The notes under the pieces are model-generated. The model was not told the DNA's origin. It searched no databases and saw nothing but the letters and a program-made list of their open reading frames with translations. Below, piece by piece: positions 1-55,499 of a stretch of 55,499 nucleotides of DNA. Location: assembly GCA_019912395.1 (NCBI GenBank), contig JAIOIH010000039.1:1-55499 (forward strand), given 5' to 3'. This stretch comes from Flavobacteriales bacterium (GTDB lineage Bacteria > Bacteroidota > Bacteroidia > Flavobacteriales_F > PHOS-HE28). The translations under genes were made by a program, and so were the position numbers. Within the stretch, counting starts at the first letter, position 1; the number at the start of each line of letters is the position of its first letter.

Positions 1-1057
1 ACCCTGGGGAGCGTGTGACCCAACGCAGCCAAAACCGGCCAAAAGGCTCGGTCAAAGGCTGCAAAACGAAACCGATCGAACCATGATCAGATCATCGATC
101 GACCTAGCAACCCAAGTGAACCGGTACTTCGTGGTACCCTATATAAGTGCCTCGCCTGCCCCCAGCAGTGTCAGCAGCAACGTCATCACATGGAACCTAA
201 CACAGCTGACCGCCTTCCAAGAGCGCAGGATATCCGTGAATTTTCAAGTGCCATCCGATGTTGGACTACTGGGGTATGAACTGCAGGCGAACGCGAGTGT
301 GACCACTGCCAACTCCGATGGGAACTTGGCCAACAACTCGGCCACCAACCTGCGCACGATCACCGGCGCTTACGACCCCAACGACAAACTGGCCTACACC
401 ACCAGCGGAAGCACCGATGTGTGGCAGATCAACGAGGACGAGTGGATCGATTACACCATCCGCTTCCAGAACACGGGCACTGATACGGCTTTCAATGTGG
501 TCATAACAGACACCCTGCCTGTAACCCATGATCCTGGAAGCATCGTAATGGGTGCGGCCTCGCATGCATTCACCTGGGACCTTCGGGGACAAGGCACACT
601 GAAGTTCTATTTCTCCAATATCCTGCTACCGGACAGTAACGTGAATGAACCGCGAAGCCATGGCTTCGCGAGCTTCAGGATCAAGCCACGGCTACCCGTA
701 TTGCCTGGAAGCACGATCGAGAACACCGCCAACATCTACTTCGACTTCAATCCGCCGGTGATCACCGAGCCGAGTGTGTTGACGGCGGAGTTTTCGACAA
801 GTATTACCGCCAGGGACGGTGAAGGAGGGTTTCAGTTATTCCCGAACCCTGTTCATGAGCGGTTGACCTTCGTTACAGGTTCATCGGAGGCGATCACGTT
901 CACCGTCCTCGCAACCGATGGCCGCATCGTACTCAAGGGTATGGCCAAGGGCCCATCGGTCGCTGTCGATGTAGAAGGAATACCCCCCGGAGCCTATTCG
1001 CTCCGCGTAGCGGGTTCGTCAGGAGAACAGTATTCCTCCACATTCATCAAACAATGA
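1..1057 (+). CDS. T9SS-sorted repeat-domain surface protein, 5'-partial
   Basis: The frame is open to the window edge. The first ATG is at 83 (324 codons), but alignment with the next gene shows the protein should start much earlier, so this is a 5'-truncated copy. It has a DUF11-like beta-sandwich repeat (LANNSATN, then YDPND and the DEWIDYTIRFQNTG stretch), a conserved IENTANIYFDFN segment, and a C-terminal T9SS type A sorting domain starting at FPNP. It is likely exported by the Por/T9SS machinery and held on the cell surface or released. The stop overlaps the next ATG as ATGA, so the two are co-translated paralogs. Codons 1-82 match the paralog poorly, so a frameshift or contig-end error is possible there. 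Confidence 0.75.
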   Translation, partial: PWGACDPTQPKPAKRLGQRLQNETDRTMIRSSIDLATQVNRYFVVPYISASPAPSSVSSNVITWNLTQLTAFQERRISVNFQVPSDVGLLGYELQANASVTTANSDGNLANNSATNLRTITGAYDPNDKLAYTTSGSTDVWQINEDEWIDYTIRFQNTGTDTAFNVVITDTLPVTHDPGSIVMGAASHAFTWDLRGQGTLKFYFSNILLPDSNVNEPRSHGFASFRIKPRLPVLPGSTIENTANIYFDFNPPVITEPSVLTAEFSTSITARDGEGGFQLFPNPVHERLTFVTGSSEAITFTVLATDGRIVLKGMAKGPSVAVDVEGIPPGAYSLRVAGSSGEQYSSTFIKQ

Positions 1058-3249
1058 TCACCATGCGCTTTTTCTGTTTTTCCATTTTCTCCTTCCTGTT
1101 GCTTACGCAAATTCACGCGATCTCCGTGTCAGCGATGAACATCCAGCATTCGGCCTGCGGTGCGCCCACTGGTGCGATCGACGTCAGTGTGTGGGGTGGG
1201 CTGGGGCCTTACTCCTTCCTGTGGAGCAACGGCGCAACCACGCCGAGCCTGTCCGGGCTTTTACCGGGCACCTATGAAGTGACGGTCACGGACGCGAACA
1301 GCGACCAGGCCTTTGGCAGTTGGATCATCCAGTCCGGCAACCTGAGCAGCCCGGGGAGCGCCCAGGATGGCCATGTAAGTTGTGTGGGTTCTTCGGGCGG
1401 GCAGGTGCGGGTGATCGAATATGGCATCAACGGGGTTCCACCCTATTCGTATGTGCCATCATCCAGCGGGATCGATAGCCACGGGCACCCGTACTTCATT
1501 TTCTCCGGCACCCCGCCTGGTTCCGATGTGCAGATCCAGGTCACCGACGCCAATGGATGCACGGGAACGCTGACACAGCGGATCATCGCTCCGCAGCTCA
1601 TTGGCGGCCCGAACATGCAAGTGTCCAACGTACAGGGTTCATGCTCCAATGGAGCCGGAGGCGCTGCGACGATCTCGAACATCAACGACGGGTCGTATCC
1701 TTTCGGCCAACCGCAATACACCTTGCTGAACGCTTTGGGTCAGCCGGTTGCCAACGGGTTCAGTGCACCCAATACGATCACGTTCACCGCGCTGGCTCCT
1801 GGAAACTTTCACTTCGTTCGTGATTGGGATCCGTCCGGTACTTACATGGCCTATTCGTGTTGGAACAACCCGTTCGACCGCATCGACTTTGCCATCCCCG
1901 ACCTCGGACCTGATTGTGGTTCGGTGAGCGGATCGGTGTACATCGATAACAACCAGAATTGCGTGCAGAACGGGGGGGAGGTGGGGGTGCCGTACCAAGT
2001 GCTGGTGATCCAACCCGGATCCAGCTACGCGATCACCGATGGTGATGGCCACTATGCGTTCGACGTCGTGGATGGATCCTACACGCTTGGGCAGACGGAC
2101 CCCACGTTGGTCCAATTGTGCCCGGCCAACGCGCCTGTACCGTTCAGCATCGCTTCCAACCAAAGCGTGATCAATTTGGCGGACAGCAGTACCGTTCCGC
2201 TCGACCTCGCGGTGCAACTGCAGGCGGGATCCATGCGCCCCGGCTTCTCCGGGACCTTCTGGGGTCGTGTGCGCAACCTGTCGCCGCAGTTGAGCGGACC
2301 TGTGACGCTCACGTTCACGCTAGACGGCGACCTGGTCTATGTCGGTGCTTCACCCGCTCCGACGACCATAAATGGCAATATGCTCACGTGGGATCTCGCT
2401 GCGTTCACGGCACTACAGTCCGTTGATGTGGAGGTGAATGTGAACGTGCCCGTGGCCACCCCGCTGGGTACACCGCTTTCCTCCTCGCTCAGCGCGGCGA
2501 ACCCACTTGCGGAATCCACCTTGGCGAACAACACGGCAAGCGTGAACGATCAAACCGTCGGCAGTTTCGATCCGAACGTCAAGACCGCCCGGACCAGCAG
2601 CGGTTTCAGCGATGCCCTGTACTTCATCGATGTGGACGAGTGGGTCGATTACGCGATCCAGTTCCAGAACACCGGTACGGCCAGCGCGGTGAACGTGGTG
2701 GTGACCGACACGCTCAGCAACGCATTGGATATGGCGACCTTTCAACAGGGAGTGGCTTCACACCCGTTCAGTGTCGCCTTCAAGCCCGACAGAGTGGTGG
2801 AATGGACCTTCGCCAATATCCAACTACCTGACAGTGGAACGAACGAGGTCGCAAGCCATGGGCTCGTTGCTTTCCGGATCCGTCCACGCATGCCGCTAAT
2901 GCCGGGCACGTTGATCGAGAACACCGCCAACATCTACTTCGATTTCAATGATCCGGTGATCACTGAGCCGAGTGTGTTGGTGGCGGAGTTCAGTACGGAG
3001 ATCACGGAACCAGGTGTGGCTTCCATCACCATTACGCCGAATCCTGCGGACGACCGCATCGCCATTCACTCGAGTGAACCCTTGGGGCAAGTGGAGCTTT
3101 GGGGAACGGACGGGCGCTTGCTCCTGACCAAAGCAATGAACGGCACGGACATGCAGATCCCTGTCGGGACGTTCGCGCCGGGCATGTATGTGATGCGCTC
3201 GGTGACGGCCACCGGTGAGGTTCTTCGGGAGCGTTTCATCAAGCAGTGA
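1054..3249 (+). CDS. T9SS-sorted multidomain surface protein (SprB-like repeat, SdrD-B-like, DUF11-like)
   Basis: 731 residues. The N-terminal signal peptide starts at ATG 1054, or at the in-frame ATG 1063 (MRFFCFSIFSFLLL). A SprB-type repeat follows at about 28-85 (PYSFLWSNGATTPSLSGLLP, then YEVTVTDA), then a second SprB-like unit. An SdrD B/carboxypeptidase-regulatory-like domain begins near VSGSVYIDNNQNC (about 290), then a DUF11-like domain with IENTANIYFDFN and a T9SS type A domain (ITPNPADDR to FIKQ). Such proteins are adhesin- or matrix-like T9SS cargo; no catalytic motif is visible. The last third is clearly homologous to the upstream gene, with which it overlaps by ATGA. The gene pair is a tandem duplication in one transcript. 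Confidence 0.85.
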   Translation: MITMRFFCFSIFSFLLLTQIHAISVSAMNIQHSACGAPTGAIDVSVWGGLGPYSFLWSNGATTPSLSGLLPGTYEVTVTDANSDQAFGSWIIQSGNLSSPGSAQDGHVSCVGSSGGQVRVIEYGINGVPPYSYVPSSSGIDSHGHPYFIFSGTPPGSDVQIQVTDANGCTGTLTQRIIAPQLIGGPNMQVSNVQGSCSNGAGGAATISNINDGSYPFGQPQYTLLNALGQPVANGFSAPNTITFTALAPGNFHFVRDWDPSGTYMAYSCWNNPFDRIDFAIPDLGPDCGSVSGSVYIDNNQNCVQNGGEVGVPYQVLVIQPGSSYAITDGDGHYAFDVVDGSYTLGQTDPTLVQLCPANAPVPFSIASNQSVINLADSSTVPLDLAVQLQAGSMRPGFSGTFWGRVRNLSPQLSGPVTLTFTLDGDLVYVGASPAPTTINGNMLTWDLAAFTALQSVDVEVNVNVPVATPLGTPLSSSLSAANPLAESTLANNTASVNDQTVGSFDPNVKTARTSSGFSDALYFIDVDEWVDYAIQFQNTGTASAVNVVVTDTLSNALDMATFQQGVASHPFSVAFKPDRVVEWTFANIQLPDSGTNEVASHGLVAFRIRPRMPLMPGTLIENTANIYFDFNDPVITEPSVLVAEFSTEITEPGVASITITPNPADDRIAIHSSEPLGQVELWGTDGRLLLTKAMNGTDMQIPVGTFAPGMYVMRSVTATGEVLRERFIKQ

Positions 3250-3332
3250 CGGCAGTTGGCCTTCCTGTTTTTCATCCTTCCCGGCAACCCTTCGCCAACG
3301 GTTGCGTCATTAGGTCCCGAACCGTTGATCCC

Positions 3333-3440
3333 ATGCCGCAGAATCCTACCTCCGACCGTAGCCAAGTGATCTTTATGGGAGGCGTCATCAGTGCCGTGCT
3401 TGCCGTGGTGTTGTTGATGTTGGCGTATGTGCCCATGTAG
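3333..3440 (+). CDS. Possible tiny single-span membrane protein
   Basis: 35 codons from ATG 3333. A short polar N-terminus (MPQNPTSDRSQ) precedes one hydrophobic segment (GGVISAVLAVVLLMLAYV) that ends at the C-terminus. The open frame extends upstream to a GTG at 3246, but that extension looks like non-coding sequence. The family is not recognised. The positive evidence is only the well-formed transmembrane segment and the position between two genes on the same strand; it could be a chance ORF. Confidence 0.3.
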   Translation: MPQNPTSDRSQVIFMGGVISAVLAVVLLMLAYVPM

Positions 3441-3473
3441 GCCGCTCTAGCCACAAGTTCAAGGATGCCGACC

Positions 3474-3481
3474 TAACTTTC
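3474..3481 (+). promoter_or_regulatory. Possible -7 box next to the TraB gene start
   Basis: TAACTTTC matches the Bacteroidota -7 consensus TAnnTTTG at all but the last base. The GTG start is only 5 nt downstream, so if the box is real the mRNA would be leaderless or nearly so. The same ACCTAACTTT string occurs at 52784-52793 upstream of the CotH gene. Confidence 0.25.
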
Positions 3482-3485
3482 GGCC

Positions 3486-4382
3486 GTGCGCTCCTTTTCA
3501 CTCTCCCTCTTTTTTCTGCCGTTGCTGGGCTGGGTGCAAGCGCCGCCCAAGGCCCTGCTTTGGAAGGTCGATGGCCAAGGAATGAGCAGGCCCAGCTATG
3601 TGGTGGGCACGGTCCATAGCCGGGATTCCCGCGCCTATGGCCAAGTGCCACAATGGTTGGGCATTATCCGGAGCGTGGATGCCGTGGCCGGTGAACTGGA
3701 TCTTACCGCCACCATGGCTCCTTCAATGGACCTGGCAAAGGCCATGATGATGCCCGACGGGATGAAGCTCGCGGACTTCTATTCCAAGCGGAAGCTGAAG
3801 CGGGTGCAGGAGGCCGTGGAGAACGAGCTGGGACCCATGGCGATGATGGCCGGCAGCATCAAGCCGTTCTTCCTGATGGCGATGCTCAGTGAGACCACCA
3901 TGCGCGGGGACAGCTCCATGGTGCTGGACCAGTACCTGCAGGTGAAGGCCGAGGAAATGGGAAAGGACGTGCTGGGCATTGAGACCGTGCAGGAGCAGCT
4001 GGATGCCGTGAACGACCTGCCCTTGGAGGAGCAGGCGAACATGCTTTACGAGCTGGTGGAGCACGACTTTTACCGGGCGGACATGGATCGCATGATGGAC
4101 GCCTACGCGGCACAGGATCTCGGACGGCTCACGAAGATCGCCTCCTTGGGTGGCCTCTCGGACAAATTCAGTGCCCGTTTGCTTACCGACCGGAACCAGG
4201 TGATGGCCCAGCGTGTGGACAGCCTGGTCCAGGATGGGCGAACCTTCCTCTTCGCGTTGGGGGCCGCGCACTTGCCGGGAGAGGAAGGTGTGCTGGCCCG
4301 CTTGCGCAGCATGGGCTATGCGGTGGAACCGGTAATGGCAGGCATGCGGGCCACCTCCCCGCAGCAACCCGTGCGCCCCTGA
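3486..4382 (+). CDS. TraB/GumN family protein
   Basis: 298 residues, starting at GTG 3486; no better ATG precedes the hydrophobic leader (RSFSLSLFFLPLLGWVQA). After a probable signal peptide comes the TraB/GumN fold, with GTVHSRD near residue 41 and GAAHLPGEEGVLARL near residue 258. These correspond to the family's N-terminal GTxH and C-terminal GxxHL motifs. Members are proposed metal-dependent peptidase-like proteins (Tiki superfamily) acting outside the cytoplasm; substrates in Bacteroidota are unknown. It stands alone on the plus strand and converges on the leftward block that starts with mutL. Family assignment is firm, function is not. Confidence 0.85.
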   Translation: MRSFSLSLFFLPLLGWVQAPPKALLWKVDGQGMSRPSYVVGTVHSRDSRAYGQVPQWLGIIRSVDAVAGELDLTATMAPSMDLAKAMMMPDGMKLADFYSKRKLKRVQEAVENELGPMAMMAGSIKPFFLMAMLSETTMRGDSSMVLDQYLQVKAEEMGKDVLGIETVQEQLDAVNDLPLEEQANMLYELVEHDFYRADMDRMMDAYAAQDLGRLTKIASLGGLSDKFSARLLTDRNQVMAQRVDSLVQDGRTFLFALGAAHLPGEEGVLARLRSMGYAVEPVMAGMRATSPQQPVRP

Positions 4383-4398
4383 GCAGGCAGGTCCGGGG

Positions 4399-5544
4399 TC
4401 AGGGTCCGGTGAGCCCCAGGGAGCAAATGATGGCGCGGTGGTCACTGAGCTCGTCCGGTAACGTACGGAACCCCCAGGAGCGGAACTCCGGCCCGTGGAG
4501 CACATGGTCGATCCGGAAGCTGGGCACGTCGCCGATGTAAGTGTGCCCGAACCCCTGGCCACTTTCCACGAACGCATCCCTTAGGTCGGCCCGGACCAGC
4601 TCGTGGTAGCTGTAGCTCATGGGTGTATCGTTCAGGTCGCCGCAATAGACCACCGGCCATGGGCTTTGGGCCATGTGGGCCGCGATCTTGGAGACCTCGC
4701 CGGACCGGCGGATGAACGCATCCTTCATGCGGCCCATGATGCGGCTGCCCGCAGTGGTGATGGAGTCCCTTCCGGTGCCCAGTTCAAAGTGGCGGATGAA
4801 TTCGTAGTCGGTATCGCCGAAGCGGAGGCTGGCCAAGTGGGCGGTATAGACCCGGATGGTATCGGTGCCCACGGCGATATCGGCCCATAGGCAGAGGTTG
4901 TTCAGTTCGTCCGGAAAGTGCAGGGTTCCCTGGTCCAGGATCGGCCATGTGCTGAAGATCGCGATGCCCATGTACTGGTCGCCCCGCGTGTGTACCGTGT
5001 AAGCGTCCGCACAGGCGGTGTACCGGTAGCTGGTGAGCAGGGAGTCCTTTACCATCAACGGATTGCCGGGGCCGACGTTGAGGAATTCCTGCATGCAGAG
5101 TATGTCCGGGTCCTCCACGCGGATCAACTCCATCATCTCATCACGGGTCTGTTGGTTGTGCGTCCAGTTGTAGAGGTCGAAGAGGCGCACGTTCCAGCTC
5201 ATCAGGGTGAAGGAGGAGCGCACGTTGGCGGGCGGCTTGGAGGAGCCGAAGAGCTGCACGTAATCTCCCACATGGCCCCATCCGATCAGGATCACGATCA
5301 GCGAAGGCCAGATGCGCTTGTGGCGAAAGATCAGCCACCAGGCAATGCAGAGCAGGTTGGCCAGCAGCAGGAAGGGATAGGCCACGCCAAAGAACGCCAA
5401 CGGCCAAAAGACGGCCGGATCGATCCGGGCGCTGAGGTAGGAGAGGAGCAGCGCCAGCACGGCCAGGCCATTGGCCCACCAGATGGGGCGATGCCAAGGG
5501 GAAACCCGCTTCGCTCGCTTGGTACCCGGGGCTTCAGCGTTCAT
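4399..5544 (-). CDS. Membrane-anchored endonuclease/exonuclease/phosphatase family protein
   Basis: 381 residues. Three hydrophobic segments (about 22-40, 44-72 and 79-97) come first, then an EEP (DNase I-like) domain. Catalytic motifs are visible: SWNVR with Asn118, CMQE with Glu153, TAHL at 234-237, GDLND with Asp303 and Asn305, and SDHR with Asp368/His369. The family cleaves phosphodiester or phosphomonoester bonds, but substrates cannot be read from sequence; this membrane-anchored arrangement is common in Bacteroidota. The ATG overlaps the 3' end of the upstream rhomboid gene by 11 nt, so it is the distal gene of the mutL-rhomboid-rhomboid-EEP block. Confidence 0.9.
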   Translation of the reverse strand: MNAEAPGTKRAKRVSPWHRPIWWANGLAVLALLLSYLSARIDPAVFWPLAFFGVAYPFLLLANLLCIAWWLIFRHKRIWPSLIVILIGWGHVGDYVQLFGSSKPPANVRSSFTLMSWNVRLFDLYNWTHNQQTRDEMMELIRVEDPDILCMQEFLNVGPGNPLMVKDSLLTSYRYTACADAYTVHTRGDQYMGIAIFSTWPILDQGTLHFPDELNNLCLWADIAVGTDTIRVYTAHLASLRFGDTDYEFIRHFELGTGRDSITTAGSRIMGRMKDAFIRRSGEVSKIAAHMAQSPWPVVYCGDLNDTPMSYSYHELVRADLRDAFVESGQGFGHTYIGDVPSFRIDHVLHGPEFRSWGFRTLPDELSDHRAIICSLGLTGP

Positions 5545-6439
5545 TGCCGCTTCGGAAAAGGAAGTCCCGCTCAGCCTTGCTCAGGCTGTCGTACCCCGAA
5601 CGGGAGATCTTGTCCAGGATGGCATCAATGCGCTCCTGCTTCTGCTTTTTGGCAGCGTTGTACTCAGCATCCGTCAGTGTGCCGCTGGGGCGGGTTGGAC
5701 GTTTTTCCACCCGCATGCGGGGTCCTCTCTTGCGCACAACGAACAGGCGTATCCGGTCCAGCCAGTCCACGAAGGCACCGGACCAGTCCGTTCCGTTGGC
5801 CAGTTGCCGCGCCGCGAGAAAACCGTAGAGCGCACCGCCCAAGTGGGCCAGATGCCCGCCCGTGTTCCCGCCCTCGCGGATGGCGATCAGGTCCAGCACC
5901 AGCACCGCGAGGCCGAGGTACTTCAACCGTACCGGACCCAGCAGGAACATGTTCACCTGCATGTCCGGCCGGTAGCTCGCCACGCCGATGAACACGCTCA
6001 TCACCGCGGCCGAGGCACCGAGGATGGGTCCATTGCTGGCCAAGGCCAGGTGGGCCGGCATCAACGAACCCAGCGCATAGAATGCAAAGCCCGCAAGCCC
6101 TCCGAGGAGGTAGTTCCCCAGCATGCGCTTGTCACCAAGGATGCTTTGAAAGATCTGACCGCTGAACCAGAACATCACCATGTTCCAGAACAGGTGCATG
6201 GGTGCTCGGTGGGTGAACATGTACGTGATCGGCGACCAAGGTTTGTGCAAGAGCTTCGCCGGGTCGTTCGTGCCCATCAATTGGTCAAGCACGTATTTGC
6301 TGAGCCCCTTGGCACCGAAGAGCCAACCGACCAGCTCCACCGCCCAGATGGCCAGGAACACCCCGATGTTGATGATCAGCAGCCGCTTGAGCATACCGCC
6401 GGTGCGCCACTGCTGTTTGATATCGTCAGTGATGGACAT
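5534..6439 (-). CDS. Rhomboid family intramembrane serine protease with C-terminal DUF6576-like tail
   Basis: 301 residues from ATG 6439 (MSITDDIKQQW). The open frame runs further to 6544, but that part is low-complexity and unlike protein. Multi-pass rhomboid core with HRAPMHLFWNM (loop 1), catalytic Ser143 in LGASAA and His199 in HLAHLGG. The usual Gly after the serine (GxSG) is Ala here. The tail (about 255-301, ending GYDSLSKAERDFLFRSGNER) resembles the small DUF6576 domain that follows many Bacteroidota rhomboids. It lies downstream of a second rhomboid gene, and the next gene overlaps it by 11 nt. Substrates are unknown. Confidence 0.9.
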   Translation of the reverse strand: MSITDDIKQQWRTGGMLKRLLIINIGVFLAIWAVELVGWLFGAKGLSKYVLDQLMGTNDPAKLLHKPWSPITYMFTHRAPMHLFWNMVMFWFSGQIFQSILGDKRMLGNYLLGGLAGFAFYALGSLMPAHLALASNGPILGASAAVMSVFIGVASYRPDMQVNMFLLGPVRLKYLGLAVLVLDLIAIREGGNTGGHLAHLGGALYGFLAARQLANGTDWSGAFVDWLDRIRLFVVRKRGPRMRVEKRPTRPSGTLTDAEYNAAKKQKQERIDAILDKISRSGYDSLSKAERDFLFRSGNER

Positions 6440-6574
6440 GGGGGGAGGAGGAAAGGTGGCCGAAGAAGCGCGAAGGCGCGGAGAACCCGGTTGGAAGAGG
6501 ATAGTTGCAGTCGATAGGCTCAGTTGTCGGTCGGCGGCAGTCATTGATCAACGACTGGCGGTCATCATGTGCTA

Positions 6575-6598
6575 CTCTGCGCCTCTGCGCCTCCGCGG
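6575..6598. repeat. Octamer array, CTCTGCGC family
   Basis: Two exact CTCTGCGC units followed by CTCCGCGG, in the gap between the two rhomboid genes. The same octamer family recurs near 19661, 34902, 35050, 39150 and 46250. Confidence 0.8.
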
Positions 6599-6604
6599 CA
6601 AAGA

Positions 6605-7417
6605 TCATAGCAACCCTTTCTTTCGCCAATACCGGATCAGGAAGAAGCCGAAGATCAGTCCGCCCAGGTGTGCGTAGTGCGCCACATTGTCCCCGGCCTG
6701 CTGCCGCACACCGGAGAAGAGTTCCCAAAGGCCGTAGAGCGCGACGAAGTATTTCGCCTTGATGGGGATGGGCAGGAAGAGCAGCATCAACTCCACGTTG
6801 GGGAAGAGCATGCCGAAGGCGATCAGGATCCCGAAGATGGCCCCGCTGGCACCCACCATCACCCCGGCGTAATCCCAGAACATGGCCTTCACCACTGCAT
6901 CACTGCCGGGATGCTGTTGTACGATGCCGTTCAGCACGGCGTTCGCCTCGGCCATGGAGATGTGGCTGGCCTCCACCATGCGCTTCACGTCGAACGTGGA
7001 CACGCCGAGATCCCTCAACTGGGCCACGGTGGCCTGGGTCTCCACGTAGCTCACGCTCATCTGCAGGGCGGCCGCGCCAAGGCCGCACATCAGGTAGTAG
7101 TTGAGGAAGCGCTTGGAACCCATCACGTTCTCGATGGGCCCGCCGAACATCCACAGGGCGAACATGTTGGAGGCGATGTGCCAGTACCAGCCCCCGCCGC
7201 TGTTCGGCCCCGCGTGCATGAACATGTGCGTGAGCACCTGCCACGGCTTGAAGTCCGGCGAGCCGATGGCGTGCAGGCCCAGCCAGATGTCCAGTATGCT
7301 ACGCCCGAGCTCGTCGGCGCCCATGGCGATCTTCAGCAGCAGCATCAGCCCGTTGATGATCAACAGGTTCTTCACCACCACGGGCATGCCGGAGGAGGGG
7401 TTGGCGATCATGTTCAT
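6605..7417 (-). CDS. Rhomboid family intramembrane serine protease
   Basis: 270 residues. Hydrophobic multi-span protein with the loop-1 signature (HIASNMFALWMFGGPIE), the active-site motif GASGAIFG with Ser191, and a C-terminal AHLGGLIFGF with His250, so the Ser-His dyad is intact. A long insertion of about 50 residues (roughly 122-175) separates the central helices, and the protein ends just after the last span. The ATG overlaps the mutL stop as ATGA, which implies translational coupling. Two rhomboids following mutL is a layout I also associate with other Bacteroidota. Substrate unknown. Confidence 0.9.
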   Translation of the reverse strand: MNMIANPSSGMPVVVKNLLIINGLMLLLKIAMGADELGRSILDIWLGLHAIGSPDFKPWQVLTHMFMHAGPNSGGGWYWHIASNMFALWMFGGPIENVMGSKRFLNYYLMCGLGAAALQMSVSYVETQATVAQLRDLGVSTFDVKRMVEASHISMAEANAVLNGIVQQHPGSDAVVKAMFWDYAGVMVGASGAIFGILIAFGMLFPNVELMLLFLPIPIKAKYFVALYGLWELFSGVRQQAGDNVAHYAHLGGLIFGFFLIRYWRKKGLL

Positions 7418-9243
7418 CCGCGTTCAAAGCGTTCATCGAGCTCCTTCAGCCCGTAGGTGATCAAGATAGGTTTTCCCCCGGGGGTGAAGTAGGGCATCTC
7501 GCAGGCAAACAAGCGGTCGATCAGGTCGTGCAGCTCCGCAGGCCCCAAATGCTTTACCGGCTGGTTCATCGCGCTGCGCGCCATGCCCCGCGCCAAGGTG
7601 GCGTGGCGTTCGGCCTTCAGCGAGCCGCGCTCGTTGTGTACCTGTTCCAGCAATTGCCCCAGCAGCTCCGCCGGGTCTTCCGCGTCGCTTTCCGCAGGCA
7701 TGCCGTTCACCGCAACGCTGCGCCCGCTCAAGGGTTCCACCAGAAAGCCCAGTGCATGCAGTTCCGGCAGTATCGCCAGCAGCAGCGCGTGGTCCGGGGC
7801 GTTCAGTTCCATCGTTACGGGAAAAAGTTGGGCCTGGCTGGTGCCGCCACCTTTTTCCAGGGAACGCAGTGCCCGCTCGTACATGATGCGCTCCAGGGCC
7901 CGTTGCTGGTCCACCACCACGAAGCCGCTCCTGAGCTGTGCCAGGATGTAGCGGCCCAGCAGCTGGAACACGGGGCGCTGGCTGTTCCCCTCGAGCGACA
8001 ACGGTTTTTCCGCCTGCTCGCCCTGGAGCAGCTCCGCCTTCAGTGCCGTGCCCGGTAGCTGCTCATCGTGCTGCACCACGCGCTCATTCCCCAGGTCGAA
8101 GAGCTGTTGCCAGCCCGCGCTTGAAGGGCGCTCCGGAAGATGGTGGGGGTTCCAGCGGCCCGATCCGATGGGAGGTTCCCCTTGCACGGTGCCGCTATTG
8201 GTAGCACCCTGCAACAGTGCCGGTTCCGGTTCAAAATCGATGCTCGGAGTGATGTTGTGCCTGCCCAGCGCCCGCCGCGCCGCCGCATGCACGATGGCGT
8301 ACACCGCCCGGTCGTCGCGGAACTTGATCTCCGTTTTGGTGGGGTGGATGTTGATGTCGATCCACGATGGGTCCAGCTCCAGAAAGAGGAACCAGCCGGG
8401 GTAGTTGTCCCGCGCCACCAGCTCGTCGTAGGCCCGGCGCACCGCATGTTCCAGGTAGGGACTGCGGATGAAGCGGCGGTTGACGAAGAAGTACTGCTCC
8501 CCGCGGCTGCGCTTGGCGAACTCCGGCTTGGTGATGAAGCCCTCCACGCGCAGGAATTCCGTGGCCTCCTCCACCGGCACCAATCGTTCATCGTGCTTGC
8601 GGCCGAAGATGTGTACGATGCGCTGCCGCTCGTTGCCCGGCTCCAGGTGGAAGAGCTCCTGCTCGTTGTGCAGCAGCCGGAAGCGAATGCCCGGATGCGC
8701 CAATGCCACGCGCTGGAACTCCTCGATCACGTGCTTCATCTCCACCGGGTCGCTCTTGAGGAATTGCCTGCGGGCCGGCACGTTGTAGAACAGGCTGCGC
8801 ACGTGGATGGAGGTGCCCACCGGACAGGCCACGGCCTCCTGCGCCTGTACCCGGCTGCCTTCCATCAGCACCCGCGTGCCCAGCTCCTGTTCGGCCTGCC
8901 GCGACTTCAGCTCCACCTGCGCGATGGCCGCGATGCTCGCCAGTGCTTCGCCCCGGAAACCCTTGGTGCGGATGGTCTGCAGATCGTCCGCCTGGCGGAT
9001 CTTGCTGGTGGCATGGCGCTCAAAGCTGGTGCGGGCATCCGTGGGGCTCATGCCCTGTCCGTCGTCCGTTACCTGGATCAGTGTACGGCCGGCATCCTTC
9101 ACCACCACGGTGATCTGGCCCGCGCCGGCATCCACGCTGTTCTCCAGCAGCTCCTTCACCACGCTGGCCGGCCGCTGCACCACCTCGCCTGCGGCGATCT
9201 GGTTCGCCACATGGTCGGGGAGTAGTCGGATAATATCGCTCAT
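7414..9243 (-). CDS. mutL: DNA mismatch repair protein MutL
   Basis: 609 residues, typical of full-length MutL. The N-terminal GHKL ATPase carries NQIAAGEVVQRPASVVKELL with Glu32, ENSVDAG, DDGQGM at 60-65 and TKGFRGEALASI. The C-terminal dimerisation/endonuclease domain is present, but its metal-binding motif reads DQQRALERIMYE (445-456) where the consensus is DQHAxxExxxxE, so the His is Gln. The zinc-site-like motif near residue 585 reads FTPGGKP. The protein couples MutS mismatch recognition to strand removal. It is first in the block leading to the rhomboid genes; the start at 9243 is fixed by the conserved N-terminus. Confidence 0.96.
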   Translation of the reverse strand: MSDIIRLLPDHVANQIAAGEVVQRPASVVKELLENSVDAGAGQITVVVKDAGRTLIQVTDDGQGMSPTDARTSFERHATSKIRQADDLQTIRTKGFRGEALASIAAIAQVELKSRQAEQELGTRVLMEGSRVQAQEAVACPVGTSIHVRSLFYNVPARRQFLKSDPVEMKHVIEEFQRVALAHPGIRFRLLHNEQELFHLEPGNERQRIVHIFGRKHDERLVPVEEATEFLRVEGFITKPEFAKRSRGEQYFFVNRRFIRSPYLEHAVRRAYDELVARDNYPGWFLFLELDPSWIDINIHPTKTEIKFRDDRAVYAIVHAAARRALGRHNITPSIDFEPEPALLQGATNSGTVQGEPPIGSGRWNPHHLPERPSSAGWQQLFDLGNERVVQHDEQLPGTALKAELLQGEQAEKPLSLEGNSQRPVFQLLGRYILAQLRSGFVVVDQQRALERIMYERALRSLEKGGGTSQAQLFPVTMELNAPDHALLLAILPELHALGFLVEPLSGRSVAVNGMPAESDAEDPAELLGQLLEQVHNERGSLKAERHATLARGMARSAMNQPVKHLGPAELHDLIDRLFACEMPYFTPGGKPILITYGLKELDERFERG

Positions 9244-9245
9244 GC

Positions 9246-9300
9246 CATGACCCGCATGTCTTCAGGCATGCGTGGCGGGACCGCAAAGATGCGGGTCATG
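9246..9300. promoter_or_regulatory. 12-bp inverted repeat in the mutL upstream region
   Basis: CATGACCCGCAT (9246-9257) and its exact reverse complement ATGCGGGTCATG (9289-9300) are separated by 31 bp. The dyad fills the gap between the preceding leftward gene (stop at 9335) and mutL (ATG ending at 9243). A -7-like box, CATCTTTG (9291-9284, minus strand; one mismatch to TAnnTTTG), overlaps its outer arm. It could be an operator or a terminator stem for the upstream gene; there is no T tract. Confidence 0.5.
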
Positions 9301-9334
9301 CAGGAAACACCGGTGCAACTCCGTCCTCAAGCCA

Positions 9335-10222
9335 TTATTCCTTCATGAAGCGAACACAATGGAACCGTGCATGATCGTTCAGCACCAGCACATGGCTGCC
9401 CGGGGCCAAGCCGCTTACATCCACTTGTTGGTCCCCGGTCACACCCACCGTCCCGATGCCGAGGGTGCGCCCTTGTGTGTCCACGATGCGCCAAGAGCTG
9501 CCCGCAACGGCACCGTCAACGGTGAGCCGGTCGCGGCACGGGTTGGGGTAGGTGCCCACCGGACTGCGCTGATGCTCGGAGACGCCCACGTTGTTCTGGG
9601 CGAACACCAGCACATTGTCCCCATCATCGATGAGGATGGGATAGAGGGGGGCGGTGTTCCAAAGCAGGAGATCCCCCTCATTGTTCTGCACCTTCGCCAC
9701 GTTCATGAAGGTGCCCAGTGGGGTGATGAGGGTGCCCGCCCCCGTATAGGTCCATGTTGCGGTGGAGCTCCCCGTGCTGTGGCTATAGCTGTCCGTGTAG
9801 GCCTCCCCCAAGGCCAGGGGGAATTTCATCACCTGCACAGGGTCCGTGTAATTGTCCGGATCGCTGGGGACGTCGCGCGCCAGGATGTTGATCCCGGTGG
9901 CGGAGATGTCCAAATAGGTGTAGTTGGCACCCACACCGGTGATGATCTGGGCCCACGCCCAGTTGGCGGTGGGGTAGGTGGCGGCGTAGGGCGTGCCACT
10001 GGCGGGGGTGAAATTCAAGGTGCCCACCGCCTGCAGCGTAATGCCGCTGAGGTCCCAGGTCTGGTTGTTGCCATCGCTGAGGGCGGGCAGCGAGGCGGGT
10101 GCGCTGAGCAGGTGCATGTCCGTTTGCACACCGAAGGGACTCAGGTCGCTTTGGCTGATGGTGTGCTGGGCGGACAGGGGAAGCAGCAGCAGGCCTGCAA
10201 GGGGAGTAAGTAATGTTCTCAT
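9335..10222 (-). CDS. T9SS type A sorting domain-containing protein, unknown function
   Basis: 295 residues from ATG 10222 (MRTLLTPLAGLLLLPLSAQ, a clean signal peptide). The upstream extension to 10267 lies over a promoter-like box and is rejected. The middle is a beta-rich region (NQTWDLSGITLQAVGTLNF, then GTPYAATYPTANWAWA) of a kind often seen in Bacteroidota secreted proteins, with no enzyme motif. The C-terminus is a T9SS sorting domain starting at TYPNPCRDRL and ending VRFMKE. Exported and probably surface-attached. Monocistronic by context. Confidence 0.85.
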   Translation of the reverse strand: MRTLLTPLAGLLLLPLSAQHTISQSDLSPFGVQTDMHLLSAPASLPALSDGNNQTWDLSGITLQAVGTLNFTPASGTPYAATYPTANWAWAQIITGVGANYTYLDISATGINILARDVPSDPDNYTDPVQVMKFPLALGEAYTDSYSHSTGSSTATWTYTGAGTLITPLGTFMNVAKVQNNEGDLLLWNTAPLYPILIDDGDNVLVFAQNNVGVSEHQRSPVGTYPNPCRDRLTVDGAVAGSSWRIVDTQGRTLGIGTVGVTGDQQVDVSGLAPGSHVLVLNDHARFHCVRFMKE

Positions 10223-10245
10223 GCGTTCTGGTTTTGGTTGTGTTA

Positions 10246-10253
10246 CAAAAATA
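10246..10253 (-). promoter_or_regulatory. -7 box upstream of the 9335-10222 gene
   Basis: Read on the minus strand the box is TATTTTTG, an exact match to TAnnTTTG, 23 nt before the ATG. A TTTG lies 15 nt further upstream (10272-10269), closer than the usual 17-23 nt. The match supports the start at 10222. Confidence 0.5.
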
Positions 10254-10551
10254 CTGGGGCCGGGCACTCAAATGAACATCCTTCCCGCATCGGGGGCAAC
10301 ACCCGAAGTGGATGGAGCCGTACGGGGCAGTTCCCACGTGCGGTACTGCCGGTAGGTGCCTTGCGGGAGTGCGCCGTGAAGGGTGCTACATGTGTTGGCC
10401 TTCCTTGGCGTTGAAGTCCTCGTGGGATCCCGGCACGTCAGCAAATTGGGATCGTGGGGGCGTTCCACATGCATGATCGCACTTGCTTCCGGGAAGCGCC
10501 AAGCCGATCTTGACCATAAAATCACCATCTTCGCGATCCAAAATCACCCCT
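10254..10551. other. Intergenic gap between divergent genes
   Basis: About 300 bp between the leftward T9SS gene and the rightward DUF4920 gene. It holds a weak stem (GGCAGT near 10326, ACTGCC near 10345) and no ORF that looks coding. No clear promoter for the DUF4920 gene was seen. Confidence 0.5.
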
Positions 10552-11031
10552 ATGAAACACCTGCTTTTCCTCCTTCTGGCATCCTTCGCGTTCACCGCCG
10601 ATGCCCAAACCAAAGAGGCTCCGGCCACCACCGGCGGATACGTCAGCTATGGCGACCCCATCACCGCAGAAGGTGCCCTTACCCTTGCGGAATTCGATAA
10701 GGCCGTCGCCGATGTGGATTCCCTGAGCACGAAGCTCATTACCGAGATCATTGAGAGCTGCGGCAAGAAAGGCTGCTGGATGGACGTGAAGATGAGCGAC
10801 GGCACAGCGATGAAAGTGCGCTTCCGCGATTACGGCTTCTTCGTGCCCAAGCACGGCCTGGAAGGCAAGGAGGTGGTGATGCAGGGCCGCGCCAAGAAGG
10901 AAGTGACCGATGTGGACATGCTGCGCCACTACGCGGAGGACGCCGGTAAGAGCAAGGAAGAGATCGCCGAGATCACCGAGCCGGAGATGAGCTGGACCTT
11001 CGAGGCCGACGGCGTGCTGATCAAGGAGTGA
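10552..11031 (+). CDS. DUF4920 domain-containing protein
   Basis: 159 residues from ATG 10552 (MKHLLFLLLASFAFTADAQ, signal peptide cleaved near AQ). The DUF4920 features are present: YGDPITAEGAL near the mature N-terminus, ESCGKKGCWMDV with two cysteines that may bind metal or form a disulfide, and FRDYGFFVPKHGLEGKEVVM. The family is largely confined to Bacteroidota; it is periplasmic or membrane-associated and has no established function. The TGA shares its last base with the ATG of the isoaspartyl peptidase gene (TGATG), so the two are translationally coupled. Confidence 0.85.
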   Translation: MKHLLFLLLASFAFTADAQTKEAPATTGGYVSYGDPITAEGALTLAEFDKAVADVDSLSTKLITEIIESCGKKGCWMDVKMSDGTAMKVRFRDYGFFVPKHGLEGKEVVMQGRAKKEVTDVDMLRHYAEDAGKSKEEIAEITEPEMSWTFEADGVLIKE

Positions 11032-11966
11032 TGCCGGACGTACAACGCTCCGTGGCGATCGCCGTCCACGGAGGTGCCGGTACGTTGGATCCCTCGGCGA
11101 TGACGCCGGAGAAGGAAGCCGCCTACCGGGGTGTGCTCTCCACTGCCGTGCGGAAGGGACATGCCGTGCTCGCCGGAGGTGGCAGCGCCTTGGATGCCGT
11201 GGAGGCCGCCGTGCGCGTGCTGGAGGATTCACCGCTGTTCAATGCAGGGCGTGGAGCCGTCTTTACGGCGGACGGCACGCATGAAATGGATGCCGCGATC
11301 ATGGAAGGTACGGGCTTGCGTGCCGGGGCCGTGGCCGGTGTGCAGAACGTAAAGAACCCCGTGGGCCTGGCGCGCTTGGTGATGGAACGCAGCGGGCACG
11401 TGATGCTCAGCGGACGCGGTGCGTTCGAGTTCGCGCACCAACAAAAGGTGGCCTTGGAGGATGACGAATACTTCTTCGACCAGCTACGCCACGACCAATG
11501 GCAGGAAGTACGCGGCAGCACGGAAGTCCGGCTGGACCACAGCACGGGTGAGAAGAAATTCGGAACGGTGGGAGCCGTGGCACTCGACGCGAAGGGCCAC
11601 TTGGCCGCAGCCACCAGCACCGGTGGCATGACGAACAAGCGCTGGCAACGCATCGGCGACAGCCCTGTGCCGGGCGCTGGCACCTATGCCAACAACGCCA
11701 CCTGCGCCATTAGCTGCACGGGCAACGGCGAAGCCTTCCTGCGCGCCGTGGCCGCGCACGATGTGCATGCGCTGATGAGCTACAAGGGCCTTTCCCTGGA
11801 AGAGGCCGTGCGCATCGTGGTGCACGAGAAGCTCCCGCCGCTGGATGGCGAAGGTGGATTGATCGCCGTGGACAAGGATGGCCGCATCGTGCTGGACTTC
11901 AACTGCACCGGCATGTACCGCGCGATGATCGACGGGAACGGAGAGGTCGTGGCGATCTTCCGATAA
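11031..11966 (+). CDS. Isoaspartyl peptidase / plant-type L-asparaginase
   Basis: 311 residues from ATG 11031; a GTG at 11028 in frame is an alternative. Ntn-hydrolase of the plant-type asparaginase family, autocleaved to expose Thr179 in FGTVGAVALD. Other family marks are AVHGGAGTL at 11-19, NAGRGAVFT near 71, MDAAIMEG near 86, and STGGMTNKRWQRIGDSP with GAGTYA after it. The enzyme removes isoaspartyl residues from dipeptides and hydrolyses asparagine. No signal peptide, so cytoplasmic. Coupled to DUF4920 by a one-base overlap; the functional link is unknown. Length and motifs are complete. Confidence 0.93.
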   Translation: MPDVQRSVAIAVHGGAGTLDPSAMTPEKEAAYRGVLSTAVRKGHAVLAGGGSALDAVEAAVRVLEDSPLFNAGRGAVFTADGTHEMDAAIMEGTGLRAGAVAGVQNVKNPVGLARLVMERSGHVMLSGRGAFEFAHQQKVALEDDEYFFDQLRHDQWQEVRGSTEVRLDHSTGEKKFGTVGAVALDAKGHLAAATSTGGMTNKRWQRIGDSPVPGAGTYANNATCAISCTGNGEAFLRAVAAHDVHALMSYKGLSLEEAVRIVVHEKLPPLDGEGGLIAVDKDGRIVLDFNCTGMYRAMIDGNGEVVAIFR

Positions 11967-11975
11967 GGCGGAATG

Positions 11976-12004
11976 GATCAGCGGATGAGATCGATCCGCT
12001 GATC
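11976..12004. terminator. Perfect 11-bp hairpin after the asparaginase gene
   Basis: GATCAGCGGAT (11976-11986) pairs exactly with ATCCGCTGATC (11994-12004) over a 7-nt loop, starting 10 nt after the stop. No T tract follows, so it may be a weak terminator or 3' stabiliser. Its GATCAG core resembles the octamer units at 37932 and 41744. Confidence 0.45.
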
Positions 12005-12096
12005 GCCCGCATCCACTGATCAGCTGATCGAAAAGGCGTTCATCCTCCAGATCCCCCGCTCACCACTACCATTTCCGCCAATTAACCTTATCCGTG

Positions 12097-12104
12097 CATC
12101 TTTG
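12097..12104 (+). promoter_or_regulatory. Possible -7 box for the lemA operon
   Basis: CATCTTTG, one mismatch from TAnnTTTG, followed by CA, 47 nt before the lemA ATG. The identical octamer lies upstream of mutL (9291-9284, minus strand). Confidence 0.35.
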
Positions 12105-12151
12105 CATTCACCGGAACTTCCGGGCCTTAACCGATAAACCAACCCGTCCAG

Positions 12152-12739
12152 ATGAACCGTACCCTTCTCATCGTCCTTGGCGTTGTCGCCGTGATCGCCT
12201 TGTGGGCCATCAGCTTCCAGCGGAGCATGGTGGGCATGAGCGAAGGCGTGGCCGCGCAATGGAGCAACGTGGAGAACGCCTATCAGCTCCGAGCCGACAA
12301 GACCAAGAATATCGTGGAGATCATCAAGGGGTCCGCCGATTTCGAGAAGACCACCCTTACCGATGTGATCGAGGCCCGGTCCAAGGCCACCAGCATCCAG
12401 CTCAATGCCAACGACCTCACCCCGGAGAAGATGGCGCAGTTCGAGGCCGCGCAGCAGCAGCTCACCGGTGCCCTTAGCCGCCTCATGGTCACCGTGGAAC
12501 GCTACCCCGACCTGAAGACCACCACCGCCTTCCGGGATTTCCAGGCGCAGTACGAGGGCATGGAGAACCGCATTGGGGTGGAGCGCCGCAAGTTCAACGA
12601 TCTGGCGAGGGCGTACAACTCGAAGATCAAGCAGATCCCCAACAACATGCTTGCCGGCTTCTTCGGCTTTACGGAGAAGGGCTACTTCAAGGCGCAGGAA
12701 GGCACGGAGGATGCACCCGACATCAGTTTCGGGAAGTGA
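12152..12739 (+). CDS. LemA family protein
   Basis: 195 residues. One N-terminal transmembrane segment (LLIVLGVVAVIALWAISF) is followed by the LemA helical domain: WSNVENAYQLRADKTKNIVE at about 37-56, then FRDFQAQYEGMENRIGVERR and FNDLARAYN. LemA proteins are membrane-anchored helical bundles of unclear role, often coupled to TPM-domain proteins as here. First gene of a tight operon: its TGA overlaps the next start as GTGA. Start and length fit the family. Confidence 0.93.
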   Translation: MNRTLLIVLGVVAVIALWAISFQRSMVGMSEGVAAQWSNVENAYQLRADKTKNIVEIIKGSADFEKTTLTDVIEARSKATSIQLNANDLTPEKMAQFEAAQQQLTGALSRLMVTVERYPDLKTTTAFRDFQAQYEGMENRIGVERRKFNDLARAYNSKIKQIPNNMLAGFFGFTEKGYFKAQEGTEDAPDISFGK

Positions 12740-13185
12740 AGCAACGGATCGACATCGAGGAGTGGCTCACGCCCGAGGAATTGGCACGGGTGCGCGATGC
12801 CGTACGCGCTGCCGAGAAGCGCACGAGCGGGGAGCTCCGCGTACACCTCGACGTGGCCATCATGGACGACGTGCTGGACCACGCGGCCTTCGCCTTCAAC
12901 AACCTGGGCATGGCCAAGACCCAGGAGCGCAATGGGGTGCTCATCTACGTGAGCGTGCCCGGCCGCAAGGTGGCCGTGATCGGTGATGAGGGCATCCATG
13001 CCAAGTTGGGCGATACCTACTGGCACGACGTGCTGAAGGTCATTCTGGAGTACTTCCGCGAAGATCGGTTCTGCGATGGCCTCTGTGCCGGGGTGGAACT
13101 GCTGGGAGAGAAGCTCCGCGAGCATTTTCCCTTCCAGCGCGCTGATGTGAACGAACTGAGCGATGAGGTGAGCTTCGGGAAATGA
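12736..13185 (+). CDS. TPM domain-containing protein (cytoplasmic-type)
   Basis: 149 residues from GTG 12736, which overlaps the lemA stop; no ATG gives a complete domain. TPM (TLP18.3/Psb32/MOLO-1) phosphatase-like domain with TSGELRVHLDV near 31, RNGVLIYVS near 65 and KVAVIGDEGIHAKLG near 75. There is no signal peptide, unlike the next gene. Pairing of a short TPM protein with a longer membrane-bound one and LemA is a standard Bacteroidota cluster. Followed by an ATGA overlap. Function of the cluster is unproven. Confidence 0.88.
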   Translation: MKQRIDIEEWLTPEELARVRDAVRAAEKRTSGELRVHLDVAIMDDVLDHAAFAFNNLGMAKTQERNGVLIYVSVPGRKVAVIGDEGIHAKLGDTYWHDVLKVILEYFREDRFCDGLCAGVELLGEKLREHFPFQRADVNELSDEVSFGK

Positions 13186-13994
13186 GAACACTGCGGACCA
13201 TTTTCGTTCTGGCGTACGTTGCCTTGTCCCCGTTGGCTTTTTCCGCGGACCTTGACCCCTGCTTTCCGCCCAAGCCCAAGAATGAGGACCAATTGGTCTT
13301 CCAGTATACCCGCTTCCTTGGCGAGCAGGATGCCCGGAACCTGAACAACAAGCTGGTGCGTTTCGCCCGCGAGACCAGCAACCGCATCGCGGTGGTGGCC
13401 GTGGACACCCTCTGCGGTTATCCCGCATCCGACTTCACGTTCCAGCTCGGTGAGGCATGGGGCTTCGGGGCGAAGGGCGTGGACAATGGCGTGTTGATCC
13501 TGGTGAAGCCCAACGGCGCCCCGGGCGACCGGCACGTGTTCATCGGTGTGGGCTATGGTCTGGAAGGGGCCATCCCGGACCTTATTGCCAAGCGCATCGT
13601 GGACGAGGAGATCCTACCGCGATTCCGCAACGGTGACTATTTCGGCGGCATGGACAAGGCCACGGACGTGCTGATGGCCCTGGCGAAGGGCGAGATCAAC
13701 GCAAGGAGCTATGGCAAGGAATCCGTGCCTTGGGCTCCGATCCTGATGATCCTGGCCTTCTTCGCGATCATTTTCCTCTCCATGCTCAACCGCACGCGTA
13801 AATATGCCCGAGTGAACAACTTGGACTTCTGGGCCGCGTGGGCATTGATGAGCGCGGCGAGTTCCTCCCATGGCGGAAGCTGGGGCGGATTTTCCCGCGG
13901 AGGAGGTGGCGGTTTCCGCGGCGGCGGCGGTGGGGGCTTCGGCGGCTTTGGCGGCGGTGGCTTCGGCGGCGGTGGAGCCGGTGGATCTTGGTAG
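13182..13994 (+). CDS. TPM domain-containing protein with C-terminal membrane anchor and Gly-rich tail (YgcG-like)
   Basis: 270 residues. Signal peptide (MRTLRTIFVLAYVALSPLAFS), an exported TPM domain (RIAVVAVDTLCGYPASDFT, then AKGVDNGVLILV and IGVGYGLEGAIPD), a transmembrane segment near 188-207 (APILMILAFFAIIFLSML), and a last 40 residues almost entirely Gly, Phe and Ser. The layout matches the YgcG family: TPM domain outside the membrane and a low-complexity Gly-rich tail. It overlaps the preceding TPM gene by ATGA and is followed 3 nt later by the TerB/J-domain gene. Confidence 0.9.
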   Translation: MRTLRTIFVLAYVALSPLAFSADLDPCFPPKPKNEDQLVFQYTRFLGEQDARNLNNKLVRFARETSNRIAVVAVDTLCGYPASDFTFQLGEAWGFGAKGVDNGVLILVKPNGAPGDRHVFIGVGYGLEGAIPDLIAKRIVDEEILPRFRNGDYFGGMDKATDVLMALAKGEINARSYGKESVPWAPILMILAFFAIIFLSMLNRTRKYARVNNLDFWAAWALMSAASSSHGGSWGGFSRGGGGGFRGGGGGGFGGFGGGGFGGGGAGGSW

Positions 13995-13997
13995 CGC

Positions 13998-14753
13998 ATG
14001 GCCGGATACAACAAGTGGATCTTCGGTAGCTTGGGTTTCGCCCTTACGGGAACGCCCATCGGTGCCGTGGTGGGCTTCGCGCTCGGTGCGCTTATGGACA
14101 ATGCCCAAGGCATCGTGGTGGCAAAGCCCGGCCGCAGTGCGCGCAGTGCTTCGTACCGGTCCTCGGCCACTGCCAGCGACCTGGCCTTGAGCCTGGTGGT
14201 ATTGACGGCTGCCGTAATGAAGGCCGACGGCAAGGCCACCCACGGCGAGCTCGGCCATGTGCGCCGGTTCTTCGTACAGCAGTTCGGCCCCCAGCACAGC
14301 GCGGAACTGCTCCGCCTGCTGCGCGATGTGCTGAAGCGCGAGATCCCCCTGCGCGACGTGTGCGCCCAGATCCGAGGGCATTTGTCACATCCCGAGCGCT
14401 TGCAGGTGATGCATTACCTGATCGGCCTGGCCCACGCCGATGGACGGGCGCAGGCCTACGAGCGGAACGTACTGGAGCGCATAGCCGCCGACATGGGCAT
14501 CAGCCAGAAGGACCTGGCCTCGTTGGACGCCATGTTCCGCGGACCTTCCACCGCCAGCGCATATACCATTCTGGAGGTGGACCCCAAGGCCAGCAATGAG
14601 GAGGTGAAGAAGGCCTACCGGCGCGCCGCCATGAAGCACCATCCCGACCGGGTGGCTCACTTGGGCGAAGATTTCCAGAAAGCCGCCTCGGAGAAATTCA
14701 AGAACGTGCAACAGGCCTGGGAGCGTATCGAGCGGGAACGTGGGCTCAAGTGA
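13998..14753 (+). CDS. TerB-like / J-domain co-chaperone (DjlA-like)
   Basis: 251 residues. The glycine-rich N-terminus (FGSLGFALTGTPIGAVVGFA) may be membrane-associated. A TerB-like helical domain covers about 50-175 (LSLVVLTAAVMKADGKATHG, then LIGLAHADGRAQAYERNVLE). A C-terminal J domain covers about 187-251 with the essential HPD in MKHHPDRVAHLG. DjlA-type proteins stimulate DnaK at the membrane. It is the last gene of the LemA-TPM-TPM operon (3-nt spacing), which suggests the cluster works with the Hsp70 system at the envelope; that link is inference. Confidence 0.88.
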   Translation: MAGYNKWIFGSLGFALTGTPIGAVVGFALGALMDNAQGIVVAKPGRSARSASYRSSATASDLALSLVVLTAAVMKADGKATHGELGHVRRFFVQQFGPQHSAELLRLLRDVLKREIPLRDVCAQIRGHLSHPERLQVMHYLIGLAHADGRAQAYERNVLERIAADMGISQKDLASLDAMFRGPSTASAYTILEVDPKASNEEVKKAYRRAAMKHHPDRVAHLGEDFQKAASEKFKNVQQAWERIERERGLK

Positions 14754-14801
14754 TCGTGGCGGTAGTTGGTGAATTGCCCGTTGTCGGAAGCTTCCGGTCA
14801 C

Positions 14802-14878
14802 CTGTCGACCGCCGTCTGCCCGCTGCTTCCTGCCCTCTGCCCGCTGCTCGCTGCTCCCTGCACACTGCCACCTACTGT
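14802..14878. repeat. Eleven-unit heptamer array, CTGCnnn
   Basis: Eleven consecutive 7-base steps. Nine of the first bases align on CTGC or CTAC followed by three variable bases; the first two units are CTGTCGA and CCGCCGT. The array fills the gap between the convergent TerB/J-domain and kup genes. The period is kept strictly while the unit sequence drifts. Confidence 0.85.
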
Positions 14879-14923
14879 TCTTTGCAACCGCACGAATGCT
14901 GCCCAACAACTGACCACCGATCC

Positions 14924-16915
14924 CTATTTGCGATCCAGGTCATTCTGCCTCTTCATGCTCATCCGTTTCAAAGGTATCTCCCGTACGCCTTGGATCACCA
15001 GCGGCACATGCTCCACTACGGTCACGTTCGGGTCCAGGCCCATGGCATCCCGGTCGCTTTGGGCCAGACGTTTCAGCGTGAAGTAAACATCCAGTATCAG
15101 GTCATCCCGCAGGCTGAACTCATTCTCCACCGAGAGTACACGCTCGGTGATCACATAGAGGATGTCCGTGTGGAAATCACCCTTCTTGATGCTCTCGTAC
15201 TTGTTGCGGAAGTTCAGTTCATGGTCCGCGTCCAGCTCCTCCAGCACCCGGCGGAACAAGAGGTTCACCCGGGGCTGCACCCGGAAGCCCAGGTCGAAGT
15301 CCACGCGGATCACCTTGTCATCGATCAGCTCCCTGACCCGATACTCCATGGTGTAGGGCTCGTCCGTATAGTTCACGTGAACGAACCAGTAGATCTCGGC
15401 GCGCTTCACCTTCCGCGCCAGGATGCTGTTGATGATCTGGCGTTCCACCTGATCGGGATTGTCGGCCTTGGTAAGATAGACCAGATGGGTGGCATACTTC
15501 GGGATATCCCTGTCATTGCTGAGGTCGCGCAGCGATTGGGCGTACTTCGTCAGCGGTACGAACTCGATGAAGCGGTTGATGATCTTGCGTGCGCGGTACC
15601 ACGTGAACATCACGCCCAGCACCAGGATCACCGCCACAAGGAGCAATGGGCGGTGGAGGATCTTCACCGCGTTCGCCACGAAGTTGGCCAGCTCAAGGGT
15701 GAAGAACATGCCGATCACCAAGAGCACCAGGGCCATGTGCCAGCGGCGTGCGAATCGCAGGTAGCCGAAGAGCAGCACGGTGGTCATCAGCATGGCCACC
15801 ACGATGAAGAAACCGTATGCCGCCTCCATGTTGCCGCTGCTGCGGAAGTAGAACATCACGCCAATGCAGCCTGCCCACAACAGCCAGTTCACGCTGGGAA
15901 TATAGATCTGGCCACGCACCACTGTGGGGAATTTCACCCGGACGCGGGGCCAGAAGTTGAGCGTGATGGCCTCATTGATCAATGTGAACGAGCCGCTGAT
16001 CACCGCTTGGCAGGCCACGATGGCGGCCAAGGTGGCCACGCCCACACCGGTGAGCAGGAACCACTCCGGCATCAGCTCATAGAACGGGTTCCGCTCCTCC
16101 AGCAGCATGCCCTGATGCCCGAGAAGCCAAGCCCCTTGGCCCATGTAGTTGCACACCAGGGCCGTCTTCACGAAGATCCACGTGGCCCGGATGTTCCGCC
16201 GACCGCAGTGGCCCATGTCGTTGTACAGCCCCTCGGCACCGGTGGTACACAGGAACACCGCGCCCAACAGCCAAAAACCTCCGGGGTACTTGGTGAGGAG
16301 GTCCACCGCGTACTTGGGATTGACACTGGCCAGTACGTGCGGGGTGTGTACCACTTGAGCGAGCCCCAGTACCAGCAGCATGCTGAACCAGACAAGCATG
16401 ATGGGGCCGAAGGCGAACCCCACCACCTTGGTGCCGAAGCGCTGGAAGAAGAAGAGCAGGCTGATGATCACCACCACCACAAGCACCGTGGTGGTGTTCC
16501 CGGGAGCGATCACACCGGCAAACGTATCCACACCGCCCAGTCCTTCGATGGCAGCGGCCACCGAGATCGGGGGAGTGAGGATGCCATCGGCCATCAGGGT
16601 TGCCGCACCGATGATCGCGGGCAGCCAGACCCATTTGCCGTAGCGCCGCACCAGCGTGTAAAGGGAGAAGACGCCCCCTTCACCGCGGTTGTCCGCCTGA
16701 AGGGTGATGAGGATGTACTTGAAGGTGGTCTGCAGGGTGAGCGTCCAGATGATGCAGCTCAACGCCCCCAGCACCAGTTGCTCCGAGATGGGCTCGGTCT
16801 CGCCCACCACCGCTTTGAACACGTACAGGGGGGAAGTACCGATGTCCCCGAAGATGATCCCCAGGGTGACCAACATGCCCGCCCAGGTCAACGGATGCGT
16901 ATGCGGTTTCTGCAT
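14924..16915 (-). CDS. kup: KUP/HAK/KT family potassium transporter
   Basis: 663 residues, within the range of the family. About 12 transmembrane spans are followed by a C-terminal cytoplasmic domain of about 220 residues. The signature IIFGDIGTSPLYVFKAV lies at about 20-36, with VWLPAIIGAATLMADGILTP near 115. Takes up K+ by proton symport. Monocistronic, convergent with the LemA operon. A -7-like box, TACATTCG (one mismatch to TAnnTTTG), lies 42 nt upstream of the ATG. Nothing is missing. Confidence 0.95.
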   Translation of the reverse strand: MQKPHTHPLTWAGMLVTLGIIFGDIGTSPLYVFKAVVGETEPISEQLVLGALSCIIWTLTLQTTFKYILITLQADNRGEGGVFSLYTLVRRYGKWVWLPAIIGAATLMADGILTPPISVAAAIEGLGGVDTFAGVIAPGNTTTVLVVVVIISLLFFFQRFGTKVVGFAFGPIMLVWFSMLLVLGLAQVVHTPHVLASVNPKYAVDLLTKYPGGFWLLGAVFLCTTGAEGLYNDMGHCGRRNIRATWIFVKTALVCNYMGQGAWLLGHQGMLLEERNPFYELMPEWFLLTGVGVATLAAIVACQAVISGSFTLINEAITLNFWPRVRVKFPTVVRGQIYIPSVNWLLWAGCIGVMFYFRSSGNMEAAYGFFIVVAMLMTTVLLFGYLRFARRWHMALVLLVIGMFFTLELANFVANAVKILHRPLLLVAVILVLGVMFTWYRARKIINRFIEFVPLTKYAQSLRDLSNDRDIPKYATHLVYLTKADNPDQVERQIINSILARKVKRAEIYWFVHVNYTDEPYTMEYRVRELIDDKVIRVDFDLGFRVQPRVNLLFRRVLEELDADHELNFRNKYESIKKGDFHTDILYVITERVLSVENEFSLRDDLILDVYFTLKRLAQSDRDAMGLDPNVTVVEHVPLVIQGVREIPLKRMSMKRQNDLDRK

Positions 16916-16956
16916 GAGGCGTGTACACGGGCGCGATCCCGATCACAAAAGGCGCG

Positions 16957-16964
16957 CGAATGTA
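16957..16964 (-). promoter_or_regulatory. Possible -7 box for kup
   Basis: On the minus strand TACATTCG followed by CG; one mismatch to TAnnTTTG. A similar TAAATTCG plus CG lies upstream of the 18225-18716 SET gene (18743-18736). Confidence 0.35.
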
Positions 16965-17021
16965 GGGAGATCCGTAGATCCGCCTCGCGGGATGATGAAT
17001 GCACGGATCGCCAGCCGCCGC

Positions 17022-17666
17022 TCACCGCATATCGTTCACCTCCACACCGGGATACTTGCTCTTGTCGAACGCGAACAGGGCATCCACCATCTCGGCGTTC
17101 GGCTTGAAGTTCTTCAGCACATAGGTCACCTCGTTGCCGTCCTTGTACTTCATCACCACCTTTCGCGGCTCCATCTTGTTCTTGTCCACCGTGAGGATGA
17201 TGGTGTGGTAGGGCTTCTTGGCGGGATCGAGCGGAAAGAGCCTGATCGTTTCCACCGCTACGCCATCCTCGGTGGAGGCGCCCACATATTGGCTCTTGAA
17301 GCCCTTCTCGTACACATTGAAAAGGTTGGCCGGATCCAAGGTTTCGTCCATCTCCTTGGGGTCGCTGATGCTCACTTCATTGGTCTTTTTGCTGTAGGTC
17401 CACAGCGCGTTGCCATCGTTGATCACGATGTTGTCCAGCAGGGTGAGCCGGAATTTGCGGTCCTTTACCTTGATGTTGCCTTCCTGCTTCAGGTCCAGTT
17501 TGCTGGCGGTGTTCACCAAGCGGCTGGTGAAGTCCGCATCGAAGCTCTTGTAGGTCTTGTTCTTGGCGATCAATTGGTCCACGATGGAACGGCTCTTGGT
17601 GTCGTCCTGGCCGAAGGAGTGCAATACCAACAGGAGCGAGGCGAGAAGGAGGAAGGTCTTTTTCAT
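17022..17666 (-). CDS. LolA-like outer-membrane lipoprotein carrier protein
   Basis: 214 residues from ATG 17666 (MKKTFLLLASLLLVLHSFGQ signal peptide). The open frame continues to 17702 but the promoter box at 17707-17700 rules that out. The mature part has the LolA/LolB-like fold seen in Bacteroidota: FDADFTSRLVN, a strand-rich KDRKFRLTLLDNIVINDG, then GNALWTYSKKTNEVSIS and a YVLKNFKPNAEMVDALFAF C-terminal helix. It should ferry lipoproteins from inner to outer membrane; specificity is not readable from sequence. Monocistronic, with the best promoter in the window. Confidence 0.88.
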   Translation of the reverse strand: MKKTFLLLASLLLVLHSFGQDDTKSRSIVDQLIAKNKTYKSFDADFTSRLVNTASKLDLKQEGNIKVKDRKFRLTLLDNIVINDGNALWTYSKKTNEVSISDPKEMDETLDPANLFNVYEKGFKSQYVGASTEDGVAVETIRLFPLDPAKKPYHTIILTVDKNKMEPRKVVMKYKDGNEVTYVLKNFKPNAEMVDALFAFDKSKYPGVEVNDMR

Positions 17667-17699
17667 GGGATTGGCCCGGGTTGGCCGGTGATCGGTGTG

Positions 17700-17727
17700 C
17701 AAAGGTAGTTCGGGCCGGTTCCGGCAA
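17700..17727 (-). promoter_or_regulatory. Promoter of the lolA-like gene
   Basis: Minus strand: TTG at 17727-17725, 17-nt spacer, then TACCTTTG at 17707-17700. This exactly matches the Bacteroidota pattern TTG-N17-23-TAnnTTTG. The ATG lies about 33 nt downstream. Confidence 0.65.
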
Positions 17728-17741
17728 GTGGCGTGCCACGA

Positions 17742-18221
17742 TCAACCTGCCAGACGTTCGTGGGTCCCTGATTTCAGCATGGTGCCCGTGCAACGTGGTG
17801 TGCCGCAACGGCAGGCCCAGATCTTTTTCAGGCGTGCGGTATACGGCACCTCGAAGCTGATGCCATAGTCGTACTGCAGTTCCTCACCTGCTTCCACGTC
17901 CCGCAAAGTCTCAATGATCACGCGGTCCTTGCTGCGGTCGCGCGGATGGGCATGGAGGTAGGGGATGCAGTTGGGCGCGCAGCCGTGATTGATCCAGCGG
18001 GCATCGTTGCCCCCCACATTGCCGTCGATGATCCACTCCTCGTTCAGGGTGAACAGGAACGTATGCCCGGTATGGATCTCGTCATAGAGCGCATCGGCCT
18101 CCGCGATGGTGATGAGCCGGCCGGTGTATTCGATCAGTTCGGTGCCTTCCGGAAGATCGCGGGCGGCAAACACCCCATTGCCATGGATGCGCGAACGACG
18201 CACGATGATAAGACCTGACAT
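17742..18221 (-). CDS. SET domain-containing protein-lysine methyltransferase-like protein
   Basis: 159 residues, a stand-alone SET domain. RIHGNGVFAARDLPEG opens the fold, NEEWIIDGNVGGNDARWINH leads into GCAPNC (the NHxCxPN cofactor knot), and ELQYDYG supplies the catalytic tyrosine region. A post-SET cysteine cluster follows (WACRCGTPRC). This suggests an active S-adenosylmethionine-dependent lysine methyltransferase; bacterial targets are unknown. It lies 3 nt after a paralogous SET gene, so the pair is a tandem duplication in one operon. Confidence 0.88.
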   Translation of the reverse strand: MSGLIIVRRSRIHGNGVFAARDLPEGTELIEYTGRLITIAEADALYDEIHTGHTFLFTLNEEWIIDGNVGGNDARWINHGCAPNCIPYLHAHPRDRSKDRVIIETLRDVEAGEELQYDYGISFEVPYTARLKKIWACRCGTPRCTGTMLKSGTHERLAG

Positions 18222-18224
18222 GCC

Positions 18225-18716
18225 TCAGGCGGGAATGGCATCATGGGTTGCCTTCTTCGCGGCGCGGATCATGGTGCCCGTACAATTCGCCGCACCGCAA
18301 TGGCAGGCCCAGAGCAGCCGTTCTTCCGCAGTGATCGGTTCTTCGATGCGGATGTCGTAGTCATAGGTGAGCTCCTCGCCCGTTCCGATGTCGTGCAATG
18401 CTTCGATCACCACCTTGTCCTTGCGCAAGTCCCCGCCTTCATCCTCGATCACGAAGGCCATGCAGTTCGGGGCACAGCCGTGATTGAGCCAGCGCGCCAC
18501 GTTGCCGCCGATGTTCGCATCGATCACGTATTCGTCGTTCAGGATGAAAAGAAAGGTATGGCCGGTATCCACTCCGCCGTACTCCTCGTCCACCTCCGCA
18601 TGCGTGCGCAACTTGCCCTTGTACTCCACCACCTCCTCACCGGCCTTGATGGGCGCGGTGGCGAACACGCCCTGACCGTGGATCCTGGAGTTGCGCTGAA
18701 CGATCTTGCGGGACAT
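18225..18716 (-). CDS. SET domain-containing protein-lysine methyltransferase-like protein (paralog)
   Basis: 163 residues, roughly half identical to the downstream SET protein by eye. RIHGQGVFATAPIKAGEEVV, the NHGCAPNC motif in RWLNHGCAPNC, GEELTYDYD and a post-SET cysteine set (WACHCGAANC) are all present. It is the first gene of the pair. A -7-like box, TAAATTCG, lies on the minus strand at 18743-18736, about 20 nt before the ATG. Cytoplasmic. The substrate is unknown; two related enzymes side by side may differ in target specificity. Confidence 0.88.
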   Translation of the reverse strand: MSRKIVQRNSRIHGQGVFATAPIKAGEEVVEYKGKLRTHAEVDEEYGGVDTGHTFLFILNDEYVIDANIGGNVARWLNHGCAPNCMAFVIEDEGGDLRKDKVVIEALHDIGTGEELTYDYDIRIEEPITAEERLLWACHCGAANCTGTMIRAAKKATHDAIPA

Positions 18717-18747
18717 GGTAGGTTGAAAAGAGGCGCGAATTTAACGC

Positions 18748-19551
18748 TTATCGATCCCGGCTTGCGACCAGCGTGTAAACCATCGGCAGCTTGCCTTCCA
18801 TGCCTTGGATCCGGTACATTCCATCTTCCCCTTTCACCGTTTTCCCAAAGCAATCATGCGGCGAGCCGTCGAGTTCCTCGAAACGGTCGATGTGCATGCC
18901 TGCATCCAACAACGCCGTGATCGTCTCCGCGATCGAATGGTTCCATCCATGCGACTTGAGGTTGATGGTCGCGGATGTGTCCGCGTAGGTGCTTTGCTCC
19001 GTTTCCTCGATCACTTCGCGGTTGAAGTAGGAGTACGCCACTTTCGAGAATGCGTTGTTGAACATCCACACCGCCGGATGGAATTCCACCAACACCAACT
19101 TGCCGCCGGGTTTCAAATAGCGCGCAATGATTTGTGCCCAAGTTCCCAGTTCCGGCAGCCAACCCAGCACGCCGTAGCTGGTGAACACAATGTCGAACTT
19201 TCCTTCCAATTGGGGTTGGAGGTCCAGCACGTTCGCCTCGATGAACTCCGCCTTCAACCCGGCGCGGGGAGCAAGCTTACGGGCCTCTTTGATCGCCACT
19301 TCGGAAAAGTCCAGACCGGTCATTTCCGCGCCCATTCGGGCCAGGGAAAGCGTGTCCAGTCCAAAGTGGCATTGCAGGTGCAGCACCCTCTTTCCGGCCA
19401 CGTTGCCCAGCAATTCAAGCTCTCTCGCGCTTAGGGCATTTCTTCCACCAAGGAAGGCTTGCACATCGTAGAACTTCGACCCGACGTGATGAGTGGTACG
19501 GGCGTTCCAAAGCGCACGGTTCAGAGCGAAGGATTCCTCGTGGTCTTCCAT
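18748..19551 (-). CDS. Class I SAM-dependent methyltransferase
   Basis: 267 residues from ATG 19551 (MEDHEESFALNRALWN); the extension to 19626 is not protein-like. Rossmann-fold motifs: VLHLQCHFGLDTLSLARMGA with the variant LQCHFG in motif I, GLDFSEVAIKEARK in motif II, FDIVFTSYGVLGWLP in motif IV, and LKPGGKLVLVEFHP in motif V/VI. Small-molecule type of unknown substrate. It is separated from the SET genes by about 30 nt and could share their transcript or be transcribed on its own. CACCTTTG at 19564-19557 (minus) would give a nearly leaderless mRNA. Confidence 0.88.
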   Translation of the reverse strand: MEDHEESFALNRALWNARTTHHVGSKFYDVQAFLGGRNALSARELELLGNVAGKRVLHLQCHFGLDTLSLARMGAEMTGLDFSEVAIKEARKLAPRAGLKAEFIEANVLDLQPQLEGKFDIVFTSYGVLGWLPELGTWAQIIARYLKPGGKLVLVEFHPAVWMFNNAFSKVAYSYFNREVIEETEQSTYADTSATINLKSHGWNHSIAETITALLDAGMHIDRFEELDGSPHDCFGKTVKGEDGMYRIQGMEGKLPMVYTLVASRDR

Positions 19552-19660
19552 GATCGCAAAGGTGAAGACGATGAGCTGATGTCGCGTCCCACATGCTCCG
19601 TGGTCACAACTTGTCAAGTGCAGCAATGCGGCTTGTCCAAGTCAGGTCCCAAAAGCATCC

Positions 19661-19694
19661 CTCCGTGTTTCTCCGTGTCCCCGTGCCTCTGTGG
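19661..19694. repeat. Octamer array, CTCCGTGT family
   Basis: CTCCGTGT occurs twice (19661-19668 and 19671-19678), followed by CCCCGTGC and CTCTGTGG. The array lies in the gap between the SpmAB-like gene and the methyltransferase gene. Confidence 0.75.
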
Positions 19695-19726
19695 TGTAGA
19701 GCACCCCAACCTCCCTACCTCCCAGC

Positions 19727-21154
19727 TCAGAAATACAACGAGCACACCACGATCGCCGTCAGCACGCACACCAGGTCCACCAGCAGCATGATGCCCAAGG
19801 TGTAGCGCGTGTCCTTCACGTTCACCGCACCGAAGTACAGGGCGATCACATAGAAGGTGGTCTCGGCAGCACCTTGCAGAATGCTGGACAGTTGACCGGT
19901 AAAGCTGTCCGCACCGTAGGTCTTCATGGCATCGAGCATGAAGCCCCGGGCGCCACCTGCACTGAAGGGCCGCATGATCGCCACGGGAATGGCATCGATG
20001 ATCTCCCGGTCCACCTTGAAGAAGGCGAGCGCCGTGGACATACCGTCCATCACGATGGTCATCAGGCCGCTGTTGCGAAAAATGCTCAGGGCGCAGAGCA
20101 TGGCGATCATGTACGGCAGCACGCGCAGACCGGTGGTCCATCCATCCTTGCTGCCGTGGATGAACGAGTCGAACATGTTGGTGCCCTTCGCCTTGAAATA
20201 GCGCTCGTGCAGGAAGGCATAACCCACGATCAGCAGGATGATGCCGAGCAGCATGCCGTTGCCGAGGTTGTCCGTGAAGTGGAACTTCGCCGCGCCAGCA
20301 AGCCCGCTGATGTAGACCATCAAGCCGCCGATGGTGACGCTGACACCCACCACGAACAGCATCACCGGCAGGTTGAAGAGGTTGATGCGCTGGCGGATGC
20401 TTACGAAGAGCAGGGCGGCCAAGGTGCCCACGAAGCTGGTGACGATCATGGGGATCATGATGTCGGCCGGGTTCGCCGCGCCCATGGCCGCACGATAGCC
20501 GATGATGGAGGTGGGTAGCAGCGTGAGGCCCGCAGCGTGCAGGCACAGGAACATGATCTGGCTGTTGGTGGCCCGGTCCGGCGTGGGATTGCTTTCCTGC
20601 ATGCTCTCCATGGCCTTCAGGCCGAAGGGTGTTGCGGCATTGTCCAGCCCCAGGAAGTTGGCAGCGAAGTTCAAGGTCATGTAGCCGTAGGCCGGATGGT
20701 CTTTCGGCAAGTCCGGGAAGATCCTGCCGAAGATGGGGGAGAGGAAGCGGGCAAGCTTTTCCATGGCCCGCGAATCCACCAACAGGTTCATCAATCCGCA
20801 GAAGAAGGTGAGGTAGCCGATCAGCGGCAACCACAGGTCCATCACCGTGTTCTTGCAGGTCTCGAACAGACCGTCCGCCGCTTGGGTACCATGGCTGTAG
20901 CGCACCATGCCGCCCTTGCCCATGGTGATCAACGTGTCGTTGCGCATCACCCCTTCATCCCCTGCAGCGCGTAAGTCCAGCAGTAGTGCAGTACCACGCA
21001 GCTCCGCGCTATCCTTCTCGGCCACCATCAACGGGTCGCCTTGGTTGCCGTTCACCAGCGTGCCCAAGCTGTGCTGCCTGCCCGTGGCCAGCATCACCAG
21101 CGCATAGCCGATGCTAAGGATGAGGATGAACGTCCAAAATCGACTGAGGGCCAT
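19727..21154 (-). CDS. SpmA-SpmB fusion, nucleoside recognition (Gate) domain membrane protein
   Basis: 475 residues. Two Gate/nucleoside-recognition units are fused: the N-terminal SpmA-like half (KNTVMDLWLPLIGYLTFFCG, then NFAANFLGLDNAATPFGLKA) and the C-terminal SpmB-like half (LRVLPYMIAMLCALSIFRNS, then RPFSAGGARGFMLDAMK). About 10 transmembrane spans. In spore formers SpmA and SpmB act in spore-core dehydration; in non-sporulating Bacteroidota this fused form is common and its role is unknown, perhaps as a transporter. Complete at both ends. Confidence 0.9.
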   Translation of the reverse strand: MALSRFWTFILILSIGYALVMLATGRQHSLGTLVNGNQGDPLMVAEKDSAELRGTALLLDLRAAGDEGVMRNDTLITMGKGGMVRYSHGTQAADGLFETCKNTVMDLWLPLIGYLTFFCGLMNLLVDSRAMEKLARFLSPIFGRIFPDLPKDHPAYGYMTLNFAANFLGLDNAATPFGLKAMESMQESNPTPDRATNSQIMFLCLHAAGLTLLPTSIIGYRAAMGAANPADIMIPMIVTSFVGTLAALLFVSIRQRINLFNLPVMLFVVGVSVTIGGLMVYISGLAGAAKFHFTDNLGNGMLLGIILLIVGYAFLHERYFKAKGTNMFDSFIHGSKDGWTTGLRVLPYMIAMLCALSIFRNSGLMTIVMDGMSTALAFFKVDREIIDAIPVAIMRPFSAGGARGFMLDAMKTYGADSFTGQLSSILQGAAETTFYVIALYFGAVNVKDTRYTLGIMLLVDLVCVLTAIVVCSLYF

Positions 21155-21247
21155 GCGCGTGCGTTGCCCTGCAAAGAAGCGGAACTACAAGCCCGGTGCG
21201 GTACCTAAGGGCCACCAGACGTGAACAGCCCGATGTGTACGAACGCA

Positions 21248-21283
21248 GGAACCCCCATGGCCGTTCCAGTCCATGGAGGTTCC
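21248..21283 (-). terminator. Hairpin downstream of the catalase gene
   Basis: GGAACCCCCATGG (21248-21260) pairs with CCATGGAGGTTCC (21271-21283) at 12 of 13 positions over a 10-nt loop, 27 nt after the catalase stop. There is no T tract on the minus strand, so termination is plausible but not certain. Confidence 0.45.
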
Positions 21284-21309
21284 GATCAACGTTCGAAAGA
21301 TGGGCTCAC

Positions 21310-22800
21310 TCACTTCATCGGCAACTTCAACGCCTTCGCAACGCCCTTCCCGTAGGCCGGGTCCACCTTGGTGCAATTGCTGATGTGGCGCATCTTCACC
21401 ATGCGCGGTGCATCGCCCATGGCGCGTGCTGTATTGTCGAAGAGCACCTGCTTCTGTGCGGGCTTCATCAGCTTGAACAGCGCACGTGGCTGCGAGAAAT
21501 AGTCGGTATCCACCTTGTGATCCCAGTGGTCGGCGGCTCCTTCCAAGGCCAATGGCGGTTCGGCAAGCCCCGGTTGATCCTGCCATTCACCATAGCTGTT
21601 GGGCTCGTAGTGCAAGGTGCTGCCGTGGTTGCCGTCCACGCGCATGCCGCCATCGCGGTGGAAGCTGTGTACCGGGCACTTGGGCGCGTTCACCGGGATC
21701 TGCTGGTGGTTGATCCCCAAACGATACCGCTGTGCATCACCGTAGGAGAAGAGCCGCCCTTGCAGCATCTTGTCCGGTGAAAAGCCGATGCCGGGCACCA
21801 CATGCGCCGGATTGAAGGCCGCTTGCTCCACTTCCGCGAAGTAGTTCTCCGGATTGCGGTTCAGCTCCCACACGCCCACCTCGATCAGCGGATAGTCCCC
21901 GTGGGGCCACACCTTGGACAGATCGAAGGGGTTGTACGGCACTTTGGCCGCGTCCTTCTCAGGCATCACCTGCACGCACAATTTCCACTTCGGGTATTTC
22001 TTGTTCTCGATGGCCTCGTACAGATCGCGTTGCGCGCTTTCCCGGTCCTTGCCGACAAGGGCCGCGGCCTGCGCATCGGTGAGGTTCTTGATCCCTTGCT
22101 GGCACACGTGGTGAAACTTCACCCAGAAGCGCTCGTTCTTCGCATTGATGAAGCTGAAGGTGTGCGAGCCGAAACCGTGCATGTGGCGATAGCCGTCCGG
22201 AAGCCCTCGGTCGCTCATCAGGATGGTCACTTGGTGGATCGCCTCTGGGAGATTCGTCCAGAAATCCCAGTTGTTGCCGGCGCTGCGCATGTTGGTGCGC
22301 GGATCGCGCTTCACCGCGTGGTTGAGGTCGGGGAACTTCAGCGGGTCGCGCATGAAGAACACCGGCGTGTTGTTGCCCACCAGGTCCCAGTTGCCTTCCT
22401 CCGTGTAGAACTTCACCGCGAAACCGCGGATGTCCCGCTCGGCATCGGCAGCACCGCGCTCCCCGGCCACGGTGGAGAATCGCGCAAAGATCTCCGTCTT
22501 CTTCCCCACCTTGGAGAACAGCTTCGCCCGGGTGTACTTCGTGATGTCCTTGGTGACGGTAAAGGTGCCGTACGCGCCGGAACCCTTGGCATGCATGCGT
22601 CGCTCGGGGATCACCTCGCGGTCGAAGTGGGCAAGCTTCTCCAGGAACCAAACGTCCTGCAAAAGCTGTGGCCCGCGCGGTCCGGCGGTCATCACGTTCT
22701 GGTTGTCCACTACCGGGCAGCCCGATATGGAGGTCAGCTTTTGTGCACTGGCTTTACCTTTCTTCTTGGACTTTTCCTTCTTGACCTTCTTGTCTTTCAT
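21310..22800 (-). CDS. katA: Monofunctional heme catalase (small-subunit, clade 3 type)
   Basis: 496 residues from ATG 22800 ([18 protein letters not shown]); the longer frame to 23013 lacks protein character. Catalytic His70 in [14 protein letters not shown], distal Asn in [13 protein letters not shown] (about 143), heme-ligating Tyr353 in [15 protein letters not shown] and [10 protein letters not shown] following. It disproportionates H2O2. The Lys-rich first 18 residues are longer and more basic than usual. Cytoplasmic, no signal peptide. Divergent from the OmpA gene with a 275-bp gap; no clear OxyR site was identified by eye. Confidence 0.95.
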
Positions 22801-23075
22801 GGGGTGGGGGCGTTGTGGAGTGGATATGTACCGGATGAAGAAGGCATACAGTTCCTTCCGGTCGGACCACAATGTAATCATGTTCGATGGGCTTGGGCAT
22901 CCTGTACATCCGCAGGGCGGGATCCGGGCTCCCGGTGCCATGGGTCCTGGCGTGGGGAGTACGGGTGGGACGGCAGGGCGAACAAAGACCTGCCGGGGAT
23001 GTTTGTTCCTCAAGGCCGACTACGGTCCGGAACAGACAGCACAACGCTCTATCTTCGGAGCGCAAAAAAACGCCC
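22801..23075. other. Divergent intergenic region, catalase / OmpA lipoprotein
   Basis: 275 bp. It holds TATCTTCG at 23050-23057, one mismatch from TAnnTTTG and 18 nt before the OmpA ATG, and a short stem GGCAGG/CCTGCC near 22972-22994. No convincing catalase promoter was seen. Confidence 0.4.
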
Positions 23076-23948
23076 ATGAACAGATCACTCCTCATCCTCC
23101 TAGCCGCATCGCTCACGCTCGGCTCCTGTGTATCCAAAAAGAAGTACACGGCAATCCAACTCTCCAATGCGACGTTGAACAACAAATTGGATGAATGCAA
23201 CCGGGCCCGGACCGATGCAGAGAACAAACTGACCAATCTGCAGATCAGCAATGACCACCTCAAGGATCAGGTCACCGAGATGAGCCTGACCAATCAGGCC
23301 CTGCTGAACAATGTGGGCAACATGGCAACCCTCAGTGCCAAGGAGGCCTCCAACTTGGAGAAGTCACTGGAGAGCATCAGGGAAAAGGACCTGCAGATCC
23401 GCACCATGCAGGAGGCCCTCACCAAGAAGGATTCCGTGACCTTGGCCTTGGTGATCAGCTTGAAGAGTTCGCTCGGCAACCTCAACGATACCGATGTGGT
23501 GGTGAACGTGGAGAAGAGCGTGGTCTTCATCTCGCTGAGCGATAAGATGCTCTTCCCCAGCGGCAGCACCACCATTGGTCCGCGTGCCAAAGAGGTGCTT
23601 GGCAAGGTGGCCATGGTGGTGAACGACAAGCCCCAGATGGACATCCTGGTGGAAGGACACACGGACAATGTGCCCATCAGCAGGGACTGCTTCAAGGACA
23701 ACTGGGACCTCAGCGTGTTGCGTGCCACGGCCATCACCCGCGTGCTCACCAAGGACCTCGGCGTGTCTCCGAGCCGCATCACCGCGGGCGGCCGTGGCGA
23801 ATACATGCCCCTGGTGGCGAACGACACACCCGAGCACCGCTCCGCGAACCGGCGCACCCGCATCGTGATCCTCCCGAAATTGGACCAGTTCTTCGATATG
23901 ATCGAGGACGGGCTGAAGAAGGCCACGGGTGAGGAAGGCGGCGAGTAA
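23076..23948 (+). CDS. OmpA family lipoprotein
   Basis: 290 residues from ATG 23076. Lipoprotein signal LTLGSC with Cys18. A coiled-coil stretch of about 95 residues follows (DECNRARTDAENKLTNLQIS onward), then an OmpA C-terminal peptidoglycan-binding domain (LFPSGSTTIGPRAKEVL, VEGHTDNVPIS, NWDLSVLRATAITRVL, NRRTRIVILPKL). It likely tethers the outer membrane to peptidoglycan, with the coiled coil spanning the periplasm. Monocistronic, with a strong intrinsic terminator. Confidence 0.9.
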   Translation: MNRSLLILLAASLTLGSCVSKKKYTAIQLSNATLNNKLDECNRARTDAENKLTNLQISNDHLKDQVTEMSLTNQALLNNVGNMATLSAKEASNLEKSLESIREKDLQIRTMQEALTKKDSVTLALVISLKSSLGNLNDTDVVVNVEKSVVFISLSDKMLFPSGSTTIGPRAKEVLGKVAMVVNDKPQMDILVEGHTDNVPISRDCFKDNWDLSVLRATAITRVLTKDLGVSPSRITAGGRGEYMPLVANDTPEHRSANRRTRIVILPKLDQFFDMIEDGLKKATGEEGGE

Positions 23949-23966
23949 CCCTTCTTAACGCTCCTG

Positions 23967-24001
23967 AGCAAGGTCCCTCGACGAGGGACCTTGCTGTTTT
24001 T
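23967..24001 (+). terminator. Rho-independent terminator of the OmpA gene
   Basis: AGCAAGGTCCCTCG and its exact reverse complement CGAGGGACCTTGCT form a 14-bp palindromic stem, folding with a short central loop. It is followed by G and five T. It begins 18 nt after the stop and is the clearest intrinsic terminator in the window. Confidence 0.9.
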
Positions 24002-24021
24002 ACGGTGGTTCTCCGTCCCCC

Positions 24022-24088
24022 ACGTCCCCACGTCCCCGTAGGACCACGCCCACACATGCCCCCGGCACATAGCGGACCCTGCGATGGG
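24022..24088. repeat. Intergenic repeat, left copy (ACGTCCCC units plus 18-bp core)
   Basis: Two tandem ACGTCCCC octamers (24022-24037), then AGCGGACCCTGCGATGGG at 24071-24088. A matching ACGTCCCCGCAG plus the identical 18-mer lies at 25837-25892 in the same orientation. ACGTCCCCGTAGGA also occurs at 38014-38027. Confidence 0.7.
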
Positions 24089-24114
24089 GCGCACATCACT
24101 ATGTTCGTACCACC

Positions 24115-24534
24115 ATGGATCCCGACGGCATTCCGCTGCAGGAAGAGGAATATCTATACACCGCCCCGTCCGGCTTGCCGGATGCGGGGCTCGGGCTCTT
24201 CACCGCCATTCCGCTTTACAAGGACGAGGTGATCGCCATTTTCCACGGGGAACGATTGGCCGCCAAGGAGGCCAGCGACCGTGCCGCCCATGGGCTGGAC
24301 CGCTATTTCATGGAACTGCCGGACGGCACCATCTTGGATGCCAAGAGCGTGCAGGGCTTCGCCAAGTACGCCAACGATGCGAAAGGAAGCGCGAGCACCT
24401 CGCTACGCAACAACGCCCGGATCGCACTCGATGGACGCGGCCAAGTGTGCCTTCGGGCCACGCGCCGCATCGGGGGAGGGGAAGAGGTGCTGTGCGGCTA
24501 TGGCAAGCGGTATTGGGAGCGGCACGGGGTGTAG
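24115..24534 (+). CDS. SET domain-containing protein (divergent)
   Basis: 139 residues. SET fold by GLPDAGLGLFTAIPLYKDEV at the start, then DRYFMELPDGTILDA, a degenerate asparagine motif (SLRNNARIAL) where the tandem SET proteins have NHGCAPNC, and EEVLCGYGKRYWERHG at the C-terminus with the tyrosine region. The post-SET cysteines are absent, so it is a different subfamily and may have altered cofactor or substrate use. It stands alone, with repeats upstream of it and downstream of the next gene. Confidence 0.75.
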   Translation: MDPDGIPLQEEEYLYTAPSGLPDAGLGLFTAIPLYKDEVIAIFHGERLAAKEASDRAAHGLDRYFMELPDGTILDAKSVQGFAKYANDAKGSASTSLRNNARIALDGRGQVCLRATRRIGGGEEVLCGYGKRYWERHGV

Positions 24535-24611
24535 AGCGTATACAAATGCGCTTATCATTACGTGAAGGGTATCTGTAAAGTACTCTGGAATTCACGTTAC
24601 TTCGCGTCCTG

Positions 24612-25802
24612 ATGATAAAGAACACCTTCGTGATCTTGATGTGCTCTTGGATGAGCACCACCTGTGCACAGCAATGGAGCCAGATCTCCTCGCCCTATGG
24701 GGGGAATCTCCGGTGTATCGAATTCTTCGACCAGAACATTGGTTACATCGGGTCCAACACGGAGCTGCTGAAAACGACGGATGGGGGGAATAGTTGGACC
24801 ACGACACCGATAAGCGGCTTCTCCATCAACGGATTCTCATTCCCGACCAGCACGGTCGGGTTTTATGGGTTGAACAACAACGTGATCCGAAAGACAACTG
24901 ATCAGGGTGCGACCTGGACCGGTCAGAATCCCAATGCCTCACCATTTGGGATCAAGTCGCTGAGCTTTGTGGACGCCAATAACGGATGGGCCGTCGGAGG
25001 TGGGGGAACCATCAGGAAAACCACGAATGGAGGAACTACATGGACAACGCAGAGCGCTGGGGTTGGCACTTCCGATCTGAACAAGGTCCACTTCTTCAAT
25101 TCGACCAATGGAATATGCATCGGTGATGCAGGAAAGATCCGAAGGACCGTGAATGGAGGCGCCAGTTGGTCGGTTGTGGCTGTTGGCGCTTCGGCGGATC
25201 TCCTTGGCATGCATTTCGTCGATGCGAACACGGGCTATATTGTGGGTGCCTCAGGAACCATCCTGAAAACAACGAACGGCGGGCAAAATTGGATGTTCCA
25301 GACCAGCGGGACCACGGCGTGGTTGTATTCCGTATGCTTCAAGAATGCTACGGAAGGGATCGCCGGGTCAACTGCAGGGTTGATCCTGCGCACAAGTGAT
25401 GGTGGAGCGAACTGGGTGCAGGAGAATATCGGGATCTTCGTGATCCAACAAGCCATGAACGACATCATATACCAGAACGGCCGGTACATCGCTGTGGGCG
25501 ATGCAGGCAGGATCGCCACGGACCAGCTCATGGCAGGTATGGATGAAGTGGTTCCGCCTCCTTCAGTCATGACCATCAGTCCCAATCCGGCCAACGATGC
25601 TTTTACCGTGGATTTGATGAATGTGCGTGAGAGCGATCTCATGCTCAATATCTACTCCGTGACGGGAGTACTGTTGAGGTCGGAGAAGATGAACAGCAGC
25701 CATCAACGATTTGATGTGGGTTCTCTCGGCAGCGGAAGCTACTTGGTCGAGCTTCGCTCGGACAAGACCACAGCGTACAGCAAGCTGGTCGTTCAGCAGT
25801 AG
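24612..25802 (+). CDS. YCF48-like beta-propeller protein with T9SS sorting domain
   Basis: 396 residues. Signal peptide (MIKNTFVILMCSWMSTTCAQ), then at least five propeller blades each marked by a KTTDGGxxW-type motif (LLKTTDGGNSWTT, IRKTTDQGATW, IRKTTNGGTTW, LKTTNGGQNW, LRTSDGGANW), a YCF48/BNR-like fold. A T9SS type A domain begins at ISPNPANDAF. Exported and surface-attached; likely a binding scaffold. The nearest upstream box is TACTTCG near 24599, which is poor. It has lower GC and looser codon use than its neighbours, which fits recent acquisition. Confidence 0.85.
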   Translation: MIKNTFVILMCSWMSTTCAQQWSQISSPYGGNLRCIEFFDQNIGYIGSNTELLKTTDGGNSWTTTPISGFSINGFSFPTSTVGFYGLNNNVIRKTTDQGATWTGQNPNASPFGIKSLSFVDANNGWAVGGGGTIRKTTNGGTTWTTQSAGVGTSDLNKVHFFNSTNGICIGDAGKIRRTVNGGASWSVVAVGASADLLGMHFVDANTGYIVGASGTILKTTNGGQNWMFQTSGTTAWLYSVCFKNATEGIAGSTAGLILRTSDGGANWVQENIGIFVIQQAMNDIIYQNGRYIAVGDAGRIATDQLMAGMDEVVPPPSVMTISPNPANDAFTVDLMNVRESDLMLNIYSVTGVLLRSEKMNSSHQRFDVGSLGSGSYLVELRSDKTTAYSKLVVQQ

Positions 25803-25836
25803 GACCGGTTAGCGCACGCCGCAAGACTGGGGTCTC

Positions 25837-25892
25837 ACGTCCCCGCAGCGGTAGCGCCAGCATATATGGCCATGAGCGGACCCTGCGATGGG
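25837..25892. repeat. Intergenic repeat, right copy
   Basis: ACGTCCCCGCAG (25837-25848) and AGCGGACCCTGCGATGGG (25875-25892). Same order and orientation as the copy at 24030-24088, with 38 instead of 41 bp between the starts of the two parts. The two copies bracket the SET and YCF48-like genes. Confidence 0.7.
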
Positions 25893-25894
25893 AC

Positions 25895-28429
25895 CTACCG
25901 CACCCCGGCCTGCTCCTGACCCAACAACTCATCCAGCGCCGCCTCGGTAGGGACGAGCACCTTTCGCGCCTTGGAGCCTTCGAAACCGCCGAGGATGCCT
26001 GCGGCCTCCAACTGGTCCACGATACGGCCCGCGCGGTTGTAACCGAGTTTCAGCTTGCGCTGGATCAAGCTGGTGCTGCCTTGCTGCGTTTGCACCACCA
26101 CGCGGGCAGCATCCTCGAACATGCTGTCGCGCTCGCCGTCGTCAACACCACCGCTTTCGCCTTCCTCGGTGGGGACTTCCGGCAGGATCAAGGCATCGGG
26201 ATAGCCGCGCTGGTTGCCGATGAAGGCCGTGATGGCCTCCACTTCCGGGGTGTCCACGAAGGCGCATTGGATGCGGATCAGGTCGTTGCCGGTGCTCAGC
26301 AGCATGTCGCCGCGACCGATCAGCTGGTCGGCTCCGCCGCTGTCCAGGATGGTGCGGCTGTCGATCTTGCTGGTGACGCGGAAGGCGATGCGCGCCGGGA
26401 AGTTGGCCTTGATGGTGCCGGTGATGATGTTGACGCTGGGGCGCTGGGTTGCGATGATCAGGTGGATGCCAATGGCGCGGGCCAGCTGGGCCAGGCGGGC
26501 GATCGGTGTTTCCACTTCGCGACCTGCGGTCATGATCAGGTCCGCGAACTCATCCACCACCAGCACGATGTACGGGAGGAAGCGGTGGCCGTTCTCCGGG
26601 TTCAGGCGACGGCTGATGAACTTGGCGTTGTACTCCTTGATGTTGCGCACCTCGGCATCCTTGAGCAGCTCGTAGCGCTCGTCCATCTCGATGCACAGGC
26701 TGTTCAGCGTGGCCACTACCTTTTTGGTATCGGTGATGATGGCTTCACCCTCGCCCGGTAGCTTGGCCAGGAAGTGCCGCTCGATCTTGTTGAAGAGGGT
26801 GAGCTCCACCTTCTTCGGGTCCACCAGCACGAACTTGATCTGACTGGGGTGTTTTTTGTACAGCAGGCTCACCAGGATCGCGTTCAGGCCCACGGATTTC
26901 CCTTGGCCTGTGGCACCCGCCATCAGCAGGTGCGGCATCCGGGCCAAGTCGGTCACGAAGGTTTCGTTGCTGATGGTCTTGCCCAGCACGATGGGCAGAT
27001 CATACTTGCTGTTCTGGAATTTCTCGCTGGCCACCACGGCGCGCATGCTCACGATCTGGGGATTGCTGTTGGGCACTTCGATGCCGATGGTGCCCTTGCC
27101 GGGGATGGGCGCGATGATGCGGATGCCCAAGGCGGCCAAGCTCAGGGCGATGTCGTCCTCCAGGTTCTTGATCTTGCTGATGCGCACCCCGGCCTGCGGC
27201 ACGATCTCGTACAACGTGACCGTAGGCCCGATCGTGGCCTTGATCTTCTCGATCCCGATGTTGTAGTTGTTGAGCGTGGTGACGATCTTGTTCTTGTTCT
27301 CCTCCAGCTCCTCCTTCGTCACGGTAAGTTCCCCGGTACTGTGCTCTTCCAACAGGTCGAGGGTGGGGGGGATGTAGCTGCTGAGGTCCAAGGTGGGGTC
27401 GTACTCACCGAACTCCTTCAGCTTGGTCTCGATCTCCGCCTCGCTCAACGCTTCTTCCTGCACTGCGGCCTCCACGCTAAAGCCGTTCACTTCCTCGCTT
27501 ATGCCGCTCAGGTCGCTGGCCACGGGAGTCGGATCCAGTTCCATGGATTCTTCCTCCGGGGCCTCCTGCTCTTCCGCGTTTTCTTCCGCCACGGGCTCCT
27601 CCTCGAGCTCCAGCTCCGCGATCGGCACCATCGGTTCCTCCTTCTCCAAGCCTGAATCCTCCCACGCTTCCTCCTTTATCCGGTTCACGCGCTCCGCAGC
27701 ACCTTCATCCTGTATGGATCCCTCATCTTCACCCTCCAGCACGCGTTTTCGCTCGAAGAGGGTGGTGATCCAGGAGAACGACGGGTTGAAGGTGTAGACG
27801 AAAAAGGCCGTTGCCAGGAACACGATCGCCGCCCCGGCACCGAAGGAGCCCAGCCACGAGGTGAGGTGGTTGTTGATGGCATAGCCGATGCCACCACCCA
27901 TGATCTGCCATCCGCCTTTCGGGAAGATGAAGCCTAGCAACGCGGGGACCCAGAAGAGCGCCATCACGCTCCAGCGCAAGGTCTTGCCCGCAGGTAGCAG
28001 CCAGGTGCGCAAGGTGATCCGCACCCCGGCCAAAAAGGCCCACAGCACAAAGATGAACGCCGCTACACCGAACCAGATGAAAATGAAGCGATGGCTCAGC
28101 AGGGCACCGAACTTTCCCAGCCAGTTCTCCACCCGCACGTCCGGCTGGAAGACCTCTACCCACGAGCGGCTCATGAGGTCCTGATCCATCCGCCAGGTGA
28201 ACAGGTAACTGGTGAAGGCGACCAGCATGTAGAACGAGGCCAGGACCAGGAACAAGCCCGAAACCTTGTGTACGCGCTCATCCCGGAGAAAGGCACCTGC
28301 GCGGGCCCAGCGACCGGCCCCGGAGGATGACTTCCCCCGCTTGCTCTTTTTGGACGCTGCGCGCTGCACCGGCCGATCGTCGTCGGCGGCGGCCTGCTCG
28401 CGCAATTTGTTCTTTCGTTCGTTGGCCAA
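25895..28429 (-). CDS. ftsK: DNA translocase FtsK
   Basis: 844 residues from TTG 28429; no ATG precedes the hydrophobic part. N-terminal membrane domain with four spans (about 53-245), an acidic linker very rich in Glu (about 260-370), then the RecA-like motor with Walker A GATGQGKS and Walker B VLVVDEFADL. The C-terminal gamma winged helix (IQRKLKLGYNRAGRIVDQLE) reads KOPS-type DNA signals. It pumps chromosome ends through the septum for dimer resolution. Monocistronic, with an exact TAnnTTTG box 40 nt upstream. Confidence 0.95.
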   Translation of the reverse strand: MANERKNKLREQAAADDDRPVQRAASKKSKRGKSSSGAGRWARAGAFLRDERVHKVSGLFLVLASFYMLVAFTSYLFTWRMDQDLMSRSWVEVFQPDVRVENWLGKFGALLSHRFIFIWFGVAAFIFVLWAFLAGVRITLRTWLLPAGKTLRWSVMALFWVPALLGFIFPKGGWQIMGGGIGYAINNHLTSWLGSFGAGAAIVFLATAFFVYTFNPSFSWITTLFERKRVLEGEDEGSIQDEGAAERVNRIKEEAWEDSGLEKEEPMVPIAELELEEEPVAEENAEEQEAPEEESMELDPTPVASDLSGISEEVNGFSVEAAVQEEALSEAEIETKLKEFGEYDPTLDLSSYIPPTLDLLEEHSTGELTVTKEELEENKNKIVTTLNNYNIGIEKIKATIGPTVTLYEIVPQAGVRISKIKNLEDDIALSLAALGIRIIAPIPGKGTIGIEVPNSNPQIVSMRAVVASEKFQNSKYDLPIVLGKTISNETFVTDLARMPHLLMAGATGQGKSVGLNAILVSLLYKKHPSQIKFVLVDPKKVELTLFNKIERHFLAKLPGEGEAIITDTKKVVATLNSLCIEMDERYELLKDAEVRNIKEYNAKFISRRLNPENGHRFLPYIVLVVDEFADLIMTAGREVETPIARLAQLARAIGIHLIIATQRPSVNIITGTIKANFPARIAFRVTSKIDSRTILDSGGADQLIGRGDMLLSTGNDLIRIQCAFVDTPEVEAITAFIGNQRGYPDALILPEVPTEEGESGGVDDGERDSMFEDAARVVVQTQQGSTSLIQRKLKLGYNRAGRIVDQLEAAGILGGFEGSKARKVLVPTEAALDELLGQEQAGVR

Positions 28430-28468
28430 GGGGAAGGAGGGATGGGACCGCGATCAGAGCGGTCGAAG

Positions 28469-28476
28469 CAAAACTA
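28469..28476 (-). promoter_or_regulatory. -7 box upstream of ftsK
   Basis: Minus strand TAGTTTTG, an exact TAnnTTTG match 39 nt before the TTG start. No TTG was found at the expected -33 spacing. The box supports the short N-terminus chosen for FtsK. Confidence 0.5.
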
Positions 28477-28602
28477 TTGGTGCTGCGAAGTGGAACGCCC
28501 CTTGGGCACTGCCTATTATCAACAACCTGATGTGACAGGTGTGCGACCGAACGTTCCACCACCGGCAAGGGCCGCTCCACTTCGCCGGGCCAACGGTGAG
28601 GC

Positions 28603-29313
28603 CTATTGGCTGAAAGTGCCCAGGACCTCGTCCAACTGTTGGTAGAGCACTTCGGGGCTAACCTTCTGATGGTCAGCGCGCATGGCGAACTTGCTCTGGT
28701 CCACCGGACCCATCTTCACGGCCGTGGCCTCCATCCGCATCCGGATGTTGTGCTGTACCATTTCATACCGCATCAGCACGCCCGGTATTTCACTGAACGG
28801 ACCGTACCAGTTGGGGGTGTCCATTTGGATACCTTCCGTGTACCAGACCTCAACCTCCGGCACATCGATGCCTTCATAGATCAAATACGCCTGTTTGCAA
28901 GGAAGGCCGGCGATGGTATCCCGTGCCAAGGTCTGGATCACCGCGAAGGTCGGAGGGGTCTTGTTCAGGGTGATCAGGTCGCGCCTGCGCAGCTCGGCCA
29001 CCAGGTTCTTGCCCATGATGCTCATGTGGTAGTTCAGCACTTGGGCCGAGGTGTTCACCACCATGCTGGTGCGGAAGATGCCCATGCCGGCGCTGAGGTC
29101 CAGCGATTGATGCTCCCGGTTGAAGCTCAGTACGGTCTTCTCCGGCAACATGTCCGACATCAGGCCGTCGGGGTCCATGTCCGGGAAGGTCATCGTGTAT
29201 TCGATCACCCCTTCACTGCCTCCTCCGCCAAGAAGGGAATGGCCGCAGCCACCCCCCAGTAGAAGTATGCTGCTGCCCAAGACGATGGTGGTGATGAAGG
29301 TGTGGTGGCGCAT
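28603..29313 (-). CDS. Secreted or lipoprotein-like protein of unknown function
   Basis: 236 residues from ATG 29313 (MRHHTFITTIVLGSSILLLG); the upstream frame overlaps the M23 gene and is rejected. A hydrophobic leader ends at a Cys (Cys23) in LGGGC, lipoprotein-like but without a strict lipobox. The rest (VIEYTMTFPDMDPDG, LIYEGIDVPEVEVWYTEGI, PWYGPFSEIPGVL-like region) resembles DUF4412/GLPGLI-type secreted beta-rich proteins of Bacteroidota; that match is by eye and tentative. It follows the M23 peptidase gene on the same strand. Confidence 0.6.
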   Translation of the reverse strand: MRHHTFITTIVLGSSILLLGGGCGHSLLGGGGSEGVIEYTMTFPDMDPDGLMSDMLPEKTVLSFNREHQSLDLSAGMGIFRTSMVVNTSAQVLNYHMSIMGKNLVAELRRRDLITLNKTPPTFAVIQTLARDTIAGLPCKQAYLIYEGIDVPEVEVWYTEGIQMDTPNWYGPFSEIPGVLMRYEMVQHNIRMRMEATAVKMGPVDQSKFAMRADHQKVSPEVLYQQLDEVLGTFSQ

Positions 29314-29374
29314 CTTGCTGTTCCGGCGGCGTGGTACGCAGAACCGGCGAAAATCGTTGCATTCGTGCTTGTTC

Positions 29375-31096
29375 CTATCGGGTGAATTGGCGGGTGATGC
29401 GGCTGCGGTTTCCCCGCTCATCGCTCACCTCCAGCTCAAATTCATGGGTTCCGGGAATATCGGTGAATTTGTCAAAGGTGTGTTCCAGCGTATTGGTCCT
29501 GGGCTCGTATTCCATCAGTATCCACTGGCCGTCGATCTTGGCCACCCACTGGTCCATGCCGGAGAGGTTGTCATTGACGCGTACCTGGAAGCTGCGTCGG
29601 CCTTTCATGTCCGCCTGCAGGCCGATCAGGCTCAGTACCGGTGGCACCGTGTCGATCATGACGGTGAATTGACCGAGGGTCCGCACGCTGGCCGTGACCT
29701 TCCCCGCCGCGTAACTTCCCCCTTCGGCGACGGGCCGACCGTTCACCCTGCGCACGATCAACAACTTGGAGGCCTGTGCTGCGGGATGGTCGCCGCTCAC
29801 ATCAATGCTCAGCTCGCCCGCTGTCTGCAACGGGGTCAGCGGGTCCTGTATGGTGAAGAGGGGTGAGAGGGCTTGTGCAGGGGCGGGCGAAACGGATGTC
29901 CGGAGGTAGGTATCCTCGTACAACGCGTTGGTTGGCAGGTCGAAACGCATCCCCGGTTCCATGATCGCGTTCGGGCGGTCGTAGGGGTAGAGCCGTCCCT
30001 CATTTCCTGCCCTCGGCCATGTCGCTGCTTCGTCCCGGGTGGCGCCTTGCAGGACGAACGTGAGCATCGAGCGGTTCCCCGAGCCGTCCGTGGCGATCAC
30101 CTGCACCGCATGGTCCTTGCCCGGTTCCACCGTGATCCGGCCTGTGGTGTTTCCATCGCCATACACGTCCAACCGGTTGTTCGGCAGCTTGAAACACCTG
30201 TTGTAGTGCATGTTCTTGTCCTTGAACAGGCCGAAGTCCATGTAGGCGTTCGCATATCGCTGCACGCCGAAGTCCACTTCGTTGAGCCTGATGTCGCACA
30301 CGGTCCGGCCGTCCACGCTTACGCTGAGTGAGCGTATTCCGCAGGTGTTGCTGCTGTTGCTGTACCGGTCCGTCACGTTCACGGCCAAGCCGATGGTGCC
30401 CCATGCCGCAACCTTGGTCCCCGGCTTCAGCATATAGGTGGAATCGTTCAGCCCGGTGACCACGAAGCCCACTGCGCCAGCGGGATAGGGGCTGATGCGG
30501 GAGGCGGTGTCCAGGGGGTAGGCCCGGATGCCGGTAATGGTGGGCGGAACCCGGTCCAGGGTCTTTACGCCGTAGGCCTCGGGGTCCAGCGCATGCTGGT
30601 CCGCGGTGCGGCGTACTTCGTAGTGCAAGTGGGGGGCGGTGGACCCTCCGGTATTTCCGCTGAAAGCGATGACCTCGCCTTTCGCCACGGGCAATTCGCC
30701 CCTCTTGAAGTACTTGTCGATGCTGAAGTTCCGTGTGGCGTACTGCAGGTCCAACAGGGTAGTGGCCAACCTTCCGTTGAGGCGGTCCAAGTGCCCGTAC
30801 ACGGTGGTGTAGCCCGAAGGGTGGTCCACATACACCGCCTTGCCATAGCCCCACGGGCTGATCTTGATGCGGCTCACCCAGCCTTCACCCGCTGCTTTCA
30901 CGGGTTGGCCGATGCGCCCATTTGTTTTCAGGTCCAGGCCGGAGTGGAAATGGTTGGTGCGCAGCTCCATGAAGTTGCCCGCCACCTCCACCGGAAGGTC
31001 CATCGGGTGCTGAAGGTCCGGCGTGGACACTTGGCCGTAGCTGCTCATTGCTACGAGTGATAACGAGCTTATGGTCAACGATTTGAATGTGCTCAC
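29375..31096 (-). CDS. M23 family metallopeptidase
   Basis: 573 residues from GTG 31096; a stop lies four codons upstream, so this is the longest possible start. Signal peptide (STFKSLTISSLSLVAMSSYG). LytM/M23 catalytic domain at about 35-165 with HSGLD (His51 and Asp55, zinc ligands) and HLHYE (third ligand). A long C-terminal region of beta-sandwich domains of unknown class fills the rest. It probably cleaves peptidoglycan cross-bridges, or acts as a wall-binding scaffold; zinc ligands appear intact. It is divergent from the zapA operon. Confidence 0.88.
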   Translation of the reverse strand: MSTFKSLTISSLSLVAMSSYGQVSTPDLQHPMDLPVEVAGNFMELRTNHFHSGLDLKTNGRIGQPVKAAGEGWVSRIKISPWGYGKAVYVDHPSGYTTVYGHLDRLNGRLATTLLDLQYATRNFSIDKYFKRGELPVAKGEVIAFSGNTGGSTAPHLHYEVRRTADQHALDPEAYGVKTLDRVPPTITGIRAYPLDTASRISPYPAGAVGFVVTGLNDSTYMLKPGTKVAAWGTIGLAVNVTDRYSNSSNTCGIRSLSVSVDGRTVCDIRLNEVDFGVQRYANAYMDFGLFKDKNMHYNRCFKLPNNRLDVYGDGNTTGRITVEPGKDHAVQVIATDGSGNRSMLTFVLQGATRDEAATWPRAGNEGRLYPYDRPNAIMEPGMRFDLPTNALYEDTYLRTSVSPAPAQALSPLFTIQDPLTPLQTAGELSIDVSGDHPAAQASKLLIVRRVNGRPVAEGGSYAAGKVTASVRTLGQFTVMIDTVPPVLSLIGLQADMKGRRSFQVRVNDNLSGMDQWVAKIDGQWILMEYEPRTNTLEHTFDKFTDIPGTHEFELEVSDERGNRSRITRQFTR

Positions 31097-31268
31097 TTCT
31101 TCTTTTTATTGTGATCAGGAAAGGGGGCCTTGGTACGGTGGGTTACGGGTATGGATCCCTGAAGGGGTGCAAGCTACCGGACCATCGGTACCTGTTTCGC
31201 CGGGCCGCGAAAGGGTGATGAACAACGCGGCGTGCAAACAAACGGCGTGCTACAAGGCAAGTGCCCGC

Positions 31269-31276
31269 TATATTTG
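31269..31276 (+). promoter_or_regulatory. -7 box for the coiled-coil/zapA/rny operon
   Basis: TATATTTG, an exact TAnnTTTG match, 32 nt before the ATG at 31309. No -33 TTG at standard spacing. The 170 bp upstream of it (31097-31268) hold no other feature that I can support. Confidence 0.5.
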
Positions 31277-31308
31277 GCCTCGGACCATAACGGTCTTTTG
31301 TCCAGCGA

Positions 31309-31596
31309 ATGGAACGATTGCTTGAGCGGATAGGCGCGGCGCGCGCGCGGGTGCAGCAGTTGCACGCGGAGCGCGCACACGCGGCAGCGGCTTTGGAGGC
31401 CATGGAGGCCCGTGCCCGCGAGGGTAGCCGCGAGAGTGATGTGCTCAAGGCGCGGATCAAGGAACTGGAACAAGAGAACGAGGTTCTCCGAACCGCCAAG
31501 GCTGCCGCAGTGGGGCCCGATCGGGAAGGAACGAAGGAGAAGATCGACGAATTGGTGAACGAGATAGACCGATGCTTGGCCTTGCTGAACCCATGA
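31309..31596 (+). CDS. Small coiled-coil protein upstream of zapA
   Basis: 95 residues, almost entirely heptad-like helix (RIGAARARVQQLHAERAHAA, then IKELEQENEVLRTAKAA). Not a recognised named family by sequence. The position directly before zapA, with an ATGA overlap, and the size and coiled coil resemble ZapB-like division proteins, so a role with ZapA at the division ring is a reasonable guess. Start is supported by the TATATTTG box. Cytoplasmic. Confidence 0.7.
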   Translation: MERLLERIGAARARVQQLHAERAHAAAALEAMEARAREGSRESDVLKARIKELEQENEVLRTAKAAAVGPDREGTKEKIDELVNEIDRCLALLNP

Positions 31597-31898
31597 CCAA
31601 CACCGGAATTGACACCATGGAGGAAAGATCGATACGGATTGAATTGGCCGGACGGGCATACCCCCTCACCATCCACCCGGATGAGGAGGAGAATATCCGC
31701 ACGGCCGCCCAGGAGATCAATGAGAGCATCACCCGCCTGAAGGCGAGCTACCCGCTCACCGACAAGCAGGACCTTTTGGCCATGGCCGCATTGGAAGTCA
31801 CCACCCGTGCCCTCAATGTGGCCAAGCCCCAGCCTTCTTCATTGGAGAAGGACGCGCTGGACGAACTGGAACGATTGCTCAACGACCTCGACGGCTGA
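31593..31898 (+). CDS. zapA: Cell division protein ZapA
   Basis: 101 residues from ATG 31593, which overlaps the preceding stop as ATGA; the in-frame ATG 31617 (MEERSIRIELAGRAYPLTI) is a possible alternative. The ZapA signature is IELAGRAYPLTIHPDEEENI followed by AAQEINESI and a C-terminal helix. ZapA cross-links FtsZ filaments at midcell. It is part of the coiled-coil/zapA/rny transcript, a gene order widespread in Bacteroidota. Confidence 0.92.
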   Translation: MTNTGIDTMEERSIRIELAGRAYPLTIHPDEEENIRTAAQEINESITRLKASYPLTDKQDLLAMAALEVTTRALNVAKPQPSSLEKDALDELERLLNDLDG

Positions 31899-31963
31899 GA
31901 TCCCCGCCTTCGCTCCCCGGAGCACCCATGGTCCACTGAACCAAACAAAAAAAATCAGTGGAA

Positions 31964-33511
31964 ATGGAAATTGACATCGTTGCCATAGTGATCGGCGTAG
32001 TGGTGGGCGTTGCGGCAGGAGGCGGCATCGTGTACCTGCTGCTCAATAGCTTGATGAAGAAGCGCAGCACCGGCATTCTGCGAAAGGCAGAGGCCGAAGG
32101 CGAGGCCATCAAGAAGGAAAAGATCCTGCAGGCCAAGGAAAAGTTCCTCCAGATGAAGGAGGAGCATGAACGCGAGGCGCGGGAAAAGGACAAGCGCATC
32201 CAGCAGGGACTGGAGAAGCACAAGCACCGCGAACAGCAGCTCAGCCGCCAGCAACAGGAGCTGTCCCAGAAGGAGAAGGCGCTGGCATCCGCAAAACAGG
32301 ACCTCGATCAGCGCATGCAGGGCATCGAAGTGCGCCGGCAAGAGGTGGAGAAGGCCCACGAGAAGCAGGTGGCCCAACTGGAGCGGATCAGCGGACTGAA
32401 CGCCGAGGAGGCCAAGAAGCAGTTGGTGGACTCCCTGCGTGACGAGGCGCGCACCGGGGCCATGGCCTTGGTGAAGGACGTGGTGGAGGAGGCCAAGCTC
32501 ACTGCGAACAAGGAGGCCAAGCGCATCGTGATCCAGACCATCCAGCGCGTGGCCACCGAGCATGCCGTGGAGAACGCCGTAAGCACCTTCCACATCGAGA
32601 ACGACGAGTTCAAGGGCCGCATCATCGGTCGGGAAGGGAGGAATATCAGGGCACTGGAAGAAGCAACCGGCGTGGAGATCGTGGTGGATGACACCCCGGG
32701 AGCCATCATCCTCAGCTGTTTCGACCCGGTTCGCCGCGAAATGGCACGCCTGGCCCTGCACCAATTGGTGAAGGACGGCCGGATACACCCGGGCCGCATC
32801 GAGGAGATCGTGGCCAAGACCAAGAAGCACCTCGAGGAGGAGATCCTGGAGATCGGCAAGCGCACCTGCATCGACCTGGGCATTCACGGCCTGCACACCG
32901 AGCTGATCCGCATGGTGGGCCGCATGCGCTACCGCAGCAGCTATGGACAGAACCTGCTGCAGCACAGCCGGGAGACCGCCAATCTCTGCGCTACCATGGC
33001 CGCCGAGCTCGGCCTGAACGTGAAGGCAGCGAAGCGCGCGGGACTGCTGCACGATATCGGCAAGGTGCCCGAGGATGAACCCGAGCTGCCGCACGCCCTG
33101 CTCGGCATGAAGCTCGCCGAGAAGTACGGCGAAAAGCCCGATGTCTGCAATGCCATCGGAGCGCACCATGACGAGATCGAGATGACCAGTCTGCTCTCAC
33201 CCATCGTGCAGGCCTGCGACGCCATCAGCGGTGCCCGCCCCGGTGCCCGCCGCGAGGCCGTGGAGCAGTACATCAAGCGACTGAAGGACCTTGAAAGCAT
33301 CGCCATGAGCTATGACGGAGTGTCCAAGGCATACGCCATCCAGGCCGGGCGCGAACTCCGCGTAATGGTGGAGAGCGACCGCGTTACCGATGGGGAAGCC
33401 GACAGCATCAGCATGAGCATCGCCGACCGCATCCAGACCGAGATGACCTATCCCGGACAAGTGAAGATCGTGGTGATCCGTGAGAAACGCTCCATGGCCG
33501 TGGCCAAGTAA
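31964..33511 (+). CDS. rny: Ribonuclease Y
   Basis: 515 residues from ATG 31964; GTG 31958 is an alternative. One N-terminal transmembrane segment ([20 protein letters not shown]), a long coiled coil to about 200, a KH domain ([20 protein letters not shown], where the GxxG is intact) and an HD domain with the metal-binding HDIGK in [12 protein letters not shown]. It initiates mRNA decay at the membrane. The 65 bp before it hold no detectable RNA gene. Complete and typical in length. Confidence 0.96.
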
Positions 33512-33515
33512 CGGG

Positions 33516-34496
33516 ATGCCCGGCAGGAAGCGCTCCACCATCCTGGTCACCGGCGGTGCGGGCTTTATCGGCTCCCACGTCTGCGATGCGCTGCTGGCGG
33601 AAGGCCATGTGGTGCGCTGCTTGGACAACCTCGCAACGGGCAGGGCGCGCAATATTGAGCATCTCAGCGGGGTGGAGGGCTTCTCCTTCATCAAGGGCGA
33701 TATCTGCGAGACCAAGGACCTGGATGCCGCCATGGAGGGTGCCGATGCCGTGGTCCACCTGGCCGCCTTGGGTAGTGTGCCGCGCTCCGTCGCGTTCCCC
33801 CTCGCTACCGAGGCCGCCAACCTCGGAGGCTTCCTCTATCTCCTGGAGGCTGCGCGCAAGCTGGGGGTGAAACGGATCGTATTTGCCAGCAGCAGCAGCG
33901 TGTACGGCGATAGCCCCGTACTGCCGAAAAAGGAGGGTCAGGAGGGCAATGCCCTGTCGCCATACGCCGTGACCAAGGCCATGGACGAGGCCTACGCGGG
34001 ACTCTACCATCGCCTGTTCGGAATTGAAGCCATCGGCCTGCGCTTCTTCAACATCTTCGGGGAGCGCCAAGACCCCGAAGGTGCCTACGCGGCGGCCATC
34101 CCCAAGTTCATCCGCGCCCTGCTGAGGAATGAGCCTCCCGTGGTGCATGGCGACGGACTCCAGACCCGGGACTTCACGTATGTGAGCAATGCCGTCCATG
34201 CCGTGCAACGAGCATTGGCCGCACCTTCCGCCTTGGCCGGAGAGGTGTACAACATCGCTTACGGCGATACCTGCGACCTGCTGGCGCTGTTGGAAAAACT
34301 GCAGCAGCGCCTGGCCCGCATCGATCCCCGCATGGGCGAGATCGATCCCGAACATGCACCGGCCCGGCCGGGTGATGTGCGCGCCTCCCATGCCGACATT
34401 TCCAAGGCCCGTGAACAACTGGGATATGCCCCGCGTTTCAGCGTGGACGAAGGATTGGACCGCGCCGTGCCCTGGTATGCGGAACATTGGCGTTGA
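33516..34496 (+). CDS. NAD-dependent epimerase/dehydratase (UDP-sugar 4-epimerase type)
   Basis: 326 residues from ATG 33516, 4 nt after rny. Extended SDR: NAD-binding TGGAGFIG at 12-19, HLAALGSVPRS near 81, active-site SSSSVYG at 124-131 and Tyr150-x3-Lys154 (SPYAVTK). Late motifs RDFTYVSNAV and RPGDVRASHADISKA are typical of UDP-GlcNAc/UDP-GalNAc or UDP-glucose 4-epimerases. Cytoplasmic sugar-nucleotide supply for surface polysaccharide; the exact sugar is not readable from sequence. Confidence 0.9.
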   Translation: MPGRKRSTILVTGGAGFIGSHVCDALLAEGHVVRCLDNLATGRARNIEHLSGVEGFSFIKGDICETKDLDAAMEGADAVVHLAALGSVPRSVAFPLATEAANLGGFLYLLEAARKLGVKRIVFASSSSVYGDSPVLPKKEGQEGNALSPYAVTKAMDEAYAGLYHRLFGIEAIGLRFFNIFGERQDPEGAYAAAIPKFIRALLRNEPPVVHGDGLQTRDFTYVSNAVHAVQRALAAPSALAGEVYNIAYGDTCDLLALLEKLQQRLARIDPRMGEIDPEHAPARPGDVRASHADISKAREQLGYAPRFSVDEGLDRAVPWYAEHWR

Positions 34497-34510
34497 AACA
34501 AACACTGAGG

Positions 34511-34873
34511 ATGGAAAAGAGAACATTGGTAATGGGGGCCAGCACCAAGGAGGAGCGCTACTCCAACATGGCCATTCGCAGTTTGCGCCAGCACGGGCAA
34601 CCCGTGGTGGCGGTGGGCTTGCGTGAAGGCCGGGTCAGCGATGTCCCCATCGTGAAGGCCATTCCGGACGGGACCGATTTCGATACGGTGACCATGTACC
34701 TCAATACCCATAACCAGGAGCCCTGGCAGCAGGCCCTGCTGGCACTGAAGCCCAAGCGCATCATCTTCAACCCCGGCGCGGAAAACCGGGAATTCGCCAA
34801 GCAGGCCGAGGCGGTCGGCATCGAGACGGTGGAGGCTTGCACCCTGGTGATGCTGAACACCGGGCAGTTCTAA
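34511..34873 (+). CDS. CoA-binding domain protein
   Basis: 120 residues from ATG 34511 (MEKRTLVMGASTKEERYSNM). Rossmann-like CoA-binding fold: VMGASTKEERYSNMAI at the N-terminus, VAVGLREGRVSDVPIV, then IIFNPGAENREFAKQA and an EACTLVMLNTGQF end. Small stand-alone members of this family are common in Bacteroidota and have no assigned reaction. It is 14 nt after the epimerase gene, likely co-transcribed, with no evident functional link. Confidence 0.85.
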   Translation: MEKRTLVMGASTKEERYSNMAIRSLRQHGQPVVAVGLREGRVSDVPIVKAIPDGTDFDTVTMYLNTHNQEPWQQALLALKPKRIIFNPGAENREFAKQAEAVGIETVEACTLVMLNTGQF

Positions 34874-34901
34874 GGGGGAGAGATCCGTGGATCCGGCTGC
34901 T

Positions 34902-34925
34902 GAGACGCAGAGGCGCAGAGATGAA
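34902..34925. repeat. Octamer array, reverse-orientation CTCTGCGn family
   Basis: Three 8-base units: GAGACGCA, GAGGCGCA and GAGATGAA. An oppositely oriented array (CTCAGCGC, CTCCGCGT) lies at 35050-35065 next to the stop of the aminotransferase gene, so the 190-bp gap has inverted repeat-like ends. Confidence 0.7.
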
Positions 34926-35049
34926 ATGGGAGTTGGCGGCGGAGCATGTCCTGCTCGGCAGCCATGGGTGCCCGATCGTTGAGCATTGAGGTCCGAGCTT
35001 CCGTGTTTTTGGCTCGAAAACGCAAGCATTTACTGAGGCGGCCGCTTTT

Positions 35050-35065
35050 CTCAGCGCCTCCGCGT
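35050..35065. repeat. Octamer units at the end of the aminotransferase gene
   Basis: CTCAGCGC and CTCCGCGT, two 8-base units directly abutting the TAG stop of the leftward aminotransferase gene (35068-35066). Confidence 0.65.
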
Positions 35066-36253
35066 CTAATTATGAGGCTCCAATTCCTGCAATATCACCT
35101 CACAGGCTTCCCGCACAAGCTCCTCCGTAATGCACAACGGCGGTGCTATCCGGAACGCCGTAGGGCAGCTCAGGAACCAAAAGCCCAGCACGCCGCGTTC
35201 CAAGCAACCCATCACCACGCGCTGCACCTTGAGGGCATCTCCCAGGTCCACGGCGAGCATCAGGCCCATGCCACGCACTTCCTTGATCGCCGGGTGAACC
35301 AGCAGTTCCTTAAAGAGCGCTCCCATACGGTCGGCGTTGACGGCGAGGTGCTCTTCCTCCAACACGTTCAGGGCCGCCAAGCCCGCAACACAGGGGATGG
35401 GATGACCACCGAACGTGGTGATGTGCCCCAGAACGGGATCATGCGTGAACAGGTGCATCCGTTCCTTCGAACTGACAAACGCACCCATGGGCATGCCGCC
35501 GCCCAAGGCCTTGCCCAGCACCAGGATGTCCGGTACCACCCCGAAATGCTCGAACGCAAAGAGCTTCCCGGTACGTCCAAAGCCGGTTTGCACCTCATCA
35601 AAAATGAGCATTGCGCCCGTCTCATCACAGCGTTTCCGCAGCGCCAGCATCCAGCTCCGGTCCGGCACCCGCACGCCGGCATCGCCTTGTATCGGTTCGA
35701 TGATCACTGCTGCCGTGCCCTCGTTGACCAACGCAAGATCCTCCTCTTCGTTGAAGCGCATGAAGCGAACGCCCGGCAATAGGGGCCGGTTGCGGTACTT
35801 CTTCTCCTCGTTGCCGGTGATGCTCAGTGAGCCGTGCGTGCTGCCGTGGTAGCTCTTGTGGCAGGCCACCAACCCCGTGCGGCCGGTGATGCGCTTGGCG
35901 AGTTTGATGGCAGCCTCGTTCGCTTCGGTGCCACTGTTCACGAAGTAGACGCTGTCCAAGCCGGCCGGTAATAGGCTCGTGAGCCTTTCCGCAAAACGCA
36001 CTTGCGGCTCCTGGATGAACTCGCCGTACGGGATCACGTGCAGGTACTTGTCCGCTTGCTCCTTGATCGCTGCCACCACCTTCGGATGCCGGTGCCCCGC
36101 GTTGTTCACCGCCAGGCCGGCCACCAGGTCCAAATACCGTCTGCCATCGCGGGTGTGCAGGTGGCAGCCTTCCGCACCAACGATGTCCAGTGCAATGGGG
36201 AAGGGGCTGGTTTGGGCCAGATGAGCCAAAAAGGAAGCACGGAGGTCGGGCAT
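35066..36253 (-). CDS. Class III PLP-dependent aminotransferase (acetylornithine/ornithine type)
   Basis: 395 residues from ATG 36253 (MPDLRASFLAHLAQ). Fold type I: VNSGTEANEAAIKLAKR, ACHKSYHGSTHGSL, EPIQGDAGVRVP, IFDEVQTGFGRTG with the PLP-Asp, and the Schiff-base Lys in LVLGKALGGGMPMGA. The nearest relatives are acetylornithine and succinylornithine aminotransferases, but many Bacteroidota copies outside arg operons have unproven substrates. Cytoplasmic. Single gene; the nearest neighbour upstream is a REP-like repeat. Confidence 0.88.
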   Translation of the reverse strand: MPDLRASFLAHLAQTSPFPIALDIVGAEGCHLHTRDGRRYLDLVAGLAVNNAGHRHPKVVAAIKEQADKYLHVIPYGEFIQEPQVRFAERLTSLLPAGLDSVYFVNSGTEANEAAIKLAKRITGRTGLVACHKSYHGSTHGSLSITGNEEKKYRNRPLLPGVRFMRFNEEEDLALVNEGTAAVIIEPIQGDAGVRVPDRSWMLALRKRCDETGAMLIFDEVQTGFGRTGKLFAFEHFGVVPDILVLGKALGGGMPMGAFVSSKERMHLFTHDPVLGHITTFGGHPIPCVAGLAALNVLEEEHLAVNADRMGALFKELLVHPAIKEVRGMGLMLAVDLGDALKVQRVVMGCLERGVLGFWFLSCPTAFRIAPPLCITEELVREACEVILQELEPHN

Positions 36254-36295
36254 GCCGCAAAGATCGGTGCAACCGCTCATCCGGCTCTAACCGCA

Positions 36296-36352
36296 GCTCT
36301 AGCTCGGCCCCGGCCGAGCGGTCCTATCTGGTCGCGCCCCGCGATGCATCCC
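36296..36352. repeat. REP-like double-hairpin element, copy 1
   Basis: Hairpin CTCGGCCCCGGCCGAG (36303-36318), a 13-nt linker, then hairpin TCGCG-CCC-CGCGA (36332-36344). Copy 2 at 38041-38098 has the same order, orientation and linker length. The end of this copy (CGATGCATCCC, 36342-36352) also pairs exactly with GGGATGCATCG at 36378-36388. Confidence 0.8.
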
Positions 36353-36377
36353 CATCTGCACCGCTAGGCTCCCGATA

Positions 36378-36397
36378 GGGATGCATCGGCGGTTTTT
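36378..36397. other. Inverted-repeat arm with T run
   Basis: GGGATGCATCG (36378-36388) is the exact complement of 36342-36352, and is followed by GCGG and five T. It would terminate plus-strand transcripts, but no plus-strand gene runs into it; it could protect the ECF operon from antisense reads. Confidence 0.4.
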
Positions 36398-36415
36398 CCC
36401 CATAGGTCAGCACCC

Positions 36416-36883
36416 TCAGCGGTTCCTCCCCTGCGACCGCATCCGCTTCAGCAGCTCCCGGTTGAAATCACGTTCAGCGCCTTCAAGTTCAAGGGTTTTC
36501 ACCGCACCGATGCTCTTTTTGAACTCCTCCACGTAGCGCTTGCGGATATCCAACTGGTCCTGCCGGTTCTTCAGGATCTCATCGATCGCCTTGGAAGCAT
36601 CCGCTTCGGTGAGCGTTCCGGATCCCTTCCGGTCGCGGCGCTCCGAGCGCAACTCCTTCCGGGCCGCTTCCATTTCCGCATCATAGCGGTCGTAGATCGG
36701 CCAAAAGGTCCGGGCTTCCTCCGGGGAAAGTGCCAAGCGTTGGGTGATGAAGGCGCTCTTCTGGGCCTTGATCTCCTTCATTTTGTCCGGTGAGATCCCC
36801 GGTTCGCCGTCCTGGGCATGCGCCATGCCGGCGATCCCGGCGATCAGGGTGAAGAGGAAGGGCCGAAGGATATGGACGTTCAT
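36416..36883 (-). CDS. Spy/CpxP-like periplasmic protein
   Basis: 155 residues. Signal peptide (NVHILRPFLFTLIAGIAGMA, cleaved after AHA). The mature part is helical and charged, with LALSPEEARTFWPIYDRYDA, the LTxxQ-like area of Spy/CpxP proteins, and a long basic/acidic helix to the end. In Bacteroidota such proteins often sit with ECF sigma factors as envelope-stress sensors or chaperones. The ATG overlaps the upstream stop as ATGA, making it the last gene of the sigma operon. Confidence 0.75.
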   Translation of the reverse strand: MNVHILRPFLFTLIAGIAGMAHAQDGEPGISPDKMKEIKAQKSAFITQRLALSPEEARTFWPIYDRYDAEMEAARKELRSERRDRKGSGTLTEADASKAIDEILKNRQDQLDIRKRYVEEFKKSIGAVKTLELEGAERDFNRELLKRMRSQGRNR

Positions 36884-37332
36884 TGTTGATGGAGGTAATC
36901 GGTGAGGTCGATATCATGCTGGTCCACGTACGCCAACGCTTCGTTGGGTGTGAGCTGCACGGTGACGGAATCGAAAACGGGCCATTCCGCTTCCGTTGCA
37001 TCGGCCATGATCGTTTGTGTGTCGAACTGCTCGGAGGTCGCGTATTGCAAGGCTTCGTCGGGTGTAAAGGCGGCAACGTCGGGATCGTTCGGGGCGCGCA
37101 ACGAATGCACGGCGAAGATCACCAAGGCCAGTGCAGGCAAAGCTAGCGCGGCGCGTTTCATCCAAATGAGCCGTGGAGTGCGGGACCGCTGGGAAGCAAG
37201 GGCCTGCACCTGGTGCGGGAAGCGCTCGAAAAAGCCTTCTTCCACGGCAAAGGGATCCTGCTTTGGTATCCCGAAGAGCATCGGCGCGTCCTTCCGCACC
37301 TCGTTCTCCTCGTTATGGTCCTTCATGGTCAT
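36880..37332 (-). CDS. Probable anti-sigma-like membrane protein
   Basis: 150 residues. Cytoplasmic N-terminus (PKQDPFAVEEGFFERFPHQV, a motif common in Bacteroidota proteins downstream of ECF sigma factors), one transmembrane segment (ALALPALALVIFAVHSL, about 62-78), and a periplasmic acidic tail with two TPxEAL repeats (TPDEALQYA and TPNEALAYV). Overlaps by ATGA with both neighbours. Position and topology suggest it holds the sigma factor at the membrane; no zinc anti-sigma motif is visible. Confidence 0.7.
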   Translation of the reverse strand: MTMKDHNEENEVRKDAPMLFGIPKQDPFAVEEGFFERFPHQVQALASQRSRTPRLIWMKRAALALPALALVIFAVHSLRAPNDPDVAAFTPDEALQYATSEQFDTQTIMADATEAEWPVFDSVTVQLTPNEALAYVDQHDIDLTDYLHQQ

Positions 37333-37928
37333 CGGTTGCTTTGACGTTCTTGTACCGGATTGGTTTGATCGGGTCGGGAAAGGCCCTGGGTCAGCTCGGC
37401 CTCGATCTTCTTCACGGCGATGTGGTAGCTGGACTTCAGCGCGCCCACACTGGTGCCGGTCACGCGGCTCATCTCCTCATATTTCAGTTCATCAAAATAC
37501 TTCATGGTGAAGACCGCGCGCTGCTTGGGCGGAAGGGTCATCACGGCACGTTGCAGCTTCCGCTGGATCTCGTCCCCTGTGAAATGTTCGCCTGATCCCA
37601 TGCTGGAGGTGAGGCGGTCGGTCACGGTCGCTTCACTGGTGAATATCCCGCGCCGCATGCGCTTGAGGTGGCTGATGCTCTCGTTGTGGGCAATGCGGTA
37701 CAGCCAGCTGTAAAGTTGTGCATCCTCGCGGAACTTGTCGAGCCCGGTCCAAGCCTTCAGGAAGACGTTCTGCAACACATCCTTCGTCTCGTCCGGGTCG
37801 GTGACCATGCGGCGGACAAAGCCGTAGAGCCGTTGCTGGTGCTTGCGCACGAGCAAGTTGAACGCATAGTGCCTGCTTTCCTCCTTGCGGAAGAGGGCGA
37901 TCAACTCCTCATCGGTGGGCTCGTTCAT
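37329..37928 (-). CDS. ECF RNA polymerase sigma factor
   Basis: 199 residues. Region 2 with FVRRMVTDPDETKDVLQNVF and LYSWLYRIAHNESISHLKR; region 4 with LPPKQRAVFTMKYFDELKYE and MSRVTGTSVGALKSSYHIAV. It directs RNA polymerase to a small regulon, probably envelope stress given the partners. First gene of a three-gene ATGA-coupled operon. Four GATCAGAn octamers sit 3 nt upstream of the ATG and no conventional promoter box was seen. Confidence 0.93.
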   Translation of the reverse strand: MNEPTDEELIALFRKEESRHYAFNLLVRKHQQRLYGFVRRMVTDPDETKDVLQNVFLKAWTGLDKFREDAQLYSWLYRIAHNESISHLKRMRRGIFTSEATVTDRLTSSMGSGEHFTGDEIQRKLQRAVMTLPPKQRAVFTMKYFDELKYEEMSRVTGTSVGALKSSYHIAVKKIEAELTQGLSRPDQTNPVQERQSNR

Positions 37929-37931
37929 CGG

Positions 37932-37963
37932 GATCAGAAGATCAGAGGATCAGATGATCAGAG
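37932..37963. repeat. Octamer array, GATCAGAn x4
   Basis: Four consecutive 8-base units differing only at the last base (A, G, T, G), ending 3 nt before the ATG of the ECF sigma factor gene on the minus strand. It lies in the 5' UTR or promoter position. Confidence 0.85.
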
Positions 37964-38040
37964 TTCTCTGCCGAAGCTGTAGCGAAGGTGGAAAATGAAA
38001 TGCCTTTCTCCTTACGTCCCCGTAGGATCACCGCCTCGAA

Positions 38041-38098
38041 GCTATGGCTCGGCCCCGGCCGAGCGGTTCTATTCCGTCGCGCCCCCGCGACACTTCGG
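38041..38098. repeat. REP-like double-hairpin element, copy 2
   Basis: CTCGGCCCCGGCCGAG at 38048-38063 and TCGCG-CCCC-CGCGA at 38077-38090. The loop is one base longer than in copy 1 and the stems are kept. It is preceded by ACGTCCCCGTAGGA (38014-38027), which links it to the repeat at 24030. Confidence 0.8.
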
Positions 38099-38102
38099 TA
38101 AC

Positions 38103-39056
38103 TCACTTCCGCTTCAGTACCCGCTTGGTCGCTGCTACCACGTCCGGTGTGTCCAGTCCATACTTGGCGAGCAATTGTTCCGGTGTTCCGCTCTCGCCGA
38201 AGCTGTCGTTCACGGCCACGTACTCCATGGGCGTGGGCAGCTCGCGGGCGAGCAATTGCGCGATGCTGTCGCCCAAGCCCCCGTGCCGTTGGTGTTCCTC
38301 GCAGGTCACTACGCATCCGGTCTTTCGTACGGAAGTAAGGACGGCCTCCTCATCCAATGGTTTGATCGTGTGGATGTTGATCACCTCCGCGCTGATGCCT
38401 TGCTTCTGTAGTTCCTCCATGGCCTGCAGGGCTTTCCATACCAAGTGCCCACAGGCGAAGATGCTCACGTCCGTGCCTTCGCTCAATAGCTGCGCCTTGC
38501 CGATCTCGAACGGCGTATCGGATGCAATGAAGACGGGCCACTTCGGACGACCGAAGCGCAGGTATACCGGGCCTTCGTGGTCGGCGATGGCGATCGTGGC
38601 CTGCTTGGTCTGGTTGTGGTCGCAGGGCACGATCACCGTCATGCCCGGCAGCATCTTCATCAGTCCGATGTCCTCCAGGATCTGGTGCGTGGCACCGTCC
38701 TCCCCCAGGGTGAGGCCCGCGTGGCTCGCGCAGATCTTCACGTTCTTGCCCGAGTAGGCGATGCTTTGGCGGATCTGGTCGTACACCCGGCCAGTGCTGA
38801 AGTTGGCGAAGGTGCCCGTGTAGGGGATCTTCCCGCCGATGGTCAATCCGGCGGCCATCCCCATCATGTTGGCTTCGGCCACGCCCACTTGGAAAAAGCG
38901 GTCGGGGAAGGCCTTGGCGAAATCACCCATCTTCAGCGATCCTGTGAGGTCGGCACACAAGGCCACCACGCGGTCGTCCGTTTTTCCGATCTCCAACAGC
39001 CCTTCGCCGAAGCCGCTGCGGGTGTCCTTCTTGTCAAGTACAGGGTAGGTGGTCAT
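38103..39056 (-). CDS. Transketolase, C-terminal subunit
   Basis: 317 residues: the pyrimidine-binding and C-terminal domains of a split transketolase (TktC or TktB-like half). [20 protein letters not shown] opens it; [18 protein letters not shown] contains the conserved Glu that activates thiamine diphosphate, and [13 protein letters not shown] and [11 protein letters not shown] follow. It needs the N-terminal half at 40760-41650 to form the pentose-phosphate enzyme. A heptamer array abuts its ATG. Its upstream neighbour on the strand is a VWA gene, not the N-terminal half. Confidence 0.93.
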
Positions 39057-39091
39057 GGTGCTGGTGATTGGGTGCTGGTGATTGGTGATTG
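39057..39091. repeat. Heptamer array, GTGATTG/GGTGCTG x5
   Basis: Five 7-base units in order GGTGCTG, GTGATTG, GGTGCTG, GTGATTG, GTGATTG, starting directly after the CAT of the transketolase start codon. Confidence 0.85.
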
Positions 39092-39101
39092 GACATTCTC
39101 C

Positions 39102-39143
39102 GACTCAGGACTCAAGACTCAGGACTCCCGACTCAAGACTGAC
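39102..39143. repeat. Heptamer array, GACTCAR x6
   Basis: Six 7-base units: four are GACTCAR, one is GACTCCC and the last is GACTGAC. Lies in the gap between the transketolase C-half and the VWA gene. Confidence 0.85.
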
Positions 39144-39149
39144 CGAATT

Positions 39150-39177
39150 CCTCTGTGCTCTCTGTGTCTCTGTGGTG
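39150..39177. repeat. Octamer units, TCTCTGTG family
   Basis: TCTCTGTG-type units with 8-base spacing, just before the end of the VWA gene. Third repeat family in the same 130-bp gap. Confidence 0.65.
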
Positions 39178-39189
39178 AATACTCTTGCC

Positions 39190-40689
39190 TCAAAGTTCGA
39201 TATTGATCGCTCTTCCGCTTGTTACGGTCACATCCTTCACGATCGAGAAAGCGGTTTCCTTGGCGCCACCGGGGCGATAGACCACGCGGTAGTTGCCGGG
39301 GAGCAGCTTGAACTGGTTGCGTGCAAGTCGCCGATCCAGGTCCACTACCCAGACCAGTTCGTTGCCGACCGCTTGGAAGATGGCTCCGGGGCCGGGCACA
39401 TTGGCGATCACGTTCAACACGCCGCTCTTCGGGATGCTCACCGGGGTGACGGCGCTTTGGCGGATCACGACGTTCGGGATGGAGAGGCGGGGGAGGGTGA
39501 GCACCTCCAGGTCGTACGTGCCGGTCCGGTAGAGCTGTGAAGTGTTCATGGGCTGGGCGTTCAACGTGGTGCTCTCGCCTTGCTTGCGCACGATGCAGGC
39601 CACCGGGAGCTCCGCCGTAACGGCCCCCTCGATCTTCAGTTCCAAGGTGCCCTGCCCGGCCACCAGGGCCACTACGTTGTGCCGTCCGGCCTCTATCACC
39701 ACGTTCTCCTTCACGCTTGGCGGCACCGTGTGGGCCACGATGCGATAGGTGAAGACCGGGTCGATGCTCAGGGTGTCGGGCACGCCGCGCAGGTTCATGG
39801 TATGCACGAAGTCGTAGCGGTCCTCGCCGGTGCGCTGGTCGTAGAAGGTCACGGGGACATCGGTCTCCGTGGGCTGGCTTCCGTCGGTGAGCAGGAGCAA
39901 TTGGGTGGTGGTGCTGCGCAACGCCTGTTCGATCACCACGCGGAGCACGCGGTCGAAGGTTTCCGGCGTGCCGGCATCGTAGTAGTTGCCCACGCACTTC
40001 AGGCTGAACTTGTTGGCCTCTTCAATGCCGATGCCGATCACAAAGGGCTTCAGGATGATGCCTTTGGCCTGTAGTGCGCGGCTTACCGCGCAAGGGTCCT
40101 CGTCGCACGCCTCGATCCCGTCGGTGATCAGGATGATGACGTTGCGCGACTTGTTGTCGGGGAAATCCCCTGCCGCTTTTTCCAGTGAACGGGCGATCGG
40201 CGTGGTGCCCAAGCACTGCACGGAGTTCATCTTGTCGCGGATGGCCTGGGCATTGTTCGGCCCGAAAGGCACCTCCAGCTTGGTGTCGTCGCAATCCTGC
40301 TTGCCGGGTTCGATCTTCGTTTGGTGCCCATAGACCCGTAGTGCCAGTTCCACGTTCTCCAAGTGCTCCAGGGGAATGAGCGATTCCAGCAGCACCCGGC
40401 GGGCAGCATTGATCCGCGGCTCATTGCCCCAGAATGCGTTCATGCTGTTGCTTCCGTCCATCACAAAGAGGATGCGGGTGTGCTCCTGCGGTGGCGTTGT
40501 GGTGCTTTGGGCGTGGGCTACTGGTGCGGTCAGGACGGCCAGGAATGCCAAGAATGTAAAATGTAGAATGTAAAATGTAGAATGTCCAATGGCGCTTCGC
40601 CAGTTCGGTGCTTTCCCGCTCCAGTATGCGCGGACGATCCAGTCGCGGCAACGCCTGACAACTGAAAACTGACAACTGACAACCGCCAT
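39190..40689 (-). CDS. VWA domain-containing secreted protein with disturbed 5' end
   Basis: 499 residues if it starts at ATG 40689; the open frame reaches 40749. The von Willebrand A domain (about 75-270) has the MIDAS DGSNSM, TTPIARSLEKAA and LITDGIEACDEDP. The C-terminal half is beta-rich and of unknown class. The signal peptide core (LAFLAVLTAPVAHAQ) is preceded by residues encoded by heptamer repeats (STFYILHFTF), and no ATG lies at a normal distance, so the start is uncertain. It sits between the two halves of transketolase. Confidence 0.8.
   Translation of the reverse strand: MAVVSCQFSVVRRCRDWIVRAYWSGKAPNWRSAIGHSTFYILHFTFLAFLAVLTAPVAHAQSTTTPPQEHTRILFVMDGSNSMNAFWGNEPRINAARRVLLESLIPLEHLENVELALRVYGHQTKIEPGKQDCDDTKLEVPFGPNNAQAIRDKMNSVQCLGTTPIARSLEKAAGDFPDNKSRNVIILITDGIEACDEDPCAVSRALQAKGIILKPFVIGIGIEEANKFSLKCVGNYYDAGTPETFDRVLRVVIEQALRSTTTQLLLLTDGSQPTETDVPVTFYDQRTGEDRYDFVHTMNLRGVPDTLSIDPVFTYRIVAHTVPPSVKENVVIEAGRHNVVALVAGQGTLELKIEGAVTAELPVACIVRKQGESTTLNAQPMNTSQLYRTGTYDLEVLTLPRLSIPNVVIRQSAVTPVSIPKSGVLNVIANVPGPGAIFQAVGNELVWVVDLDRRLARNQFKLLPGNYRVVYRPGGAKETAFSIVKDVTVTSGRAINIEL
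40553..40592. repeat. Heptamer array, AATGTAR x5
   Basis: Five units (AATGTAA, AATGTAG, AATGTAA, AATGTAG, AATGTCC) plus a partial one, inside the predicted signal-peptide codons of the VWA gene. The same family is at 47891-47932 and 49666-49707. Confidence 0.9.
40655..40682. repeat. Heptamer array, CTGACAA x4
   Basis: CTGACAA three times with one CTGAAAA, immediately upstream of the possible ATG 40689 of the VWA gene on the minus strand. Confidence 0.9.
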
Positions 40690-40759
40690 TTCAACCCTCA
40701 TAACGTGGGAACAACGCAAAAGCGTGCCGAATTGATCTAAAGCAGCCACAGCGCAGCGA

Positions 40760-41650
40760 TCAATAATCCCCCAACGTTTCGGGAAGCTGCTTCAGCGCAT
40801 CGGCCAGTTGAGCGTCGTTGGGCGCGATGCCGTGCCATTCATGGGTACCCATCATGAAGTCCACGCCAGCGCCCATTTCGGTGCGCATCAGGATCATCAC
40901 GGGTTTGCCTTTGCCGGTGCGGCTGATGGCCTCCTCGAAACCGGCCAGCACTGCGGCCATGTCATTGCCCTTCATCTCCAGCACATCCCAACCGAAGGCC
41001 TTCCACTTGGCGTTGAGGTCGCCCAAGGGCATCACATCATCCACATCCCCGTCGATCTGGCGACCGTTCCAGTCCACCGTGGCGATCAGGTTGTCCACCT
41101 TCTTGCCGGGACCGGCGAGCGCAGCCTCCCAGATCTGGCCTTCCTGCAATTCGCCATCGCCGTGCAGCGTGAATACCAACGATGGGTCACCATTGAGCTT
41201 CTTCGCCAAGGCCGCGCCGATGCCCACGCTGAGCCCCTGGCCCAAGGAGCCGCTGGCCATGCGCACGCCGGGCAGTCCTTCGTGCGTGGTGGGATGCCCT
41301 TGCAGGCGTGAATCGATCTTGCGGAAGGTCTTCAGTTCCTCCAAGGGGAAGTAGCCGCTGCGGGCCAAAACACTATAGAACACGGGGCTGATGTGGCCAT
41401 TGCTGAGGAAGAAGAGGTCCTCGCCGATGCCGTCCATGCTGAAGTTCTCCGGGTCGTGGCGCATCACATGGAAGTAGAGCGCGACCAAAAAGTCCGTACA
41501 GCCCAACGAGCCGCCGGGGTGGCCGCTCTGGCAGCCATGCACCATGCGCACGATGTCGCGGCGCACTTGGCCGGCGATGGACTTCAGTTCTTCTACGGAG
41601 GTGCTCTTGGCGGTGCTCCGATGTGTATCGGAGGGGGCAGGTGTGGTCAT
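40760..41650 (-). CDS. Transketolase, N-terminal subunit
   Basis: 296 residues from ATG 41650 (MTTPAPSDTHRSTAKS); the extension upstream is not protein-like. The thiamine-diphosphate-binding domain is seen in GHPGGSLGCTDFLVALYF, SGSLGQGLSVGIGAALAKK and the GDGELQEGQIWEA motif (GDGE, the Mg/ThDP site). Pairs with the C-terminal half at 38103-39056 to form transketolase of the pentose phosphate pathway. In many bacteria the halves are adjacent; here a VWA gene of 1.5 kb lies between them. A weak TACCTTCG box lies about 28 nt upstream. Confidence 0.93.
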   Translation of the reverse strand: MTTPAPSDTHRSTAKSTSVEELKSIAGQVRRDIVRMVHGCQSGHPGGSLGCTDFLVALYFHVMRHDPENFSMDGIGEDLFFLSNGHISPVFYSVLARSGYFPLEELKTFRKIDSRLQGHPTTHEGLPGVRMASGSLGQGLSVGIGAALAKKLNGDPSLVFTLHGDGELQEGQIWEAALAGPGKKVDNLIATVDWNGRQIDGDVDDVMPLGDLNAKWKAFGWDVLEMKGNDMAAVLAGFEEAISRTGKGKPVMILMRTEMGAGVDFMMGTHEWHGIAPNDAQLADALKQLPETLGDY

Positions 41651-42093
41651 GGCGGCAGGGATTCCCGTTGTGATGCGCGAAGGTATCCGATGGGCCTGCG
41701 GACCTTGCCCCGCGTGGAAAACTTTTGACAAGTAGATGGGGGCGATCAGATGATCGGAAAATGAGATGATCAGAAAATTGAATGCCACGCTCAATGGACG
41801 GCGGGTCTCAATGGGTGCCGAATGGAACGCTGATTACGCTGACTGTGCGTCGCCAAAGCACTTCCGTGCATTCGGCAGCCTGACGCGACGGCACGTTCCA
41901 TCGGGAAACCCGAGCGCGTGCTGAGACTTGCAGGAGCCCCACAAGTCGCCCTTCCCACGGTAGGCAGGCCCGGCCTATTCGGTTAAGAACGCACACCTAT
42001 GCTTAGCCGTGAAGTCGTGCAGTAGCGGGGGGAAGTCACATCCAGCTTGTTACTTGACTCCATGCACGCGCTCGGGTTTTTCCCGAGTGCGTT
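41651..42093. other. Long intergenic region with repeats and alternative stems
   Basis: No gene seen. It contains the octamer array at 41744-41783, then overlapping inverted repeats: GCCGAATG (41817-41824) pairs with CATTCGGC (41869-41876), while TGGAACG (41823-41829) pairs with CGTTCCA (41894-41900). The two stems share two bases and compete. The palindromic repeat follows at 42069. Confidence 0.6.
41744..41783. repeat. Octamer array, GATCAGAn family
   Basis: Five 8-base units: GATCAGAT, GATCGGAA, AATGAGAT, GATCAGAA, AATTGAAT. Upstream of the transketolase N-half; same family as 37932-37963. Confidence 0.8.
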
Positions 42094-42212
42094 CTGCCTA
42101 GGCCTCCGGCCCGCCTCAAGTACGTATGGCCAGTTGGGTGCGAAGACGGGCCGGAGGCCCTGGGATCCGATCACTCGGCAAAAAGCCGAGCGATTGCGCG
42201 CGTTGGGAACAC
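42069..42212. repeat. Palindromic dispersed repeat, copy 1
   Basis: A 101-bp core (42094-42194) identical to 43933-44033 in the same orientation. Structure: hairpin CTCGGG-TTTTT-CCCGAG (42071-42087), long stem GGCCTCCGGCCCG (42101-42113) with CGGGCCGGAGGCC (42147-42159), hairpin CTCGGC-AAAAA-GCCGAG (42174-42190), and an outer GC stem to about 42212. The left and right hairpins are mirror images apart from one compensated base pair. The element lies 34 bp from the stop of the T9SS gene. Confidence 0.85.
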
Positions 42213-42245
42213 GCGAGCGAGTGCGGGGGATGTATTGACTTGCGT

Positions 42246-43823
42246 TCATGGCATTTGAGATTTCACCCATCGGGAGGTGGCCATGTTCCCATGTCGGTCC
42301 ACCACACGAACCAGATATAGTCCCGGTTTGAGCGATCGTGTATCCAACAGTTCGCCTTTTTGGGATTGGACAGCGTTCAGAACATCCCGCCCCGAAGCAT
42401 CCAAAATGCGCACGGTCCAAGGTCTGTTCATTGTGGGTTCCTCGATACACAATTCGTCCGTGCCCGGGTTGGGGTACAATTCAAACAACTGCGCGGTCGG
42501 TTCATCAACACCGGCATCATCGGCATCGAGCCTTACCACCCATGCATCCGAACTACCATGGTTCCCGGTCACATCCCCGTTCAATGAACGCGTATACCCG
42601 GCAAGAAGAGTGGTTCCATCCGCACCTGCCCAAAGCGCATTCGCGCGGTCCTCGCTCGTTCCCCCAAGCGCTTTTTGCCATATCAGCGCACCCACGGAAT
42701 CAAGCTTCAGCACCCAGAGATCATCACCGCCGTGCAGTCCTGTAACGTCCCCGCTGTTCGAATTCGAATAGCCTGCGACGATGTATCCGCCATCGCTCGT
42801 CGTTTTCACCGATTTAGCGATTTCCGGACCATATCCCCCGAGGGCTTTTTGCCACTCAATGGATCCCGCCCCGTCCAATTTTACCACCCAAACATCCCAA
42901 CTGCCATGATCTCCGGAAACATCCCCGTCATGGGAATTGGTATATCCTGCTAGAATATATCCTCCATCACCCGTGAGCTCCACCGCATAAGCATTATCGC
43001 TTGAACTTCCACCTAATGCCCTTTGCCATTCGATCTCCCCAACGTTGGAGAGTTTTAAGACCCACATGTCCTCAGCTCCCACCGGTTCCTCGCCTGCATG
43101 ATGGCCGATCACATCTCCATCATGTGATTTTGCCACCCCGGCAACGATGAACCCGCCTTCAAATGTCTCCCTGACGGCTTGCGCGGATTCGGCGATCGAG
43201 CCTCCATAAGCCCTCTGCCAGAGGATAGCCCCGATCTCATTGAGCTTCACTACCCAAGCATCAGGTGGCCCGTGCGAACCATTGACGTCGCCATCATTGG
43301 ACGCCGTTTGACCCGCCAGGATGAATCCCCCATCGGAGACTTGTTGGACCGAGTACCCGCGATCGTACCCGGAGCCGCCCAAGGTGGTTTGCCATTCAAG
43401 GCCGCCAGAGGCGTTTAGTTTCACGAGCCAAACGTCCTGTTCCCCATGGTTGCCGGAGACATCCCCGTTGTTCGAGTCCGTGGTTCCGGCCAGTATGTAT
43501 CCGCCATCCAACGTTGGAGCTATTGCATTCGCTACGTCCGAACCTGTCCCACCCAAGGACCGCTGCCATTCAACGGACCCTGAATTGTCGATCTTGAACA
43601 CCCAGGCATCGGTAAATCCATGATTCCCGGAAACATCACCATCTATCGAAGTGCTGCTCCCTGCAAGGACATATCCTCCATCCGCTGATGCCACCATGGC
43701 ATTAACTTGATCAGAGTACGAGCCGCCATATGCCATTTGCCATTGGATGGAAGGCGCGGACTGCCCGTAGCACGCACAAATGCGCAGCAGTAAGATAGTG
43801 CAGATCAAAATTGGCTTGTTCAT
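42246..43823 (-). CDS. T9SS-sorted protein of seven 58-residue repeats
   Basis: 525 residues. Signal peptide (NKPILICTILLLRICACYGQ). Seven tandem repeats of about 58 residues follow, each with WQ, GG, DGGYIxAG, SxxGDVxGxHG and DxWVxKL (for example EWQRSLGGTGSDVANAI); the fourth has a short insertion. They resemble delta-60/SBBP-type propeller blades. A T9SS domain starts at LYPNPGTDEL. Surface-exposed or secreted, binding role likely. It has a strong promoter, and identical 101-bp repeats lie on both sides. Confidence 0.88.
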   Translation of the reverse strand: MNKPILICTILLLRICACYGQSAPSIQWQMAYGGSYSDQVNAMVASADGGYVLAGSSTSIDGDVSGNHGFTDAWVFKIDNSGSVEWQRSLGGTGSDVANAIAPTLDGGYILAGTTDSNNGDVSGNHGEQDVWLVKLNASGGLEWQTTLGGSGYDRGYSVQQVSDGGFILAGQTASNDGDVNGSHGPPDAWVVKLNEIGAILWQRAYGGSIAESAQAVRETFEGGFIVAGVAKSHDGDVIGHHAGEEPVGAEDMWVLKLSNVGEIEWQRALGGSSSDNAYAVELTGDGGYILAGYTNSHDGDVSGDHGSWDVWVVKLDGAGSIEWQKALGGYGPEIAKSVKTTSDGGYIVAGYSNSNSGDVTGLHGGDDLWVLKLDSVGALIWQKALGGTSEDRANALWAGADGTTLLAGYTRSLNGDVTGNHGSSDAWVVRLDADDAGVDEPTAQLFELYPNPGTDELCIEEPTMNRPWTVRILDASGRDVLNAVQSQKGELLDTRSLKPGLYLVRVVDRHGNMATSRWVKSQMP

Positions 43824-43844
43824 GTGCGTGCCTCCCCGTTAGAT

Positions 43845-43872
43845 CAAAGCTAATCCGACTCAGAGCTTTCAA
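43845..43872 (-). promoter_or_regulatory. Promoter of the 42246-43823 gene
   Basis: Minus strand: TTG at 43872-43870, a 17-nt spacer, then TAGCTTTG at 43852-43845. Exact match to TTG-N17-23-TAnnTTTG; the ATG is about 21 nt downstream. The promoter lies inside the repeat-bracketed segment, so the module carries its own promoter. Confidence 0.65.
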
Positions 43873-43886
43873 CAACTTCTATCCCG

Positions 43887-44054
43887 GCGCTCCGGTATTT
43901 TCCCGAGCCTGCATGCCGTAAGGATGTGCCTCCTGCCTAGGCCTCCGGCCCGCCTCAAGTACGTATGGCCAGTTGGGTGCGAAGACGGGCCGGAGGCCCT
44001 GGGATCCGATCACTCGGCAAAAAGCCGAGCGATCGAGCGTGTTGGGGGCACGCG
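43887..44054. repeat. Palindromic dispersed repeat, copy 2
   Basis: Core 43933-44033, identical to copy 1 over 101 bp. The left hairpin is eroded (a CTCCGG/CCCGAG pair near 43890-43907), the central stem and CTCGGC-AAAAA-GCCGAG are intact, and the outer stem is CGTG/CACG around TTGGGGG (44038-44052). It lies 20 bp from the stop of the small membrane gene. Confidence 0.85.
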
Positions 44055-44074
44055 AGCCTACTTCAGAAATTGGA

Positions 44075-44272
44075 TCATCTTTCCAGAAAATCCCGAAATC
44101 CGGGATGGCGGAGCGCCTTCACCAGGAGTATGATGCCACCGAGAAATAGAGGGATATAGGTCAAGAGGAAAAGTGCGCCGGAAAATGGCCAGTGCTGGAA
44201 TTTGAAGATCACCGAGACCAGCGTGAAGCACAGGCCGATCGCTACGAGGATCAAACCATGTCGCGCTTTCAT
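44075..44272 (-). CDS. Small membrane protein, two spans
   Basis: 65 residues from ATG 44272, overlapping the VOC stop as ATGA. Two hydrophobic segments (GLILVAIGLCFTLVSVIF and ALFLLTYIPLFLGGIILLV) separated by KFQHWPFS, a motif seen in GldL-like and related small Bacteroidota membrane proteins. No further function can be assigned. The longer frame to 44581 is a shadow of the VOC gene. Confidence 0.7.
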   Translation of the reverse strand: MKARHGLILVAIGLCFTLVSVIFKFQHWPFSGALFLLTYIPLFLGGIILLVKALRHPGFRDFLER

Positions 44273-44688
44273 CCCTTCCGGAACAAACTCTCCGGATCCT
44301 CGAAAGCCTTGAACTCTATGGCGTGGCCGTCCGGGTCCTCGATGAAGAAGCTGCGCTGCTCGCCCACTTCGCCCTTCATCACCACTTGGGGCTCGATGAA
44401 GAAGCGCACGCCGAGCTTTTTGCACTTGTCGCGCATCTTCCGCCAGTCGGCGAGTTCCAGCACGATGCCCCAGTGGTTGCTGGGCACATGGCTGTGCGGG
44501 TTGTAGGTGTTGGCGGTCTTCACCACCATGGGCACTTGCTGGATGGTGAGCTGGTGCCCGAAGAAGTCGTAGTCCACCCAATGGTCGGAGCTGCGACCCT
44601 CGGTGCAGCCCAACAGCCCTCCGTAGAAGGCCTTCATGCGCTTGAGGTCCGTGGTGGCAAAGGCGAGGTGGAAGCGACCGTTGAGCAT
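44269..44688 (-). CDS. VOC family (glyoxalase/bleomycin-resistance fold) protein
   Basis: 139 residues. Two beta-alpha-beta-beta-beta halves: FHLAFATTDLKRMKAFYGG with a metal-ligand-type His at residue 7, HSHVPSNHWGIVLELADW in the middle, and FFIEDPDGHAIEFKAF at the end with the typical DPDGHxIE. Probably a small-molecule lyase, isomerase or dioxygenase-like enzyme; the substrate is not readable from sequence. Coupled to a tiny membrane protein. Confidence 0.87.
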   Translation of the reverse strand: MLNGRFHLAFATTDLKRMKAFYGGLLGCTEGRSSDHWVDYDFFGHQLTIQQVPMVVKTANTYNPHSHVPSNHWGIVLELADWRKMRDKCKKLGVRFFIEPQVVMKGEVGEQRSFFIEDPDGHAIEFKAFEDPESLFRKG

Positions 44689-44770
44689 GTGTCGAAGAGT
44701 TTCTGGTGGATAGAACGCGGATAACGCGGATCTTTATGATTTGCGCTGAGCCGGAGATCTAACAGTGGTC

Positions 44771-45124
44771 TCAATCCTCGTCGTCGTCCTCGTCGTCCGC
44801 TGGTGGGGCATCCTTGTCCACCTCCTCTTCCTCCTCCTCTTCTTCGGCACCTTCGATGTCGTCGGAGCCTTCGAGGTCCTCCCTGTCGTCATCGTCGTCG
44901 GTATCCTGTTCGAGGAACTCGTCCATGGCCTCGCGGCTTTCGGTGTTCACTTTGATCAGGTACATCACCTCGGCGGTGCGCAGTTCGATCACGCGGAGGT
45001 TCTCTCCCTTGGGCGTGCTCACCGTGCGGATGTGGCTGTTCTCGATCCCGTCCGGGTATTGCTCCTGCAGCTTGTCGCGCAGTTCGTCGGTCAGGGTTTC
45101 AAAAGATCGGATGCGGCGTTCCAT
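44771..45124 (-). CDS. Hypothetical protein with extreme acidic tail
   Basis: 117 residues. The first 75 form a small folded-looking domain (TLTDELRDKLQEQYPDGIEN, then RVIELRTAEVMYLIKVNTES). The last 45 are almost all Asp and Glu, ending DDEDDDED. It starts 8 nt after the deoxyhypusine-synthase-like stop and is probably co-transcribed. No family recognised. Acidic tails of this kind occur in nucleic-acid or chaperone-binding proteins; that is only a suggestion. Confidence 0.75.
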   Translation of the reverse strand: MERRIRSFETLTDELRDKLQEQYPDGIENSHIRTVSTPKGENLRVIELRTAEVMYLIKVNTESREAMDEFLEQDTDDDDDREDLEGSDDIEGAEEEEEEEEVDKDAPPADDEDDDED

Positions 45125-45132
45125 GTTCGTTG

Positions 45133-46107
45133 TTACTGGTCGAGGATGTAGGCGAAGATGAGCGGTGCCACAATAGTAGCATCACTTTCGATGACGAACT
45201 TCGGGGTATCGACATCGAGTTTTCCCCAAGTGATCTTTTCGTTCGGCACGGCGCCGCTGTAGCTGCCGTAGCTGGTGGTGCTGTCGCTGATCTGGCAGAA
45301 GTAGCTCCAGAACGGGGTCTTGCGCTGGAGGTCCTGCTCCAGCATGGGCACCACGCAGATCGGGAAGTCGCCCGCGATGCCGCCACCGATCTGGAAGAAG
45401 CCGATGCCCTCCTCCCCGGCGTTGGCGGTGTACCAATCGGCCAGGAAGATCATGTATTCGATGCCGCTCTTCATGATGCGGGGCTCGCAATCGCCCATGA
45501 TGCAGTGCGCGGCGAAGATGTTGCCCATGGTGCTGTCCTCCCAGCCCGGGCATACGATGGGGAGGTTGCGCTCCGCGGCGGCCACCATCCAGCTGTCCTT
45601 GGGGTCGATCTGGTAGTACTCCTTCAGGGCACCGGAGTTGATCATTTCGTAGAACAGCTCGTGCGGGAAGCGGCGCTTGCCGTTGTCCTGTCCGTCCTTC
45701 CACAGTTTCACGGCCTGTTCCTCCAAGCGGCGGAAGGCTTCCTCCTCGGGGATGCAGGTATCGGTCACGCGGTTCATGCCGCGGTCGGCCAAGGCGCGCT
45801 CATCCTCGGGTCCCAGGTCGCGGTAGTGGGGCACGCGCTCGTAGTGGTCGTGCGCCACCAGGTTCATCACGTCCTCTTCCAAGTTGGCACCGGTGCAGCT
45901 GATGATGTCCACCTTTCCCTGGCGGATCATCTCGGCGAGGCTCTTGCCCAGTTCGGCCGTGCTCATGGCACCGGCCAGGGATATCAGCATCTTCTTTCCG
46001 CTGGCCTTATGGACCTTGTATGCTTTGGCCGCATCCACCAAGGCGGCTGCGTTGAAGTGCAAATAGTGCTTCTCAATGAAGGACGAGATCGGACGGGTGT
46101 TGCTCAT
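45133..46107 (-). CDS. Deoxyhypusine synthase family protein (bacterial homospermidine-synthase-like)
   Basis: 324 residues. The DHS fold is marked by GKKMLISLAGAMSTAELGKS, ISCTGANLEEDV, SWMVAAAERNLPIVCPGWED and the catalytic Lys296 in ITWGKLDVDT. Bacteria lack the eukaryotic eIF5A substrate, so members usually transfer the aminobutyl group of spermidine to a polyamine acceptor or have an unproven role. The arginine decarboxylase gene 2 kb away fits polyamine metabolism. A TACCTTTC box lies 40 nt upstream of the ATG. Confidence 0.9.
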   Translation of the reverse strand: MSNTRPISSFIEKHYLHFNAAALVDAAKAYKVHKASGKKMLISLAGAMSTAELGKSLAEMIRQGKVDIISCTGANLEEDVMNLVAHDHYERVPHYRDLGPEDERALADRGMNRVTDTCIPEEEAFRRLEEQAVKLWKDGQDNGKRRFPHELFYEMINSGALKEYYQIDPKDSWMVAAAERNLPIVCPGWEDSTMGNIFAAHCIMGDCEPRIMKSGIEYMIFLADWYTANAGEEGIGFFQIGGGIAGDFPICVVPMLEQDLQRKTPFWSYFCQISDSTTSYGSYSGAVPNEKITWGKLDVDTPKFVIESDATIVAPLIFAYILDQ

Positions 46108-46249
46108 AATGATCGCCTTTCGGCTTGTCTTGTTTTGTTCGGGGCGGAAAGGTAATGAGAGGTGCGTGTTAAGTCTTGAGTCCCGAAGGTCCGGTCGTGA
46201 TTGGTGAGTTGTCCCGATCAGCGATCAGTAGAATTGGCGATCGGAATTG

Positions 46250-46273
46250 CTCCGCGTCTCTGCGTCTCCGCAT
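46250..46273. repeat. Octamer array, CTCCGCGT family
   Basis: CTCCGCGT, CTCTGCGT, CTCCGCAT, three 8-base units in the 220-bp divergent gap between the DHS-like and cls genes. GATCAGC/GATCAGT units precede it near 46216-46229. Confidence 0.75.
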
Positions 46274-46330
46274 TCCAACATCGATCCTCCATACCGCTCA
46301 TAACCACCTTTCTTGTACCATTGTTCACCC

Positions 46331-47776
46331 ATGAACTGGATACTCGTTGGTGAAGTGGCATACGTGCTGGTGATCGGCGCGATCGCCTTGCGCATCATCT
46401 ACGATACGCAGAGCACGTCGAAGACGCTGGCCTATCTGTTGTTGGTGGTCTTTCTGCCGTTGGCGGGCGCCATCATCTACTTTTCGGTGGGCATCAATTA
46501 TCGCAAAAACAAGATCTACAGCCGAAAGCTGAAGGTGAACACCAGGCAGCTGGAGGATGTGGAGGAACTGCTCCACACGCGAGCACGGGCGAACATGGAC
46601 CTGCTACGGCCCGAGGCGGTGCGGCCCTTGGCCACGCTGCTGCTGAACGATAGCTCCAGCCCGTTCACCTTCGGGAATACGGTGAAGCTTCTGGTGAACG
46701 GTGAGGAGAAGTTCCCCGAGCTGTTCGCCATGCTTGAAGCGGCCCGGCAGCATATCCACCTGGAGTACTACATCGTGGAGCCGGGGGCCATCACCGGCCG
46801 CATGAAGGAGATCCTGCTGCGCAAGGCCGCCGAGGGCGTGCAGGTCCGCTTTATCTACGACGACTTCGGAAGCCGCTCCATCCGGGGAAGATGGGTGAAG
46901 GAACTGGTCGAGGGAGGGGTGGAGGCCTACCCGTTCTCGCCGGTGCGCCTGCTCTTCCTGGCCAACCGGTTGAACTACCGGAACCACCACAAGTTGGTGG
47001 TGGTGGATGGCAGGAGCGCCCTGATCGGAGGCATCAACCTGAGCGACCGGTACAGCAACGCGAACCCTGCCGCCGGACAGGTCCATTGGCGGGACACGCA
47101 TCTGCGCATCGATGGGGAAGGCGTCCATCACCTCCAGCACGCCTTTTTGTGCAACTGGAATTTCTGTGCCCGGCAACAGCTGCAGATGGACCGTTCCTTC
47201 TTCCCCGACCTGCAGGGCGGCGTGGGGGATACCACCGTGCAGATGGCCATTAGCGGCCCCGACTCCCCCACGGAGACGATCATGCTGTCCTTGATGAAGG
47301 CGATCCATCTGGCGCAGGAGCGGATCCTGATCACCACGCCCTATTTCATTCCGGGGGACCCGATCCTGGACGCCCTGCGGGTGGCTGCCCTCAGCGGGGT
47401 GAAGGTGCAGTTGCTGGTGCCCGGGAACGGCGATTCCTGGCTGGTGAACCATGCAGCGCGCTCCTACTATGGGGAGCTATTGGAGGCGGGGGCCGGGATC
47501 TTCCTGTATCGCAAGGGGTTCATGCATGCCAAGACCATGGTGGTGGACCGGAGCATCAGCGTGGTGGGCACCGCGAACATGGACCAGCGCAGTTTCCATC
47601 TCAACTTCGAGATGAACGCCTTGATCTACGGCAGCCCGATGGCCGATGAGCTCGCCGCGGTCTTTGCGAACGACCTCCTGCACGCCGATCGGATCGATCC
47701 GGAGCGGTGGCACTCCCGCCCGGATTACACGCTACTGCCCGAGCGGGTGGCACGGCTGCTGTCACCGTTGATGTAG
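46331..47776 (+). CDS. cls: Cardiolipin synthase (phospholipase D family)
   Basis: 481 residues from ATG 46331 (MNWILVGEVAYVLVIGAIAL). Two N-terminal transmembrane spans, then two PLD domains with intact HKD motifs: HHKLVVVDGRSALIGGINLS and HAKTMVVDRSISVVGTANMD. It condenses two phosphatidylglycerols to cardiolipin and glycerol at the inner membrane. It is the only rightward gene in a 6-kb leftward stretch and lies between the DHS-like and arginine decarboxylase genes, with repeat arrays in both flanking gaps. Confidence 0.93.
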   Translation: MNWILVGEVAYVLVIGAIALRIIYDTQSTSKTLAYLLLVVFLPLAGAIIYFSVGINYRKNKIYSRKLKVNTRQLEDVEELLHTRARANMDLLRPEAVRPLATLLLNDSSSPFTFGNTVKLLVNGEEKFPELFAMLEAARQHIHLEYYIVEPGAITGRMKEILLRKAAEGVQVRFIYDDFGSRSIRGRWVKELVEGGVEAYPFSPVRLLFLANRLNYRNHHKLVVVDGRSALIGGINLSDRYSNANPAAGQVHWRDTHLRIDGEGVHHLQHAFLCNWNFCARQQLQMDRSFFPDLQGGVGDTTVQMAISGPDSPTETIMLSLMKAIHLAQERILITTPYFIPGDPILDALRVAALSGVKVQLLVPGNGDSWLVNHAARSYYGELLEAGAGIFLYRKGFMHAKTMVVDRSISVVGTANMDQRSFHLNFEMNALIYGSPMADELAAVFANDLLHADRIDPERWHSRPDYTLLPERVARLLSPLM

Positions 47777-47982
47777 GGTGCTTGTGACCTTGGTGGGGAG
47801 CAGTGGCTGGTGACTTGTGACCGGAGGCTGCTTGATGATCAGCGCTGGTCCGGTTGGCTCGCGCATTCTACTGTGGCTTGGTGTCGAGGAAATGTAAAAT
47901 GTAGAATGTAGAATGTAGAATGTGGAATGCTGGCTTCGACTAGTCCGTCGCGGCCATCCGATCACTGATCACCATGCACCGA
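47777..47982. other. Convergent gap with repeats
   Basis: 206 bp between cls and speA. Holds the AATGTAR array (47891-47932), GTCACMA-like heptamers on the minus strand near 47800-47823, and GATCAC units near 47959-47986. No gene seen. Confidence 0.6.
47891..47932. repeat. Heptamer array, AATGTAR x6
   Basis: Six units: AATGTAA, AATGTAG three times, AATGTGG, AATGCTG. Same unit as 40553-40592 and 49666-49707, all in plus orientation. Confidence 0.9.
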
Positions 47983-49380
47983 TCACTCCTTCGCGTACCC
48001 CAGCAGGTCCAGCATTTGATCCGAGCTCTGTATCTCGCTGAAGACGCGGTCCGTCAACGTGCCGTCCGGGAGGCGGTCGATGAGGACGTACTTGGGCTTG
48101 GGGATCAGGCAGTGCTGGATACCGCCGTAGCCGCCGAGCGTGTCCTGATAGGCGCCGGTGTTGAAGAAGCCGAGGTACTGCGGCCGGTCCTCGCGGAAGC
48201 GCGGCAGGTAGATGGCGTTGACGTGCTGCTCGCTGTTGTAGTAGTCGTCGCTGTCGCAGGTCATGCCCCCGAGGAAAACGCGCTCGTACTCGTCCTGCCA
48301 GTTGTTGATGGGGAGCATGAGGAAGCGCCGGTTGATGGCCCAGGAGTCGGGCAGGGTGGTCATGAAACTGCCGTCGATCATGTTCCAGCGCTCCTTTTCG
48401 TTCTGCTTCTTCTGGTTGAGGATGCTGAAGAAGGTGGCACCGCTCTCACCCACGGTGTAACTGCCGAACTCGCTGTAGAGGTTGGGCTCCTGCACGCCGT
48501 TCTCGTCGCAGATGTCCTTGATGCGGCCCACGATCTCGCCGATCATGTAGTCCACGTCGAAGTGCCGGTTGAGGCTGTTGTCGATGGGCAGCCCCCCACC
48601 GATGTCCAAGGTGTCCAGCGAGGGGCAGAGCTTCTTCAGGTCGCAATACACGTTCACGCACTTGGTGAGCTCGTTCCAGTAGTAGGCGCTGTCGCTGATG
48701 CCGGTGTTGATGAAGAAGTGCATGAGCTTCAGCTTGAACTTGCGCTGCTTGCTCACGTTGCGCATGTAGAAGGGGATGATGTCCTTGTAGCCCACGCCCA
48801 GCCGGCTGGTGTAGAACTCGAACTTCGGGGCTTCCTCCGCCGCGATGCGGATGCCGATGTCGCACGGGCCGGTGATGGCCTCGTCCAGCGCCCACAGCTC
48901 GCTCATGTTGTCGATGATGGGGATGGTGCGCACCCCGCTGTTGGCCAGGTTCCCGATGTTGCGGATGTACCGCTCGTCCTTGTACCCGTTGCAGAGAATG
49001 GTGGCGCTGCGCGGCATTTCGCCCGTGGCCATCAGCCGCTCAATGATGTTGATGTCGTACGCACTGCTGGTCTCCAGGCTCACGCCCTTCTTCAGCACTT
49101 CGGTCATCACGTAGCTGAACTGGTTGCTCTTGGTGCAGTAGAAGTATTCGTAGGTGCCGTTGTAGTCGTGCTCCTTGAAGGCCTTTGCGAAATACTCCCG
49201 GGCCAGATCGATCTTCTCGCCGATCTTGGGCAGGTACATGATGCGCAAGGGCGTTCCGTGCTTCTTGATGATGTCCATCAAGGGCAGGTCGTTCCACGTC
49301 AACAGTTCATTGTCGAACTTGAACTCTCCTTGGGGGAAATCAAAGGTCTGCTCGATCAGGTCGATGTAACGGGTCTTCAT
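47983..49380 (-). CDS. speA: Biosynthetic arginine decarboxylase (PLP fold III)
   Basis: 465 residues from ATG 49380 (MKTRYIDLIEQTFDF); the open frame runs on to 49857, but that part is repeat-rich and not protein-like. The PLP lysine is Lys84 in YFYCTKSNQFSY, the glycine-rich phosphate loop is DIGGGLP, and the C-terminal active-site motif is GMTCDSDDYYN. This is the short alanine-racemase-fold form usual in Bacteroidota. It makes agmatine from arginine, feeding putrescine and longer polyamines, with the DHS-like gene nearby. No agmatinase gene is in the window. Confidence 0.93.
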   Translation of the reverse strand: MKTRYIDLIEQTFDFPQGEFKFDNELLTWNDLPLMDIIKKHGTPLRIMYLPKIGEKIDLAREYFAKAFKEHDYNGTYEYFYCTKSNQFSYVMTEVLKKGVSLETSSAYDINIIERLMATGEMPRSATILCNGYKDERYIRNIGNLANSGVRTIPIIDNMSELWALDEAITGPCDIGIRIAAEEAPKFEFYTSRLGVGYKDIIPFYMRNVSKQRKFKLKLMHFFINTGISDSAYYWNELTKCVNVYCDLKKLCPSLDTLDIGGGLPIDNSLNRHFDVDYMIGEIVGRIKDICDENGVQEPNLYSEFGSYTVGESGATFFSILNQKKQNEKERWNMIDGSFMTTLPDSWAINRRFLMLPINNWQDEYERVFLGGMTCDSDDYYNSEQHVNAIYLPRFREDRPQYLGFFNTGAYQDTLGGYGGIQHCLIPKPKYVLIDRLPDGTLTDRVFSEIQSSDQMLDLLGYAKE

Positions 49381-49826
49381 GGAACGGCGCGGAGGGTTTT
49401 TGGCGATGCAGGGTGAACGGGTACGGCGCAAGGGACTTCCCCGAAGCTCTTGCCCGGAGGGAAGTGGAGGTCCGCCCCGGTGGTGAAAAGCGCTTGGATG
49501 GCGCAGCAAGGACCGGGGAGAAGGGGCGGCAACATCAGCGGAAGGGAGGCACCGTGGCGGCACGTCGCTGCACCTTCGCGGCGGAAGGATGCAGGACGAT
49601 GGAGGGGTATGTGGGTACGCTGGACATGCCGGGACGGTGCAAAGTAAAAGCCTCGGCCCGTTGGGAATGTAAAATGCGGAATGAAAAATGTAAAATGTGG
49701 AATGGCCCCCTGCTGCTGCATTGCCCTCCGGCGCGTTCGCCGCTCCGTGCCCGCCGACTGCGTCACCCCACCGAGCTGATCCGCGTAGATCATAACGATC
49801 AGCGTTATCAGCGTTCCATCCAACGA
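49381..49826. other. 446-bp gap upstream of speA
   Basis: No gene seen. It contains the AATGTAR array (49666-49707), a TACTTTG box on the minus strand near 49656-49650 that is one base short of TAnnTTTG, and GATCA-type units near 49788-49802. If that box is the promoter, speA has a leader of about 260 nt, GC-rich and able to fold, but I see no known riboswitch. Confidence 0.5.
49666..49707. repeat. Heptamer array, AATGnnn x6
   Basis: AATGTAA, AATGCGG, AATGAAA, AATGTAA, AATGTGG, AATGGCC: six in-register 7-base units with a constant AATG and variable last three bases. Confidence 0.9.
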
Positions 49827-50882
49827 TCACAGCCAGCCCTTCCTCCGGAACAACCACAGCATCACCAGCGAGATCAGCAGCATTACGCCCATCACCGCGT
49901 AGTAGCCGTAGCGCCAGTGCAGCTCGGGCATGTGGTCGAAGTTCATGCCGTACACGCCCACGATGAAGGTGAGCGGGATGAAGATGGTGCTGATCACCGT
50001 GAGCAGCTTCATCACCTGGCCCATGCGCATGTTCAGGCCCGCGTGGTAGGTGTTCTCCAGGTTGGCCAGCTGGTCGCGGAACATCGCGATGCTCTCGGCG
50101 ATGTACACGGTGTGGTCCTGCAGGTCGTTGATGTAGCGCTTGGTGCCCTTGTCGATCAGGTTGCTGGGGATGATGTTCATCCGCCCGGCGAGTTCCCGCG
50201 TGGGCGTTACCTGCCTGCTTACGGCGATCAGCTTGCGGCGCAGCTCCTGCATGGCGAGGAGGTCGGATTCCCGGGGCCGCTCCGTCACGCGTTCCTCCAT
50301 CGCCTCGATCTGCCTGCCGAGGTCCTCCACGATGCTGAAGTAGTTGTCCACGATCACGTCCAGCAGGGAATACAGCAGGAAGTCCGCGCCCTTCTTCCGG
50401 AGCCGCCCCACCTTGTTGCGGATCCGGTCCCGCACGGGGTCCATCACATCGCCGGCCTCACTTTGGAAGCTGATCACGAAGCCCTTGCCCAGCACGAAGC
50501 TCACCTGCTCGCTCCAGACCTCCTCGCCGTCCGGGGACATGCTCAGCATCTTCACCACCACGAAAAGCTGGTCCTGGTATTCATCGATGGTGGGTCGGTG
50601 GTCGGTGTTCAGCACGTCCTCCAGCAACAGTTGGTGCAGGTTGAACTGCTCTCCGATGGCGGTGATGGCCTTGAGGTCCGCCAGCCCCGCCACATCGATC
50701 CAGGTCACGGTCCTGCCCGGATCGCCCACGTCGATCTTGTCCGCAGTCACCGCGCAACGTTCGGAGACCTCCTCCGCGTTGTACACGGTCACCTTGATGG
50801 TGGTGTCGATCTCCGGATCCTCGCTCACGGCCACCAGGGAACCCGGTGGCAGACCGGCCTTTTCACTGCGAAGCTTGGCCAT
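49827..50882 (-). CDS. corA: CorA family magnesium/cobalt transporter
   Basis: 351 residues. Cytoplasmic alpha/beta domain, long stalk helix, and two C-terminal transmembrane spans with the pore signature YGMNFDHMPEL (GMN at 312-314) and a basic tail (RRKGWL). Pentameric Mg2+ channel. Its ATG lies 20 nt inside the end of the mscS gene, so the two are probably one transcript; both act on ion or osmotic balance. Confidence 0.94.
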   Translation of the reverse strand: MAKLRSEKAGLPPGSLVAVSEDPEIDTTIKVTVYNAEEVSERCAVTADKIDVGDPGRTVTWIDVAGLADLKAITAIGEQFNLHQLLLEDVLNTDHRPTIDEYQDQLFVVVKMLSMSPDGEEVWSEQVSFVLGKGFVISFQSEAGDVMDPVRDRIRNKVGRLRKKGADFLLYSLLDVIVDNYFSIVEDLGRQIEAMEERVTERPRESDLLAMQELRRKLIAVSRQVTPTRELAGRMNIIPSNLIDKGTKRYINDLQDHTVYIAESIAMFRDQLANLENTYHAGLNMRMGQVMKLLTVISTIFIPLTFIVGVYGMNFDHMPELHWRYGYYAVMGVMLLISLVMLWLFRRKGWL

Positions 50883-51780
50883 GGGCGGGCGTTACGGGGC
50901 GCGTGTGGTCGGTTTGCAGGGCGCGCCGGATCGGGAGGGCGAAGGGGATGTTGTTCCGGAGGAAGCTCTCCAGCACGGCCTGGTTCATGTCGTAGTGCAA
51001 CCGGCGCGCGGTCACCGGGTCCTTGGCCCAGACGTACATCCGCAAGGTGATGGCGCCTTCGTTGATCTTCACCACCCGCACGGTGATGGCCTCCCTGGGA
51101 TCTTCCATGTTGGTCACATCCGGTCCCTGGATCCGGTCCGGGTGCAACAGGGCCAAATGCCTCATCAGGCTCATGGCGCGTTCCACGTCCGCATGCAACG
51201 CCAGCTCGAACTCGATGAACTCGCAGGTCCGTTCATCGCGGATGCTGCTGTTGACGATCCGGTCCTCGCTGAGGATGGAGTTGGGGATCATCAGGCGCCG
51301 GTGCTCGAAGGTGAGGATGGTGGTGTGGCGCAGGTTGATGTCCTCCACCGTGCCGAACACACCGATCTCGCCGGCCTGGATCATATCGCCCACGCGGAAG
51401 GGCTTGAAGGCCACGATGAAGACCCCGCTGATGATGTCGCTCAGCGCCTTCTGCGCCGCAAAGCCGATCACCACCGCCAGGATGCCCGCCCCGGCAAAGA
51501 GCGTAAGGGCCAGCGAGCGGAGCGAGGGGATCACGTAGATGATGGCGATCAGCGCCAGGATCACCATCATGGTGCGCACGCCGTTCCGGAAGAACCGGTA
51601 GCGCGTGCGTTCCTCCGGGGCTTGCGTGGGCGATCGCTTGTAGGCCCGCCGCAGGGCGAAGTAGATCAAGCGCTCCACGAACCATGCGGTGAAGAGTATG
51701 GCGACGATCTTCAGCAGCACCAACAGGTCCATGCCAAGGGTCTGCATCACGTGTACGAACTTGCTGGTTTCCGCCGCCAT
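50863..51780 (-). CDS. MscS family mechanosensitive ion channel
   Basis: 305 residues. Three transmembrane spans with the third as the Gly/Ala-rich pore helix (ILAVVIGFAAQKALSDIISG), followed by the beta domain with FRVGDMIQAGEIGVFGTVED and LMIPNSILSE. Releases solutes on hypo-osmotic shock. A TAAGTTCG box (minus, 51804-51797) lies 17 nt before the ATG. Its 3' end overlaps corA by 20 nt. Confidence 0.93.
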   Translation of the reverse strand: MAAETSKFVHVMQTLGMDLLVLLKIVAILFTAWFVERLIYFALRRAYKRSPTQAPEERTRYRFFRNGVRTMMVILALIAIIYVIPSLRSLALTLFAGAGILAVVIGFAAQKALSDIISGVFIVAFKPFRVGDMIQAGEIGVFGTVEDINLRHTTILTFEHRRLMIPNSILSEDRIVNSSIRDERTCEFIEFELALHADVERAMSLMRHLALLHPDRIQGPDVTNMEDPREAITVRVVKINEGAITLRMYVWAKDPVTARRLHYDMNQAVLESFLRNNIPFALPIRRALQTDHTRPVTPAHGQASQ

Positions 51781-51940
51781 AGTGCCGTTGTTGATGCGAA
51801 CTTACGGGCAGGCCGGGGCCGGGTTCCCGCCGCGGCCGAAAGCGATCAACAATGCAGCGTGCATGACCACCTTGGCGGGCAAGGGGCAAACGGGCGAACA
51901 AGGTCCGGCTTCCATCAACCCGCTCGGGCTTCCCGCGCTT

Positions 51941-52648
51941 TCAGGCATCGGCCAGTGAAGTGCGCAAGGGCACGCCACCGGCCACGTCCTTGGGTTCCTT
52001 GCCCTGGCGGAACACACGCATGCCCACGCCCTCCACGCTCAACTGGTCGCCCTTCACGTGGAGCAGGCTCCCTTCGCGCAGACCGGCCACCACGGCCTTC
52101 GGGTTCAATGCCAGGTACTCTTTGATCCGTTGGTCACGGCTTTCGCCACCGTGGCCGGGGATGGTGGCCTCGGTGTAGTGCGGATTGATCTGGAAGGGCA
52201 CCAGCCCGAGCCCCCGCATGGTGGGCACCTCGGTGATGGGCATGTCGTTGGTGGTCATGATCGTGGGGCAGGCCACATTGCTGCCCGCGCTCCAGCCCAC
52301 GTAGGGCAGGCCGCCCATCACCCGCACGCGGATGGCGCGCACCAGTTCCGTGCTGTACAGGGTGCGCAGCAGCTGGAACGAGTTGCCGCCGCCCACCGCC
52401 ACGGCATCCGCGGTCTTCAGGGCCTTCACCTTGTCCGCCTCCTCGTGCAGGCTGAAGAGCTCGTGCCCCAGTGCCGCGAAAGCGTCCTGGGTCTTTTTGG
52501 CGTAATCGTCCAGGCTCATGGTCACCGCAGCGAAGGGCACGAATGCGATGCGCTTGCCGGCGCCAAGGAATTGCCGAAGGTGCTCCTCGGGCCAGCCCAA
52601 GTAGGCTTCGCCCGGCATGGTGGAGTTGGAAAGGAGGAGTAACTGCAT
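51941..52648 (-). CDS. pepE: Dipeptidase E (alpha-aspartyl dipeptidase)
   Basis: 235 residues from ATG 52648 (MQLLLLSNST). Peptidase family S51: nucleophile Ser120 in YVGWSAGSN, Asp135 in TTNDMPI and His157 in INPHYTEA sit at the same numbers as in the enteric PepE triad. Splits N-terminal aspartate dipeptides in the cytoplasm. GGGNSFQLL and LREGSLLHV are further family marks. Promoter below. Monocistronic, 160 bp from mscS. Confidence 0.94.
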   Translation of the reverse strand: MQLLLLSNSTMPGEAYLGWPEEHLRQFLGAGKRIAFVPFAAVTMSLDDYAKKTQDAFAALGHELFSLHEEADKVKALKTADAVAVGGGNSFQLLRTLYSTELVRAIRVRVMGGLPYVGWSAGSNVACPTIMTTNDMPITEVPTMRGLGLVPFQINPHYTEATIPGHGGESRDQRIKEYLALNPKAVVAGLREGSLLHVKGDQLSVEGVGMRVFRQGKEPKDVAGGVPLRTSLADA

Positions 52649-52665
52649 GCGTTCGGGTTGTGGGG

Positions 52666-52698
52666 CCAAGGTAGTTCGCCTCGCTGGCGCAATTCAAA
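52666..52698 (-). promoter_or_regulatory. Promoter of pepE
   Basis: Minus strand: TTTG at 52698-52695, a 21-nt spacer, then TACCTTGG at 52673-52666 (one mismatch to TAnnTTTG). The ATG is 17 nt downstream. Confidence 0.45.
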
Positions 52699-52786
52699 TG
52701 ATGCCTTCAAGGCATGCCATTGGAAGTGGGCGGCATGCGCAGGACGAACGCCGGGCAACAGGCTCCACCTTCCGTGCCAAGCCACC

Positions 52787-52794
52787 TAACTTTA
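52787..52794 (+). promoter_or_regulatory. Possible -7 box for the CotH-domain gene
   Basis: TAACTTTA, one mismatch from TAnnTTTG, 29 nt before ATG 52824. It shares ACCTAACTTT with the sequence upstream of the TraB gene. Confidence 0.35.
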
Positions 52795-52823
52795 CACTAC
52801 GCAAGAAGCCAGGTCCCCTCCCC

Positions 52824-55268
52824 ATGTCCTCCTTGGTGCATAGCCTTCGTTGCTGCACAGTGCTCTGTGTTTGCCTGGCGTGGGGCGTGGATGCTCACGC
52901 ACAGCTTCGGATCAACGAGGTCTGCTCCAAGAACTACCGCAGTGCGGAGGACGCCTTCGGGCACCACACGGACTGGATCGAACTGCACAACGCCGGAACC
53001 TCGGCGGTGCAGCTGGGCCAGTACTACTTGAGCGATCGCTTGTACGAACCGGGCATGTGGCGCATGCCGGAGATCTTGCTGGAAGCGGGCGGTCATGTGC
53101 TGTTCTTTTCCGCGCACAGCGAGAGCGGGGATGATCATTTCCCTTTCGGGATCGCACAGGAGGGGGAGTCGGTGTTCCTCTTTTCCGAAGCGCAGCAACT
53201 CCTGGACCGCATGGACATCCCCGCGCTGATCAGCGACCATAGCGCAGGCATTCCGCTGGGTGGCCAGGAGGTGCGCGTTTTCCAACAGCCCACGCCCGGC
53301 GCGCCGAACAGCACGCCGGACTATGCCGGCTATGCGACCATGCCGCTCCCGGGCATCGCACCCGGCCCTGTTCCCGCGGGCAGCAGCCTGCTGCTCCACA
53401 CCAGCTCCGGAGGGGAGATCCGCATTTCGCTCGACGGCAAGGACCCCGATGCGGACAGCCCGCTCTGCACGGGTGCCGTGGTGCTCGACTCCACCGTGGT
53501 GGTGAAGGCCCAAGCAAGCCTGCCCGACCACCTGCCGTCGCCGGTGTTCACGGGCACCTACTTCGTGAACTTGCCCCAGGGGCTGCCCGTGGTTTCCCTT
53601 TCGGTGGAACCCGACAGCATGTTCCACGAGGAGCTCGGACTATACATGATGGGCCCCGATGCCGATGCGTTCCCGCCATACCATGGCGCGAACTTCTGGT
53701 CCAACAGGCACATACCCGTGCGCATGGAGTTCTTTGATGAACAGGGTCGCCAGCGCCATGTGCAACAAGTGGACCTGCGCATGCACGGTGGTACGCAGGC
53801 CCGCACCAAGCCGCAACGCTCCCTTCGCCTCACCGGTCGCAAGCGCTACGGCAACAGCCTGATCGAATACCCCTTCTTTCCGGAACGCGGCGGTTTCGAC
53901 CAGTACAAGCACGTGGTGCTGCGCAATTCGGGCGGCGATTTCTGCCTGGCCCATTTCCGCGATGGCTTTTGGCACCAGCGCTCCCTGCACGCGGGCCTGG
54001 ACATCGACGAACTGGCCTTCCGGCCGGTGCGGGTGTTCATCAACGGTGCCTATTGGGGCCTGATGAACCTGCGGGAGCGGATCAGCCCGCAGGACGTGGC
54101 CCTGAACCATGGCCTGGACAGTGACGAGGTCCTCTTCTTCGACCAGGAGAACGAACCCTTGCAGGGCGACAGCATCCATTTCGCGCTGCTGAACAACTAC
54201 ATCCTGGAAGAGGACCTGAACGATCCCCTGCACTTCCACCATGTGGATAGCCTGATGGACCTGAAGAGCCTGAAGGACTACCTCGCCCTGGAGATCTTCG
54301 CCGGCAACGCGGACTGGCCCTCGAACAACGTGCGGGCCTGGAAACCCTCGGTGGACAGCGGGAAATGGCGCTATGTGCTGCACGACCTGGATGCCACCAT
54401 GAACGTGTTCGGATGGATCACCATGGACGTGGACATGTTCCAGCGGTTGTTCCTCCTGCAGGATGGTGAGCTGCACAGCCGCATCTTCCTGAAACTGCTG
54501 GAGAACGACGAGTTCAAGCGCACCTTCATCAATCGCTTGGCCGACCTGATGAACACAAGTCTCTCACCACCCGGCCTGATGGCCGAACTGGACCGGATCA
54601 CCAGCGCCACGGATGCCGAGGCGCAACGGCATTACGCACGCTGGTCCTGCGACTGGAATACGCGGCTGTGGCATGCCGGGGAGGTGATCCCGGAGTTCAT
54701 CACCGTGCGCGGAGGCCATGTGCAGGACCACGTGCTCCATTGGTTCAGCCTGCCCAACAAGGTTGCGCTCACCTTCGAGAGCTTCCCGCCGGCCGCGGGC
54801 AGCATCGCCCTCAACACCCTGGATCCACCGCTTCCGTTCAAGGGCACCTACTTCAACGGCAACGCGATCGATCTGGCCGCGCATGCCAACGAAGGCTTCG
54901 TCTTCGACCATTGGGGCTACACCGGCAGCGAGGGTACGCTCAGCACCTCGGCCACCTACCAAGGGGAATTCGCCACGGACGGCACCATCACGGCGCATTT
55001 CCGCAAGCAGGGCCAACAGCTGTATGCCTTTCCCGTACCCTGTGCGGACCTGCTCCACGTGAGCTATGAAAGCGCGGGCCCGGGCAGCGGCCAACTGCGC
55101 CTTGCGGATATGGACGGTCGCGTGGTCCTCGCCGCTCCGCAAGCCGTTCAGGCCGGTGTGAACAAGTTCCAACTGGACCTCACGCACCTGACCCCCGGTG
55201 TCTACGTGCTCACCATGGAGCAGCCGGAAGGCATCAGCAGTGCCCGCGTGATCAAGACGCGGGAATAG
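52824..55268 (+). CDS. CotH-kinase-like, lamin-tail T9SS protein
   Basis: 814 residues from ATG 52824. Signal peptide to HAQ at 27, lamin-tail domain (LRINEVCSKNYRSAEDAFG, then DWIELHNAG) at about 28-160, a chitobiase-like beta domain (GGEIRISLDGKDPDADSPLC) to about 250, then the CotH-type kinase-like core with VDLRMHGGTQARTKPQRSLR, HVVLRNSGGDF, YWGLMNLRERIS and RYVLHDLDATMNVFG. A bacterial-repeat domain (FESFPPAAGSIALNT) and a T9SS domain (FPVPCADLLHV) close it. CotH relatives phosphorylate coat proteins in spore formers; here the target is unknown and it acts outside the cell. Confidence 0.88.
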   Translation: MSSLVHSLRCCTVLCVCLAWGVDAHAQLRINEVCSKNYRSAEDAFGHHTDWIELHNAGTSAVQLGQYYLSDRLYEPGMWRMPEILLEAGGHVLFFSAHSESGDDHFPFGIAQEGESVFLFSEAQQLLDRMDIPALISDHSAGIPLGGQEVRVFQQPTPGAPNSTPDYAGYATMPLPGIAPGPVPAGSSLLLHTSSGGEIRISLDGKDPDADSPLCTGAVVLDSTVVVKAQASLPDHLPSPVFTGTYFVNLPQGLPVVSLSVEPDSMFHEELGLYMMGPDADAFPPYHGANFWSNRHIPVRMEFFDEQGRQRHVQQVDLRMHGGTQARTKPQRSLRLTGRKRYGNSLIEYPFFPERGGFDQYKHVVLRNSGGDFCLAHFRDGFWHQRSLHAGLDIDELAFRPVRVFINGAYWGLMNLRERISPQDVALNHGLDSDEVLFFDQENEPLQGDSIHFALLNNYILEEDLNDPLHFHHVDSLMDLKSLKDYLALEIFAGNADWPSNNVRAWKPSVDSGKWRYVLHDLDATMNVFGWITMDVDMFQRLFLLQDGELHSRIFLKLLENDEFKRTFINRLADLMNTSLSPPGLMAELDRITSATDAEAQRHYARWSCDWNTRLWHAGEVIPEFITVRGGHVQDHVLHWFSLPNKVALTFESFPPAAGSIALNTLDPPLPFKGTYFNGNAIDLAAHANEGFVFDHWGYTGSEGTLSTSATYQGEFATDGTITAHFRKQGQQLYAFPVPCADLLHVSYESAGPGSGQLRLADMDGRVVLAAPQAVQAGVNKFQLDLTHLTPGVYVLTMEQPEGISSARVIKTRE

Positions 55269-55316
55269 GGGAGAGCGCTCGGAACGACAGGATTTTTGAG
55301 CGCGGTCTATATCCAG

Positions 55317-55499
55317 TTGTCATGTCGAGCGCAGTTGTGGTGTGTCACATCGAGTGCTACAGTGTTGTCATGTCGAGCGCAGTTGTGGTGTGTCACATCG
55401 AGTGCTACAGTGTTGTCATGTCGAGCGCCAGTTGTCGTGTGTCATGTCGAGCACCAGTTGTCGTGTGTCATGTCGAGCACCAGTTGTCGTGTGTCATGT
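55317..55499. repeat. Tandem repeat array running off the window end
   Basis: Two identical 48-bp units (55317-55364 and 55365-55412), then three 26-bp units (55414-55439, 55440-55465, 55466-55491) and a partial unit. All carry TGTCATGTCGAGC or a diverged form; the 48-mer is two diverged 24-mers. The first 26-mer differs from the next two by one base. No spacers, so not CRISPR. Confidence 0.9.

Follow-up and report, generated by a model that had tools for sequence, protein, structure and literature searches.

We consider it likely that the two palindromic repeats enclosing a gene for a T9SS-type secreted protein are copies of a REPIN/BIME-type element, and that the pair came about by local duplication or conversion beside this lineage-specific gene, with no cassette machinery dedicated to it. 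The repeats lie in genome G000, an assembly of 4.13 Mb and 87 contigs, on contig C8, and the whole stretch of DNA that we analysed, 55,499 nt of that contig, is referred to as the window. The region around the pair contains the following features:

40760 to 41650, minus strand: transketolase N-terminal subunit, the conserved left neighbour (locus comparison, Pfam)
41901 to 41921, minus strand: possible element-arm remnant left of copy 1, uncertain (BLAST E 0.32, 91% over 21 nt)
42065 to 42221, plus strand: element copy 1, a REPIN-like palindromic doublet (covariance model R1, 145.5 bits; alignment A1; fold)
42094 to 42194, plus strand: copy 1 core, 101 nt, identical to the copy 2 core (sequence, repeat finder, alignment)
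42246 to 43823, minus strand: T9SS-type secreted protein, 525 aa, with a Por_Secre_tail and seven SBBP/delta-60-like repeats (ORF list; PF18962, TIGR04183)
43845 to 43872, minus strand: promoter-like TTG-N17-TAGCTTTG upstream of the T9SS gene (read from the sequence; a single, weak motif match)
43884 to 44060, plus strand: element copy 2, oriented as copy 1, its left outer hairpin degenerate (R1, 91.5 bits; alignment of copy 1 with copy 2)
43933 to 44033, plus strand: copy 2 core, 101 nt (sequence, repeat finder, alignment)
44075 to 44272, minus strand: small hydrophobic ORF on the glyoxalase side of copy 2 (ORF list; no Pfam match)
44269 to 44688, minus strand: glyoxalase-family protein, the conserved right neighbour (locus comparison; family from reading of the translation and Glyoxalase matches)

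A preliminary description of the window had reported direct palindromic repeats that are identical over 101 bp and diverge outside this core, and both statements hold. The identity of 42094-42194 and 43933-44033 was seen in the sequence, in a pairwise alignment and with a repeat finder, which extended the pair to 132 nt at 95% (42087-42218 and 43926-44057). Over the 156 columns of the alignment between copy 1 and copy 2, all 11 mismatches fell beyond the 101-nt run and none within it, a run for which random placement of 11 mismatches gives p = 7.5e-5; relative to copy 1, the left outer hairpin of copy 2 also carries a 19-nt insertion. Copy 1 is laid out as an outer hairpin, a half-palindrome, a variable loop, a second half-palindrome and a second outer hairpin, and folding as DNA yielded z-scores of -5.1 for copy 1 and -2.8 for copy 2. 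The compensated base pair that had been pointed out in the end hairpins is real: it is a loop-closing pair that recurs across the element family, with both sides changed and pairing kept in 4 of 18 sequences at columns 13-19 of alignment A1 and in 5 of 18 at columns 139-146.

BLAST of copy 1 revealed the element to be a ~160-nt palindromic doublet in which each half aligns with the reverse complement of the other, with full or half copies at several further places in G000. In an alignment of 18 sequences, the consensus comprised 34 base pairs, 5 of which were changed on both sides in some sequence. A covariance model built from these sequences (R1, for which copy 1 was one of the 18) gave, at E 0.01, at least 24 matches at at least 13 places in G000, at least 6 matches in G002 and at least 49 in G022, the most in any one genome, and genus-wide it matched at E 0.001 in at least 16 of 45 genomes; these numbers are rough lower bounds, in which both strands of a palindrome are often counted (as for many of the 49) and which come from scoring 66 or 150 of the ~300-1300 candidates per genome. 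By a crude caller, 36 of 49 scored elements overlapped no coding-like ORF. An exact degenerate pattern, searched in public genome contigs, returned 24 stretches, of which 23 were titled as Flavobacteriales or Bacteroidetes MAGs, the remaining one lying on a 5.3-kb contig titled Acidobacteria. No GTAG/GTGG guide was conserved 5′ of the hairpin among the 18 aligned sequences, where the best column reached 8 of 18 and lay in the variable loop.

The family is linked to a transposase gene that lies outside the window. The earlier remark that the window holds no integrase or transposase agrees with our Pfam results, where neither was among the 25 families listed of the 78 obtained for 51 of the 52 window ORFs; RAYT genes are present elsewhere in G000. 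Y1 transposase domains occurred in 47 of the 58 genomes searched, so that presence alone says little and adjacency is the informative observation. At 5 of 41 fetched Y1-domain loci (G006:C19, G019:C30, G031:C279, G022:C34 and G000:C48), full-length or clustered elements lay beside a RAYT, and at another 3 there were element matches of only ~46 nt. In a RAYT tree, rooted by midpoint only, a supported branch (98/95) had the five element-linked RAYTs all to one side, and another (100/100) the three with partial matches.

The G019 and G022 RAYTs scored over the NCBIfam cut-off for NF047646, REP-associated tyrosine transposase, while the RAYT at the G000 locus is a remnant that reached 63.4 against a cut-off of 80. 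This remnant aligns to RAYT residues 1-119 of 178, has one element copy beside it, and continues in an open frame into a neighbouring T9SS-type gene (a 1366-aa ORF). The G022 RAYT has an intact frame of 178 aa. In G006 the match is confined to residues 38-178, and contig ends interrupt the gene in G031; only the G019 and G022 RAYTs were therefore seen intact. G000 has two further RAYTs with open frames, related at 61% and 67%, and neither has such an element beside it; some genomes (G021, G028) carry elements with no close RAYT. The HUH motif reads NHVH in four of the five RAYTs and NHAH in G022, where the subclass 2.6 motif is NH[LIV]H; the three copies that extend to the further motifs have WK or WI and YIHMNP, not WQ and YIH[QN]NP; in the related clade, whose element matches are partial, the motifs are WQ and YIHNNP. 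A sequence search of the G022 RAYT against the PDB returned no match at E 0.01. Judged by sequence, the element-linked clade represents the cognate RAYT (a Y1 HUH transposase), known from relatives and truncated in G000. Because the elements are dispersed and lie directly beside this one RAYT clade, we assign them to the REPIN/BIME type, of an atypical Bacteroidetes kind.

We compared the locus in relatives. Within the genus, the glyoxalase was found in 36 of 45 genomes and the transketolase in 43 of 45, and ten loci were chosen in which the two lie close together. The G022 locus has one element and no T9SS gene, its place being taken by a GDSL lipase gene (a gene present in 1 of 45 genomes), whereas G002, G028 and G017 have neither repeat nor gene and only ~140-350 bp between the conserved genes. 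The remaining loci, read from translations, carry an MgtC-like gene plus others (G031), an MgtC-like gene (G019), small repeat proteins (G020, G018), a pyrophosphatase-like gene (G032) and a MarR-like gene (G004). As different relatives hold different genes here, the interval between transketolase and glyoxalase is a variable spot. The preliminary description had named, as a finding that would speak against a cassette, a core occurring only beside this gene family, as a fixed pair with no empty or swapped loci; what we observed differed from this, with a dispersed family that has no tie to T9SS genes, empty loci in G002, G028 and G017 and, in G022, a single copy beside another gene.

The comparison with G022 also shows how much of the interval has changed. 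Between ~41733 and 44271, nothing aligned between G000 and G022 save the element itself, and since non-aligning sequence lies outside both repeats, the difference exceeds the gene plus one element and is not a clean repeat-bounded insertion. Beside the glyoxalase gene, where G000 has the small hydrophobic ORF, G022 has only ~100 bp. Copy 1 and the G022 element are 88% identical. At its right end, the G022 element has CGCGAGCCT in common with copy 2, a state absent from the other aligned family members, while at one site, and in the GTGCGGG after it, the G022 element follows copy 1; its left end resembles copy 1 and the family consensus. Since the locus does not align outside the elements, orthology of the single G022 copy is argued from its position and a few sites, and alignments of the G022 flanks with those of either copy were not significant (five tests, p 0.07-0.94). 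On the far (left) side of the G022 element (G022:C33, L170), we observed a degenerate ~60-nt copy of the glyoxalase 3′ end, as if the element lay within a duplication. That copy is real, its score being reached in 0 of 500 shuffles; a search for its counterpart in the window gave a best p of 0.025 over six tests, which we did not count.

Neighbouring members of the family are in general closely alike. Near pairs (within 5 kb) numbered 8 at 6 loci, all direct, with identities of 0.85-0.99 and longest identical runs of 23-124 nt, while 54 distant pairs in the same genomes had a mean identity of 0.82, a maximum of 0.906 and longest runs of at most 33 nt. These statistics cover 35 elements of at least 77 bits, from 57 of 116 rows of model matches (one strand per element was kept and some weak rows were dropped), and the near pairs are few and non-independent. 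As near pairs are more alike than distant ones, local duplication or conversion seems to be usual in this family; the window pair looks like one such case, with an unusually long spacer that holds a gene. Its identical core and diverged ends fit local duplication or gene conversion. Homogenisation of the core probably postdates the split of G000 and G022, because copy 1 is only 88% identical to the G022 element.

Element places, in turn, can be stable. Three G000 sites (C52, C73 and C44) correspond by alignment to an element-bearing position in G022, as a fourth (C64) probably does, and the C73 locus aligns also to G031:C128 and G006:C246, both with model matches; the G000 sites C48, C6 and C59 were not placed in G022. 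Since the compared G022 loci were fetched for holding elements, this speaks for persistence at those sites and not for its rate. Separately, we noticed that G004:C1 (L289) and G006:C354 (L295) have several kb in common at 93-97% identity, perhaps through recent transfer; their elements score alike and are probably the pair behind a 159-nt identical run between genomes.

The course of events that we envisage is as follows. A RAYT acting on single-stranded hairpins would have spread the copies long ago, and these would since have persisted by descent. One resident copy beside the glyoxalase gene would be ancestral. The lineage of G000 would then have gained, or homogenised, a second direct copy nearby by local duplication or RecA-type gene conversion, a step after which the copies would be identical in the core but not at the ends. 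The T9SS gene would be a lineage-specific occupant of a spot whose gene content varies among relatives, and it could be lost if the two direct copies recombined.

The enclosed gene itself is as had been described: exactly one between the repeats, encoding a T9SS protein with seven repeats. It is the only long coding-like ORF there, all others listed overlapping 42246-43823; its C-terminal sorting domain was over the cut-off for both PF18962 and TIGR04183, and seven GDVxGxHG-type repeats are readable in the translation. The reported promoter motif TTG-N17-TAGCTTTG, which we take to be the Bacteroidetes promoter consensus, is present on the minus strand (43872-43845), where one match is weak evidence. 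The GC3 of the gene is 0.56, compared with 0.80-0.88 in three neighbours and 0.66-0.68 in two other long T9SS-type reading frames of G000. By E-value, its best relative in the genus was 49% identical (45 genomes, in each of which 33 of up to 189 candidates were scored), and the best class-wide was 46% identical with E 1e-110, the highest identity listed being 49% (395 genomes, 3 candidates per genome scored); no donor was found among the scored candidates of these 45 genus and 395 class genomes.

These data bear on whether the gene and one element move together as a REPIN-bounded cassette, driven either by a RAYT that uses two elements as substrates or by homologous recombination of elements at different loci. 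A single-copy relative lacking the T9SS gene (G022), the low GC3 of that gene and a mosaic core of the kind that crossover with conversion would leave all agree with such a unit, as do other near-identical direct pairs, several of them REPIN-like, that enclose genes at G000:C68, G004:C2, G006:C43, G019:C54, G032:C221 and G027:C3. Against it, G022 differs beyond both elements too, the search for a close T9SS homologue went no higher than 49% among the scored candidates by E-value, the methyltransferase locus G000:C68 has no clean empty site in G022, and T9SS genes are not enriched near elements (7 of 118 neighbours, the window gene included, versus 5 of 118 controls; no association). We thus judge this reading unlikely, although mobilisation by a RAYT is a possible route. 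For the mobile or exchangeable cassette first proposed, there are the empty and swapped states and the dispersed repeat family, but we saw no sign of the gene travelling as a unit delimited by the repeats; the proposal is only partly supported because the flanks outside the repeats differ from G022, the repeats are REPIN-like, and three element sites have stayed put.

A broader form of the same idea is that, in this Flavobacteriales genus, direct REPIN pairs serve as exchange sites around accessory modules of one or two genes, such as secreted proteins, toxin-antitoxin genes, toxin-like tips or a DNA methyltransferase locus, and that RAYT elements would thereby form a cassette system that needs no integrase. 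In a self-comparison of 92 fetched sequences, some overlapping, we counted 66 direct and 0 inverted repeat pairs (70-500 nt, at least 85% identity, within 6 kb, all repeat kinds), an asymmetry that strand-specific insertion, as well as local duplication, could produce. At G000:C68 (L317, 5503-5951 and 8736-9083), direct REPIN-like repeats of 91-97% identity lie around a DNA methyltransferase gene and a 438-aa ORF, perhaps a restriction-modification pair. At G006:C43 (L296, 3334-3549 and 5483-5698), a direct 216-nt REPIN-like repeat, 98% identical, brackets a piece that has no Pfam match and was read as Rhs C-terminus-like, together with a Peptidase_M91 ORF and one more small ORF. Direct pairs likewise enclose RelE and ORF6N genes at G004:C2, ParE-type genes at G032:C221 and G019:C54 (where the repeats are another sequence), and an unclassified 526-aa ORF at G027:C3. 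As these loci were fetched because they bear elements and have no genome-wide null, they constitute a lead.

Toxin genes made up 8 of 118 neighbours of elements (5 ParE and 3 PIN; L288, L298, L303, L208 and L296), and among the 25 families listed of 104 for the 118 controls there were none, which for 0, 1 or 2 hidden control members corresponds to Fisher p values of 0.003, 0.018 or 0.051. The neighbours were 118 of 137 ORFs, after removal of some very long ones and of duplicates among orthologous neighbours; the controls were 118 of 137 ORFs sampled from 187, excluding the window's own and some others. That type II toxin genes are commoner beside elements than among control genes is suggestive only, and we regard a general role as exchange sites as doubtful. 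Among the papers listed in our literature searches, none was on REPINs that bracket accessory genes.

Alternatively, the main role of the element could be that of an RNA or DNA structure at the 3′ ends of genes, in mRNA stabilisation or termination, with the pair marking the 3′ sides of two unidirectional genes. Both copies do sit between same-strand genes, copy 1 ~25-50 nt past the T9SS stop codon, the stems are conserved with compensatory changes, and in excerpts of PMC3733652 such roles are hypothesised for REPs. This account would leave the dispersal, the RAYT linkage and the identical cores unexplained, and the Rfam scan of the window found no family at the gathering threshold; we hold it to be improbable.

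It is very improbable that the assembly fused unrelated pieces at a repeat: G000 is a draft of 87 contigs and misjoins do occur at repeats, but the locus is syntenic with G022 on both sides, and the copies differ at both ends, so that reads longer than ~130 nt would separate them. Integron gene cassettes consist of a single promoter-bearing gene between same-orientation palindromes, a layout like the one seen here, and a cassette-only array would need no integrase. The consensus of the attC core site is GTTRRRY, and no such core was seen at the palindrome ends, which read GTTGGGA in copy 1 and GTTGGGG in copy 2; with palindromes that adjoin RAYTs and no integrase among the Pfam families listed for the window, this is the least probable explanation.

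The window contains further repeats. A second palindrome, CTCGGCCCCGGCCGAG, occurs twice within 2 kb (36292-36340 and 38037-38085; 86% alike over 49 nt), and its exact 20-nt core was found in 0 of 322 fetched loci. Runs of a 7-nt unit (AATGTAA/AATGTAG type) lie at 40539-40605, 47877-47943 and 49666-49718. Tandem repeats of 48 nt and 26 nt (55316-55499) extend to the contig end and may be the reason why the contig stops there.

Returning to the reading that we favour, REPIN/BIME copies with local duplication or conversion, the available sections of PMC3116915 and PMC6006769 describe a close counterpart, built of paired inverted REP-like halves that fold into one long hairpin, dispersed and clustered by a cognate RAYT, with neighbouring copies near-identical and in tandem order. 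Ordered REPIN clusters are tandem near-identical copies and adjoin RAYTs, according to parts of Bertels and Rainey 2011 (PMC3116915), who also suggest a gain for REPINs that take up host-useful DNA. In comparison with what those excerpts describe, the element here is longer (~160 nt with its outer hairpins), lacks a conserved GTAG/GTGG guide at the stem foot, and was counted in fewer copies, our counts being lower bounds. TIRtrons/TIRYT, in the portions of PMC3733652 that concern them, are similar in having a RAYT-like gene flanked by long non-GTAG repeats that are also found elsewhere, but those are terminal inverted repeats, whereas ours are complete palindromic doublets in direct order.

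For the RAYTs, the closest named group is TnpAREP subclass 2.6, equivalent to RAYT group 5, which Quentin et al. 2018 (PMC6006769), in the sections at hand, describe as mostly from Bacteroidetes, its genes lying between atypical secondary structures that recur at other places in the genome. We name it as closest and not as proven membership, because length (~178 aa) and taxon fit and the motifs fit in part: a HUH motif is present, as HAH in G022, but WK/WI and YIHMNP stand in place of the WQ and YIH[QN]NP given in that source. Our data hence provide a defined REPIN family with a co-inherited RAYT clade in the Bacteroidetes, where gene-flanking structures are, in those sections of PMC6006769, described only as atypical, and the transketolase-glyoxalase locus, with its empty, swapped and filled states, offers a direct test bed for how REPINs shape gene content.
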